DNA of 64,000 bases from Eubacteriales Family XIII. Incertae Sedis bacterium (GTDB lineage: Bacteria > Bacillota > Clostridia > Peptostreptococcales > Anaerovoracaceae), in the NCBI GenBank assembly GCA_031272365.1, contig JAISTX010000059.1, forward strand, positions 1 through 64,000. The letters are read 5' to 3'. The stretch's first letter is position 1; every line of letters begins with the position of its first letter. Below are positions 1 through 64,000 of this stretch, in pieces. Both the position numbers and the translations under genes were made by a program. The notes beneath the pieces are model-generated. The model saw only the letters and a program-made list of their open reading frames with translations. It did no database searches and had not been told where the DNA came from.

Positions 1-1
1 C

Positions 2-676
2 AACAACATCGCAGGCGTGTATCGTGACCAAGGCGACTACGACAAGGCGTTGGAGTGGCTTGGCAAGGCTTTGGCGATCAGGGAGAAGGTCTTGGGCACG
101 GAGCACCCACGTACGGCGAACACCTACAATAGCATCGCAGGCGTGTATCGTGACCAAGGCGACTACGACAAGGCGTTGGAGTGGCTCGGCAAGGCGTTGG
201 CGATCAGGGAGAAAGTCCTGGGCAAAGAGCACCCGAATACTGCGGCCATCTACTGCAACCTCGCGATCATGTATCATGCCCAAGACGACTACGACAAGGC
301 GCTGGAGTGGCATGGCAAGGCGTTGGAGATCTTTGAGAAGGTCTTGGGCACAGAGCACCCAGATACGGCGGTCACCTACAGCAACATTGCTGCCGTGTAT
401 CATGCCCAAGGCGACTACGACAAGGCGCTGGAGTGGCATGGCAAGGCGTTGGCGATCTTTGAGAAGGTCTTGGGCACAGAGCACCCAGATACGGCGGTCA
501 CCAACAACAACATTGCTGCCGTGTATCGTGACCAAGGCGACTACGACAAGGCGTTGGAGTTGTGCGACAAGGCTTTGGCGATCATGGAGAAGGTCTTGGG
601 CAAAGAGCACCCACATACGACGACCACCTACAACAACATCGCGCGCATACGCACAGCCCAAGGGAACGCGGAATAG
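2..676 (+). CDS. Tetratricopeptide repeat protein (kinesin-light-chain-like TPRs), 5' truncated by window edge
   Basis: Frame is open from base 2; five 42-aa repeats of the type YxxQGDYDKALEWxGKALxIxEKVLGxEHPxTAxxYxNIA; DNA period exactly 126 bp. Confidence 0.85.
   Translation, partial: NNIAGVYRDQGDYDKALEWLGKALAIREKVLGTEHPRTANTYNSIAGVYRDQGDYDKALEWLGKALAIREKVLGKEHPNTAAIYCNLAIMYHAQDDYDKALEWHGKALEIFEKVLGTEHPDTAVTYSNIAAVYHAQGDYDKALEWHGKALAIFEKVLGTEHPDTAVTNNNIAAVYRDQGDYDKALELCDKALAIMEKVLGKEHPHTTTTYNNIARIRTAQGNAE
32..640 (+). repeat. 126-bp tandem DNA repeat encoding TPR units
   Basis: The (g)gcgactacgacaaggcg motif recurs at about 32, 158, 284, 410 and 536, spacing exactly 126 bp. Confidence 0.9.
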
Positions 677-722
677 TCTCGACAGCAGGATGTGAAGCCG
701 GAATCCGCCTTTGATTTGGAAG

Positions 723-750
723 TGGATTCCGGGTCGTGGCCCGGAATGAC
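723..750. repeat. REP-like palindrome, copy 1
   Basis: tggATTCCGGGtcgtggCCCGGAATgac; identical copy 70 bp downstream. Confidence 0.8.
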
Positions 751-792
751 ATGGATGCCGGATGCTGGCGCATCCGCCCGTTGATTTGGATA

Positions 793-820
793 TGGATTCC
801 GGGTCGTGGCCCGGAATGAC
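793..820. repeat. REP-like palindrome, copy 2
   Basis: Identical tggattccgggtcgtggcccggaatgac. Confidence 0.8.
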
Positions 821-823
821 AAA

Positions 824-900
824 GGTGGTGGTCAAAATTTCAACTTATCTGTGGGTCATCTTGCGAAATCTACAGATAAGCTGAAATTTTGGCCACCGCC
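824..900. repeat. Long inverted repeat (29-nt arms, 19-nt loop)
   Basis: 824-852 GGTGGTGGTCAAAATTTCAACTTATCTGT against 872-900 ACAGATAAGCTGAAATTTTGGCCACCGCC; 26/29 complementary. Confidence 0.85.
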
Positions 901-1033
901 CCACGGAATTCATGGATGGAAATGGAAGGCAAATGCGGGTGCGCGGCGACCCTTCCTTCACAATCAAGGAGTCAAAGACACACCTCGAGAGGATCTATGG
1001 CACAGAATACCCCAAACCGTTTGGGGATTTGCA

Positions 1034-1510
1034 CTAATCCATGCTGCCCGGGAAGGAAATGATGTCCTCGATGGAGTTGATCCGGATGAGGTCGGCGGCG
1101 GTCTCGGGGTCGTCTTCGATCAGCCCTTCGCTTGCCCATATGCGCACGAGATCCCCAAAGGATTGGATATACTCCGGTTCCTCCTCCACATCATAGAGAT
1201 GGAGCTTGCCCTTCACGGGGAACGGTTTCACAAAGCGGACATTGTCGAACAGCCAGTGGTATTCGTCGCCGTGCTTCTCGCAGTCCGTCAGATGGATGAC
1301 GCACATCGCCTGCCCGAGCGGGAAAAGCCCCCTCATGCTCGCGCCGTACCATTTCCCGTCCGCAGGGTTTTGGTATTCCACATGCGGATTGCTCGAGGAC
1401 ACGAGCAGCAAATCGCCGCGATAAGGCGTCTGCCAGGTGCGGTATTCGATCGTCTTCGCGCCCTTCATGATGTCGATGATATAGGCGCCGCGGATGGATA
1501 GTGCTTTCAT
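1034..1510 (-). CDS. ASCH (PUA-like) domain protein
   Basis: MKALSIRGAYIIDIMKGAKTIEYRTWQTPYRGDLLLVSSS... matches the ASCH N-terminal pattern (I-x-x-G-x-K-x-x-E-x-R). Confidence 0.75.
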   Translation of the reverse strand: MKALSIRGAYIIDIMKGAKTIEYRTWQTPYRGDLLLVSSSNPHVEYQNPADGKWYGASMRGLFPLGQAMCVIHLTDCEKHGDEYHWLFDNVRFVKPFPVKGKLHLYDVEEEPEYIQSFGDLVRIWASEGLIEDDPETAADLIRINSIEDIISFPGSMD

Positions 1511-1526
1511 GCGGTCTTCTCCTTCT

Positions 1527-1552
1527 GGCGGGCGAACGCAGTTCGCCCCTAC
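1527..1552. repeat. Palindromic GTAGGGGCG-type repeat between the ASCH gene and the R-M gene
   Basis: ggcGGGCGAACgcaGTTCGCCCctac; reverse complement starts GTAGGGGCG, like the CheA linker repeats. Confidence 0.65.
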
Positions 1553-4374
1553 TTCCCTTTTTCAACGAGTGCTTGATAACGTGTCATCAGGTCGGCTACG
1601 CAGTCGGCTTCGGACTGCCATTTGCCCCAGCCGCCGTAGAGCTTCATCACGGCCTTGTCCAGCGCTTGGTGGGCCCTGGTCAGCTCCGGCGGCATCGTGA
1701 GCGGGTCATAGAGGTCGGCGAGCGAGCTGTTTGGGAATAATAACCTTGCGTCGAGCACCCCCTGCGCGAGTGCGGCGATCTCCGCCTGCTGCGCCTCGTT
1801 CGCCTCCGGCCATGGGAAGTTGTTGTAAACGATATCTTTTGAATAACGATAATCGCTTTTCAGCCGCCCGGCCACCGCTCGCATCCACGCATTATGGACG
1901 TTGGATGTCAGGATGCCGAAGTGGTAGAGGGTCGCGCCGGGGATGAGAAACACGAGGTCGCTTGCAAACGTTTCAGGCGTGAGCATCCCGATGGGGATGT
2001 ACTTGCGCCGTTCGGAAGAGACTTTCGGAATGACAATATAGTTTTCCTTCGGCATGTTCTCCACATGGAAGCGCGTCGGCGTCTCGGCGAGCTTCCTCGT
2101 CGGGGCGCTCTTGCTCGCGAGGCGGAAGGCGCGCACCGCCTCCACGCGCCTCATCGCTTCCGGCATCGTGCGGAGCTCGTTGGGCGGGCAGTCGCCGAGC
2201 CACAGGCAGAAGCGTGTGTAGCCGTTGATGAACTCGTCCGACCCGATCCATGGGCGGAACCACTTCTCTGCCCGGGGCTCCGTTTTGAGGAAGGCGTCCT
2301 TCCCCTCGCGTGTGAACAGATAGTTCCCGCCGTCTATCGGTTTGTTGCCGATGCCGATGGGGGGCATGCCGCACAGCGGCTTCGCACGGCTCCCCACAAA
2401 GATGTTCGGCGCGAAAATCAGGTAGCCGTTGATGTTGGCAGGGAGCTCTTTGGATTCTCGGGACAAGCCCGAGAATGACGAGGTGGTGTTATCGTTGCCG
2501 AAAATCACACGCGGTGCGTCGTTTGCGGCGACCGAAAAGCCTACGATCACACAGTGCACCGCAGCCATGCCTTTGGCCTCGCTTTCCCATTTGAACGTGC
2601 GGTAGCCAAAGTCGATGTGGCACGCATATCCTGTGAGCAGAGCACCCCACAAGGTGGAAACGGATTCCCCTTGGCAAATGGAGTTTGTGGAGACGAAGGC
2701 GGCTCTGCAGTCCGTGCCCTGCATGAGCTGTGCCGCTTTGTAGTACCAGCCGCACACATAGTCCAGCGTCCCGACGCCTTTGATGGGTTTGCCATCCACG
2801 CCGAAGCAGACGCTTTCGATCTCGCGGCGCTGCTCATCCGTCTGGTATTTCGACCCCAGGAACGGCGGGTTCCCCATGATGAAGTCGTAGGGGCGGCCGC
2901 CCTCGGCTGCCCGCAACGCCCCCCAATCCATCCGCAGCGCGTTGCCGCAGACGATGTGGTGGTAGTCCACCAGCGGCAGGTTCACGATCCGCCGGCTGAG
3001 GATGCCGCTCGTCTCGATGTTGCTCTGGTGGTCGGCGATCCACAGCGCGGCGTTGGCGACGTTTACGGCGAAGTCATTGATCTCGATGCCGAAAAACTGC
3101 CCGACGTTCACCTTGACGCGCAGGTCCTCGAGCTCGAGCGAGAGCTGCCCGCCGGACACGAGCCGCCGCAGGATCTCGTTCTCTACGCCGCGCAGCTCGA
3201 TGTATGTCTGAGTCAGGAAATTGCCGCTGCCGCACGCCGGGTCCAAGAACGAAAGGGACGCGATCTCGTCCTGCAGCGCACGGAGCCTGGCCTTGTCCTC
3301 CCCGGCCTCGCGCAGCTTCGCTACGATGCCGTCGAGGAACAGCGGGTCGATGACTTTGCGGATGTTTTGCACGCTCGTGTAATGCATACCGCCCGCCCGC
3401 CGCTGCTCGCCGGACAGAATGGATTCAAAGATCGAGCCGAAGATGACGGGGGAGATGCCCGCCCAGTCAAACCGGTGGCTGCTGTCGTCGAGGATCTCGC
3501 GCTTGATCTCGTCCGTGAAGATCGGTATCTCGATCTCGCCCGCGAACAGGCCGCCGTTGACATACGGAAACTGCGCGAGCGTCGCGCCGAGGTAGGGGTC
3601 GCGCTGCTCCTTCGGCGTGTCCAGCACCTTGAACAGCGTCAACAGGGCTTCCCGGAAGCGGCCTTCGCCGGCGGGGACGTCCTTCAAATAGTTATAGAAC
3701 AGATTCTTCTCAAACAGGCCCGCGTCTTCAGCGTAGAGGCAGAAGAGGATGCGCACCATGAGGGCGGCCAGGTCGGCGCCGCTCCGGTCGGGGTCGACGT
3801 ACTGCTCCCGCACGAGCGCGTAGATGCGGCCGATGATGCCTGCGGCCTCCTTGCTGATTTTGACCTGGCGCTCGATGATGGCGTTGATCGGGTCAGTGAT
3901 GAAGTCGAACACCGACAGCTGGTCGGGCAGCTCCTCGAGGCGCACCGACACGGGGCTTAGGCCGCCCGGGTCGTTCCGGCGGTCGTAGATGAGGAAGGAT
4001 TCAAAATTCGATGTGATGATGAAGTCGGGGTATTCGGCCGGCGGCAGATACGAGGCGTAGCGCACGGCCTGCTCGTAAGGCGTGAGGTTTTCGTCGTCGC
4101 TTTGCCTGCCGGGTTTCGTCAGGTCGATGCCGAGGCTCTTCTGCTCGATCAGCACCTTGCTCGATGCGATGTAGGCGTCTATCCACTTCGTGGAGCGCCC
4201 GGCCTTGACGGGCTTCTGGTACTCGATCTCATGGAAGACGCGTTCGACGCCGAGCACCTCCATCAGGAACGAATTCCAAAACGTCTGGTCGTCGGCCTTC
4301 TCGCGGCCTTTGCCTTTCCAGTCCTCCGCAAATTTCCGCGCGTTCAGCAGCCGTTGTTCTGTGTCCAGCATCAT
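1549..4374 (-). CDS. MmeI-like (Type IIL/IIG) fused restriction endonuclease / N6-adenine DNA methyltransferase
   Basis: N-terminal PD-(D/E)XK-like DAYIASSKVLIEQKS; SAM motif I FLDPACGSGNFL; motif IV NPPFLGSK; C-terminal DYRYSKDIVYNNFPWP typical of MmeI-like enzymes. Confidence 0.85.
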   Translation of the reverse strand: MMLDTEQRLLNARKFAEDWKGKGREKADDQTFWNSFLMEVLGVERVFHEIEYQKPVKAGRSTKWIDAYIASSKVLIEQKSLGIDLTKPGRQSDDENLTPYEQAVRYASYLPPAEYPDFIITSNFESFLIYDRRNDPGGLSPVSVRLEELPDQLSVFDFITDPINAIIERQVKISKEAAGIIGRIYALVREQYVDPDRSGADLAALMVRILFCLYAEDAGLFEKNLFYNYLKDVPAGEGRFREALLTLFKVLDTPKEQRDPYLGATLAQFPYVNGGLFAGEIEIPIFTDEIKREILDDSSHRFDWAGISPVIFGSIFESILSGEQRRAGGMHYTSVQNIRKVIDPLFLDGIVAKLREAGEDKARLRALQDEIASLSFLDPACGSGNFLTQTYIELRGVENEILRRLVSGGQLSLELEDLRVKVNVGQFFGIEINDFAVNVANAALWIADHQSNIETSGILSRRIVNLPLVDYHHIVCGNALRMDWGALRAAEGGRPYDFIMGNPPFLGSKYQTDEQRREIESVCFGVDGKPIKGVGTLDYVCGWYYKAAQLMQGTDCRAAFVSTNSICQGESVSTLWGALLTGYACHIDFGYRTFKWESEAKGMAAVHCVIVGFSVAANDAPRVIFGNDNTTSSFSGLSRESKELPANINGYLIFAPNIFVGSRAKPLCGMPPIGIGNKPIDGGNYLFTREGKDAFLKTEPRAEKWFRPWIGSDEFINGYTRFCLWLGDCPPNELRTMPEAMRRVEAVRAFRLASKSAPTRKLAETPTRFHVENMPKENYIVIPKVSSERRKYIPIGMLTPETFASDLVFLIPGATLYHFGILTSNVHNAWMRAVAGRLKSDYRYSKDIVYNNFPWPEANEAQQAEIAALAQGVLDARLLFPNSSLADLYDPLTMPPELTRAHQALDKAVMKLYGGWGKWQSEADCVADLMTRYQALVEKGK
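2451..2479. repeat. Diverged REP-like palindrome inside the MmeI-like CDS
   Basis: tggATTCTCGGGacaaGCCCGAGAATgac; same frame sequence as 723-750 and 793-820. Confidence 0.7.
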
Positions 4375-6032
4375 GCCTCCTCTCTGGGCAGCTTGGGGGT
4401 GACGTAGAGGGTTTTGTTATTGGTGAAGATGACGTAGCCGGGTTTTGCGCCGGTGGGTTTTTTGACGTGGCGGGCTTTGGTGTAGTCCACGGGGACGCCT
4501 TCGGAGGCGCGGCCTTTGCTGTGGTAGGCGGCGATCCCGGCGGCTGCCCGGATGTCTTGGGCCTGCGCGTCTTCCGTAGGCTTCGCGGAGGGGGCCTGTT
4601 TCAGGATCACGTGGGAGCCGGGGATGTCCTTTGTGTGCAGCCACAGGTCGTCCGGGTTTGCGAAGCGCATGGTGAGCTCGTCGTTTTCGCGGTTGTTGCG
4701 GCCTACGTAGACGGTGCTGCCGGAGGGCAGGGTGTATTCGATGGGGGCGAAGTAGGCTTTGTGGAGCCCCCCCTTCTTGCCTTTCTTCTGGGGTTTGGCC
4801 TTTGCGCGGTTCCGCAGGATGCCGGCTTCCGTCAGCTCGTCGCGGATTTCCGCCACGTCGGCGGGCGTCTGGGCGGCCTCGAGCGCCCAGGCGGCGCTTT
4901 CCAGGTAGGCGATCAGGCGGTCCGCCTCCTCCCGCTGCTTCTCCTTCTCCACGGCGGCGGTTTTCTCCTTGCCGTATTTCTTATAATATTTCTGCGCGTT
5001 TTCGGCGGGGGTGAGGAGCGGGTCCAAGGCGATGGCGACGGGCGGGGCGCCTTCCTGCTCCCAGTCTTCGAGCGACGCTTCCTTCATGCCTTTTTCGAGG
5101 CGCCAGATGTTTGCGGTGAGGAGGTCGCCTTTGCGCTTCCATGCGTCCGCGTGCTTCGCCTTCTCGATTTCCTCTAGGAGGCGCTGCTTTTTCAGGTAGA
5201 GCTTGTCGAGACGCGCCTTCAGGGCGGCGGCGGTCTCCTTCGCCTTCTCGGACACGCGGGCGGCGCTCTCGCGGTTTTCGTACCAGGTCTGGAGCATCGC
5301 GCTCGCGCTTTCGAACGGCTCTGCCCGGAGGCCCTCCATGATTTTCAGGGGGAAGACGTGGAAGTCCTTTGCCTTGCCCTCCCCGTCGTACCAGATGGTG
5401 GGCGCGTAGGCGCCCTCCTGCGCCAGGGCGTCGTAGTGGGCGAGCGGCGGGCCGCCCGGGGCGGTCTCGGCCTCCATGAGGGGGCTTACGCCTTTCCCCG
5501 GCGGGGGCAGGGTGTAGGACAGGCCCGGCAGCACTTGCCGCACGCGGCTCTTGTCGAAAGAGATGCGTTTCACGGCGTCGAGGATTTTCTCCTCATCAGG
5601 ATTGTTATTGCGGTTGTCCGTCAGGATGAGGTTGCTGTGCTTGCCCATGAGCTCGAAGATGAGGGCGCGCGGGGTCTTGAGGCCGAGTTCGCTGGAGGCC
5701 TCGAGCTCGATGCGGACGATGCGCTCGCGGGCGGCCTGCGAGACGGAGAGGATCCGGGCGCCGACCAGGTGCTTGCGCAGCAGCATGCAGAAGGCGGGCG
5801 GGGTGTCCGGGCCGGCTTCGCGGCTGTCCGTCAGGTAGAAGGCGGGCTGGCTGCTGTCGGCGGAGAGGAAGAGGTTTTCGCGGGCGGCGGGGCGGCCGCC
5901 CGAGGGGGGGCGGTTGATGAGGAGCAGGATGTCCGCGCGGCCCGGCTGGTAGACGCGCTCGACCCGGCCGCCCACAAGGCGGCCCGCCAGTTCCCGCGCC
6001 ACCGCGCCCACAACGTAGTAGTCAAAAGCCAT
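4371..6032 (-). CDS. rqcH: NFACT family protein RqcH (Rqc2 homolog)
   Basis: MAFDYYVVGAVARELAGRLVGGRVERVYQPGRADILLLIN N-terminus and LWLHTKDIPGSHVILK C-terminal signature. ATG at 6032; TTG possible at 6035. Confidence 0.9.
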   Translation of the reverse strand: MAFDYYVVGAVARELAGRLVGGRVERVYQPGRADILLLINRPPSGGRPAARENLFLSADSSQPAFYLTDSREAGPDTPPAFCMLLRKHLVGARILSVSQAARERIVRIELEASSELGLKTPRALIFELMGKHSNLILTDNRNNNPDEEKILDAVKRISFDKSRVRQVLPGLSYTLPPPGKGVSPLMEAETAPGGPPLAHYDALAQEGAYAPTIWYDGEGKAKDFHVFPLKIMEGLRAEPFESASAMLQTWYENRESAARVSEKAKETAAALKARLDKLYLKKQRLLEEIEKAKHADAWKRKGDLLTANIWRLEKGMKEASLEDWEQEGAPPVAIALDPLLTPAENAQKYYKKYGKEKTAAVEKEKQREEADRLIAYLESAAWALEAAQTPADVAEIRDELTEAGILRNRAKAKPQKKGKKGGLHKAYFAPIEYTLPSGSTVYVGRNNRENDELTMRFANPDDLWLHTKDIPGSHVILKQAPSAKPTEDAQAQDIRAAAGIAAYHSKGRASEGVPVDYTKARHVKKPTGAKPGYVIFTNNKTLYVTPKLPREEA

Positions 6033-6205
6033 CAATGGGTATTATACAGCATACACACGTTGAAAGAATATTGAGCGGATGTGCGAAAGATGCACGAAAG
6101 AAATAGATGCCTATTTTGAACGGCAATGTGGTACTATTGCCTTAATGCGTAGATTCTCAACAGTTCAGGTGCAACAGCTGCTTGTGAAATAGCGATGGAT
6201 GCGTT

Positions 6206-6430
6206 ATGATGAGCAAAAGAATCACGATTGGAAGGGCGATGAAAATGGAAAAAATAATCTACGCAATGAACGCGGCATCTGAGCACGAAAACGAAGAATA
6301 CGCGCAGTTCGACGAATCCTTGCGGGCGGTCATTGATGAGCGATACAAGCTGTCATTTGACCGATCGCGTCTAACGTCTGCGTCTGAAATACACAGGGAG
6401 GCCAAACGGCTTATTGGGATTGAGTTCTGA
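6206..6430 (+). CDS. Small hypothetical protein (74 aa)
   Basis: Open frame in a lower-GC region; nearly contiguous with the next small ORF. Confidence 0.45.
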   Translation: MMSKRITIGRAMKMEKIIYAMNAASEHENEEYAQFDESLRAVIDERYKLSFDRSRLTSASEIHREAKRLIGIEF

Positions 6431-6432
6431 AT

Positions 6433-6609
6433 ATGCAAAGCTACACCCTGACCTATCTGGATCTGGCCAAAGAAGAATACTTTGATGCATTGATGTACTA
6501 CAAAGAGAAACGGGTAAGCGACCACGATTTAGAGATTGTGGCGCTCTGCCTCTTCAATACTTACCGAGACCCCGAACGGCTCAAGGCTCTTCTCGAGGCT
6601 CGTCTGTAG
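6433..6609 (+). CDS. Small hypothetical protein (58 aa)
   Basis: Hand-translated MQSYTLTYLDLAKEEYFDALMYYKEKRVSDHDLEIVALCLFNTYRDPERLKALLEARL*; starts 2 nt after the preceding stop. Confidence 0.45.
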   Translation: MQSYTLTYLDLAKEEYFDALMYYKEKRVSDHDLEIVALCLFNTYRDPERLKALLEARL

Positions 6610-6772
6610 CAGTCCGCCTCAAAACGATTAGCTAAATCTTCACAACATGAAATGCCGCAAAATTCTTTAGGTGGATACTGAGGAACATAAACACGCGGAT
6701 GCAGGACGATGTGGCTAAAGAGGAATTGTATAGGTTGATTGACAAGTATGTTGAAAGTGAATCGGTCAGGAA

Positions 6773-7198
6773 ATGGATTTTTTGCATACTATGTATGATC
6801 GGCAAAACAAAGTGAAGAGGCCTGTTCGCATTGCGGTCATTGTTGCTGCCTTGGTTGCGGTCGTTCTGGCTGTTGGCGGCGGTTTGCTCTATGCATATCT
6901 ATTCTCGGCGCACAGCGCGATCATCCAGGCTTCGCATGAGTATGAACCGTATAGCACTGTGTCTCCGGATGGGGCGTATGTCCTGGTGGTGGAGGTAGTG
7001 GATGGCGGGGATGTGACGGAGGCGACGTTCCATATCGAAACAGCCGGCACGGGGAGCGTTGTCTACGAATGCGCGGAGGCTTACCGGACCATGGATCTCA
7101 AGTCCATCGAATGGGACGCGATGGATGTCGTGGTGGACTCCGGCGATGTCGGGGTGATCACCTACGGCTTCCATGATGGGTCGTGGGAGAAGCGGTGA
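6773..7198 (+). CDS. Single-pass membrane protein of unknown function, possibly with a frameshifted N-terminus
   Basis: One TM segment (IAVIVAALVAVVLAVGGGLLYAYLF) and an extracytoplasmic domain; see finding at 6699. Confidence 0.55.
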   Translation: MDFLHTMYDRQNKVKRPVRIAVIVAALVAVVLAVGGGLLYAYLFSAHSAIIQASHEYEPYSTVSPDGAYVLVVEVVDGGDVTEATFHIETAGTGSVVYECAEAYRTMDLKSIEWDAMDVVVDSGDVGVITYGFHDGSWEKR

Positions 7199-7231
7199 CG
7201 TATAAGGGGCTGGTTGCGGCAAGGCCGCTCT

Positions 7232-7374
7232 ACCGATTTTGCATCGAGTTCGCGGGCCGGGACGCAATCCGCGAACTCGATGCAATATCGGTAGGAAATC
7301 CGGCCTCTGCATGACCGATTTTCAATCGAGTTCGCGGATTGGCGTGTAATCCGCGTACTCGATGCGAAATCGGT
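7232..7374. repeat. Paired 61-bp hairpin repeat element, locus 1
   Basis: Units 7232-7292 and 7314-7374, each an imperfect palindrome starting accgatttt and ending atcggt, separated by a 21-nt spacer; same architecture at 30128-30270. Confidence 0.9.
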
Positions 7375-7484
7375 GGCGGTGGGGGCTTTGGGCAGGCAAC
7401 ACCCCTGAAAGTAGGCGCGCCGGGGTGGTGCGCTGCGGTGGCGCGCTGGGGTGGCGCACCGGAGCCGGCGGCCGGAAAAAGTCC

Positions 7485-7513
7485 TTGCGCTTGGGGCGGA
7501 AGTGGTGTATGAT
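7485..7513 (+). promoter_or_regulatory. Sigma-A-type promoter of rpmB
   Basis: TTGCGC - 17 nt - TATGAT. Confidence 0.6.
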
Positions 7514-7581
7514 ATTGGACGTGCGTTTGCAACGAACGGCCCCGGGGCCGTTTTGACAGAGTATAGAAAAGGAGTAGAGCC

Positions 7582-7773
7582 ATGTCGAGAAAATGTGCGA
7601 TTTGCGGGAAGGGCCAGGCGTCCGGGAACAACGTGTCGCATTCCAACCGCCACACGCGGCGCAAATGGAATGCCAATATCCAGTCCGTCAAGGTCAACGA
7701 GGGCGGCACGGTGAAGCATATCAACGTCTGCACGAAATGCCTCCGGGCAGGGAAGGTGACGAAGGCCGTGTAG
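7582..7773 (+). CDS. rpmB: 50S ribosomal protein L28
   Basis: [44 protein letters not shown] upstream. Confidence 0.97.
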
Positions 7774-7918
7774 GGCCGCGCGCTTCGGCGCAGATCGGAA
7801 CCGCAACGAGATCGGCTTCCTCGCGTACGCTGGTGCGCGGCAGGGGCCGGTTTTTTTATTCGGCGAATCCGTCGTTTCCAGACCGACGAGTTCGACTCCA
7901 GTGTGGTATAGTGAACCT

Positions 7919-8365
7919 ATGAGAGTTTACAGGGAGGAAAATGCGCTCGGGACGGTCGAGATCGACCGGCGCGTCGTCGAGAACCTCTGCGGGCGCGTCA
8001 TCGACGAGTTCGAGGGGCGGCTTTTGGTGTCCGGGCCGAAGGGCCGGCTGCGGCGCGGGGCGCAGAAGAGCCCGGAGGACGAGACGGGGTTCGTGCGCGC
8101 GCGCCTGAAGGGCGGGCGGATGAACATCAAGCTTTACCTCATCTTCCGGTTCGGCTCGAGCGTGAGCGACCTTGCGGTGGCGCTGGCCCAAAAGCTGCGC
8201 GGGGAGGTGCCGCGCGTGACGGGCGTCGAGGTGGGTCTCATCAAGATGGTCTTCGTCGGCACGCTTTCCGAGAAGGTATCGAAGCGCAGCCTCATCTACA
8301 TCGACGACGGGACCGGCGTGCGCGAGGTGCGGGATCCGGAGGAAGACGATTCGGCCAATGATTGA
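7919..8365 (+). CDS. Asp23/Gls24 (YloU-like) family protein
   Basis: Position between rpmB and recG; EIDRRVVENLCGRVI... and GVEVGLIKMVFVG fit the family. Confidence 0.6.
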   Translation: MRVYREENALGTVEIDRRVVENLCGRVIDEFEGRLLVSGPKGRLRRGAQKSPEDETGFVRARLKGGRMNIKLYLIFRFGSSVSDLAVALAQKLRGEVPRVTGVEVGLIKMVFVGTLSEKVSKRSLIYIDDGTGVREVRDPEEDDSAND

Positions 8366-10463
8366 AGCCGGGACAAAGGTCGCGTCGCTCCCCGGCGTCG
8401 GGCCGAAGAAGGCGGCGCAGCTCCAGGCCCTCGGGATCACGGACGTGGGCACGCTGCTCAGGCATTTCCCGAGGCGGTACGAGGACAGGCGGAAGCTGTT
8501 TTCGGTGCGCGAGCTTTTGGACCCCGCCTTCCCGGACGGCGCGCCCGCCTTCCTGCACGTGACCGTCACCGGCGTCACCGCGCCGCCGTTCTCGCGCGGC
8601 GGCCGCTCGAAAATCCCGCTCCGCGTGCGCGCGGGCGACGCGACCGGCAGCCTCACGGTCCTGTTTTTCGGGGCGGCCTACCTCAGGAACGCGTTCGAAG
8701 CCGGCGCCTCCTACTGGCTCTACGGGCCGGTGCGCAGGGACCTCGCGGGGCCCGTCATGGCGCACCCGGAGTTTGGGCGCCTTGTGGAAGGTGGTGAAGA
8801 AAGCGGCGGCGGCATCGTGCCGGTCTACGGCCTCACGGCGGGCATCTCGCAGAAATTCCTGCGCGGGCTCGTGCGCCACGCGCTGGACGGGTGGCAGCCG
8901 GACGCCCCCGGCTTTCCGGAGATCCTCCCGCCCGGCCTCCTTTCCAATAACAATCTGGCGCCGGCGGGCGTGGCGCTGCCGGCCATCCACTTCCCGAAAG
9001 ACGAGCACGCGCTGAAATCCGCGCAATACAGGTTTGTGTTCGAGGAGCTGTTCCTGCTGCAGGCGGGCCTTTTGTGGATCCGCGGGAAGCAGGGCGAGGG
9101 GGCGGGCGGCATCCGCTTCCCGGCCGAGCCCGCGCTGGCGGCGTTCGAGGCGCTGCTGCCGTTTGCCCTGACGGGTGCGCAGCGGCGGGCGGCCTCGGAG
9201 GTCTACGCGGGCATGGAGGGGCCGGGCGCCATGCACCGGCTGCTGCAGGGGGACGTCGGCAGCGGCAAGACGGCGGTGGCGATGGCCGGCTGCTTCAAGG
9301 CGGCGCGGAGCGGCTACCAGAGCGTGCTGATGGCGCCGACGGAGATCCTCGCGGCGCAGCATTTCGCGGAGTTTTCCCGCGTGCTGGCGGGCCGCGCGCG
9401 GGTGGATTTCCTCTCCTCGGGGCTGACGGCGAAGGAGAAGGCCGCCGTCAAGGAAAGGCTCCTCGCGGGGGAGGTGGACATCCTGGTCGGGACGCACGCC
9501 GTCCTGGAGCCGGATGTGGCCTTCCGGAGCCTGGGCTTCGTCGTGACGGACGAGCAGCACCGCTTCGGCGTCGCGCAGCGGCTGCGGCTGCGCGAGAAGG
9601 GCGGGGCGGCCGCGCCGGACGTGCTGGTCATGTCGGCGACGCCGATCCCCCGGACGCTGGCGCTCATCCTGTACGGCGACCTGGACGTGTCGGTGCTGGA
9701 CGAGCTGCCGCCCGGGCGGAAGCCGGTGGAGACGCGCTTCGTGGACAGCTCGAAGCGGGACGCCGCCTATGATTTCTGCGGGAAGCAGCTTGCGAAGGGG
9801 CGGCAGGCGTACGTGGTCGCGCCGATGATCGCGGAGGGCGCGGAAGAGGAGGCCCTGCTTGGCGGGGCGCCGGGGGAGGGCATCAAGACGGCCGAGGGGC
9901 TTTTCGCCGAGCTCTCGCAGCGGTTCTGCGGGTACCGCGTGGGGCTGCTGCACGGGGACATGAAGCCGCGCGAGAAGGACGAGGTGATGCGCGCGTTCGC
10001 GGCCGGGGAGATCCAGGTGCTCTGCGCGACGGTCGTGATCGAGGTTGGGGTCAATGTCCCGAACGCGACGGTCATGATCGTGGAGAACGCGGAGCGGTTC
10101 GGGCTGGCGCAGCTGCACCAGCTGCGCGGGCGCGTCGGGCGCGGGGCGGCGAAGTCGTATTGCGTGCTCCTCTCCGACAGCCGCTCGGAGCTCGCGCGGA
10201 AGCGCGGGGAGACGCTCGCCGCCACGAACGACGGGTTCGCCATCGCGGAGATGGACCTGGAGCTGCGCGGGCCGGGCGATTTTTTCGGGGTCCGGCAGCA
10301 CGGGCTCCCGGAGCTCAAGATCGCGGACCTCGCGAAGCACCTGAAGGTCGTGCAGAAGGTGAGCGCGGAGGCGAAGGCGCTCTTCGCAGAGGATCCGGGG
10401 CTCGCGGCGCCGGAACACGCGCGGCTGCGCGCCTACCTGGAAGGGCTCGAGGCCATCGGATGA
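8358..10463 (+). CDS. recG: ATP-dependent DNA helicase RecG
   Basis: LLQGDVGSGKTAVA, TDEQHRFGVAQR, MSATPIPRTLAL, RGRVGRG motifs. Confidence 0.95.
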   Translation: MIEAGTKVASLPGVGPKKAAQLQALGITDVGTLLRHFPRRYEDRRKLFSVRELLDPAFPDGAPAFLHVTVTGVTAPPFSRGGRSKIPLRVRAGDATGSLTVLFFGAAYLRNAFEAGASYWLYGPVRRDLAGPVMAHPEFGRLVEGGEESGGGIVPVYGLTAGISQKFLRGLVRHALDGWQPDAPGFPEILPPGLLSNNNLAPAGVALPAIHFPKDEHALKSAQYRFVFEELFLLQAGLLWIRGKQGEGAGGIRFPAEPALAAFEALLPFALTGAQRRAASEVYAGMEGPGAMHRLLQGDVGSGKTAVAMAGCFKAARSGYQSVLMAPTEILAAQHFAEFSRVLAGRARVDFLSSGLTAKEKAAVKERLLAGEVDILVGTHAVLEPDVAFRSLGFVVTDEQHRFGVAQRLRLREKGGAAAPDVLVMSATPIPRTLALILYGDLDVSVLDELPPGRKPVETRFVDSSKRDAAYDFCGKQLAKGRQAYVVAPMIAEGAEEEALLGGAPGEGIKTAEGLFAELSQRFCGYRVGLLHGDMKPREKDEVMRAFAAGEIQVLCATVVIEVGVNVPNATVMIVENAERFGLAQLHQLRGRVGRGAAKSYCVLLSDSRSELARKRGETLAATNDGFAIAEMDLELRGPGDFFGVRQHGLPELKIADLAKHLKVVQKVSAEAKALFAEDPGLAAPEHARLRAYLEGLEAIG

Positions 10464-11029
10464 GGGTCATCGCCGGGATATATAAAGGAAGGAAACTCGA
10501 GGCGCCGCGGGGGGACGCTGTGCGGCCGACGACGGACCGCGTGAAGGAGGCGATGTTCTCGATGATCGCGGACCGGGTTCCGGGCGCGGTCTGCCTCGAC
10601 CTGTTTGCAGGCTCCGGGGCGCTCGGGATCGAGGCGCTGTCGCGCGGGGCGGCCAAGGTGTATTTCTGCGACACGTCCGCGCGGTGGGTGCGGGCGAACG
10701 CAGGCGCGATCGTGCAAGGCCCCCAACGCGGGCAGGGGGGCGGCCAGGTGATTGTTATTCAAGCGGACTGGAGGCGGGCTATCGCGCGGGTTGCGCAAAA
10801 CTGCAATGAAAAAGTAAACATAGTGTTCATTGACGCACCATACAAACTGTGCGAACATTATCCATATATGCTGGAGGCGCTTTTGAAGGAGGGCGTGCTC
10901 GCGGATGGGGCATGCGTCGTGATAGAACGGGACGCGAAACAGGAAGGCTATTTGCAGGCGCTGCCACCGACGCTTTGGCTCGCGAAGACGCGGCGGTATG
11001 GCAATACTGCGGTGGATGTGCTCGCATGA
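10460..11029 (+). CDS. rsmD: 16S rRNA (guanine(966)-N(2))-methyltransferase RsmD
   Basis: MRVIAGIYKGRKLEAPRG.. RPTTDRVKEAMFS.. DLFAGSGALGIEALSRGA; ATG overlaps recG stop. Confidence 0.93.
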   Translation: MRVIAGIYKGRKLEAPRGDAVRPTTDRVKEAMFSMIADRVPGAVCLDLFAGSGALGIEALSRGAAKVYFCDTSARWVRANAGAIVQGPQRGQGGGQVIVIQADWRRAIARVAQNCNEKVNIVFIDAPYKLCEHYPYMLEALLKEGVLADGACVVIERDAKQEGYLQALPPTLWLAKTRRYGNTAVDVLA

Positions 11030-11056
11030 ACGCGGGCGGCGAGGAGGCCAACACTT

Positions 11057-11563
11057 TTGAAGACGAACAAGATACTCTACGCAGGGACGTTCGACCCGAT
11101 CACGAACGGGCACCTCGACGTGATCGAAAGGGCGTCGAAGCTCGCGGACACGCTGGTCATCGCGGTGCTCGTGAACAGCGAGAAGCAGCCGCGTTTCAGC
11201 ACGGAAGACCGCGTCCGCATGATCGAGCTCGCGACGGAGGGCATCTCCGGCCTGGAGATCGTCTGCTATTCGGGCCTGCTGGCGGACTACGTCAACGAGA
11301 ACGGCGTGACGGCCGTGGTGCGGGGACTGCGCACGGCGATGGATTTCGACTACGAGATCGCGATCGCGCAGATGAGCGCGCACCTCTACGAGCGGGCGGA
11401 GACGATTTTCCTCATGACGGAGCCGGCGTATTCCTTCATCAGCTCGAGCATCGTCAAGGAGGTGATGCGGTACGACGGCGACATCAGCCGCTTCGTGCCG
11501 GGGAAGGTGCTGGAATATATTGGAAAAATCAGTGGTGAAGATGAAGAAAAAAGCAAACTGTGA
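11057..11563 (+). CDS. coaD: Phosphopantetheine adenylyltransferase
   Basis: YAGTFDPITNGHLDVIERA; FLMTEPAYSFISSSIVKEV; TTG start. Confidence 0.95.
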   Translation: MKTNKILYAGTFDPITNGHLDVIERASKLADTLVIAVLVNSEKQPRFSTEDRVRMIELATEGISGLEIVCYSGLLADYVNENGVTAVVRGLRTAMDFDYEIAIAQMSAHLYERAETIFLMTEPAYSFISSSIVKEVMRYDGDISRFVPGKVLEYIGKISGEDEEKSKL

Positions 11564-11608
11564 TATAGTATACGGTACAACGAAAAAATGGTTGGAGGAT
11601 GACGCACG

Positions 11609-12133
11609 ATGAAAGTTCTGGACTTGCTCGAAGAAATTGAAGAAATTTGCGATACCGCGCCGGGTGTGCCGCTGACAAACAGGATCATGGTGGACAAGCC
11701 GGAAATCCAGGAAATCGTTGATGATATACGCAAGGCGCTGCCGGATGAGATCCAGCAGGCGCAGTTCATAAAGGACGAGCGGGAGCGCATCCTGAACGAC
11801 GCGAAGGAGGAATACGAGACGATCATCAAGGACGCGGAGCAGCGCGCGGAGATCCTGGTGGACCAGAACCAGATCACGCAGCTGGCGAAGCAGCGCGCGA
11901 AGGAGCTCGAGGAGAGCGCGGCGCAGGGGGCGAAGCAGCTGAAGATGAGCACCTACGACTACATCGACAAGGTGCTGTTCGATTTTCAGGAGAAGCTCGA
12001 GTATTTGGATCAGCAGTATTTCGGGGAGATGTTCAACCATTTGCGGGTGACGTTTGACGGGGTGGCGGACCGTCTGACGGAAAACCGCACCGAGATCAAA
12101 GAGCTTGCGTACAAGACGCAAATGGATGAATAA
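11609..12133 (+). CDS. Conserved coiled-coil (ATPase subunit-like) protein between coaD and tmcAL
   Basis: Charged helical protein; genomic position common in Clostridia. Confidence 0.55.
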   Translation: MKVLDLLEEIEEICDTAPGVPLTNRIMVDKPEIQEIVDDIRKALPDEIQQAQFIKDERERILNDAKEEYETIIKDAEQRAEILVDQNQITQLAKQRAKELEESAAQGAKQLKMSTYDYIDKVLFDFQEKLEYLDQQYFGEMFNHLRVTFDGVADRLTENRTEIKELAYKTQMDE

Positions 12134-12141
12134 CTGCCGCG

Positions 12142-13527
12142 ATGCCCAAAACGCTCGGCATCATAGCGGAATACGACCCTTTTCATAAAGGCCACGCCTA
12201 TTGCCTCGAGGAGGCGAAACGCCAAAGCGGCGCGGACCGGTCGGTATGCATCATGAGCGGCCCCTTTGTGCAGAGGGGCGAGCCTTCCCTGTTCAACAAA
12301 TACCTGCGCGCGGAGGCGGCAGTGCGCAACGGCATCGACCTGGTGCTCGAGCTGCCGTTCGTCTACGCCGCGACGGGCGCGGAAAATTTTGCGCGCGGCG
12401 GCGTGCGCGCGCTGGCCGGGATCGGCATCTGCGACGCGATCGCGTTCGGCAGCGAGCGGGCGGTCGAGTCGCCGGGCACGGTGATCTCCGACCTGAAGGA
12501 GATCGCCCAGCTCTTCGCCTTCGAGACGAAGGAGTTTTCCGAGAAGACGCAGCTGTTCATGAAGCAGGGCCTTTCCTACCCCGCGGCGCGGCAGGAGGCG
12601 CTGAGGGGCGTGCTCGGCGAGGAGCGCGCCGCGCTCGTGCAGCACCCCAACGACATCCTGGACATCGAATACCTCCGGCAGATCGTCCTCCTCGAGGCCG
12701 AGCGGTCGAGCAAGGCCATGATGTGCTTCCGGCCGGCCTATATGGCGGCGGGCGGGGGCAGGAGCCCGGAGGACATCGAGCTGTACGCCATCCCGCGCAT
12801 CGGCTCGGGCCCGGACACGGTGAACGAGAAGGGCGGCTTCGCGGGCGCGAGCGCGATCCGGTCGCTGCTGCGCGTCGGGCGCATCGGGCGCGGCTTCGCC
12901 TTCACGACGGACCGGTCGGCGGACGTCTTCAAGAACGGCATCATCGAGGAGATCCCCACGGTGTCCGCCTGGGAATGCAAGTCCAATCCGCTGTACGAGT
13001 ACAACCTCGCTGCGACGCCGCAGCGCGGGCACATCATGGTCTTCCCCGACGACCTGTACGACGCGCTGTGCTATTCGCTGATCGCGATGCACGTGGGCGA
13101 GCCGGAGGAGATCTATTCGGCGTCGGAGGGGCTCGAGAACCGGCTGCTCACCGCCGCCGGGCGCGCGGAGAACTTCCGCGACCTCGTCCAGGCCGTCAAG
13201 AGCAAGCGTTATACGGAAACGCGCATCCGCCGCTTCTTCCTGCACACGGCGCTGCGCCTCTCGAAGGCGGAGATGGAGGAGGCCCTGTCCGAGCGCATCT
13301 GCGTGCGCGTCCTCGCCTTCAACGCGCAGGGCGCCGAGATGCTGCGCGAGATCCACGGCATCGGGCCGGAGGTCTACGTCTACCAGAACCTGCGCCAGGA
13401 GCAGGACGAGCTCGACCGCTCGCGCATGATGATCAGCCTCGGCATCCGCGCGGACAAGCTCTACCACATGCTCGGGTTCCGGACGCTCACCGGCTTCCGC
13501 TACAGCCCCGAGCCCGTGCGCGTTTGA
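12142..13527 (+). CDS. tmcAL: tRNA(Met) cytidine acetate ligase (TmcAL/YlbM)
   Basis: LGIIAEYDPFHKGHAYCLEEAK; SGPFVQRGEPSLFNKYLRAEAA. Confidence 0.9.
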   Translation: MPKTLGIIAEYDPFHKGHAYCLEEAKRQSGADRSVCIMSGPFVQRGEPSLFNKYLRAEAAVRNGIDLVLELPFVYAATGAENFARGGVRALAGIGICDAIAFGSERAVESPGTVISDLKEIAQLFAFETKEFSEKTQLFMKQGLSYPAARQEALRGVLGEERAALVQHPNDILDIEYLRQIVLLEAERSSKAMMCFRPAYMAAGGGRSPEDIELYAIPRIGSGPDTVNEKGGFAGASAIRSLLRVGRIGRGFAFTTDRSADVFKNGIIEEIPTVSAWECKSNPLYEYNLAATPQRGHIMVFPDDLYDALCYSLIAMHVGEPEEIYSASEGLENRLLTAAGRAENFRDLVQAVKSKRYTETRIRRFFLHTALRLSKAEMEEALSERICVRVLAFNAQGAEMLREIHGIGPEVYVYQNLRQEQDELDRSRMMISLGIRADKLYHMLGFRTLTGFRYSPEPVRV

Positions 13528-13590
13528 CAGGAGCACGCTTCATTTTATATAATAACAAGCCGTGGCGCGTTTGCGCCGCAGCCGAATAAT

Positions 13591-13681
13591 GGAGAAGTAG
13601 CGAAGTGGTCGGAACGCGGCGCACTCGAAATGCGTTTACGGGGTGACTCGTACGTGGGTTCGAATCCCACCTTCTCCGCCA
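13591..13681 (+). tRNA. tRNA-Ser (CGA)
   Basis: GGAGAAG...CTTCTCC acceptor stem, CT-CGA-AA anticodon loop, long variable arm, GTGGGTTCGAATCCCAC T-arm, encoded GCCA end. Confidence 0.95.
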
Positions 13682-13744
13682 AATGCCAAAACGCCCGCAA
13701 GGGTGTTTTGTTGCATTTGGCCGGAGTAGTGGGATTCGAACCCC
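13654..13744. repeat. Inverted repeat made of the tRNA-Ser 3' end and an inverted degenerate copy
   Basis: 13656-13670 GGGTTCGAATCCCAC against 13729-13743 GTGGGATTCGAACCC, plus internal CCAAATGC/GCATTTGG and AAAACgCCC/GGGtgTTTT pairing. Confidence 0.85.
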
Positions 13745-13788
13745 GAGGGGCGGTTCTTTTTTTTTTTTTTTTTCTTCGAAAAATTTTG

Positions 13789-13833
13789 TTGACAAATAGT
13801 TCGTAATACGATATAAATGGTTTACGAACTATT
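13789..13833 (+). promoter_or_regulatory. Promoter with embedded 11-bp inverted-repeat operator
   Basis: TTGACA (13789-13794) - 17 nt - TATAAA (13812-13817); AATAGTTCGTA (13795-13805) and TACGAACTATT (13823-13833) are perfect inverted repeats. Confidence 0.8.
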
Positions 13834-13863
13834 TTCTATCACGGCGAATGAAAGGAGCGTATC

Positions 13864-15006
13864 ATGGAGTTTGGGTTTTCGGAGAAGCAGTTGGAGCGGC
13901 AGGCGTACTACAAGGCGTTTGCGGAGAAGGAGGTGGCCCCCCTTTCGCTGAAGATGGACGAGGAGGAGACGTTCGACCTCGGCCTTGTGAAGAAGCTGCA
14001 CGAGGCGGGGGTCATGAACATCCCGTACGGCACGGAATACGGCGGGCAGGGCAGCGACTACGTCGACTACGCGCTGGCGGTCGAGGAGATCTCCCGGCAG
14101 GACGCCTCGACGGGCATCACGGTGTCCGTGCACACCTCGCTGGCGTGCTCCTGCGTGGACAATTTCGGCACGCCGGAGCAGAAGGAGCGGTTCCTCCGCC
14201 CCATGCTCGAGGGCGGCAAGACCGGCTGCTTCGGCCTCACCGAGCCCGGCGCCGGGTCCGACGCGGCGGGGCAGCAGACCGTGGCGGTCAAGGACGGTGA
14301 TGACTACGTGATCAACGGCAGCAAGATCTACACGACGAACGCGGAGTTCGCGGACATCTTCATCGTCTTTGTGATGACCGACAAATCCCTCGGCACGAAG
14401 GGCATCTCCGCCGTCGTCGTCGAGAAGGGCACGCCGGGCCTCAAAGTCGGCAAGAACATCCCGCGCATGGGCATCCGCGGCGCGTCGAACTGCGAAGTCT
14501 TCTATGAGGACGTGCGCGTCCCGCAGGCCAACCTGCTCGGGAAGGAGGGCGACGGGTTCAAATGCGCGATGAAGGCGCTCGACGCCGGCCGCATCGGCGT
14601 GGCGGCCCAGGCCCTCGGCATCGCCCAGGGCGCGCTCGACCTCGCCATCGGCTACGTCAAGGAGCGCCAGCAGTTCGGCAAGCCGATCGCGGCCTTCCAA
14701 AACACGCAGTTCAAGCTCGCGGACCTGCAGACGCAGATCGACGCGGCCAGGCTGATGGTCTACCGCGCGGCGTCCGCCAAGTCGAACGGGGAGCCGTACG
14801 GGCCGCTCGCCGCGAAGGCGAAGCTTTTCGCGTCGCGCACGGCCGTCGACGTGACGCGCGAGGCGGTGCAGATGTTCGGCGGGTATGGTTATTCGCGGAA
14901 ATACGGCGTCGAGCGCAAATACCGCGACGCGAAGATCACGGAGATCTACGAGGGCACTTCCGAGATCATGAAGCTCGTCATCTCGGGATCCATGAAGCTT
15001 GTGTAG
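13864..15006 (+). CDS. Acyl-CoA dehydrogenase (short-chain/butyryl-CoA type)
   Basis: CFGLTEPGAGSDAAGQQTVA; RQQFGKPIAAFQNTQFKLAD; MFGGYGYSRKYGVERKYRDAKITEIYEGTSEI. Confidence 0.93.
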   Translation: MEFGFSEKQLERQAYYKAFAEKEVAPLSLKMDEEETFDLGLVKKLHEAGVMNIPYGTEYGGQGSDYVDYALAVEEISRQDASTGITVSVHTSLACSCVDNFGTPEQKERFLRPMLEGGKTGCFGLTEPGAGSDAAGQQTVAVKDGDDYVINGSKIYTTNAEFADIFIVFVMTDKSLGTKGISAVVVEKGTPGLKVGKNIPRMGIRGASNCEVFYEDVRVPQANLLGKEGDGFKCAMKALDAGRIGVAAQALGIAQGALDLAIGYVKERQQFGKPIAAFQNTQFKLADLQTQIDAARLMVYRAASAKSNGEPYGPLAAKAKLFASRTAVDVTREAVQMFGGYGYSRKYGVERKYRDAKITEIYEGTSEIMKLVISGSMKLV

Positions 15007-15029
15007 GCCATTTGTGTTAAACTAAACGC

Positions 15030-15449
15030 ATGGAATTCAATAACTGCATCAACTATTTGCTCACAATCGCGCAGCACGCCGTGTTTGTGCAGACCAGCGA
15101 GAAGCTGGCCAAGTACGACATCACGCCGGGCCAATACGGCGTGCTGAACTACCTCTGGGAGAACGGCGACGCCACCCCCAAAGACCTCGCAGCGGCCTTG
15201 GCACTCGAAAACTCAACGGTTTCGGGCGTCCTGGACCGGATGCAGAAGAAGGGGCTCATCGACCGCAGGATCGACGAGGAGGACCGGCGCAGCGTGCGCA
15301 TCGCGCTCACGCCGAAGGGGGCCGCCCTGAAAAAGGACGTGCTCCAGGCAATCGAAGAGATGAACGAAGCCGTGCTCGGCGCGTTCGACAAAAAAACCGC
15401 GCAGACGCTGCTCGCCGCGCTGCGCGTGATCGGCAAGTCTGGCGGGTGA
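15030..15449 (+). CDS. MarR family transcriptional regulator
   Basis: ITPGQYGVLNYLWENG.. LALENSTVSGVLDRMQKKGLIDRRIDEEDRRSVRIALTPKG. Confidence 0.9.
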   Translation: MEFNNCINYLLTIAQHAVFVQTSEKLAKYDITPGQYGVLNYLWENGDATPKDLAAALALENSTVSGVLDRMQKKGLIDRRIDEEDRRSVRIALTPKGAALKKDVLQAIEEMNEAVLGAFDKKTAQTLLAALRVIGKSGG

Positions 15450-16467
15450 AGCCGATCCATGCCCATCACCGGAGGAACCGCCTGACCATCGCGGGGGCGG
15501 GGGTTTTGGTCGTGGTTTTGTGCATCCTTGCGCTGGGCATCGGGCGGTATTACGTGGCGCCGGGCCAGGTCGTGCGGATCCTGCTCGGGCAGGTGTTCCC
15601 GGTGGACGCGACCTGGACGGACACGATGCAGACGGTCGTGGTGAACGTGCGCCTCCCGCGCATCGTGGGCGCGGTGCTCGTGGGCGGGGCGCTGTCCCTG
15701 TCCGGCGCGGTCTACCAGGGCGTCTTCCACAACCCGCTCGTGTCCCCGGACATCCTGGGGGTCTCCTCCGGCGCCGCCGTCGGGGCCTCGGTCGCCATCC
15801 TCATGCATTCCGGCGCCGTCGCCATCCAGATCTCGGCGCTGCTCTGCGGCTGCGGCGCCGTCGCGCTCGCGGCGGCCATCTCGAGGGCCTTCCGCAAGCC
15901 GTCCCCGATGACCCTCGTGCTCTCCGGCATCATCGTCTCCGCGCTGTGCAGCTCGCTGCTCAGCCTGTGCCAGTACCTCGCGAACGTCTACGAGGAGCTG
16001 CCCAACATCATCTTCTGGACGCTCGGGAGCCTGCGGAAGGTCACGGGCGCCGATGTGCTGGTGACCGCCCCGGTGATCCTCGCGGTTTCCTGCGTGCTCG
16101 TCGCCCTGCGCTGGCGCATCAACCTGCTCTCCCTCGGCGGCAAAGAGGCGCAGTCGCTCGGCGTCAACGCTGGGCTTTTGCGAATCATCATTATTATATG
16201 CTCTACCATCTTGACGGCATCCGCTGTCTGCATCAGCGGCACCATCGGGTGGGTCGGGCTGATCGTGCCGCACCTGGCGCGGCTGGTCGTCGGGAGCGAC
16301 CATGTGCACAGCATCCCCGCGGCGGTGCTTTTCGGCTCCGCGTTCATGGTGGCGGTCGACACGCTCGCCCGGTCCCTGACGTCGGCGGAGATCCCGCTCA
16401 GCGTCATCACCGGGTTCATCGGGGCGCCGCTCTTCGTCTTCATCATCGTGCGCAGGAGGCTGGAGCT

Positions 16468-16471
<4 letters not shown>
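15446..16471 (+). CDS. FecCD-family ABC transporter permease
   Basis: RLPRIVGAVLVGGALSLSGAVYQGVFHNPLVSPDILGVSSGAA; GTG start overlaps marR stop. Confidence 0.92.
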
Positions 16472-17271
<800 letters not shown>

Positions 17272-17296
17272 TTGTCGTTGCAGAAGGAGGAAGAGA

Positions 17297-18478
17297 ATGA
17301 AACGGAAGATGAAGAAAATCACGAAGCCGGCCTTGGCTGCCCTGGCGGTCCTGATGGCCCTGACGATGGCGCTGTCCGCTTGCGGGGGCGGCGCGGGCAG
17401 CAGCGGCGGGTCTGCCGCAGGGGGCAGCTCGGTGCCGGGCAGCAGCGCGGAGGCGCCGGACGCGGCGGCGGACGCCTACACGGTGACGGACCTGGCGGGG
17501 CGCACGACCGAGTTTGCGGTGAGCCCGACGCGCGCGCTCGCCATCGCGGGGCCGGCCTATGAGAAGGTGTTCCTGCTCGGGCAGGCGGACAAGCTCGCGG
17601 GGGCGCATTTCCTGATGGTGGAACGGCCCTGGGTCAAGGAGACGAACCCGGCCATCTCCGCCGTCGCGGCGATCGAGAGCCCCGGGGAGCCCAACGTCGA
17701 GGCGCTGCTCGCGCTCGACCCGGACGTGGCGTTCTTCTTCGACTACGCGGACTCGCTCGCGGCGATCGAGGAGGCGGGCATCCCGGTCGTCGTCGTGCAG
17801 AACTCGGAGGGCAACCCGACGACGGTGGACGAATTCATCGACTACCAGAAAAAAGAGGTGCAGACTTTCGCCGACACCTTCGGCGGGTCGGCCCTGGACA
17901 AGGCGGCGGAATGGGACGCCTATTTCGCTGAAAAAGTCGCCTATGTCCAGGACAAGGTGAAGGACGTCCCGGACGAGGAGCGCAAGACGGCCCTGTATGC
18001 CTACGGCGAGGACGGGCTCGGCGTGTTCTCGCAGTATTCGTACGTTTCGTTCTGGCTGGAGCTCGCGGGCGGGAAGAACCTCGCGGACGAGACCGGGCAG
18101 GAAATGGACACCGTCGTGACGCTGGAGCAGATCATCGCGTGGGACCCCGACTTCTATTTCATGGGGCGCATGGAGAGCACGGAGCCGGTGACGACGGACC
18201 CGAAATGGAAGGACATCGAGGCGGTCAAGAGCGGCAACGTGTACCTGTGCCCGGACGGCGTGATGTATTGGGACTATTCGAGCGAAGGCGTCCTGCTGAT
18301 GGAATACCTGGCGCAGAAGATGTACCCGGAGCTCTTCGAGGACCTCGACATGGTGGCGGAGGTGCAGGACTACTACAGCCGGTTCTACGGATACGGCTTG
18401 AGCGAGGAGAACGCGCAGCGGATCCTGGACCACCTGCCGCCGCTCGGGTATGAGGAGCCGGAAGAGGAAGGGGAATGA
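17297..18478 (+). CDS. ABC transporter substrate-binding lipoprotein (FecB/BtuF-like)
   Basis: Lipobox MALSACGGG; cluster III substrate-binding protein features. Confidence 0.85.
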   Translation: MKRKMKKITKPALAALAVLMALTMALSACGGGAGSSGGSAAGGSSVPGSSAEAPDAAADAYTVTDLAGRTTEFAVSPTRALAIAGPAYEKVFLLGQADKLAGAHFLMVERPWVKETNPAISAVAAIESPGEPNVEALLALDPDVAFFFDYADSLAAIEEAGIPVVVVQNSEGNPTTVDEFIDYQKKEVQTFADTFGGSALDKAAEWDAYFAEKVAYVQDKVKDVPDEERKTALYAYGEDGLGVFSQYSYVSFWLELAGGKNLADETGQEMDTVVTLEQIIAWDPDFYFMGRMESTEPVTTDPKWKDIEAVKSGNVYLCPDGVMYWDYSSEGVLLMEYLAQKMYPELFEDLDMVAEVQDYYSRFYGYGLSEENAQRILDHLPPLGYEEPEEEGE

Positions 18479-19698
18479 CCGTGGCAAGGATCGAGTTTGA
18501 CACCCTCACACGGGAAGAAGCCCTCGAGAAACTGTTCGCGCGGTGGCAGCCCGCCGCGCGGGCGGAGCCTTGCGCCCTTGCGGAGGCGCGCGGGCGCATC
18601 CTCGCGGAAGATGTGCTGTCGGTGTCCCGGCAGCCCGTCTTCCGGGCGTCGCGCATGGACGGGATCGCCGTGCGCGCCGCGGATTTCGCGGAAAGGCCCT
18701 TGCCGGACACCCGCGCCTTCCGCGAAGGGGAGGACTATGTGCGCGCCGACACGGGGGATGATTTCGACGACCGTTTCGACGCGGTCGTCCCGATCGAGGA
18801 CGTCATGTTTTTCGAGGGCGGCGGCCTTGCGCTGGCGCAGGGCCTTGGGATTGAGCCCGGCATGAACATCGAGCCGGGCGGCCAGTCCCTGCGCGAGGGC
18901 GACGTGCTGGCGCGCGCCGGGCAGAGGCTCCGGCCGATCGACATCGCGACGATCACGCGCGGCGGCCTTACGCAGGTATCGGTGCGGAAGCGCCCGGTGG
19001 CCTGCTTCATCCCGACCGGCAGCGAGCTGGCCGAGCCCGGGGTCCCTTTGCGGCGCGGGCAGGTCACGGACGCAAACTCCTCGCTGGCGCAGCATATGCT
19101 CGCGGAGATGGGCGCCGAGGTGGCGCTCCACCCGATCGTGCGCGACAGGGAGAGCGAATTGGAGGCCGCCCTGGACGAGGCTTTGGCGGTGGCGGACATC
19201 GTCGTCATCAACGGCGGGTCCTCCAAGGGCAAGGACGACTGCAACGCCTCCCTGCTGAAGCGGAGGGGCGAGGTCATCTGCCACGGGGTCGCGGCGGCGC
19301 CCGGCCGCCCGGTCTGCATCACGCTCATCGATGGCAAGCCGGCCATCAACGTGCCCGGGCCCACCATCGCCTCGTACTACGTCTTCGACTGGTGCCTCCG
19401 GGCGGTCATCGCGCGCGCGCTCGGCATCCAGCCGGAGGCAAAGGAGCTGCTTGCGGCCGAGCTGACCGAGGATTTGCATACGCCGGCGCCGATCGAATTT
19501 TTGAACCGCCTCAACGTCTTCCGCAGCGGCGGCCGCTATTTCGCGACGCCGCTCACCCTCGACCGCGCGTCGAGCGAGTACGTCATCGGCGCCGGGGCGG
19601 CGCAGTACATCAACAAGATCGGCGAGGCGGGTTTCCCGAAGGGCAGCAGCATAGAGGTCGAGCTCCTATGCCCCCGCAGCGACCTGCCGGACCGGTAA
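18475..19698 (+). CDS. MoeA-like molybdopterin-binding protein
   Basis: RASRMDGIAVRAADF; PTGSELAEPG; NGGSSKGKDD (compare SGGVSVGDYD); overlaps the SBP stop (ATGA). Confidence 0.85.
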   Translation: MTVARIEFDTLTREEALEKLFARWQPAARAEPCALAEARGRILAEDVLSVSRQPVFRASRMDGIAVRAADFAERPLPDTRAFREGEDYVRADTGDDFDDRFDAVVPIEDVMFFEGGGLALAQGLGIEPGMNIEPGGQSLREGDVLARAGQRLRPIDIATITRGGLTQVSVRKRPVACFIPTGSELAEPGVPLRRGQVTDANSSLAQHMLAEMGAEVALHPIVRDRESELEAALDEALAVADIVVINGGSSKGKDDCNASLLKRRGEVICHGVAAAPGRPVCITLIDGKPAINVPGPTIASYYVFDWCLRAVIARALGIQPEAKELLAAELTEDLHTPAPIEFLNRLNVFRSGGRYFATPLTLDRASSEYVIGAGAAQYINKIGEAGFPKGSSIEVELLCPRSDLPDR

Positions 19699-19789
19699 AC
19701 CTTCCCTGTCATCAGGATGTCAATCGTTGATGATCGCCTACGCGTTTGGTACAATCGTTTCGAGGGTGATCCGTTGAAAGGAGGCGCTC

Positions 19790-20164
19790 ATGGGGAATGA
19801 ATGGATCCGGGTGTTCCGGGCTTTTACGGACGAGAACCGCGTGCGCGTGCTCGAGCTCCTCTGCGAGGGGGAGCAGTGCGCCTGCGTCCTGCTGGACGAT
19901 CTGCAGATCAGCCAGCCGACGCTGTCGCACCACATGAAAATCCTCTGCCAGTCCGGCGTGGTCAAGGCGAGGCGCGCCGGCAAGTGGCAATATTATTCGA
20001 TCGACCCGGACGGGTGCGCTTACGCGAAGAGGCTCCTCGCCGCCTTGGCGAAACGCAAGCTGCCCCTGGAGATCCGCGCCGCCCTCGGCCTTCGCCGCGC
20101 CCGCCGGCTGTGGGCGCCGCCGCGCTGCCCCGAGGCTGAGCCGGTGTCTGCCGAGTGGCTCTGA
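19790..20164 (+). CDS. ArsR family transcriptional regulator
   Basis: EGEQCACVLLDDLQISQPTLSHHMKILCQSGVVKARRAGKWQYYSID. Confidence 0.9.
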   Translation: MGNEWIRVFRAFTDENRVRVLELLCEGEQCACVLLDDLQISQPTLSHHMKILCQSGVVKARRAGKWQYYSIDPDGCAYAKRLLAALAKRKLPLEIRAALGLRRARRLWAPPRCPEAEPVSAEWL

Positions 20165-20202
20165 AGCCTCTGCCACCGCCTTGAATAGGATATGATGGAG
20201 AC

Positions 20203-21348
20203 ATGGACGCGCGGGCGAAGCTGTTTTTGCGAAGGGATCCGTACGACGCCGCCGGGAGCGCGGAGGCGTTCCTCTGCGCGGTGCGCGAGAACCTCGCGTG
20301 GCATGCCGCGCGCAACCCGGCGTACAGGCGCATCCTCGACGCGGAGGGCGTGGACGCCGGGATGATCCGGAGCGAGGGCGACCTCGCGCGGATTCCTGTG
20401 ATCCCGACGCTTTACTTCAAACGCAACCGCCTGTTCACCGTGCCCGAGGGCGCGCTCCGGGTGGGCGCCGCTTCGTCCGGCACGAGCGGCAGCAGGAGCT
20501 TCGTCGCCTTCGACGCGCCGAGCTTCCGCTACGGGCTGGCGATGGTGTTCTTCTTTTTCCTGCGGCACCATGTCCTCTCGCCGCTGCCGACGAACTACAT
20601 CGTGCTCGGGCCGAGGCCGGACAGGATCCTCGGGAGCGGCAGCGAGGAGGATACGGGCGCGGGCGCGGCGAAGACGGCCTACGGCACGACGAAGTTTGCG
20701 CCGGCCCTGCACCGCGAATACGCGCTGGAGATCACGCCGTCCGGCCCGCACGTCAACGAGGAGGGCGTCTCCCGCGCGCTCCTGCGCTACGCGAAGCAGG
20801 GCTTCCCCGTCCGCTTCGTCGGCCTGCCGCCCTATATGGCGTTCCTGCTCAGCGCCCTGCGCGAAAACGGCGTGAAGCTGCGGCTGAACCAAAAGTCGAA
20901 GGTCATCCTCGGCGGCGGCTGGAAGCAGTTTGCCTCCCGCGAGATCGACCGCGCGGAGTTTGCGGGGCTGCTGCGGGAGACGCTCGGGCTCGGGCCGGAG
21001 AACCTGCTGGAGTTTTACAGCGCCGTCGAGCACCCGATCCCGTACTGCAAATGCGCGCGCGGGCATTTCCACGTGCCGCTCTACAGCCGCGCGATCATCC
21101 GCGACCCTGTGACGCTCGCGCCGCTGCCGGAGGGGCGCGCCGGGCTGCTGAGCTTCGTCACGCCGCTCATGACGAGCCTGCCGCTGCTCTCCGTCGTCAC
21201 GGACGACCTCGCGGCGCTCCGCCCCGGCGCGGACTGCGGCTGCGGGATCCCCACGCCGTATTTCGACCTGCTCGGGCGGGCGGGCGCGGGCGGCGCCAAG
21301 ACCTGCGCGGCGGAGGCCGCCGAGCTGCTCGCGAAGGAGGCCGGCTGA
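20203..21348 (+). CDS. LuxE-like acyl-protein synthetase
   Basis: SEGDLARIPVIPTLYFK; AASSGTSGSRS adenylation motif; VEHPIPYCKCARGHFHVP. Confidence 0.85.
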   Translation: MDARAKLFLRRDPYDAAGSAEAFLCAVRENLAWHAARNPAYRRILDAEGVDAGMIRSEGDLARIPVIPTLYFKRNRLFTVPEGALRVGAASSGTSGSRSFVAFDAPSFRYGLAMVFFFFLRHHVLSPLPTNYIVLGPRPDRILGSGSEEDTGAGAAKTAYGTTKFAPALHREYALEITPSGPHVNEEGVSRALLRYAKQGFPVRFVGLPPYMAFLLSALRENGVKLRLNQKSKVILGGGWKQFASREIDRAEFAGLLRETLGLGPENLLEFYSAVEHPIPYCKCARGHFHVPLYSRAIIRDPVTLAPLPEGRAGLLSFVTPLMTSLPLLSVVTDDLAALRPGADCGCGIPTPYFDLLGRAGAGGAKTCAAEAAELLAKEAG

Positions 21349-22706
21349 TGGGCGCGCCTGCTTCTTTTTTGTATAACGATAACAACCCGGCCGACATGGC
21401 GGCGCTTGCGGAGAAGATCACGGAGACGCTCGGGCGCGGAACGTTGCCCGCGGAGGCCGTCGTGGCCGCCTGCGACCGGCTCTCGCGGCGGATCGCCCCC
21501 GAGGAGCACCTGCCCGCGCTCCTGGCGCTCGGCCTGACGGAGCAGCGCGCGCGGGACGAGATCGAAATCGCGCAGACCCTGCTCTCGCGCGGATGGCTCG
21601 AGGCCCGGCTGCGCACGGAATTCCCGGACGGCATCGCGGAAGAAACGGCCTTCGTCCCGTTCGCGTCCGCGGACGGGAGGCAAGTGCGCCAGCGCTGGGC
21701 GCCGCTCGGCGTCCTGCTGCACATCGCCGCCGGCAACGCCGACGCACTCCCCGTGTTCAGCGTCATCGAGGGGCTGCTTACGGGCAACGTCAACCTGCTC
21801 AAATTCCCCGGCGGCGGCGACGCGCTCTCGGAGGCGATCCTGTCTGCGCTGATCGCCGAGGAACCTTTGCTTGCGGATCAGATCTATGTTTTCGCGACGC
21901 CGTCGGACGACATCGCCGGGATGAAACGGCTCGCCAGGCTCGCGGACGGGATCGTCGTGTGGGGCGGCGACGAAGCCGTGCGCGCGGTGCGCGCGCTGTC
22001 CGACCCCGACACCCGGATCATCGAGTGGGGGCACAAGATCAGCTTCGCCTACGTCTCGGAGCGGGGCGGCGCTGCATCGGACGAAGCCCTGCGCGGCGTC
22101 GCGCGGAACATCTGCGAGACGCAGCAGCTCTACTGCAACTCCTGCCAGGGCATTTTCCTCGACACCGAGGACGACGGGGAGGCCGCCGCCTTCGCGGAGC
22201 GCTTCCTCGCGATCCTGGAGGCAGAGGCGTCACGCCTGCCGGCGCCGGCGGATCCCTTTGTCCAGGCGCAGAAGACGCTCGAGCTCCGCACGGCGGAGCT
22301 CGAGGCGCTCGCCGGCGCGGCGCGCGTCTTCCGGGGCGCGGGCGTCAGCGTCACCCTTTACGGGGGAGGGGAGGGCGCGCGGCTGCTCCCCGCGATCGGC
22401 TACCGCAACACCTGGGTGCGCCCGCTCCCGCGCGGACGCCTCCTTGGGGCGCTCCGCCCCTACAAAGGCCACCTCCAGACGGCAGCCTTGCTCTGCGCGG
22501 ACGCGGGCGCGGGCGCGGGGGGCGGCACGGGCGCGGGCAGCCCCCCGGAACCCGGCGACCGGGAGACGCTCGAGCGCCTGCTCTTCGCGGCCGGCGTGGT
22601 GCGCATCACCGACGGCGCGTCTATGTCCCGCGCCTACTGCGGCGAGCCCCACGACGGCGCCTTCCCCCTCCGCCTCTACGCCAGGCGGCTCTCGGTGCTG
22701 GGCTGA
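21348..22706 (+). CDS. LuxC-like acyl-CoA reductase
   Basis: HIAAGNADALPVFSVIEGLLTGNVNLLKFPGGG; QQLYCNSCQGIFLDTED with likely catalytic Cys; abuts luxE-like gene (TGATG). Confidence 0.85.
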   Translation: MGAPASFLYNDNNPADMAALAEKITETLGRGTLPAEAVVAACDRLSRRIAPEEHLPALLALGLTEQRARDEIEIAQTLLSRGWLEARLRTEFPDGIAEETAFVPFASADGRQVRQRWAPLGVLLHIAAGNADALPVFSVIEGLLTGNVNLLKFPGGGDALSEAILSALIAEEPLLADQIYVFATPSDDIAGMKRLARLADGIVVWGGDEAVRAVRALSDPDTRIIEWGHKISFAYVSERGGAASDEALRGVARNICETQQLYCNSCQGIFLDTEDDGEAAAFAERFLAILEAEASRLPAPADPFVQAQKTLELRTAELEALAGAARVFRGAGVSVTLYGGGEGARLLPAIGYRNTWVRPLPRGRLLGALRPYKGHLQTAALLCADAGAGAGGGTGAGSPPEPGDRETLERLLFAAGVVRITDGASMSRAYCGEPHDGAFPLRLYARRLSVLG

Positions 22707-22778
22707 TACTGTTTCCAGATGCTTGTGAAAGATGTATAATGCTGGTATTGGAAAAACGACAGTGATGAAAGGCAGAGA

Positions 22779-22790
22779 TAATGAATAGGT
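22779..22790 (+). repeat. 12-bp direct repeat, left copy (taatgaataggt)
   Basis: Identical copy at 23048-23059 flanking the DUF433 module. Confidence 0.8.
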
Positions 22791-23011
22791 TTGAACGAAT
22801 ATCACTAAACCCAGATATAATGGGCGGCAAAGCATGTATCAAGGGTACGCGTGTGACGGTCGGCATGATTGTATCTCATATTGCCGAAGGCATTGGTACG
22901 GAAGAGATGCTCAAAGCATTCCCGTATCTTTCGAAAGAGGACATTGCAGAAGCACTTCGGTATGCGGCATGGCTGTCAGAATCTCGAGAGATTGATTTTG
23001 AATGTGCTTAA
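22781..23011 (+). CDS. DUF433 domain antitoxin-type protein
   Basis: MNRFERISLNPDIMGGKACIKGTRVTVGMIVSHIAEGIGTEEML..YLSKEDIAEALRYAAW. Confidence 0.9.
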   Translation: MNRFERISLNPDIMGGKACIKGTRVTVGMIVSHIAEGIGTEEMLKAFPYLSKEDIAEALRYAAWLSESREIDFECA

Positions 23012-23061
23012 AACTACTGGTTGACATGAATCTATCGCCAGAAATCGTAATGAATAGGTGA
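23002..23061 (+). pseudogene. Truncated DUF5615-like (PIN-like) toxin remnant
   Basis: Overlapping ORF MCLKLLVDMNLSPEIVMNR*; resembles the N-terminus of DUF5615 proteins (KLLVDMNLSP) and stops after 19 aa. Confidence 0.65.
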
Positions 23062-24305
23062 ACAACGCCTCGCTCCCAAAAACCATCGCGCTCACGCTGG
23101 CGGGCTGCTACGTGCTGGCGGTGTATTCCGGGGTCCGGAACAATTTCGGCCTCATGCTCGAGCCCGTCGTCGTGAGCACCGGCATCTCCTTCTCCTTCGT
23201 GAGCCTTGTCCTCGCGGTCGGCCAGTTTGTCTTCGGCCTGGTGCAGCCCGCCTTCGGCGTGGCCTCCGCGAAATGGGGGAACCTCCTGGCCATCCTCGCG
23301 GGCGTCGCCCTGACGGGGGGCGGCCTGCTGCTGCTGCCCCTCTGCAGGACGGGGGCCGCGCTCATGGCCTGCCTCGGCGTCATGCTGCCCGCCGGGACCG
23401 GCGCCATCGCCTACGGGCTCATCGTCGAGACGATCGCGCGGCAGATCCCGCCGCGTCTGTCCTCCGTCAGCTCCGGCGCGGTCAACGCGAGCAACGGCCT
23501 CGGCAACATGGCCTTCTCCCCGCTGGTGGGCCTCCTGCTCCGCAGAGGGGGGATCGGGCACGCCGCGCCGATGCTGGCCATACCGGTGGCGCTGACGCTG
23601 CCGGTCGCGCTGTTCCTGAGCCGGGGCCGCGGGGCCGTGGCGCAGGATGCAGGCCGCGGGGCCGCCCCCGCCTATGGCCGCGACGCCGCGAGGCCAGGCG
23701 CGCAGGGCGGCCAGCCGCCGGGCTTGGCGGGGGTGGTCCGCGACGCGTTCCATAGCCGGCTCTACCTCCTGCTGGCGGCGGGCTTTTTCACCTGCGGCTT
23801 CCACATGGCGGTGATCCTCAACCACCTCCCGACGGAGATCGAGTCGTTTGGGTTCCCTGCCGGGACGGCGGCCAACGCCTTCTCCGTCTTCGGCGCCACG
23901 ACCATCATAGGCTCCTTGCTCAGCGGCAGCCTGTGCGCCCGCACGAAGATGAAAAACGTGCTGGGGGCCCTCTACGCCCTCAGGCCCCTCACGATCCTCC
24001 TCTTCCTCGCCGTGCCCAAGACGGTGCTGAGCGTCACGGTCTTCACCGGCCTGTACGGCTTTTCCGGCGCGTCCACCGTGCCGCCGGTCTCCGGCCTCAT
24101 CGGCAAGAGGTTCGGCCCTTCGAGCATCGCCACGCTGTACGGCATCGTTTTCGTCGTCCATCAGGTCGGCGGGTTTTTCGGCTCCTGGCTCGGCGGCGTC
24201 TGCTTCGAGCGCACCGGCGGCTACGCCCCCGTGTGGCTGGCCTGCGCCGCGCTCGGCGCGGCCGCCGCGGCCGCCAGCTTCGCGATCCGCGAGCCAAAGT
24301 TGTAA
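23058..24305 (+). CDS. MFS transporter
   Basis: 12-TM-like protein; LAGCYVLAVYSGVRNNFGLMLEPVV..; GTG start. Confidence 0.85.
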   Translation: MNNASLPKTIALTLAGCYVLAVYSGVRNNFGLMLEPVVVSTGISFSFVSLVLAVGQFVFGLVQPAFGVASAKWGNLLAILAGVALTGGGLLLLPLCRTGAALMACLGVMLPAGTGAIAYGLIVETIARQIPPRLSSVSSGAVNASNGLGNMAFSPLVGLLLRRGGIGHAAPMLAIPVALTLPVALFLSRGRGAVAQDAGRGAAPAYGRDAARPGAQGGQPPGLAGVVRDAFHSRLYLLLAAGFFTCGFHMAVILNHLPTEIESFGFPAGTAANAFSVFGATTIIGSLLSGSLCARTKMKNVLGALYALRPLTILLFLAVPKTVLSVTVFTGLYGFSGASTVPPVSGLIGKRFGPSSIATLYGIVFVVHQVGGFFGSWLGGVCFERTGGYAPVWLACAALGAAAAAASFAIREPKL

Positions 24306-24411
24306 ATTAATAAACATTAAAGCAACTTGAATGTTTTTTTCGAAAATGGGGTATAATCCACCTATATATTAACAATTGCAATAGGCGTACAGAATCATAT
24401 GGGGGGACGCG

Positions 24412-27400
24412 ATGAAACTGTCGTTACGGATACTATTGCCGGTGCTCGCGGTGGCGATGCTGGCTTCGCTCTGCACCATGCAGGCGCAGCCGCGCGCATA
24501 CGCGCAGGACACCGGCGCGGGCGCGCAGCAGATACACAGCTTCCGGGATATCCCGGGCATCACGGAGGAGCAGGTCGCGGCCGTGGAGGCGGCGCTCGAA
24601 GGGCGCGCGTCGTTTTCGTACGGCATGCGCGACAGCTCGGAGTGCTTCGTCCGGGAGGACGGCAGCCTCGGCGGCTTCGCCGTGCTGCTCACGGACCGTC
24701 TGAGCGGGCTCTTCGGCGTGCCGTTTGAGCTGGAGCTCTGCGGCTGGCCGGAGCTCAGCGACCTCGTCCGGGAAGGGGCGGTCGATTTCTCGGGGGACTA
24801 CCGGCCGTCCGGCGACGCCGAAAAGAGCATGTTCATGACGGACACGATCGTGGAGCGCGCGGTGAAGATGGCGCGGCTCGAGGACGCGGCGCCGATCGAG
24901 AACATCGTGCAGGAGCGCCCCGCCCGCTTCGGCTTCCTGAAGGGCGCGGTCTCCCGGACGCTGATCGAGGGCAACCTGGAGGAGGGCTCGTACGAGATCC
25001 TGGAAGTGGAGGGCGCGCGCGACGCGCTCGCGAAGCTGCGCGCGGGCGAGATCGACCTCTTCGTGGCGGACAGCACGATCATCTCGACGCTGCTCACGGA
25101 GGAGGACGTCGAAGTCTCCAACTACACGCCGCTCACCTACAAGCGCGTCTCGATCACGACGGCGGACGAGAGCCTCGCGCCGGTCCTCGAGGCCATCGAC
25201 CTCTACCTGCAAAACGGCGGATTCGCGGAGCTCAGCGAATATTATTCGAAGGGCTACGAGGACTTTTCCCGCATGGCCTTCCTGAAAAGCCTGACCGCAG
25301 AAGAGCGCGCCTGGCTCGACGCGCATACGGGAGCCGGCGGCGCGCCCGTGCCGCTTGCCGTCAGCCCCGCCAACTACCCCGTCAATTTCTACAACGAGAA
25401 CGACGGCACGTGGAGTGGCATCGCGCTGGATGTGCTTGCGGAGATCGAGAAGATCACGGATATCCGGTTTGACATCGTGAACACGCCGGAGGAGGGCTGG
25501 CCCGTCGTCTTCAAGATGCTCGAGGACGGCGACGCCGCGATGGTCGCGGAGCTGATCCGCACGGACGAGCGCGAGGGGCGGTTCCTCTTCGGCCAGCCGT
25601 ACGCCAACGACCGGTACGTGCTGCTCTCGCGGACGGACTTCCCCGCCATCTCCATCAACCAGGTGCTCTACGCAAACGTGGGGCTGATCGCGGACACGGG
25701 CTTCATGGAGATGTTCCAGCAGTGGTTCCCCGACAACCACAACACGCCGGTGTACCCCAACATCTACGAGGCGTACGACGCGCTCGAGGCCGGCGAGATC
25801 GACTACGTCATGGCGACGGAAAACCGCCTGCTCGCCGTCACGAACTACATGGAGCGCTCCGGCTTCAAGATCAACCTCGTCTTCGACCACTCGTCGGACT
25901 CGCAGTACGGCTTCAACCTGAACGAGGGGACGCTGGCCTCCGTCATCGGCAAGGCGCAGCGGCTCGTGGACACGGAGGGGATCGCGAGCCTCTGGATGCA
26001 CATGACGTACGACTACGAGAAGTCGATCGCGCAGACGCGGACGCTGTACATGGTGCTCGTCGCCGCGCTGCTCGTCGCCGTCGTCCTCCTGCTCGTGCGG
26101 CGGCTCATGCTGAAACGCACGAGCGAGGCCGAGCTGCAGGCGCTCGTGAAGGAGCGCACGGTCGAGCTGGAAGCGGCGTCGAACGCCAAGAGCGATTTCC
26201 TCGCGAACATGAGCCACGAGATGCGCACGCCGCTGAACGCGGTCATCGGGCTCGCCGAGCTCTCCCTGTCGGAGGACGACGAGAAGGGCGGGCTCGCGGA
26301 GGACACGCGCGAAAGCCTGCAGAAGATCTACGGCTCCGGCGTGACGCTGCTCGGGCTCGTCAACGATTTGCTGGACCTGTCCAAGATCGAGTCCGGGAAG
26401 TTCGAGCTCGTGCCGATCGAATACGACGTGCCGAGCATGATCAACGACACGGTCACGCTGAACATCATCCGCATCGGCAGCAAGCCGATCGAATTCCGCG
26501 TGGACGCCGACCCAGGCCTGCCCGTGCGGATGTACGGCGACGAGCTGCGCATCAAGCAGATTTTCAATAATTTGCTTTCGAACGCCTTCAAATACACGAA
26601 GGAAGGGGAGGTGACGTGGAGCTTGCGCCAGGAAGAAGGCGGCGCGGAGGGCGAATGCGTCCTCGTCTCGGAGGTGCGCGACACGGGCATCGGCATCCGC
26701 CCCGAGGATCTCGCGAAGATCTTCGAGGAGTACAACCAGGTGGACACGAAGGCGAACCGCAAGATCGAGGGGACGGGGCTCGGCCTCGCGATCACGCGGC
26801 GCATGGCGGAGATGATGGGCGGCACGCTCGAGGCGGAGAGCGTCTACGGCGAAGGCAGCGTGTTCCGCCTACGGCTGCCGCAGAAGGTCATCAGCAGCAA
26901 GGGGATCGGCGAGCGGACGGCGAACAACCTCGCCTCCTTCCGCTACGGCGAGCGCAAGCTCGACCGCGGCCGGAAGATGACGCGCGTGCGCATCCCCTAC
27001 GCGAGGGTGCTCGTCGTCGACGACGTCGTGACGAACCTCGACGTCGCGAAGGGCCTCATGAAGCCGTACGGGATGCAGGTGGACACGGCGGAGAACGGGC
27101 GCGAGGCCGTCGAGCTCATCCGCCGCGGGGAGCCGCGCTACAACGCGGTGTTCATGGACCACATGATGCCGGAGATGGACGGCATGGAGGCGGTGCGCAT
27201 CATCCGCAGCGAGATCGGCACCCCCTACGCGGAGGAAGTGCCGATCATCGCGCTGACGGCAAACGCCCTCGTGGGCAACGACGAGCTTTTCCGGCAGAAC
27301 GGGTTCGACGATTTCCTGTCGAAGCCGATCGACATCATCGCGCTCGACGGCGCCATCCAGCGGTGGGTGCGCGACCGGGCGGAAGAGGAGCGCCTGGCGG

Positions 27401-28086
27401 CGGCGGGCGCGCTGCCGGGGGCGCCCGGCCCCGTGGCCGAGCATGGCGGCGGCGGCGGCGCGGGCGCGGACGCGGGCGCTGGCGAAGGCGAAGGCGCAGA
27501 CGGCCTCTTCGCCGGCCGCTGCGTGGAGGGCGTGGACCTGGAGGAGGGCCTGGCGCGCTTCGGCGGCGACGCTGAAGCCTACCTGGACGTGCTCGTGTCG
27601 TACGTGAAGAACACGGGGGCGATCCTGGACCGGCTCGAAGACCCCACGGGGGACACGCTCCCGGCCTACGGCATCGACGTGCACGGCGTCAAGGGCGCGA
27701 GCCGCAGCATCGGCGCGGACGGGATCGGCGCCCGCGCGGAGGCGCTCGAGCACGCGGCGAAAGCGGGCGACCTTGCGGCCGTGGAAAGGGACGGCCCCGC
27801 CTTCCTCGCGGACGCGCGCGCGCTCCTGGGCGCGCTCGGCGTCCTGACAGGGGAGCTGGCCGGGGCGGCGCAGGGCGGGAAGGAAATGCGCCCGGAGCCC
27901 TCCAAGGAAACCCTGGAGCAACTCCGCTGCGCGTGCGCGCAATTCGACGTCGACGCGGCGGAGGAGGCGATCGAGGCGCTGTCCTGTTATTCCTATGAAA
28001 GCGGGGGCGATCTTGTGCCCTGGCTGAAGGAAAGGGTCGCGATTTCCGATTTCAAATCTGTTGTACAAAAATTGGGCGGAGTGTGA
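24412..28086 (+). CDS. BvgS-like hybrid histidine kinase: two SBP_bac_3-like domains - TM - HisKA - HATPase - receiver - Hpt
   Basis: FLANMSHEMRTPLNAVIGLAEL (H box), GTGLGLAITRRM, VVDDVVTNLDVAKG...MDHMMPEMDG, C-terminal DVHGVKGASRSIGA (Hpt). Confidence 0.92.
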   Translation: MKLSLRILLPVLAVAMLASLCTMQAQPRAYAQDTGAGAQQIHSFRDIPGITEEQVAAVEAALEGRASFSYGMRDSSECFVREDGSLGGFAVLLTDRLSGLFGVPFELELCGWPELSDLVREGAVDFSGDYRPSGDAEKSMFMTDTIVERAVKMARLEDAAPIENIVQERPARFGFLKGAVSRTLIEGNLEEGSYEILEVEGARDALAKLRAGEIDLFVADSTIISTLLTEEDVEVSNYTPLTYKRVSITTADESLAPVLEAIDLYLQNGGFAELSEYYSKGYEDFSRMAFLKSLTAEERAWLDAHTGAGGAPVPLAVSPANYPVNFYNENDGTWSGIALDVLAEIEKITDIRFDIVNTPEEGWPVVFKMLEDGDAAMVAELIRTDEREGRFLFGQPYANDRYVLLSRTDFPAISINQVLYANVGLIADTGFMEMFQQWFPDNHNTPVYPNIYEAYDALEAGEIDYVMATENRLLAVTNYMERSGFKINLVFDHSSDSQYGFNLNEGTLASVIGKAQRLVDTEGIASLWMHMTYDYEKSIAQTRTLYMVLVAALLVAVVLLLVRRLMLKRTSEAELQALVKERTVELEAASNAKSDFLANMSHEMRTPLNAVIGLAELSLSEDDEKGGLAEDTRESLQKIYGSGVTLLGLVNDLLDLSKIESGKFELVPIEYDVPSMINDTVTLNIIRIGSKPIEFRVDADPGLPVRMYGDELRIKQIFNNLLSNAFKYTKEGEVTWSLRQEEGGAEGECVLVSEVRDTGIGIRPEDLAKIFEEYNQVDTKANRKIEGTGLGLAITRRMAEMMGGTLEAESVYGEGSVFRLRLPQKVISSKGIGERTANNLASFRYGERKLDRGRKMTRVRIPYARVLVVDDVVTNLDVAKGLMKPYGMQVDTAENGREAVELIRRGEPRYNAVFMDHMMPEMDGMEAVRIIRSEIGTPYAEEVPIIALTANALVGNDELFRQNGFDDFLSKPIDIIALDGAIQRWVRDRAEEERLAAAGALPGAPGPVAEHGGGGGAGADAGAGEGEGADGLFAGRCVEGVDLEEGLARFGGDAEAYLDVLVSYVKNTGAILDRLEDPTGDTLPAYGIDVHGVKGASRSIGADGIGARAEALEHAAKAGDLAAVERDGPAFLADARALLGALGVLTGELAGAAQGGKEMRPEPSKETLEQLRCACAQFDVDAAEEAIEALSCYSYESGGDLVPWLKERVAISDFKSVVQKLGGV

Positions 28087-28099
28087 TATATTATCCCGT

Positions 28100-28444
28100 A
28101 TGGAATGCATTTTTTGCAAAATCATAGACGGGGAAATTCCATCCAATAGGGTATACGAGGATGAAGAGGTCCTTGCGTTTCGCGATGCGCAGCCGCAAGC
28201 GCCGGAGCACGTGCTCATTGTGCCGAAGCGGCACATCGCATCCTTGGATGAAGTTGGGGAGACGGATGCAGACAAGCAATTGTTGGGGCACCTTGTTGCA
28301 AAGGTGGGGCAGATTGCAAAAATGCTCGGGCTTGAGAACGGCTACCGACTCGTGTGCAATTGCGGCGAGGAAGGGCAGCAAACCGTGAGGCATCTACATT
28401 TTCATCTCCTCGGAGGGAGGCAGATGACGTGGCCACCGGGTTAG
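28100..28444 (+). CDS. HIT family protein (histidine triad)
   Basis: MECIFCKIIDGEIPSNRVYEDEEVLAFRD..; HLHFHLLGGRQM. Confidence 0.95.
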   Translation: MECIFCKIIDGEIPSNRVYEDEEVLAFRDAQPQAPEHVLIVPKRHIASLDEVGETDADKQLLGHLVAKVGQIAKMLGLENGYRLVCNCGEEGQQTVRHLHFHLLGGRQMTWPPG

Positions 28445-30096
28445 AGAGCCAGGGCGCATCCTCAAACGACGTTCTGGACCAAGCGATGGGCGTGATCGAC
28501 GGCTACCTGACCGTCGACGCGACCATGTGGAAGATCCTATTCGCGGGCCTGTTCCTGCTGGCCCTGTATTTCTTCGTGCGGGGCATCTTCATCTTCCGGA
28601 AGCGCGCGGTGGAGAGCAAGCTCTTCGTCATCCTCACGGTCCCGACGTTCGTATGGACGGGCGTGCTGCTGCTCGGCGCCTGGCAGGGCGAGGACGTCTT
28701 CGTCATGTCCTGGATGAGCGTGGCGCTGTACGCCGCGCAGACGCTGATCCCGGGCTTCCTGATGCTGCACGTCTGGAGCCAGACGTCCTACAAGCCGATC
28801 ACGCTCAGCGCGTGGGTCGCGACGCTCATCGTGCCCGTGATCCTCATCATGATCGAGGTGCTCGACACCTTCGCGACCGTCATCGGGCTGTTCCTCTACT
28901 TGCAGCCGATCATCGCGCTCTTCTACTTCATCGTCGTGATGGTGCGGGCCTACCTGCTCTGCTTCAACGTGTTCTACCAGATGCCGCGGCATATGCGCCG
29001 CTCGACGACGCGCATGCTGCTCGCCATCTCCTCGGTCGTGGCGGCGGCGGCGATCTCGCAGTTCTTCGACATGCAGGACTACGCCGGGGGCTTCCTCTAC
29101 TCGATCGCCTACACGATCATGCTGATCGCGCTAGACTCGGCCTTCTTCATCACCAACTCGTCGAACGTGATCGTCACGTCGCGGGATTTCGTCTTCGCGA
29201 GCCTCTCGACGATCGTCATCACGGTCAGCCTCAAAGGGGCGATCCTCGACTGGAACCGCAAGACGAAGAACGGCTGCTACCCGTTGCCGAGCCCGCACTA
29301 CATGGAATCCTATCAGCAGTACCGCGCCCGGATCCTCGACAGCTGCAACGGCACGGTCTCGCCGCACGACAACAACATCCTGACGACGAACGTCGGCGGC
29401 AAGGAGGCGCATTTCCTCTTCACCTGGCACGAGATCGGCTTCCGCGGCCGCAAATTCGGGTACCTCGTCGAAATCTCGGAGGTGACGCGGAGCTACTCGA
29501 TCCTGCGCTACCTGGAAGACATCGCCCTCTTCGATACGCTCACGGGCCTGCATAACAGGAACGCCTACCTTGACACGGTGAAACGCATCGGCCCGGAGAA
29601 CATGCCGCTGCTCATCATCATCGGCGACGTGAACAACCTGAAATACACGAATGACACGCTCGGGCACCTGGTCGGCGACCGGCTGCTCATCACGGTCACG
29701 CAGTCCATCTCGGAGAACGCGCCGGAGGGCTCGACCGCATACCGCATCGGCGGCGACGAGATCGTGCTGCTCATGCCGGGCGGCACCGTGCGGGACGCGG
29801 AGTCCTTCATCGACCGCGTGACGTCCGTGCTCGACAGCGTGGACGACCCCGGCTTCGGGAAGCCGGGCATCTCCTGGGGCTATTCCGTGATGACGAGCGC
29901 GAGCGAAAACTACAACGACGTCTTCAAGATGGCCGACGCGATCATGTACGAAGCGAAGAAGAAGTACAAGTCCGTCAGCCTCTCCGGTATGGTGCCCGAC
30001 GACCGCCTCCAGCAGCAGCTGCAGCAGCTCCCGCCGGACCTGCCAGAAGGCTTCCTGCCGGAATTCAAGTTCGAGGACAAGCGCGAGAAGTCATAG
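28429..30096 (+). CDS. Multi-TM GGDEF-domain protein (predicted diguanylate cyclase)
   Basis: Seven or so TM helices then LTGLHNRNAYLDTV.. YRIGGDEIVLLMPGG; probable GTG start overlapping the HIT gene. Confidence 0.85.
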   Translation: MATGLESQGASSNDVLDQAMGVIDGYLTVDATMWKILFAGLFLLALYFFVRGIFIFRKRAVESKLFVILTVPTFVWTGVLLLGAWQGEDVFVMSWMSVALYAAQTLIPGFLMLHVWSQTSYKPITLSAWVATLIVPVILIMIEVLDTFATVIGLFLYLQPIIALFYFIVVMVRAYLLCFNVFYQMPRHMRRSTTRMLLAISSVVAAAAISQFFDMQDYAGGFLYSIAYTIMLIALDSAFFITNSSNVIVTSRDFVFASLSTIVITVSLKGAILDWNRKTKNGCYPLPSPHYMESYQQYRARILDSCNGTVSPHDNNILTTNVGGKEAHFLFTWHEIGFRGRKFGYLVEISEVTRSYSILRYLEDIALFDTLTGLHNRNAYLDTVKRIGPENMPLLIIIGDVNNLKYTNDTLGHLVGDRLLITVTQSISENAPEGSTAYRIGGDEIVLLMPGGTVRDAESFIDRVTSVLDSVDDPGFGKPGISWGYSVMTSASENYNDVFKMADAIMYEAKKKYKSVSLSGMVPDDRLQQQLQQLPPDLPEGFLPEFKFEDKREKS

Positions 30097-30127
30097 CTTC
30101 CGTTCGCACGATCGTCGCGGCTGCACG

Positions 30128-30270
30128 ACCGATTTGCAATCGAGTACGCGAGTTGGCTTGCAATCCGCGAACTCGATGCGATATTGGAAGGAAAACCGGC
30201 TCTGGAACGACCGATTTGCAATCGAGTACGCGGATTGCGATTCAATCCGCGAACTCGATGCGAAATTGGC
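30128..30270. repeat. Paired 61-bp hairpin repeat element, locus 2
   Basis: Units 30128-30188 and 30210-30270; same unit length, spacer length and core sequence as 7232-7374. Confidence 0.9.
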
Positions 30271-30309
30271 CCGCGGGCGGCAATCTTAGAGGAAAAAGCA
30301 AGAATTTGC

Positions 30310-30338
30310 TTGCATGTGCGCCGGTTTTGCAGTATGAT
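30310..30338 (+). promoter_or_regulatory. Sigma-A-type promoter of rpsU
   Basis: TTGCAT - 17 nt - TATGAT. Confidence 0.6.
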
Positions 30339-30388
30339 AGCAAGGCACGTTGGAGCTTCGTCGTTTTGAGCAAGGAGGTGAGCAGGAA

Positions 30389-30568
30389 ATGGCACAGGTG
30401 ATCGTGCGTGAGAACGAGACCCTCGAGAGTGCGCTGAAGCGGTTCAAGCGCTCTTGCGCCAGGGACGGCGTGATGTCCGAATTGCGCAAGCGGGAGCACT
30501 ACGAGAAGCCGAGCGTACGCCGGAAGAAAAAGTCCGAGGCGGCGCGCAAAAAGGCTCGCAAGTATTGA
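30389..30568 (+). CDS. rpsU: 30S ribosomal protein S21
   Basis: [59 protein letters not shown]. Confidence 0.97.
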
Positions 30569-30572
30569 ACAA

Positions 30573-30598
30573 AAAATCCCCGGTGCGCCGGGGATTTT
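30573..30598 (+). terminator. Rho-independent terminator after rpsU
   Basis: aaaatCCCCGGtgcgCCGGGGatttt. Confidence 0.8.
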
Positions 30599-30613
30599 GT
30601 TATACTATCCCTA

Positions 30614-31578
<965 letters not shown>

Positions 31579-31582
<4 letters not shown>

Positions 31583-32004
31583 TCGAGCTGTCCTACGACC
31601 CCGAATCCGGGTACCTGCCGGGCGCGCGCATCCTCGAACGCATGGAGAAAGCGGCGGAGGCGCTCTGCCGGGACCACAGGGTCGAGGACGCGGAGATCAG
31701 CCTGTCCTTCGTGTCCCCGGAGGCGATGAAGAGCCTGAACAACCGCTACCGCGCGGTCGACGCCGTCACGGACGTCCTGTCCTTCCCGCAGGAGGACATG
31801 GCCTTCCTCGGGGACGTCGTCATCTGCACGGAGCGCGCGAAGGAGCAGGCGGCGGCGTACGGGCACGGCGAGGAACGGGAGCTGGTCTACCTGTTCGTGC
31901 ACGGGCTGCTGCACCTCCTGGGCTACGACCACGAGGAGGAGGGGGAGCGCGCCCTGATGCGCGCGAAGGAGGAATGGGCCATGGCGGAGGTGCCTTTGGG
32001 ATGA
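31579..32004 (+). CDS. ybeY: rRNA maturation RNase YbeY
   Basis: TDVLSFPQED; VHGLLHLLGYDHEEEGE. Confidence 0.95.
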
Positions 32005-32879
32005 AATCGGGTTTCGTGAGCATCATCGGGCGGCCGAACGTCGGGAAGTCGACGCTCCTCAACGCCATCATCGGGGAGAAGGTCGCCATCACGGCGGACA
32101 AGCCGCAGACGACCAGGAACCGGATCCGCGGCATCTACAACGAGAAGGGCATCCAGATCGTCTTCATCGACACGCCGGGCATCGCCCGCCCCCGCAACAA
32201 GCTCGGGGCGTATATGACGGACCAGGCGCTCACGACGTTCGAGGAGGTGGACGTCATCCTCTTCGTCGTGGACGAGATGCTCGGCAGCCGCGGCGGGGAC
32301 CAGTTCATCCTCGAGCGCCTGCGCGAGTCGAAGACGCCGAAGCTGCTGGCGATCAACAAGATGGACAGGATGGGGCCGGAAGAATACAAGAAGATCTACG
32401 ACGAATACGAGAGGACGGGCGTCTTTTCCGAGATCTTCGGCGTCTCGGCGCTGAAGGGCGACAACGTAGCCATATTGTTGGACGCGCTGAAGGGGCTCGT
32501 GCCCGAGGGGCCGGCCTACTTCCCCGAGGGCGTGTTCACGGACCTGCCCGAGCGCTTCCTCGCGGGCGAGATCATTCGCGAGAAGATGCTGCACTATCTG
32601 CGCGACGAGGTGCCGCACGGCGTCGCGATCGAGATCGAGGCCTTCGCGGAGAAGCCGAACATGACGGAGATCTCGGCCGTGATCTACACGGAGAAGAAGA
32701 CGCACAAAGGCATCATCATCGGCAAGGACGGCCATACGCTGAAGGGCATCGGCAAGAGCGCCCGGCTGGAGCTGGAGGCCCTGCTCGGGGCGAGGGTCCA
32801 CCTCGGCCTCTGGGTGAAGGTGAAGGAGAACTGGCGCGACAACGGGCGCATCCTCGGCGCCCTGGGCTACCGGGAATAG
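32001..32879 (+). CDS. era: GTPase Era
   Basis: GRPNVGKSTLLNAIIGEKVAITADKPQTTRNRIRGI; C-terminal KH domain. Confidence 0.97.
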   Translation: MKSGFVSIIGRPNVGKSTLLNAIIGEKVAITADKPQTTRNRIRGIYNEKGIQIVFIDTPGIARPRNKLGAYMTDQALTTFEEVDVILFVVDEMLGSRGGDQFILERLRESKTPKLLAINKMDRMGPEEYKKIYDEYERTGVFSEIFGVSALKGDNVAILLDALKGLVPEGPAYFPEGVFTDLPERFLAGEIIREKMLHYLRDEVPHGVAIEIEAFAEKPNMTEISAVIYTEKKTHKGIIIGKDGHTLKGIGKSARLELEALLGARVHLGLWVKVKENWRDNGRILGALGYRE

Positions 32880-33541
32880 TGGAATACGAGGGGATCGTGA
32901 TCCGGCAGGTGCGGACGACCGGCAGCCGCCGGATGGTCACGGTCTTCACGCGCGAGGGCGGCAAGCTCGGGGCCGGCACCTTCCTCTCGGAGTCGGGCAA
33001 GTCGAAGGCGGCGCTGGCGCTGCGGCCGTTCGTGCACGGGCGCTACGAGATCGCCGAGAAGGCGGGGGGGCTGCTCTCGATCACGCAGGCGGAGGTGGTG
33101 GACGCGCATTTCGGCATCGGGCAGGACGCGGACCGGTTCGCGGAGGCGAGCTTCGCGCTCGAGTTTACGGACAAGCTCCTGCCGGAGCGGTTCCGGGCCG
33201 GGGGGGTGTTCGCGCTGCTCGCGCGCTACCTCGCCATCATCGAGAAGCGGGAGCGGGACTTCCGGCTGCCGACGCTGTCCTTCATGGTCAAGGTGATGCA
33301 GGGGCTCGGGGTCTTCCCGGACGCGGGCGGGCTCGCGGCGGAGTTGCGGGCGGGCGGGAATGATGATATATTGAAACATACGGCATTTCTCATGGAAAAC
33401 CCGCTCGAGCGGGTGGAGGGGCTGACGCTCGCGGGGGATGCCGAAGCTTTGGTGTTTGCGGCGCTCCGGCGGTTTGCGCGGGAGCATTTGGACGTAGGTG
33501 ATCTGAAAAGCGAGGGATTGCTTGGTGGAAGGAGGGAATGA
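32879..33541 (+). CDS. recO: DNA repair protein RecO
   Basis: EGIVIRQVRTTGSRRMVTVFTREGGKLG; position after era. Confidence 0.85.
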   Translation: MEYEGIVIRQVRTTGSRRMVTVFTREGGKLGAGTFLSESGKSKAALALRPFVHGRYEIAEKAGGLLSITQAEVVDAHFGIGQDADRFAEASFALEFTDKLLPERFRAGGVFALLARYLAIIEKRERDFRLPTLSFMVKVMQGLGVFPDAGGLAAELRAGGNDDILKHTAFLMENPLERVEGLTLAGDAEALVFAALRRFAREHLDVGDLKSEGLLGGRRE

Positions 33542-33542
33542 A

Positions 33543-34244
33543 ATGGAAATAACGCTTGAAAAGATCGAGCTTGTGAAGGACAGGACCGGCGTGAGCTACA
33601 AGGAGGCGAAGGAAGCGCTCGAGGCGGCGGACGGCAACGTTGTCGACGCGATCATCGCGATCGAGGAGGTCGTCAACCAGCGCGCGTACACGAAGATTTC
33701 GGACAACAGCGCGAAGGTCGTCGAGAAGATCCGGGAGTACATCGCGAAGGGCAACGTCTCGCGCATCATCGTCCGCAAGGACGGCGACGTGATGCTGAAC
33801 GTGCCCGTCAACGCGGTCATCGTCGGCACGATCCTCGCGTGGTGGCTCGTGACGATCGCGACGGTCATCTCGGTCGGGACGAAATGCGACATCGAGCTCG
33901 TGAAGACGGACGGCACGGTCGTCGACATCACGGGCAAGCTCGTGGAGGCGGCCGGCACGGTGAAGGACAAGAGCGGCGAGGCATTCGAAGCGGTGCGCAC
34001 GAAGGCGCAGGGCACGGCGGACAAGGCGAAGAGCGTCCGCGACGACGTGGCCGGCACGGCGAGCGAGATCAAGGGCATCGTCAAGGAGGCCGCGCAGGAC
34101 ATCAAGGAGACGGTCAAGAAGGAAGGCGCTGCCCCGGAGGAACCGGCAGAGGAGGCGGCCGGCGAGGCGCCGAAGAAAAAGGCGCCGGCGAAGAAGACGG
34201 CCGGGGAAGAGGCAAAGGCAAAGAAAGGCAAAAAGGCGGAATGA
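33543..34244 (+). CDS. DUF4342 domain protein with N-terminal UBA/EF-Ts-like motif and charged helical tail
   Basis: [38 protein letters not shown]; central hydrophobic segment; Lys/Ala/Glu-rich C-terminus. Confidence 0.8.
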
Positions 34245-35623
34245 CGGTAACAATGGAAAAACTCGCAGCCCTCTGCAAGAACCGGGGTTTCATCTACCCC
34301 GGTTCCGAGATTTACGGGGGGCTTGCGAACAGCTGGGACTACGGCCCCGTCGGCGTGGAGCTGAAGAACAACATCAAGAAGGCCTGGTGGAAAAAATTCG
34401 TGCAGGAGAGCCCGTACAACGTCGGGCTCGACGCGGCCATCCTCATGAACCGCGAGGTCTGGGTGGCCTCGGGGCACGTCGGGGGGTTCGCGGACCCGCT
34501 CATCGACTGCCGCGGGTGCAAGGAGCGGTTCCGGGCGGACCAGCTCATCGAGGAGTTTTCGGGCGAGAAGACCGAGGGCTGGACGAACGACCAGATGGAC
34601 GCGTTCATCAAGGACAAAAAGGTGCCGTGCCCGTCCTGCGGCAAGAGCGACTTCACGGGCATCCGGCAGTTCAACCTCATGTTCAAGACGCATTCGGGCG
34701 TGACGGAGGACGCGAAGAACGAGGTCTACCTCCGCCCGGAGACGGCGCAGGGCATCTTCGTGAACTTCAAGAGCGTGCAGCGCACGAGCCGCAAGAAGAT
34801 CCCGTTCGGCATCGCGCAGGTCGGCAAGAGCTTCCGCAACGAGATCACGCCGGGCAATTTCATCTTCCGGACGCGCGAGTTCGAGCAGATGGAGCTGGAG
34901 TTTTTCTGCGAGCCGGGCACGGACCTCGAGTGGTTCTCCTATTGGAAGGACTTCTGCAAGCAATTCCTGCTGTCGCTCGGCATCAAGGAGGATAGCATCC
35001 GGCTGCGCGACCACGCGGCCGAGGAGCTGTCGCACTACAGCAACGCGACGACGGACATCGAGTTCCGCTTCCCGTTCGGCTGGGGCGAGCTCTGGGGCGT
35101 TGCGGACCGGACGGACTTCGACCTGAAGAGCCATATGGACCATTCGGGCGAGGACCTGTCGTACCGCGACCCGGAGACGAACGAAAAATACGTGCCGTAC
35201 TGCATCGAGCCCTCGCTCGGCGCGGACCGCGTGCTTTTGGCCTTCCTCGCCGACGCGTACGAGGAGGAGGGGCTGGCCGGCGACGAGAAGGCGACGGACG
35301 ACGCGCGCACGGTGCTGCATTTCCACCCGGCGATCGCGCCCTACAAGGCGGCGGTGCTGCCGCTGACAAAGAAGCAGGCGGCGGCAGCGGAGGCGCTGCA
35401 CGCGGAGCTGTCGAAGCATTTCATGGTGGACTACGACGTGAGCGGCAACATCGGGAAACGGTACCGGCGCCAGGACGAGATCGGGACGCCGTTTTGCCTG
35501 ACGGTCGACTTCGACACGGAGGAGGACGGCACGGTGACGGTGCGCGACCGCGACACGATGGAGCAGATCCGCCTCCCGATCGCGGAGCTCAAGGCCTATA
35601 TAGAGGCGAAGCTGGAATTTTGA
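34241..35623 (+). CDS. glyQS: Glycyl-tRNA synthetase (alpha2 type)
   Basis: [49 protein letters not shown]. Confidence 0.97.
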
Positions 35624-35624
35624 A

Positions 35625-35759
35625 GTGCCTTCGCATGAGCTGAGAATCGTTTTGGTCGTCCTCCTGTGCGTGCCGGTCGCGTATGTCGGGTACCGGTTCT
35701 GCTCGTCGCTGCTGGGCAACGCGCTCGCCGGCAAGAAGAAAAAGGGGGGCGGGGAGTGA
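35625..35759 (+). CDS. Small (44 aa) single-TM protein
   Basis: GTG ORF VPSHELRIVLVVLLCVPVAYVGYRFCSSLLGNALAGKKKKGGGE*, abutting both neighbours. Confidence 0.4.
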   Translation: MPSHELRIVLVVLLCVPVAYVGYRFCSSLLGNALAGKKKKGGGE

Positions 35760-36511
35760 AGTCCTTCCACGCGGTGATCGTGACGGGCGGCAGCGCGGCC
35801 ATGCGGGAAGCGGCGGCGCGGGGCATCCTGGCGGAGCATTTCGCGGACGACCCCGAGGCGGCGCGGAAGATAGAGGACGGGACCTTCGAGGACCTGATCT
35901 ATGTCGAGCCGGAGGAGGGGAAGCAGGAGATCACGGTGTCCGTGGTCATCCGGCTCGAGGCGCTCATGGCGCAGCGGCCCTTCGCCTCCACGGGCAAGGC
36001 GGCGGTGGTCGAAGGGGCGGAGCGGCTGAACGCCGCGGCGCAGAACAAGCTGCTGAAGCTGCTCGAGGAGCCGGCGGAGGGGGACGTGGTCCTGCTGCTG
36101 GCGGAAAACCCGCAGCGGCTACTGCCGACGGTGCGCTCGCGGTGCATCGTGCGGCGGGCGGACGCCCCCGGCGCCCCGATCCGGGAGGACTGCCCGGAAG
36201 AGGTGAAGGAGCTGGTGCGCATCCTCCTGTTCGGCAAGGACGCGCTGCCGGCGGCGTGGGCGATCCTGGCGGGCTTCGAGAAGGACCGGGGCGAAGCGGC
36301 GCGCGCCGTCCGGCTGATGGGCCTGTTCCTGCGGGACCTGGCCGTCGGCGAGGGCGCGGGCGCGAAGCTGGACGACAGGCAAAGGCGGCTGTGCAGGCGG
36401 GCTGTGCGCCACGCGGAGGAGGCCGCCAAAAAAACGGAGACAGGTATGAACACGAAATATGCGCTGCGGGATATGGCGCTGAATATGAAAACGGAGGCAA
36501 TGCATGCTTAG
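35756..36511 (+). CDS. holB: DNA polymerase III delta' subunit
   Basis: AAQNKLLKLLEEPAEGDVVLLLAENPQRLLPTVRSRC; next to ricT. Confidence 0.85.
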   Translation: MKSFHAVIVTGGSAAMREAAARGILAEHFADDPEAARKIEDGTFEDLIYVEPEEGKQEITVSVVIRLEALMAQRPFASTGKAAVVEGAERLNAAAQNKLLKLLEEPAEGDVVLLLAENPQRLLPTVRSRCIVRRADAPGAPIREDCPEEVKELVRILLFGKDALPAAWAILAGFEKDRGEAARAVRLMGLFLRDLAVGEGAGAKLDDRQRRLCRRAVRHAEEAAKKTETGMNTKYALRDMALNMKTEAMHA

Positions 36512-37496
36512 GGTGGTAGCGGTGAAGTTTCGCACTTCGCAAAAAAATTATTATTTCGATCCCGGCGACCTGGAGCTCAGGAGCGGGGACTGGGTCGTGG
36601 TCGACACGGCGCGGGGGCTCGAGATCGGGAAGGTCCGCGGCGGCGTCATGGAGGTGTCGGAGCACGAGTTCGGCAAGAACGTGAAGCGCATCAAGCGCAA
36701 GGCGACCGGGGAGGACATGGAGACCGACCGGAAGAACCTCGAGAAGAAGGCCGAGGCGATCCCCGTCTGCAAGCAGAAGATCGCGCAGTTCGGCCTCGAC
36801 ATGAAGCTCATCGACGCGGAGTACACGTTCGACGGGTCGAAGCTGATCTTCTACTTCACGGCGGACAAACGCGTGGACTTCCGCGAGCTCGTGAAGGACC
36901 TCGCGGGGTATTTCCACATGCGCATCGAGCTGCGCCAGGTCGGCGTGCGCGACGAGGCCCGGATGCTCGGCGGCTTCGGGAGCTGCGGGCGCGAGCTGTG
37001 CTGCAAGGGCTGGCTGCAGGATTTCGAGCCGGTGTCGATCAAGATGGCGAAGGTGCAGAACCTGTCGCTGAACCCGGGCAAGATCTCCGGGTGCTGCGGG
37101 CGCCTGATGTGCTGCCTGAAGTACGAGAACGACGTGTACCAGGAGCTCAAGAAGGGGCTGCCCAACACGGGCGAGTACGTCGACACGCCGAGGGGCAAGG
37201 GGAAGGTGGTCGACGTGAGCATCTTCAAGGGCATCGTGAAGGTGCGCAACATCGAGGAGGAGCGCACGCGGGAGACGCCCGAGCGGCTCTCGGACGACGT
37301 GTACGAATACGAGAAGGGCGAGGTGCGCCGCAGGGGCAAGGAAGGCGGCGGCGGGCGCGGCGGCTCGTCCTCGGGGCGCGGGGGCAACAAAAAAGGCGCC
37401 GCGACCGGCTCTGTGAGCAAGGAGATCGCCGACGCCCTGAAAGACGACCTGATCGACGTCCTCGTGGAAGAGGACCCCGCAGCCGGCCAGGCTTAG
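36504..37496 (+). CDS. ricT: PSP1-domain protein RicT/YaaT
   Basis: RQVGVRDEARMLGGFGSCGRELCCKGWL; GKISGCCGRLMCCLKYE. Confidence 0.93.
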   Translation: MLRVVAVKFRTSQKNYYFDPGDLELRSGDWVVVDTARGLEIGKVRGGVMEVSEHEFGKNVKRIKRKATGEDMETDRKNLEKKAEAIPVCKQKIAQFGLDMKLIDAEYTFDGSKLIFYFTADKRVDFRELVKDLAGYFHMRIELRQVGVRDEARMLGGFGSCGRELCCKGWLQDFEPVSIKMAKVQNLSLNPGKISGCCGRLMCCLKYENDVYQELKKGLPNTGEYVDTPRGKGKVVDVSIFKGIVKVRNIEEERTRETPERLSDDVYEYEKGEVRRRGKEGGGGRGGSSSGRGGNKKGAATGSVSKEIADALKDDLIDVLVEEDPAAGQA

Positions 37497-37735
37497 AGCG
37501 TTTTCAGCTCATCGAGGCAGGCGCGGCAGATGTTTTTGTTGTGGATGTTCGTGACCTCCACCGCGCTCCCGCAGAAGATGCAAGCCGGCTCGTATTTCCG
37601 CAGGATGATGTTCTCGCCGTCGACGTAGATCTCGATCGGGTCCTCCTTTTGGATGCCGAGCGTGCGGCGCAGCTCCATCGGCAGGACGATCCTGCCGAGC
37701 TCATCAACTTTTCTGACGATTCCAGTTGCTTTCAT
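37493..37735 (-). CDS. abrB: AbrB/SpoVT family transition-state regulator
   Basis: MKATGIVRKVDELGRIVLPMELRRTLGIQKEDPIEIYVDGENIILRKY plus C-terminal CxxC pair. Confidence 0.93.
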   Translation of the reverse strand: MKATGIVRKVDELGRIVLPMELRRTLGIQKEDPIEIYVDGENIILRKYEPACIFCGSAVEVTNIHNKNICRACLDELKTL

Positions 37736-37748
37736 GTTTTGACTCCTT

Positions 37749-38114
37749 CTAACCTTTTGCTTTAGCTTCCTGTCCTGCCTTCCCCTTGTCCTTGTCGCCA
37801 TCCTTCTTCAGGGCCGTCGCGATGTTGCTGAACATGCTGAGGATGATGGAGATGGCCGCCATGATGTTCTGGCCTTCTTTGACTTTTTTCGAGATGCCGG
37901 AGAACGACTTTGAAAAATTGTCGATCGCTCCGTCAAACTGTTTGGTCCTCTTGGACGCCGTCGCCGTGACGACTTCCATGTCCGCGAGGATCTTGTCAAG
38001 GCGCTGCAATGACGGCGCAAAGCGGACGAGCATTACGAGCGCGTAAATCACGAGCGCGATGGCGGCGAGGATGAGGATGCAGATCAATAGATCCTTCAAA
38101 TCGATTGTCAGCAT
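37749..38114 (-). CDS. DUF948-like membrane protein
   Basis: N-terminal TM then helical region (DKILADMEVVTATASK). Confidence 0.55.
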   Translation of the reverse strand: MLTIDLKDLLICILILAAIALVIYALVMLVRFAPSLQRLDKILADMEVVTATASKRTKQFDGAIDNFSKSFSGISKKVKEGQNIMAAISIILSMFSNIATALKKDGDKDKGKAGQEAKAKG

Positions 38115-38271
38115 ACTGTTCCTCCTGTCCGGTTGCCCGGCTGTCTCGTTAACGTTTTTCCATTATCCCCCAAACGGAGCGAAAAATCAAGCCTTTTTCC
38201 AAAAATTGTCCAATTGTTGTTACACGGGTTTTACGAATCGGGCGCAAAACGAAGAATGTGGCGGGCAAGGC

Positions 38272-38300
38272 TTGTAAATCGGGCGCATCTTGCCTATAAT
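38272..38300 (+). promoter_or_regulatory. Sigma-A-type promoter upstream of murA
   Basis: TTGTAA - 17 nt - TATAAT. Confidence 0.7.
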
Positions 38301-38349
38301 CATTCAAGGAAAATATCGCAAATTGAAGAAGTAGGTAGGGTAAGGTTTT

Positions 38350-39666
38350 TTGTCCAAAATCATTGTAAGGAAAGCCGGGCCGCTGTCCGGCCAGGTCATC
38401 ACGGGAGGATCCAAGAACGCGGTGCTGCCATTGCTCGCCGCGACGCTCCTCACGGAAGACCCTTGCGTGCTGGACGGGGTGCCGAACCTGAAGGACGTCG
38501 AGGTCATGTGCCGGCTGCTGCGCAGCTTCGGCGCGGAGGTCGAGCAGGACGAAGGCGGGCGGCGGATCACCGTGCGCGCGAAGACGATCTCGACGAGCGA
38601 GGCGCCGCACGACCTCGTGAAGGCGATGCGCGCGTCCATCGTGGCGATGGGGCCCATCCTCGGGCGCTGCGGGGAGGCGGTCGTGCCGCTGCCCGGCGGG
38701 TGCGCGATCGGCGACCGGCCGATCGACCTGCATGTGAAGGGCTTCGTGGCGCTCGGCGCGGACGTGGAGGTCGTCACGGACGAGGGCGGCGGCTGCGTGC
38801 GCGCGGACGGCAGGGCGCTCAAGGGCGCGGAGATGTACCTTGACTTCGCCAGCGTCGGCGCGACGGAGAACATCATGATGGCGGCCGCGCTCGCGGAGGG
38901 CACGACGGTGATCGAGAACCCGGCGCAGGAGCCGGAGATCGTCGACCTCGCAAACTTCCTCAACAAAATGGGCGCCCGCATCCGGGGCGCCGGGACGGAC
39001 ACGATCCGCATCGAGGGCGTGGAGCGCCTGCACGGCGCGGAGCACTGCGTGATCCCCGACCGCATCGAGGCGGCGACGTTCATGCTGGCCGCGGCCATCA
39101 CGCGCGGCAACGTGCTCGTGGAGAACATGCTGCCGAACCACGTGGTGCCGATCATGGCGAAGCTGCGGGAATGCGGCGTCCAGCTCAGCGAGGAGGAGCC
39201 GGGCCTGCGCGTCGACGCGTCGGGCGGGTTTTTCCGCGCGACGGACATCAAGACGCTGCCGTACCCGGGGTTCCCGACGGACATACAGCCGCAGTTCATG
39301 GCGTTCCTGTCGACGGTGCAGGGGCCCTCGAACATCGTGGAGACGGTCTTCGAAAACCGCTTCATGCACATCGACGAGCTCAACCGCATGGGCGCGGGCA
39401 TCCTCGCGGAGGGGCGCAGCGCGATCGTGCGCGGCGGGGCGTCGCTCACGGGGGCGCAGGTGCGCGCGACGGATCTGCGCGCGGGCGCGGCGCTCGTGCT
39501 CGCGGGGCTGGTCGCGGAGGGGGAGACGGTCATTTCGGACGTCTACCACATCGACCGCGGCTACGAGGACCTCGTGGGGAAGATGGCGGGGCTGGGCGCC
39601 GACATCCGGCGCGTGAAAAACGGCGGCCCCGTCGATTCGGTCGACCGCCTGGTATTTGCAGAATAA
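38350..39666 (+). CDS. murA: UDP-N-acetylglucosamine 1-carboxyvinyltransferase
   Basis: [47 protein letters not shown] start. Confidence 0.96.
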
Positions 39667-39673
39667 GGGGGGG

Positions 39674-39967
39674 TCAGTATTCCTGGCTGCCGCCCGGCGC
39701 CGCGCTGGTTTCCGCCTGCAGCCGGTCGTACTCCTGGAAAATCGCATCCTTGATGCGAGACCGCACCTCGCTCGTGAGCGGGTGTGCGATGTCGCGGAAG
39801 TCTCCCTCTCCTACTTTTCGCGACGGCATTGCGATGAAGAGGCCGTTTTGACCGTCAATGACTTTGATGTCGTGCACGACAAACTCATCGTCAAAAGTGA
39901 CGGAAACAACCGCCTTCAGCTTGCTTTCGTCCGGAATCATCCGGATACGTACATCCGTTATTTGCAT
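39674..39967 (-). CDS. spoVG: Septation/sporulation regulator SpoVG
   Basis: [51 protein letters not shown]. Confidence 0.97.
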
Positions 39968-40054
39968 AGCGTCCGCCCTTTCTTTAACGAACAAAGTATA
40001 GCATAGTTTCCCGCAGTCTGCTATACTCTTTTTGGAGGCAAACGACAAATAGGA

Positions 40055-41455
40055 ATGATTGATTTTGACAATTTGCAGCGCGTCCACTGCGTGGGGATCG
40101 GGGGCATCGGGCTCTCGGCGATAGCGGAGATCCTGCTGAGCCGGGGCATTGCGGTATCCGGCTCCGACTTCAAGGAAAGCGAGATCACCGACCGGCTGAT
40201 CGAGAAGGGCGCGACTGTCTACCTGGGCCACAGGGCGAAGAACATCGGGGACGCCGACCTCGTCGTCTACTCTTCGGCGGTGCCCCCGGAAAACCCGGAG
40301 CTCGCGGCCGCCCGCGAAAACGGCGTGCCGACGGTCACGCGCGCGCAGCTGCTCGGCCGCCTCATGGAGGGGTCGGCCAACGGCATCGCGATCGCGGGCG
40401 CGCACGGGAAGACGACGACGACGTCGATGATCTCCCTCATCCTCAAAAACGCGGGCAGGGACCCGACGATCCTCGTCGGCGGCAACCTGAAGGAGATCGG
40501 CGGCAACGTGCGCGTCGGGAAAGACGAGTTTTTCATCACGGAGGCGTGCGAGTACATGGATTCGTTCCTCGAGCTGCGCCCGAAGTACGCGGTCATCCTC
40601 AACATCGACTCCGACCACCTCGACTACTTCAAAAACATCGACCATATCGTGCGGAGCTTCGACGCGTTCGCGAACCTCGTGCCGGAGGACGGAGCGGTCT
40701 TCGCCTACGACGCGAACCCGTTCGTCAGCAGCATCATCGGCAAGCTCGACCGCAAATGCGTCACGTACGGCTTCCACGAGACGTGCGACTTCCACGCCCA
40801 TGACGTCGCGTTCGACGCGGAGGGGATGCCGTCGTTCTGCGTGGAGGCGTACGGGGAGGGCTTCGGCTGCATCAAGCTGTCCGTGCCGGGCGAGCACAAC
40901 ATCACGAACGCGCTCGCGGCGATCGCGTGCTGCACCCAGATGGGCATCGAGCGGGACGTCATCGTCTCGACGCTCGAGGCGTTCTCGGGCACGCAGCGGC
41001 GGTTCGAGATCCAGGGCTTCACGACGGACGGGGTGAAGATCGTCGACGACTACGCCCACCACCCGGCCGAGATCACGGCGACGATCAAGGCGGCGCGCAA
41101 CGTGCCGCACGAGAAGATGTGGGTGCTGTTCCAGCCGCACACGTACACGCGGACGCTCGCGCTGCACGACGATTTCGCGGCGGCGCTCGCGGAGGCGGAC
41201 TGCGTGGTGCTCGCCGAGATCTACGCGGCGCGCGAGAAGAACATCCACAACGTGACGAGCAAGACGATCGTCGAGGCGATGAAGAAGAGCGACCCGTGGA
41301 AGGACGTGTGGTATTTCGACACGTTCGAGGAGATCGCGGCGTTTGTGCTGGAGAACGCGGCGCCGGGCGACCTCGTGATCACGATGGGCGCGGGGGACAT
41401 CAACCGCGTCGGCGAGATGATCCTGGAGGCGGACCGGGTGCGGTATCTTGGTTGA
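40055..41455 (+). CDS. murC: UDP-N-acetylmuramate--L-alanine ligase
   Basis: [41 protein letters not shown]. Confidence 0.96.
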
Positions 41456-41559
41456 ATTGAGAATTGAGAATTGAGAATTGAGGATTTTGGATTGGTGCAT
41501 TTTGTTGATGGGAAGATTGCTTTTTGAATAATAATGATTGGATTGGTGCATTTTGTTGA
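41454..41559. repeat. AT-rich repeat region: four tandem gaattga heptamers and a 20-bp direct repeat
   Basis: (gaattga)x4 at 41454-41481; ggattggtgcattttgttga at 41489-41508 and 41540-41559. Confidence 0.9.
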
Positions 41560-41564
41560 GGAGT

Positions 41565-42281
41565 ATGGACGGGGATTATTTGGTGAAGTTTGAGGAGCGG
41601 CGGCGGCGGAATCTTGCTTTTGCGGAGGCCGGCGTGGACTTTCTGGATATTGACCGGGCCTATATCGAGGACGGGGTCTCCATCGGTGCCGGGTCCTGGA
41701 TCGGCGTGGACGTGGAGATTTCCGCGGGATCGCAGGTTGGGGCGGGGTGTCGGATCCTGTCGGGGTCGCGCATCGAAAACTGCCTGATCGGGGACGGCGC
41801 CGTGATCGACAAGTCCGTGCTGAAGGACAGCGAGGTCGGCGCGGGGGCGACGGTGGGGCCGTTCGCCTATATCCGCCCGGGCTGCCGGATCGGCCCTGCC
41901 GTGAAGATCGGGGATTTCGTCGAGGTGAAAAATTCCGTGATCGGGGATAAGACGAGCGTCGCGCACCTCTCGTACATCGGCGACGCGGATTTGGGCAGCG
42001 GCATCAACATCGGGTGCGGCGTCGTGTTCGTCAATTACGACGGCAAGGAGAAGCACCGCTCCGTCGTCGGCGACGACGCGTTCATCGGATGCAATGTCAA
42101 TATTATTTCCCCGGTACGCATCGGGGAGGGATCTTATGTGGCGGCCGGGACGACGGTTTCGGGCGACGTGCCGCCGGGCGCGCTCTGCGTCGAACGCGGG
42201 AAGGCAAGGGTGCTTGAAGGATGGGTGGATCGGCGCGGCCTCCTCAAAGGCCGTATCGAGAAGCGCCGAAACACGGATTGA
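41565..42281 (+). CDS. Stand-alone GlmU-type acetyltransferase (left-handed beta-helix) lacking the uridyltransferase domain
   Basis: [16 protein letters not shown]...; [32 protein letters not shown]; sits in the glmU position upstream of prs. Confidence 0.85.
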
Positions 42282-42312
42282 TAGGATACGGTCGAAAGGA
42301 GAAAATGTCGTG

Positions 42313-43296
42313 ATGAAGAACGGAAGCGCTTGCAGTGAGTACAAATTGTTTTGCGGGAACGCATGCCCGGAGCTGGCGGCGGAGATTGCGCAGAAGATGG
42401 GCAAGAGGCTTGGGAAATCGGAGGTCACGACCTTCAGCGACGGGGAGATATCCGTCAACATCTACGAAACGGTGCGCGGGCGCGACGTCTTCATCATCCA
42501 GTCCACATGCTACCCGACGAACGAGAACCTCATGGAGCTGCTCATCATGATCGACGCGATGAAGCGCGCGTCGGCGGGGCGCATCAACGCGGTCGTCCCG
42601 TACTACGGCTACGGGCGCCAGGACCGGAAGGCGAAGGCCAGGGACCCGATCACGGCGAAGCTCGTGGCGGACCTCATCACGGCGGCGGGGGCGGACCGCG
42701 TGGTCACGATGGACCTGCACGCGTCGCAGATACAGGGGTATTTCAACATCCCGGTGGACCACCTGCTCGGGATGCCGATCCTCATGAACTACTTCAAGAA
42801 GAAAAAGCTGCCGGACCTCGTGGTGGTGTCGCCGGACCACGGCTCGGTGACGCGGGCGCGGGCGATGTCCATCCCGCTCGGGGCGCCGATCGCGATCGTC
42901 GACAAGCGGCGGCAGAAGGCCAACGAGAGCGAGGTCATGAACGTGATCGGCGAGATCGAGGGGAAGACCTGCCTGCTCGTGGACGACATGGTGGACACGG
43001 CGGGCTCGATCACGCACGCGGCGAACGCGATCGCGGAGCTCGGGGCGAAGGAGGTCTACGCGTGCGCGACGCACGGCATCCTGTCGGGGAAGGCGCTGTC
43101 GCACATCGAGAAATCGTCCATCCGGGAGATGGTATTTCTGAACACGGTGCCTTTGTCCGACGCGGCCAAGAAGGTGAGCCGGATCAAGGTGCTCTCGGTC
43201 GCCGGCATCTTCGCGGAGGCGATGCTCAACATCCACACGGACGATTCGGTGAGCAAGATCTTCGAGATCGCGGGCAACGGGAAGGCCGGGAAGTGA
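42313..43296 (+). CDS. prs: Ribose-phosphate pyrophosphokinase
   Basis: FSDGEISVNIYETVRGRDVFIIQST; DLHASQIQGYFNIPVDHL; LLVDDMVDTAGS. Confidence 0.96.
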   Translation: MKNGSACSEYKLFCGNACPELAAEIAQKMGKRLGKSEVTTFSDGEISVNIYETVRGRDVFIIQSTCYPTNENLMELLIMIDAMKRASAGRINAVVPYYGYGRQDRKAKARDPITAKLVADLITAAGADRVVTMDLHASQIQGYFNIPVDHLLGMPILMNYFKKKKLPDLVVVSPDHGSVTRARAMSIPLGAPIAIVDKRRQKANESEVMNVIGEIEGKTCLLVDDMVDTAGSITHAANAIAELGAKEVYACATHGILSGKALSHIEKSSIREMVFLNTVPLSDAAKKVSRIKVLSVAGIFAEAMLNIHTDDSVSKIFEIAGNGKAGK

Positions 43297-43324
43297 CGGG
43301 GCGAAGGGGGCTTTTGGCAAGGCG

Positions 43325-43900
43325 TTGTTGGTGATCGTCGGGCTCGGGAACCCGGGCGCAAAATACGAGAATACGCGGCACAACGTGGGCTTTGTGACGG
43401 TCGACCGCCTGGCGGAGCGGCACGGGATTTCCGTGCGCCGGCTGCGGCACAAGGCGCTGGTTGGCGAGGGGGCGCTCGGCGCGGGGAAGAAGGCGCTGCT
43501 CGTGAAGCCGCAGACGTATATGAACGACAGCGGGGTGAGCGTGCGCGAGGTGGCCTCGTTTTTCAAGGTGGAGCCGGCGGAGCTGTGCGTCGTCTACGAC
43601 GACATCGACATCCCGGCGGGCGCCCTGCGCATCCGCATGAAGGGCAGCGCGGGCACGCACAACGGGATGCGCAGCATCATCTACCAGCTCGGCTACGACG
43701 ATTTCCCCCGGTTCCGCATCGGCATCGGGCCGGAGAAGGGGGAGGACCGGGGCCCCCAGCCGCTGCGCGATTTCGTCCTCTCCGGTTTCGCGGCAGGGGA
43801 GATGGAGCGGATGCGGGCGGCGGTGGACCGGTGCGTGGACGCGCTCGAGCTCTGGGCGTCGGAAGGCATCGAGGCCGCGATGCAGAGGTACAACGGATAG
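43325..43900 (+). CDS. pth: Peptidyl-tRNA hydrolase
   Basis: IVGLGNPGAKYENTRHNVGFVTVD; KPQTYMNDSG. Confidence 0.95.
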   Translation: MLVIVGLGNPGAKYENTRHNVGFVTVDRLAERHGISVRRLRHKALVGEGALGAGKKALLVKPQTYMNDSGVSVREVASFFKVEPAELCVVYDDIDIPAGALRIRMKGSAGTHNGMRSIIYQLGYDDFPRFRIGIGPEKGEDRGPQPLRDFVLSGFAAGEMERMRAAVDRCVDALELWASEGIEAAMQRYNG

Positions 43901-43904
43901 GGCG

Positions 43905-46900
43905 ATGCTGGAGCGCTGGCAGGGTTTGACGGAAACGCAGGCGGCGCCGGTTTTCGCCGCGTGGGCCAAGCGGGAGGGCATCGGGCGGTGCGTCGTGGTG
44001 GCGGCGAGCGGCGGCGCCGCGGCGGCCTTCGCGAAGGACGCCGCGTTTTATTTGCGGGAGGAAGGGCTTCCGGGCATGCGGGTGATCGCGCTGCCCGAGG
44101 ACGACCCGCCGTTCCTGCGCGTGGAGGCGAAGAGCCGCGACGCGGAGCTGGCGCGCAGCGCGGCGCTGGAGGCGCTGGCCTCCCCGGAAGGCGGTTGTGC
44201 CATCGTGTGCCCGGTGAGCGCGGCGCTCTCGCCCGTGCCGCCGCGCGAGGCGTTCTTGTCGGCGCGGGTCGAGGTCAGGCTGGGGGCGGGCACGGATCCG
44301 GACGCGCTGAAGCGGCAGCTGTCCGAAGCGGGCTACGTGCGCGCGCCGTACACGGAAAACCCCGGCGAGTTCAGCGTGCGCGGCGGCATCGTGGACGTCT
44401 GGCCCCTGCCGGCGCCCTGGCCCGTGCGCATCGAGTTTGCCATGGACGAGGTGGAGTCGCTGCGCACCTTCGACCCCGAGACGCAGATGACGCGCGGGCG
44501 GCTGGAGGGGGGCGCCGTGGTGTGCCCGCCCGCAGGCCCCGGGCAGGAGGCGGTGCCCGGCGCGGCCCAAGGCCCGGGGCGCGCATTCCTGCCGGACTGG
44601 CTCGGCGGGGGCGGCCGCCTCGTCGTGCTGGACCCCGTGCGCGTCCGGCGGGCGCTGGACCTGCGCGAGGCCGAGGCGCTGGTGGACTACACGGCGCTCC
44701 TCGAGGAAGGCGAGGCCGGCGCGGGCGACTGGGACGGCTTCGCGAAGAAAGAGGACTGGGAGCGGCTCGTCGCCCGCCACGAAACGGTGGAGGCTGCGCC
44801 GGAGGGGCAGGGCTTCGAGGCGCGGCAGCCGGCGCCCCTGCACGGGCAGATGGACCTGCTCGCGGCGGAGCTGAAGGCCTACCTGCGCAAGGGCTTCAGC
44901 GTGACGATCGTCTGCGCGACGCGGGAGCGCAAGGAGAAGCTCGCGGGTTTCCTGGACCAGGAGAAGCTGTCGGGCAAGGTGGCGCTCGCGGAAGGGGAGG
45001 TCACGGCCGGCGTGGAGCTGTCCGGGGGCGGCTGGCGCAAGGCCTGGCTCTGGGACGGCGACATCTTCAAGAGCGAGCGCAAGCGCCGCAAGCAGGGCCT
45101 GCGCGGGCGCGAAAAGATCGACGCGTTCACGGACATCGAGAAGGGCGACTACGTCGTGCACGAGCGGCACGGCATCGGTGTCTTCCGCGGCATCAAGACC
45201 ATCGAGGCGTACGGGGGCGGGCGCGACTACTTGATCATCGCGTACGCGGGCAAGGACGTGCTGTACATCCCCGTCGAGCAGATGTCCTCCGTGCAGCGCT
45301 ACATCGGGGCCGGCGAGAAGCGCCCGCGCGTGAGCCGGCTCGGGACGGGCGACTGGTCGCGCACGAAGGCGCGCGTGCGGAAGGAGGTCGAGGAATACGC
45401 CTCCGAGCTCATCCGGCTCGCGGCGGAGCGCAAGCTCGCAAAGGGCCACGCGTTCGCGCCGGACACGGTCTGGCAGAAGGACTTCGACGACCGCTTCCCG
45501 TGGGAGCCGACGGCGGACCAGCAGCGCTGCTTCGACGCCGTGCGCCGCGACATGGAGCAGCCGTGGCCGATGGACCGGCTCATCTGCGGCGACGTCGGCT
45601 ACGGCAAGACGGAGGTCGCGCTGCGCGCCGCGTTCAAATGCGCGCAGGAGGGCAAGCAGGTCTGCATGCTCGTGCCGACGACGATCCTCGCCCAGCAGCA
45701 TTTCCGCACGTTCGAGGAGCGCTTCGCCGACTTCCCGATCACGGTCGAGATGCTGTCGCGCTTCCAGACGGCCGCCAAACAGACGGAAGTGTTCCGCAAG
45801 GCGAAGGACGGCGACGTCGACATCGTCATCGGCACCCATATGTTATTGTCCAAAAAAATGCGCTTCCGGGACCTCGGGCTGCTCGTGGTCGACGAGGAGC
45901 AGCGCTTCGGGGTGCGGCACAAGGAGCGCATCCGCGCGCTGAAGGCGGGGGTGGACGTGCTGACGCTGACGGCGACGCCGATCCCGCGCACGCTGCATAT
46001 GTCGCTCATCGGGCTCAAGGACATGGAGCTCATCGAGGACCCGCCCGAGGACCGGCACCCGGTGCGCACCTACGTCTCGGAGGAGCGGGCGGACGTCATC
46101 GCCGAGGCCATCCGCCGGGAGCTCGACCGCGGCGGCCAGGTCTACATCGTCTTCAACCGCGTCGAGGGCATCGAGCGCGTCTACGAGAAGATCGCCGCCC
46201 TGGTGCCCGGCGCGCGCACGGCGGTCTGCCACGCGCAGATGAACGAGCGGATGATCGAGGAGATCATGCTCGGCTTCGCGGAAGGGGACACGGACGTGCT
46301 GATCTCGACGACGATCATCGAGTCCGGGCTCGACATCCCCAACGTCAACACGATCCTCATCCTGGACGCGGACCGGCTGGGGCTGACGCAGCTGTACCAG
46401 CTCCGGGGCCGCGTCGGGCGCTCGAGCCGCATCGCGTTCTGCCACCTGTTCTACCGGAAGGACAAGGTGCTGACGGAGGCGGCGGAGAAGCGGCTGCGGA
46501 CGATCCGCGAGTTTACGGAGCTCGGCAGCGGCTTCAAGATCGCGATGAAGGACCTCGAGATCCGCGGCGCGGGCAACCTGCTCGGCGTGAGCCAGCACGG
46601 GCACCTCGCCTCGGTCGGCTACGAGATGTACTGCAAGCTGCTCGAGGAAGCCGTTTTGAAATTGAAAATGGTGGCTGGTGGGGATGGAATAACGGAAGGC
46701 GGCGTGCGGGCGCCCGATGCGGAGGACGGCGCCCTTGACGGGCACGAGGCGAAGATCGACGTGCGCTTCGCCGCCGTGATCCCCTCCGCCTATATCGAGG
46801 ACGACGTCGTGAAGCTGTCCGCGTACAAGCGCATCGCGCAGATCCGCAGCGAGGAGGAGGTGGAGGCGGTGCTGTCGGAGATGGACGACCGCTTCGGCGA

Positions 46901-47207
46901 AGCGCCCGCGCCCGTGCGGAACCTGGCGTGGATCGCGCTCGCGAAAAGGGGCGCGGACGCGGCGGGGCTCGCCGAGGTCGACATCGAGCGCACGCGCGCG
47001 CTGCTCACATGGGAAAGGCCGCCGGGGGATTTCGCGGAGCGCGTTTTCCGGGCGTCGGAGGCCGTGCACGGGCTGGGCGCGAAGCTCGAGACGGACGTGA
47101 AGTCCGCCGTGCCGAAGCTGCGCCTCTATTTCAGCGCGGGCGCGGACGAGGAGCGCAAACTGCGCGAGGCCGCCGCACTTTGCGCGGCACTGGGCGTGCC
47201 ACTATGA
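43905..47207 (+). CDS. mfd: Transcription-repair coupling factor
   Basis: YVVHERHGIGVFRGI; CGDVGYGKTEVALRAAF; RGRVGRSSRIAFCHLFY. Confidence 0.96.
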   Translation: MLERWQGLTETQAAPVFAAWAKREGIGRCVVVAASGGAAAAFAKDAAFYLREEGLPGMRVIALPEDDPPFLRVEAKSRDAELARSAALEALASPEGGCAIVCPVSAALSPVPPREAFLSARVEVRLGAGTDPDALKRQLSEAGYVRAPYTENPGEFSVRGGIVDVWPLPAPWPVRIEFAMDEVESLRTFDPETQMTRGRLEGGAVVCPPAGPGQEAVPGAAQGPGRAFLPDWLGGGGRLVVLDPVRVRRALDLREAEALVDYTALLEEGEAGAGDWDGFAKKEDWERLVARHETVEAAPEGQGFEARQPAPLHGQMDLLAAELKAYLRKGFSVTIVCATRERKEKLAGFLDQEKLSGKVALAEGEVTAGVELSGGGWRKAWLWDGDIFKSERKRRKQGLRGREKIDAFTDIEKGDYVVHERHGIGVFRGIKTIEAYGGGRDYLIIAYAGKDVLYIPVEQMSSVQRYIGAGEKRPRVSRLGTGDWSRTKARVRKEVEEYASELIRLAAERKLAKGHAFAPDTVWQKDFDDRFPWEPTADQQRCFDAVRRDMEQPWPMDRLICGDVGYGKTEVALRAAFKCAQEGKQVCMLVPTTILAQQHFRTFEERFADFPITVEMLSRFQTAAKQTEVFRKAKDGDVDIVIGTHMLLSKKMRFRDLGLLVVDEEQRFGVRHKERIRALKAGVDVLTLTATPIPRTLHMSLIGLKDMELIEDPPEDRHPVRTYVSEERADVIAEAIRRELDRGGQVYIVFNRVEGIERVYEKIAALVPGARTAVCHAQMNERMIEEIMLGFAEGDTDVLISTTIIESGLDIPNVNTILILDADRLGLTQLYQLRGRVGRSSRIAFCHLFYRKDKVLTEAAEKRLRTIREFTELGSGFKIAMKDLEIRGAGNLLGVSQHGHLASVGYEMYCKLLEEAVLKLKMVAGGDGITEGGVRAPDAEDGALDGHEAKIDVRFAAVIPSAYIEDDVVKLSAYKRIAQIRSEEEVEAVLSEMDDRFGEAPAPVRNLAWIALAKRGADAAGLAEVDIERTRALLTWERPPGDFAERVFRASEAVHGLGAKLETDVKSAVPKLRLYFSAGADEERKLREAAALCAALGVPL

Positions 47208-47220
47208 TATAATTCATCCT

Positions 47221-49854
47221 ATGTCTGATGAGTACAACAACGATTCGCTCTTAGAACTATATCTATACGAATCCACTTCCCTGCTTGAGTCGCTGGACGG
47301 CGTTTTGCTTGACGCGGAAAAGGGGAGCGATCTTTCCAAGGACAACATCAACGAGATTTTCCGCATCATGCATACGATCAAGGGCAGCAGCGCGATGATG
47401 GCCTTCAACGGCATCGCGGACGTCGCGCACACGGCGGAGGATCTGTTCTCCATCATCCGGGAAAGCGGGCTGCCGGATGGGTATATGGACGATCTGGTCG
47501 ACATCGCGCTCGCGGTGTCGGATTTCCTCAAGGCCGAGGTGGACAAGGTGCAGCAGGGCGCGGAGCTCGAGACGGGCGTCGAGCCTTTGACGCAGAAGGT
47601 CGCGGCGCTGGCGGGCAAGATCCGCGAGGAGGTGGGCGAGCCGGAGGTCGTGGACCTCGGGCGGATCCTCGGCGGCATCGACGCGCCGCCGCGCGAGCCG
47701 GTGCGGCAGCCGGAACCGGCGTACACGAAGGTGCCCGAGCCCGTGATCATCGACGTCGCGCCGGAGGACCTGATGCCGGTCGCGCCCGAGGGGGGCCGCA
47801 TCCTGGGGCTGGAGCCGGACGGGAGGCAGGGCGCGCGCCCTGCGGCGCCTGCCGAACCTGCCGGGGAGCCGGCTGCGGGCGAAGAGGCCGGGCCTGCCGG
47901 GGAGCCGGCTGCGCCCGAAGAGGCCGCGCCACCCGCGCCGCCTGAGTCGCCTGCCGCGCCCGAAGGGGCCCGGACGCCCGGGGACGGCGCGCGGGACCTG
48001 CCGCAGGCGGACCTTTCCCGCGTCACGGAGAGCGTGCGCAACGCGGCGGGCAGCGGGCTCGCGGAGCCGGGCACGTATTTCCTGCACGTGCATTTCAACG
48101 AGGGCTCGAAGATGGAGAACATCCGCGCCTTCATGCTGGTGAACAAATTGGCCGAGAAGGGCACGGTGGGGCGCACGATCCCCGCGAACGTGGAATCCGA
48201 CCCCGACGCGGCGGCCGTGATCGCGGAGAACGGGTTCTACCTCAGCTACACGACGACGCTGTTCCGCGAGCAGATCGAGAAGCTTGCGAAGGGCACGCTG
48301 TCCGTGGAGTCGGTGTCCTTCGTGCGCAGGCTGCCGGAGGACCCGAACGCGCGGCAGGAAGCGGCCGCGGAGCCGCCGAAGCCAGCGCCCCGCCCAGCCC
48401 CGCGCGTAGGGGCGGATGGCAATCCGCCGGTCCCCGTAGGGGCGGATGGCAATCCGCCCGCCCACGTAGGGGCGGATGGCAACCCGCCGGTCCCCGTAGG
48501 GGCGGATGGCAATCCGCCCGCCCACGTAGGGGCGGATGGCAATCCGCCCGCCCAAGCCCCCGCGCCCCCGCCCGCCCCCGTAGGGGCGGATGGCAATCCG
48601 CCCGCAACAGCCCCGGCGCCCCCCGCCCCCCCCGTAGGGGGGGATGGCAATCCGCCCGCCCCCACCGTGGTACAGCACCCCGCGCCGGCGCAGAGCATCA
48701 TCAGCGTCGATTTGAAAAAACTCGATGCGCTGCTCGACCTCGTCGGCGAGATCGTGATCAACGAATCCATCGTGACGGAAAACCCCGACATCAAAGGGAT
48801 GGAGCTGCCAAATTTCCTGAAGGCCTCCCGCCGGCTCGACAAGCTGACGAGCGAGCTGCAGGACACGGTCATGGCCATCCGGATGCTGCCCGTGAGCATC
48901 GTCTTCCAGAGGATGCGGCGCATCGTGCGCGACATGGGCCGGGACCTGGGCAAAGAGGCCGAGCTCGTGCTCATCGGGGAGGCGACGGAGGTGGACAAGA
49001 CCATCCTGGACGCGATCGCCGACCCGCTCATGCACCTCGTGCGCAACGCGATGGACCATGCGATCGGCACGGCGGCGGAACGGGTGGCGGCGGGCAAATC
49101 CCCCACCGGCCACATCATACTCTCGGCGCAGAACAGCGGGGGCGACGTGATCATCTCCGTCACGGACGACGGCAGGGGGCTTGACAAAGGGGCGATCCTG
49201 GCGAAGGCGCGCGAACGCGGCTTGCTGCGCAAGCCGGAAGAGACGTATTCGGACCGGGAGGCCTACGGGCTGCTCATGACGCCGGGGTTCTCCCTGAAGG
49301 ACAGGGTGACGGAATACTCGGGGCGCGGCGTCGGCCTGGATGTGGTGAAGACGGGCATCGAGCGCATCGGGGGGGCGGTCATCGTCGAGAGCAAGCCGGG
49401 GCAGGGCACGCATATCATGCTCAAGATCCCGCTCACGCTCGCGATCATCGAATGCATGGAGGTGCGCGTCGGGGAGAGCGTGTTCTCGATCCCGATCACG
49501 GGCATCCGGGAGTCGTTCAAGGCGGACGCGGGCGAGCTGATCCGGGACCCCTCGGGGGGCGAGATGATCATGCTGCGCGGCGAGCTCTACCCGATCCTGC
49601 GCCTCGCGGAGCTGTACGGCGAGCCCGGCGCCAAGGAGGACATCCACAGCGGCATGCTCGTCCTCGTCGACGCGGGCGACAAGCCCATCTGCCTGTTCGT
49701 CGACGAGCTCGTGGGGAAATTCCAGGTGGTCGTGAAGCCGCTCCCGAAATACCTCGCGCGCTTCCGCAAGGGGCGGACGGGCATCTCCGGGTGCACGATC
49801 ATGGGGAACGGCTGCATCAGCCTGATCCTCAACGTGCAGGAATTGGCGGGCTGA
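47221..49854 (+). CDS. cheA: Chemotaxis histidine kinase CheA with an expanded repeat linker
   Basis: Hpt IMHTIKGSSAMMAF; LVRNAMDHAIG; GRGVGLDVVKTGIERIGG; CheW-like C-terminus. Confidence 0.95.
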   Translation: MSDEYNNDSLLELYLYESTSLLESLDGVLLDAEKGSDLSKDNINEIFRIMHTIKGSSAMMAFNGIADVAHTAEDLFSIIRESGLPDGYMDDLVDIALAVSDFLKAEVDKVQQGAELETGVEPLTQKVAALAGKIREEVGEPEVVDLGRILGGIDAPPREPVRQPEPAYTKVPEPVIIDVAPEDLMPVAPEGGRILGLEPDGRQGARPAAPAEPAGEPAAGEEAGPAGEPAAPEEAAPPAPPESPAAPEGARTPGDGARDLPQADLSRVTESVRNAAGSGLAEPGTYFLHVHFNEGSKMENIRAFMLVNKLAEKGTVGRTIPANVESDPDAAAVIAENGFYLSYTTTLFREQIEKLAKGTLSVESVSFVRRLPEDPNARQEAAAEPPKPAPRPAPRVGADGNPPVPVGADGNPPAHVGADGNPPVPVGADGNPPAHVGADGNPPAQAPAPPPAPVGADGNPPATAPAPPAPPVGGDGNPPAPTVVQHPAPAQSIISVDLKKLDALLDLVGEIVINESIVTENPDIKGMELPNFLKASRRLDKLTSELQDTVMAIRMLPVSIVFQRMRRIVRDMGRDLGKEAELVLIGEATEVDKTILDAIADPLMHLVRNAMDHAIGTAAERVAAGKSPTGHIILSAQNSGGDVIISVTDDGRGLDKGAILAKARERGLLRKPEETYSDREAYGLLMTPGFSLKDRVTEYSGRGVGLDVVKTGIERIGGAVIVESKPGQGTHIMLKIPLTLAIIECMEVRVGESVFSIPITGIRESFKADAGELIRDPSGGEMIMLRGELYPILRLAELYGEPGAKEDIHSGMLVLVDAGDKPICLFVDELVGKFQVVVKPLPKYLARFRKGRTGISGCTIMGNGCISLILNVQELAG
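48406..48660. repeat. Seven copies of GTAGGGGCGGATGGCAATCCGCC palindrome within cheA
   Basis: Copies begin at 48406, 48436, 48466, 48496, 48526, 48580 and 48634 (30,30,30,30,54,54 bp spacing); encode VGADGNPP(VP/AH). Confidence 0.95.
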
Positions 49855-49858
49855 CGGG

Positions 49859-54368
<4,510 letters not shown>

Positions 54369-54391
54369 GGAAGGCCTATGGCCAAATCGGA

Positions 54392-54424
54392 AGCCGCGTG
54401 CCGAAGGGCGCGCGGCTTTTTTTC
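54392..54424 (+). terminator. Rho-independent terminator after nifJ
   Basis: AGCCGCGtgccgaagggcgCGCGGCTttttttc. Confidence 0.8.
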
Positions 54425-54499
54425 ATGGCCTTTTATGGTCTATTTAAGCGGGAGGGTGTATTTTGGTGTAAAATCTAAACCATCGGAGGTATTGTAAGG

Positions 54500-56146
54500 A
54501 TGTTTAACAATTGGGACGAAAAACAGGAGGGGGGGTTCGCAACCCCGTTTGAAGAAAAAGAGGCCGCAGCGCCGCCGGAGCCACAGGTGACGCCGGAGCC
54601 CCCGGGTATGCAGCCGAGCTGGGCGCAGCCGGCCTCGCCGATCCCGCCGGCCCCGCCGCAGGCGCCGCAGCCGGAGCCGCAGGCGCAGCAGCCGCAGCCG
54701 CAGCCATATAGCTACGTGACGGCGGCGGCGGGCCCGCAGCCGGCCGCGCCGCAGCCGCAACCGCAGCCGTTCGCGCAGCCGCAGCCGGCCCCGCGGCCGC
54801 AGGCATACACGTACACGCCGCCGCGGGCGGCCGACCCCGACGCGCCGTACACGCAGCCGCAGCAGCGCTACGCGTTTGCGTCGGCGAACCAGGCGCCTGC
54901 GCCTGCGCCAAAGCCGAAGAAAGAGCGGCTCGCGGGCAAAGGCCTGTCCGTTTTCGTCGTCATCGCCGTGATCGCGTGCGCCGCGTCCGGCGTGGGCGGC
55001 GGGCTTCTCGGCGCGCACCTCGCCGGGGGCGGGGCGCAGGGCGGCACGGGGGCCGTGTCCTCCGGCAGCGAGATCACGATCTCGCCGGCCTCCGACATCA
55101 CCGTGACGGAGGCGGTCGCGAAGAAGGTGCTCCCGTCCGTCGTCGGCATCACGTCGTCGGGCACCGTCGTGGGCGAGGACTTCTTCTTCGGCCAGTACGA
55201 GCAGCAGGTGGAAGGCGTCGGCACGGGCATGATCATCGACAAGTCCGGCTACATCCTCACCAATTCCCACGTCGTCATGGACGGCTCGGTGGACACCATC
55301 AAGGTGCTCCTGAACACGGGCGAAGAGGAGGAAGGCAAGGTCATCTGGAACGACAAGAGCCTGGACCTCGCGGTCGTCAAGATCGAGGCGGACGGCCTCG
55401 TGCCCGTCGAGATCGGGAGCTCGAGCGACATCCAGATCGGCTCCTACGTCGCGGCGATCGGCAACCCGCTCGGCCTTGAGTTCAAGAGCAGCATCACGCA
55501 GGGCGTCGTCAGCGGGCTCGACCGCACCATCGAGGTGGCGGACGACACGGGCATGAACGTCGTGAGCATGGAAGGGCTGATCCAGGTGGACGCCGCGATC
55601 AACAGCGGCAACAGCGGCGGCCCGCTGCTCAACAGCCAGGGGCAGGTCATCGGCGTCAACACCGCGAAGGCGAGCGCGGAGGGCATGGGCTTCGCGATCC
55701 CGATTGACACGGCCGCGCCCATTATTGAAAAGGTCATCAACGAGGGCAGCTTCGAGCGGGTCTACATGGGCGTCTCGGCGGTCGACGTGGGCTACGTCAA
55801 GGAAAACTACCCCAACGTGGAGCTGAAGGTGGACCAGGGCGCCTGCCTCACGGCCGTGAACGAGGGGTCGCCGGCGAAGAACGCGGGCCTCAAGGTCACG
55901 GACGTGATCACGGCGGTCGACGGCCAGGAGATCGCCGGGAGCGCCGCCCTCGTGAAGGCGCTGCTCGGCTACAGCGCGGGCGACGTCGTGACCGTGACGT
56001 ACAACCGCGACGGCGAGACCCTCGAGACGAAGGTGACGCTCGCCTCGCAATCGGAGCTCGAGAAGATCGAGCAGGAGACGAACCCGTTCCAAAACGCGCC
56101 CCAGCGGGGCCAAGGCCAACAGGCGCCGAACGGTGAAGGCTGGTGA
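54500..56146 (+). CDS. HtrA/DegP-like S1C serine protease with PDZ domain and Pro/Gln-rich N-terminal region
   Basis: TNSHVVMDGS; DLAVVKIEADGL; INSGNSGGPLLNSQGQVIGVNTAKAS; one TM segment before the protease domain. Confidence 0.93.
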   Translation: MFNNWDEKQEGGFATPFEEKEAAAPPEPQVTPEPPGMQPSWAQPASPIPPAPPQAPQPEPQAQQPQPQPYSYVTAAAGPQPAAPQPQPQPFAQPQPAPRPQAYTYTPPRAADPDAPYTQPQQRYAFASANQAPAPAPKPKKERLAGKGLSVFVVIAVIACAASGVGGGLLGAHLAGGGAQGGTGAVSSGSEITISPASDITVTEAVAKKVLPSVVGITSSGTVVGEDFFFGQYEQQVEGVGTGMIIDKSGYILTNSHVVMDGSVDTIKVLLNTGEEEEGKVIWNDKSLDLAVVKIEADGLVPVEIGSSSDIQIGSYVAAIGNPLGLEFKSSITQGVVSGLDRTIEVADDTGMNVVSMEGLIQVDAAINSGNSGGPLLNSQGQVIGVNTAKASAEGMGFAIPIDTAAPIIEKVINEGSFERVYMGVSAVDVGYVKENYPNVELKVDQGACLTAVNEGSPAKNAGLKVTDVITAVDGQEIAGSAALVKALLGYSAGDVVTVTYNRDGETLETKVTLASQSELEKIEQETNPFQNAPQRGQGQQAPNGEGW

Positions 56147-56160
56147 TACAGGCAGGGTGA

Positions 56161-56189
56161 AAAAAGGGCGGCGCGGAGCCGCCCTTTTT
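56161..56189 (+). terminator. Rho-independent terminator after htrA-like gene
   Basis: aaaAAGGGCGGCgcggaGCCGCCCTTtttc. Confidence 0.85.
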
Positions 56190-56290
56190 CATGTATTTGG
56201 AAATTCTTTACGTGACATTGTGCGGGTAGGTATGGTAGAATAACAACTAAGTATGTATTGGAAGAAAGCAGTTGAGGAAGGAAAGAACGC

Positions 56291-57610
56291 ATGGAAGCCA
56301 GCTTGATCGGCAAAGAAGGGAACAAAATCACATTTACAATCGCTTTCAGTGCGGAGGAATGGGAAAATGCGCTGATAGAGGCGTACAAGAAAAACAAGGG
56401 CGAGTTCCGCATCGACGGGTTCCGTCCCGGCAAGGCACCCAGGAAAATTATTGAAAGGCATTACGGGGAGCACATCTTCGACCAGGAGGCGCTGGAGGGG
56501 CTGCTCCAGGCGCATTACCCGGAGGCGCTGCAGGCGCTGGACATCGACCCGATCGACCGGCCCGAGGCGGACGTGCCGGAGCTGCCGCACGGCGACGGGT
56601 TCACGGTGCGGTTCGCCGTCGAGGTCGCGCCCGAGGTGGAGGTCAAGGGCTACGAGGGCATCGTGATCACGGAGATCGAATACGGCGTCACGGACGCGGA
56701 CGTGGACAAGCAGCTGGAGCAGGCGCAGAGCCGCGGGGCGCGCTTCGTCGACAAGGGCGAAGGGGGCGTGGTGGCGGACGGCGACCTGGTGAACATCGAC
56801 TATGCGGGGACCTTAGGCGGCGTGGCGTTCGAAGGCGGCACGGCGGAGGGGCAGTCCCTGAAAATAGGCTCCGGCGCCTTCATACCGGGCTTCGAGGAGC
56901 AGCTCGTCGGCAAGAAGGCGGGCGAGGAGCTGGACGTGAACGTGACGTTCCCCGAGGAGTACCACGCGGAGGAGCTCGCGGGCAAGGCGGCCGTCTTCCA
57001 CGTGAAGGTCAATGAGGTCAAGGCCGAGGAGAAGCCCGAGCTCAACGACGAGTTTGCGCAGGACATCAGTGAGTTTGACACGCTCGACGAGCTCAAGGCG
57101 GACATCAAGAAAAACCTCGAGGAGCAGGCGGGGCAGCGCGCGGAAGCGGAGATGAAGGACCAGGTCCTAGGGAAGATTTACGAGGCGAACGAGGTGGAGG
57201 TGCCCGACGTGATGGTCGAGGACCGCGTGGACGAGATGGTGCGGGAGTTCGGGCAGAACATGAAGCAGCAGGGCATCGCCCTGGAGCAGTTTTTCCAGAT
57301 CTCGGGGCAGCAGCCCGAGGCGCTGCGGGAGCGCATGAAGGACGACGCGTACCGGCAGGTGAAGATGCGCCTGCTGATCGCGGGCATCGCGCGGCAGGAG
57401 GGCTTCTCCGCGAGCGACGAGGAGGTCGAGGGCGAGCTGGGGAAGATGGCCGAGATGTACGGCATGGAGCCGGAAGGGCTGCGCGACATGCTCGGCGACT
57501 ACCAGGTGCGCTTGCTGCGGGAGGACATCAAGAACCGGAAGGCAGTGGACTATGTTTATGAAAACGCGGTGGCGACGCCAGCCCCCGCGCAGGAGGAGGC
57601 GCAATCATGA
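56291..57610 (+). CDS. tig: Trigger factor
   Basis: [33 protein letters not shown]-like domain. Confidence 0.94.
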
Positions 57611-58215
57611 AATCGTATCTTGTCCCCACAGTCATCGAATCGACCGGGCACGGCGAGCGCGCGTTTGACATCTATTCGCGGCTGCTCAAAGACCGCATCG
57701 TCATCCTCGGCGAGGAGGTCAACGAGCACACGGCCGGGCTCGTGGTCGCGCAGCTGCTGTTCCTCGAAGCGGAGGACAGCGACAAGGACATCAGCCTGTA
57801 CATCAACAGCCCCGGCGGAAGTGTTTCCGCAGGGCTCGCGATTTATGATACAATGCAATATATCCGTTCGGATGTGAGTACGATCTGCCTCGGCATGGCG
57901 GCGTCGATGGGCGCCTTCCTGCTGGCGGCGGGCGCGAAAGGCAAGCGCTATGTCTTGCCGAACGCGGAGATCATGATTCACCAACCGATGGGGGGTGCGC
58001 AGGGCCAGGCGACGGATATCCAGATCGCCGCAGAGCATATCGTGAAAACGAAGGAAAGGCTCAACCGCATCCTCGCGGAGCGTACGGGGCAGGCTTACGA
58101 TCGCGTCGCCGTGGACACGGAGCGCGACAATTGGATGACGGCGGAGGAAGCCGCGGCATACGGGCTCGTTGACAAGGTGATCGCGTCCCATGCCGTGGCG
58201 GGTGAGAAGAAGTAA
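57607..58215 (+). CDS. clpP: ATP-dependent Clp protease proteolytic subunit
   Basis: [53 protein letters not shown]. Confidence 0.97.
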
Positions 58216-58231
58216 GACCGGGAGACGGAAC

Positions 58232-59542
58232 ATGAGTCAATACGAAGACAGGAAACAACTGAGATGCTCGTTCTGCGGGAAGACGCAGGACGAGGTGAAG
58301 CGGCTGATCGCGGGCCCGAGCGTCTACATCTGCAACGACTGCATCGAGCTATGCATGGAGATCCTCCGGGAGGAGGAGGAGCAGTTCGCGCGCGAGAACC
58401 GCGTGTACGGCGGCGACCCCGGCAAGCTCTACGTGCCGAAGCCGCAGGAGATCTACGACGCGCTGTCCGACTACGTGATCGGGCAGGAGGACGCGAAGAA
58501 GGTGCTCTCCGTCGCGGTGTACAACCACTACAAACGCATCAACTACACGGGCGCGTACGATTCGGACGGCGTCGAGATCCAAAAGAGCAACATCGTGATG
58601 ATCGGGCCGACGGGCTCCGGCAAGACGCTGCTCGCCCAGACGCTCGCGAAGATCTTCAACGTGCCGTTTGCCATCGCGGACGCGACGGCGCTCACGGAGG
58701 CCGGCTACGTCGGCGAGGACGTGGAGAACATCCTGCTCAAGCTCATCCAGGCGGCCGACGGCGACATCGCGAAGGCGCAGAAGGGCATCATCTACGTCGA
58801 CGAGATCGACAAGATATCGCGCAAAGGCGACAACGTCTCGATCACGCGCGACGTGTCCGGCGAGGGCGTGCAGCAGGCGCTTTTGAAAATCATCGAGGGC
58901 ACGGTGGCCAACGTGCCGCCGCAGGGCGGGCGCAAGCACCCGCACCAGGAGTTCATCCCCTTCGACACGACGAACGTGCTGTTCATCTGCGGCGGGGCCT
59001 TCGACGGCCTCGACAAGATCATCCTGCGCCGCATCGGCGAGAAGACGATCGGCTTCAACAGCGAGGTGAAGGCGACGCGGGAGGAGGCGGCGGACATCCT
59101 GCGCAAGCTGCAGTCCGAGGACCTGCTCAAATACGGGCTCATCCCCGAGTTCGTCGGGCGGCTGCCCGTGACCTGCACGCTGCAGGAGCTCGATTCGGAC
59201 GCGCTCGTGCGCATCATCACGGAGCCGAAAAATTCCCTGCTCAAGCAGTACCGGAAGCTGTTCAAGCTCGACGGCGTCGACCTGGAGATCGAGGAGGACG
59301 CGATCCGCAAGATCGCGGAGAAGGCCATCACGCGCAAGACGGGCGCGCGCGGGCTCCGGAGCATCTTCGAGCACACGATGACCGACGTCATGTTCGAGAT
59401 CCCGTCGCGGCCGGACATCAAGCGCGTCGTGATCACGGAGGCCGCGATCGAGAAGGACACCGGCCCGACGCTCGTGCTTTCCGACAACAAGAAGCAGGTC
59501 AAGAAGGCTGCGCCGGTCCCGGAGAAGCAGAGCGTATCGTAA
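58232..59542 (+). CDS. clpX: Clp protease ATP-binding subunit ClpX
   Basis: [46 protein letters not shown]. Confidence 0.97.
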
Positions 59543-61933
59543 ATGTCTGAAGAAGCACAAACGTACTGGCGCGAAGGGAGGCAGGCGGCGATGCCCGTGA
59601 TCCCCTTGCGCGGGCTTACGGCATTCCCCAATATGGTTTTCCACTTCGACGTGGGCAGGGAGAAGTCCGTCAACGCGCTGGAAAAGGCGATGATGAGCGG
59701 GCAGTCCGTCTTCCTCGTGAGCCAGCGGAACGCGGACACGGAGCTGCCGACGCCGGACGACTACTACCAGATCGGCACCGTGGCGAAGATCAAGCAGATG
59801 CTGAAGCTGCCGGGCGACTCGATCCGCGTGCTCGTCGAGGGGCAGTGCCGCGGGAAGATCGTCGAGGCGATCACGGAGATCCCCTACATCGAGGCGCTCG
59901 TCATGGAGATCGACGAGGCCGAGCCGTACGAGGCGCCGCCGAAGGTGGAGGCCCTTTCCCGGGTGCTGCTGGACGCGTTCGACGAATACCTCTCGGTCAA
60001 CCAGAAGCTGCCGGGCGACCTGATCTCGTCCGTGGAGTCCATCGAGCACCCCGGGCGCATGGCGGACACGATCGCCTCCCATATGGATTTCAAGACGGAT
60101 TCGAAGCAGAAGATCCTGGAGGCGTTCGCCCTCGAGGACCGGCTGGAGATCCTCGAGCAGATGATCGTGAAGGAGACCGAGATCGAGCGCATCGAGCAGG
60201 ACATCGGCAAGAAGGTCCGCTCGAAGATCAACCAAAACCAAAAGGAATACTACCTCCGCGAGCAGCTCCGCACGATCCAGCAGGAGCTCGGCGAGGGGGA
60301 GTCCCCGGAGAACGAGTCGCATGACTTCCTCAAGAAGCTCGGCAAGCTGAAGCTGGACAAAAAGATCCACGAGAAGGTCGAGAAGGAGATCAAGCGCCTT
60401 GCGAAGATGCAGCCGGGCAGCGCGGAGGCGACGGTCATCCGCTCCTACGTGGACTGGGTGTTTGACCTCCCGTGGAACGTGTACTCCGCGAAGGCCATAG
60501 ACATCAAGGCGGCGCAGAAGCAGCTGGACGACGACCACTACGGCCTCGACAAGGTCAAGGAGCGCATCCTCGAGTACATGTCGGTGATGGAGCTCGCGCC
60601 GGGCCTGAAGGCGCCGATCCTGTGCCTCGTGGGGCCGCCGGGCGTCGGCAAGACGTCGATCGCGAAGTCCATCGCGACGGCGATGGGGCGCTCGTTCGTG
60701 CGGATGAGCCTGGGCGGCGTCCGCGACGAGGCGGAGATCCGCGGGCACCGGCGCACCTACATCGGCTCGATCCCGGGCCGCATCATCAACGGCATGAAGG
60801 AAGCGAAGACGATGGACCCCGTCTTCCTGTTCGACGAGATAGACAAGATCGGCAACGACTTCCGGGGCGACCCGGCGTCGGCGCTGCTGGAGGTGCTCGA
60901 CCCGGAGCAAAACAAGGAGTTCACGGACCACTACCTGGAGTTCCCGTTCGACCTGTCGAAGGTGTTCTTCATCACGACGGCGAACACGACGGACACGATC
61001 CCCAGGCCCCTGCTGGACCGCATGGAGCTCATCGAGGTGTCGGGGTACACGGAGCAGGAGAAGGTGAAAATCGCCGAGCGGTACCTCGTGCCGAAGCAGT
61101 TTGCGGAGCACGGGCTCACGAAGGAGATGCTGTCCATCTCGACGCCCGCGATCCACGACATCATCGGCTACTACACGCGGGAGTCGGGCGTGCGCAACCT
61201 GGAGCGCCGCATCGCCGGCATCTGCCGGAAATCGGCGCGCCGCATCGTCGAGGAGAAGGTGAAAAGGGTGCTCGTGCGCCCGGGCAACCTGGAAAAATAC
61301 CTCGGCAAGCGGATCTACCGCTTCGACATCGTGGAGAACCAGTCGCTCGTCGGCGTGACGACGGGGCTGGCGTGGACGGCGGTCGGCGGGACGACGCTGT
61401 CCATCGAGACCTCGGCGGTCGCGGGCAAGGGCGGCGTGGTGCTGACCGGGCAGCTCGGCGACGTGATGAAGGAAAGCGCGCGCGCGGGCATCAGCTACAT
61501 CCGCAAGATCGCCAAGGACGTGGGCGTGGCGGAAAACTTCTACGACAAATACGACATCCACGTGCACATCCCCGAGGGGGCGACGCCGAAGGACGGGCCC
61601 TCCGCCGGGGTGACGATGTGCCTCGCGACGCTCTCGACCCTGACCAAGATCCCCGCGCGCCAGGACGTGGCGATGACGGGCGAGATCACCCTCCTCGGCA
61701 AAGTGCTGCCGGTCGGCGGCATCCGCGAGAAGGTGCTCGCGGCGCACCGCGCGGGCATCCGCAAGGTGCTGCTCCCGCGCGAGAACGAGCGCGACCTCGA
61801 GGAGATCCCCGAGGAGGTGCGCAAGGTGATGGGCTTCGAGCTGCTCGACCACGTCAACGACGCGATCCCCTTTGTGCTGACGAAGAAGCCCCGGGCGCGG
61901 AAAAAGCAGGAAACTTCAAGCAGAAAACATTGA
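59543..61933 (+). CDS. lon: Endopeptidase La
   Basis: [29 protein letters not shown] catalytic Ser region. Confidence 0.97.
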
Positions 61934-61943
61934 TATACGGAAA

Positions 61944-61992
61944 AGTGATATTTTCGTCAGATATTTGTTAGTATATTATAACAAATATCACT
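61944..61992. promoter_or_regulatory. Nested overlapping inverted repeats upstream of luxR-type gene
   Basis: AGTGATATTT (61944-61953)/AAATATCACT (61983-61992) and ATATTTGTTA (61961-61970)/TAACAAATAT (61979-61988), both perfect. Confidence 0.75.
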
Positions 61993-62023
61993 TATAATAT
62001 AATTGCTTGGAGAGGTGAATAAG

Positions 62024-64000
62024 TTGGGAAAAACGAAACAAACAGACGCTAATTTTTCTCGCCTTTCTTTCAGCGGTGCGATCATGCAACGATCCCGCAT
62101 CGACAGATTGTTGGAAAGAGCGATCCACAAGCAAGTGACCTCCATCGTCGCTGGCCCCGGCTACGGGAAGACATTCGCCGTGTATTCCTTCCTGCGGAGC
62201 ACCGATGTGGTCACGACGTGGATCCAGCTCACGGATGCGGACAACAGCCCGATTTTTTTCTGGGAAACCTACTGCAACGCCGTCGCCCCGATCAACCCCG
62301 AGTATGCCGCGAAACTGGCCGCGATCGGCTTCCCGGGCTCGGAAGAGCGTTTCGCGCGCGTGGAGGAGCTCGTCCGGGACACGCTGAAGCCGCGCTTCAA
62401 CTACGTGATGGTCCTGGACGACCTGCACCTGATCCATGACGAAAAGGTCCTGCAGTTTTTCATGCGCATCGCCGTGCGCATGATCCCGGGCGTGTCGTTC
62501 ATCTTCATCTCGCGCGAGGAGGTCATCACGCCCTACGACTTGGACCTTGGGGACGATGACTTTTGCAAGATCGAGGAAAGCGACCTCGTGTTCACGAAAA
62601 ACGAGGTGGCGGAGTACCTGGACATGCTGCACATCGAGGTGACGCCGACGCTCGTGGACGATATCATGTCCTCCACGGAGGGCCTGTCGTACCTCGTGAA
62701 CCTGGCGGGGCGGCTGCTCACCAAGAACCCCGAGGGGCGCGGCTACATCAAAAACTCGATCAAGAACAACACCACGCGCCAGATCAGCGACCAGTTCTAC
62801 GAGGAGCTGCCCGTGGAGATCAAGCGCTTCCTCATCAAGCTCTCCTTCATCGAGCACCTGTCGGAGGACTTCATCAGCTCGATCCCGGACGGGCGCGCTT
62901 TCATGACGGAAACGATGCGCCGGACCTCGCTGGTCCGCTACGACTCCTATATGGGCACCTACCACATCCACCACCTTTTCCTCGATTTCCTGAGGAGCCG
63001 GCAGAACCTGCTCACAGAGGAGGAGAAAGACGCGGTCTACGCGGCAGCGGCGGATTGGTGCTCGCACAACGGCTTCAACCTCGAGGCCATCGGTTATTTG
63101 AAGAAGTGCGGCGACTACAAGGCGATCCTGGACATCGTCGCCGCCATGGAGCTCGACATCGACTTCCACGCGGCCGCTTTCCTGCTGAAGATCTTCGAGG
63201 GCGCCCCGGACGCCTTCTTCGAGGAGAACCCCGCCGCGTGCGTCCTGTACACGCGCATCCTCCTCGCGCTCGGGCGGTTCGACGACTGCGAGGCGGTGCT
63301 CAGGCATTTCGTCTCCGAGCTGGAGCGGGGCGTGGTGACGCCGCCCGCCGCCCGCGCCCTCATGGGGCTGTACAACAACCTCGGCTTCCTTGGCATCCTG
63401 CAATGCTCGGAGACGGGCGACTACGGCTTTTCCGAGTGCTTCGAGAAGGCCTACGGCTATATGGACGCGAGCAACTACCTCGCGACCGGGCCGGCGGTGG
63501 ACTCGGCGATCTGCCCCTACGCCTGCCTGATCGGCAAGAGCGAGGCGGGGGAGCCGGAGCGGTTCATCGAGGCGGTCGATCAGGTGGTGCATTTCGGCTA
63601 CCACACGATGAACGGCAGCCTGTACGGGTCGGACGACCTGACGCGCGCGGAGGTCGCGTATTTCCGCGGCGACATGCAGGACTGCGAGCGGTACGGCATG
63701 ACCGCGACGTTCAAGGCGCGCGAGAAGGGGCAGTCGGAGATCGAAAACCGGGCGCTGCTCTACCTGCTGCGCATGAACCTGTACCAGGGGAAATACCCGA
63801 GGATCATGGAGATCCTCGGCCAGATCGACGAGGTCCTGGAGCGCTCGAATTCCCCGAACAAATACGTGCTGAACGAGATCGCGAAGAGCTGGTTCTACGC
63901 GTCGATCGAGGAGCGCGAGGGCGTGGCGAGCTGGGTGAAGAGCGACTTCATGAGCGGCGAGGCGGAGGCGTACGTGATGGGGCTCGCGGACATCGCGAAA
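62024..64000 (+). CDS. LuxR/MalT-like ATP-dependent transcriptional regulator, 3' truncated by window edge
   Basis: TTG start after GGAGAGG; Walker A VAGPGYGKTFAVYSFL, Walker B VMVLDDLHLI; frame open to the window end, so absent from the ORF list. Confidence 0.8.
   Translation, partial: MGKTKQTDANFSRLSFSGAIMQRSRIDRLLERAIHKQVTSIVAGPGYGKTFAVYSFLRSTDVVTTWIQLTDADNSPIFFWETYCNAVAPINPEYAAKLAAIGFPGSEERFARVEELVRDTLKPRFNYVMVLDDLHLIHDEKVLQFFMRIAVRMIPGVSFIFISREEVITPYDLDLGDDDFCKIEESDLVFTKNEVAEYLDMLHIEVTPTLVDDIMSSTEGLSYLVNLAGRLLTKNPEGRGYIKNSIKNNTTRQISDQFYEELPVEIKRFLIKLSFIEHLSEDFISSIPDGRAFMTETMRRTSLVRYDSYMGTYHIHHLFLDFLRSRQNLLTEEEKDAVYAAAADWCSHNGFNLEAIGYLKKCGDYKAILDIVAAMELDIDFHAAAFLLKIFEGAPDAFFEENPAACVLYTRILLALGRFDDCEAVLRHFVSELERGVVTPPAARALMGLYNNLGFLGILQCSETGDYGFSECFEKAYGYMDASNYLATGPAVDSAICPYACLIGKSEAGEPERFIEAVDQVVHFGYHTMNGSLYGSDDLTRAEVAYFRGDMQDCERYGMTATFKAREKGQSEIENRALLYLLRMNLYQGKYPRIMEILGQIDEVLERSNSPNKYVLNEIAKSWFYASIEEREGVASWVKSDFMSGEAEAYVMGLADIAK

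Follow-up and report, generated by a model that had tools for sequence, protein, structure and literature searches.

Leaderless initiation is an established mechanism in Actinobacteria, Deinococcus and some Lactobacillales. In a survey of bacterial genomes, a TA-like (Pribnow) signal was identified approximately 10–12 nt before the start of leaderless genes (Zheng et al., 2011; PMC3160421), and such genes were described in 56 of 209 genomes of the Firmicutes, where they are concentrated in Lactobacillales and Mycoplasma (PMC3160421). In the low-GC Lactococcus, the box is preceded by a strong TG, the signal of high-GC genomes is a loose TAnnnT, and Actinobacteria contain on average ~19% leaderless genes (PMC3160421). 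In mycobacteria, either ATG or GTG serves as the leaderless start codon (PMC4633059). In the mapped Clostridia, 15 leaderless genes were reported for C. difficile (PMC7438776), 7 for Sporomusa (PMC12456013), about 2% for C. autoethanogenum (PMC6873888) and 2–3% for solventogenic species (PMC9045289), and in C. phytofermentans 4% of the intergenic transcription start sites (TSSs) were classified as "potentially leaderless", most of which keep a ribosome binding site (PMC5171806). These few cases agree with a preliminary description of the DNA analyzed here, according to which leaderless mRNAs are little noted in Clostridia, and no paper was found in a literature search for leaderless genes in Anaerovoracaceae.

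The stretch of DNA under study (hereafter the window; 64 kb) corresponds to contig 34 of the 2.92-Mb draft assembly of a gut-type clostridium in 88 contigs, which has a GC content of 64% in the 840 kb sampled. The relatives of its CheA protein are from Clostridiales Family XIII metagenome-assembled genomes; a 16S gene was not found in the assembly with a pattern search and the Rfam 16S model. Six genes in the window had been proposed to start 6–8 nt downstream of a -10 hexamer, five of them with a TGn extension and none with a Shine-Dalgarno (SD) sequence. All six sites read as proposed, with the extension at five and an SD at none, and the Pfam domains agree with all six gene names.

The cheA gene (47221–49854, plus strand; Pfam Hpt, P2, H-kinase_dim, HATPase_c and CheW) is predicted to be leaderless, with the ATG located 7 nt past the hexamer of an extended -10 element, TGA TATAAT, at 47205–47213 (TGA-TATAAT-tcatcct-ATG, 47205–47223), and the N-terminus of its product, MSDEYNNDSL, agrees with those of relatives. 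The HIT-family gene (28100–28444, plus strand; Pfam HIT), the phoH gene (30614–31582, plus strand; Pfam PhoH), the Asp23-family gene (7919–8365, plus strand; Pfam Asp23) and the marR-family gene (15030–15449, plus strand; Pfam MarR) are also predicted to be leaderless. They are preceded on the same strand by TGA TATATT at 28084–28092 (TGA-TATATT-atcccgt-ATG, 28084–28102), TGT TATACT at 30598–30606 (TGT-TATACT-atcccta-ATG, 30598–30616), TGG TATAGT at 7904–7912 (TGG-TATAGT-gaacct-ATG, 7904–7921) and TGT TAAACT at 15015–15023 (TGT-TAAACT-aaacgc-ATG, 15015–15032), respectively. The sixth gene, rqcH of the NFACT family (4371–6032, minus strand; Pfam NFACT_N), has the hexamer TATAAT at 6041–6046 on the minus strand (TATAAT-acccattg-ATG, 6046–6030); the hexamer follows CTG, with the TG adjacent rather than in the TGn position, and the predicted transcript would be leaderless or carry a leader of 1–2 nt. 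Among 200 dinucleotide-shuffled versions of the window, the pattern TGnTAWAnT-N6-7-ATG, which was observed 5 times, had a mean of 0.03 and a maximum of 1, and TAWAnT-N6-8-ATG, which was observed 6 times, had a mean of 0.79 and a maximum of 4. At the gene at 20203, a TATGAT was seen 6 nt before the ATG, with a GGAG that overlaps the spacer (20188–20205), so that this gene may belong to either class.

To extend the analysis to the genome, 40 stretches were sampled in addition to the window, giving 840 kb in total or 29% of the genome, and 663 reliable genes were called with a home-made dicodon coding-potential script that is blind to upstream signals. We scanned for -10-like hexamers, defined as TA[TAC][AG]NT, at every spacing from every in-frame candidate start, and used as controls the reversed pattern, a shifted spacing (N12-13), out-of-frame ATG, the codons GTG, TTG and CTG, and dinucleotide shuffles of the upstream regions. 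At spacings of 6, 7 and 8 nt before in-frame ATG codons, 36, 12 and 7 hexamers were identified, as compared to approximately 4 per spacing elsewhere. No spacing peak was obtained in the 840-kb sample for out-of-frame ATG or for GTG, TTG or CTG in any frame; with 1 and 0 hexamers at spacing 6, GTG and TTG were below expectation. For the called ATG starts, 24 hexamers were observed at spacing 6, as compared to 1.9 ± 1.5 (maximum 6) in shuffled upstream regions, and 36 at spacings 6–8, as compared to 6.2 (maximum 15). The count of -10 boxes located 9–18 nt before starts was 16, against an expectation of 20.9 ± 4.4, a depletion that is not significant. In the whole assembly, TATAMT-N6-7-ATG was found 119 times, as compared to 22 for the reversed pattern and 30 for the N12-13 spacing, and TGnTATAMT-N6-ATG was found 31 times, as compared to 0 when reversed; the genome-wide enrichment for which a count had been suggested in the preliminary description is thus present. 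The excess amounts to approximately 38–44 of the 663 sampled genes, or ~6% (about 1 in 16), which by scaling gives an estimate of roughly 130–150 genes in the assembly.

A sequence logo of 35 sites shows that the hexamer is TATAAT or TATACT, that the T and G of TGn are present in 28 and 26 of the sites, respectively, that an additional T is located upstream of TGn in 24, and that the base directly before the ATG is C in 20. No clear -35 element was seen in this logo. The TRTGn extended -10 is a familiar promoter element in Gram-positive bacteria, and the sites have its characteristics: TGn one base before TATAAT and a -35 that is weak or absent. Transcription usually starts at the seventh base after the -10 hexamer, with C/A as the usual -1/+1 pair. 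A spacing of 6 would put the expected +1 on the A of the ATG, with a pyrimidine at -1 and a purine at +1 as is typical of start sites, while at spacings of 7–8 the +1 would be located 1–2 nt before this A.

The same genome contains an ordinary SD class, with a clear peak 6–9 nt upstream of the starts in the 840-kb sample. An SD at the start was identified in 202 of 599 other genes, as compared to 0 of 36 leaderless-type genes (p = 1e-6), and the two coexisting initiation classes that had been suggested from the window are thereby recovered as an SD peak and a separate, SD-free class with the extended -10 at 6–8 nt. Gene names in the leaderless-type set were assigned by eye from the translated N-termini, and from Pfam for genes in the window. 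The set includes ftsK, pcrA, ligA, murE, trmD, tmk, hisF, surE, lysA, cheA and phoH, of which trmD, ligA, ftsK and pcrA are essential, and is thus not limited to accessory functions. An added signal in the second codon was not indicated, since no difference from SD genes was observed.

Several of the promoters overlap with the end of the preceding gene. In 4 of the 36 cases, a small number, the TGA that ends the preceding gene also serves as the TGn of the promoter: in cheA (preceding gene 43905–47207), HIT (preceding gene 24412–28086), surE and one more gene. In two further cases, including trmD, the preceding gene ends with a TAA that would, judging from the gap of 7 nt, be part of the TATAAT. 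This sharing of bases lets a gene follow another by 7–14 nt and still have its own promoter. Because trmD, cheA and HIT are located directly after a gene on the same strand, leadered read-through transcripts probably also exist for genes of this type. In the case of phoH, a GC-rich hairpin, ccccggtgcgccgggg, followed by attttgtt is located directly before the extended -10 (window 30566–30606), so that the apparent terminator of the upstream gene would run into the phoH promoter; both congeners (G079 and G134) also have a hairpin at the equivalent position, as does G014 from a neighboring genus. The phoH gene of G014 has the arrangement TATACT-N6-GTG, a possible leaderless GTG start, unlike the source genome in which only ATG is used.

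We compared the source genome to its two congeners, in both of which the leaderless arrangement recurs. In the 518 kb of G134 that were read, 19 and 12 hexamers were identified at spacings 6 and 7, as compared to a background of 4.7. Under a strict rule, the architecture is kept in G134 by 5 of 9 orthologs of leaderless-type genes, as compared to 3 of 68 other genes (p = 3e-4), and under a relaxed rule, which was set after the strict result, by 7 of 9 versus 3 of 68 (p = 2e-6); with the shifted-spacing control, the count was 0 of 9. The phoH gene is also leaderless-type in G079, where it reads TGCTATAAT-gttttcg-ATG (N7), as compared to TGTTATACT-atcccta-ATG in the source genome, and both the spacer and the flanking bases differ between the two. 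The trmD gene is leaderless-type in the source genome and G134, but not in G079 or in other genera, and HIT is leaderless-type in the source genome and G134, but SD-led in most other genera. Among the congeners, rqcH is leaderless-type solely in the source genome, and not in G079 or G134, with one more case in a genome from another genus (G032). Many relatives use SD leaders. It follows that the architecture is conserved within the genus, yet easily gained and lost.

Most of the Clostridia that were checked with the spacing control showed the arrangement weakly or not at all. The counts of TATAMT at N6-7 versus N12-13 before ATG were 90 and 12 in G079 and 65 and 42 in G134, the ratio was 1.3–2.0 in neighboring genera, and it was about 1 in several AT-rich Clostridia. 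Among 388 genomes drawn from across the class, the source genome was among the highest for the TGn form, as judged from the reversed control only, which is unreliable in AT-rich genomes. An example is G403, in which TGnTATAMT-N6-ATG was found 34 times versus 5 when reversed, yet without a spacing peak and with counts of 313 versus 270 under the spacing control. Since the reversed pattern can mislead in this manner, we relied on the spacing controls. Separately, in three genomes of an unrelated clostridial genus, g258 of family f78 (G446, G564 and G530), TATAMT-N6-7-ATG was 2.4–3.1-fold more frequent than the pattern with shifted spacing, and genus g258 is a possible independent case.

Taken together, it is very probable that this genus has a regular, AUG-only class of leaderless genes, amounting to ~6% of the genes, beside a normal SD class. 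According to this model, transcription would be driven from extended -10 promoters (TRTGnTATAAT) with the +1 at the A of the ATG or 1–2 nt upstream. Where the +1 coincides with the A, the primary transcript would begin with AUG and lack an SD, and ribosomes would load at the 5'-terminal AUG itself, as they do on the leaderless mRNAs of other bacteria. Genes would switch to and from the SD-led architecture between related genera. A more far-reaching version, which we consider conceivable but doubtful, is that the compact TRTGnTATAAT-N6-ATG module, sometimes fused to a stop codon, constitutes a regular AUG-only class including essential genes to which the translation apparatus is probably tuned.

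Start regions are locally richer in A and T, and at 64% GC such islands might by base composition yield TATAAT-like words. The peak was however absent in the dinucleotide shuffles, the reversed patterns, the shifted spacings and the out-of-frame and non-ATG controls, by which an origin by chance is refuted, and we assign it a negligible probability. The promoters could also be real while the true start is located downstream, behind an ordinary SD leader, with the upstream ATG misread as the start, and a home-made gene finder may indeed pick wrong starts. We consider this very unlikely, given that an in-frame start with an SD was identified in the next 30 codons of 0 of the 36 leaderless-type genes, as compared to 66 of 599 others, and that the proposed starts fit the N-termini of the families in comparisons with relatives, with HIT, PhoH, RqcH and TrmD (MKIDILTLFPEM) aligning from residue 1. 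Misread starts would moreover leave the peak at in-frame ATG only unexplained.

It could alternatively be argued that the transcripts come from promoters further upstream or from operon read-through and are translated independently of an SD, in which case the A/T-rich box would act not as a promoter but as an enhancer that is unstructured or binds S1. Many of the leaderless-type genes closely follow a neighbor on the same strand, as would be expected from such an arrangement. An enhancer of this kind would, however, need neither TRTGn, nor an exact hexamer, nor a 6-nt spacing with counts that fall sharply at 5 and 9 nt, and the first 30 or 45 nt are predicted to fold no differently than in SD genes, which makes this explanation improbable. 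Leaderless initiation from an extended -10 promoter is thus the preferred interpretation.

The source genome would represent a lineage of Clostridia with a predicted use of leaderless initiation that is regular and not sporadic, and which adjoins close relatives without it, so that gains and losses can be traced gene by gene. The phoH, HIT and trmD genes, which are leaderless-type in the genus (trmD not in G079) but have an SD leader, or at least no leaderless architecture, in other genera, are examples of this. Methods that call starts from SD sequences will miss or misplace such starts in uncultured gut genomes, including those of essential genes.

A clostridial lineage with such a regular predicted use of leaderless genes is new relative to the literature searched. 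The signal, its spacing and the absence of an SD are as in the leaderless genes of the earlier survey, but the source genome retains a well-formed TGnTATAAT or TGnTATACT at 64% GC instead of TAnnnT (PMC3160421). Like in mycobacteria and other Actinobacteria, a 5'-terminal start codon at the +1, which is here predicted, occurs without an SD beside SD genes and in housekeeping genes; in mycobacteria, however, ATG or GTG is used (PMC4633059), whereas only ATG peaks in the source genome, and its share of ~6% is lower than the actinobacterial average (PMC3160421). In the mapped Clostridia, 7 to ~70 genes or 2–4% of the TSSs are leaderless and the ribosome binding site is often kept, as compared to ~6% of the genes predicted from sequence in the source genome, with an SD in none of the 36.
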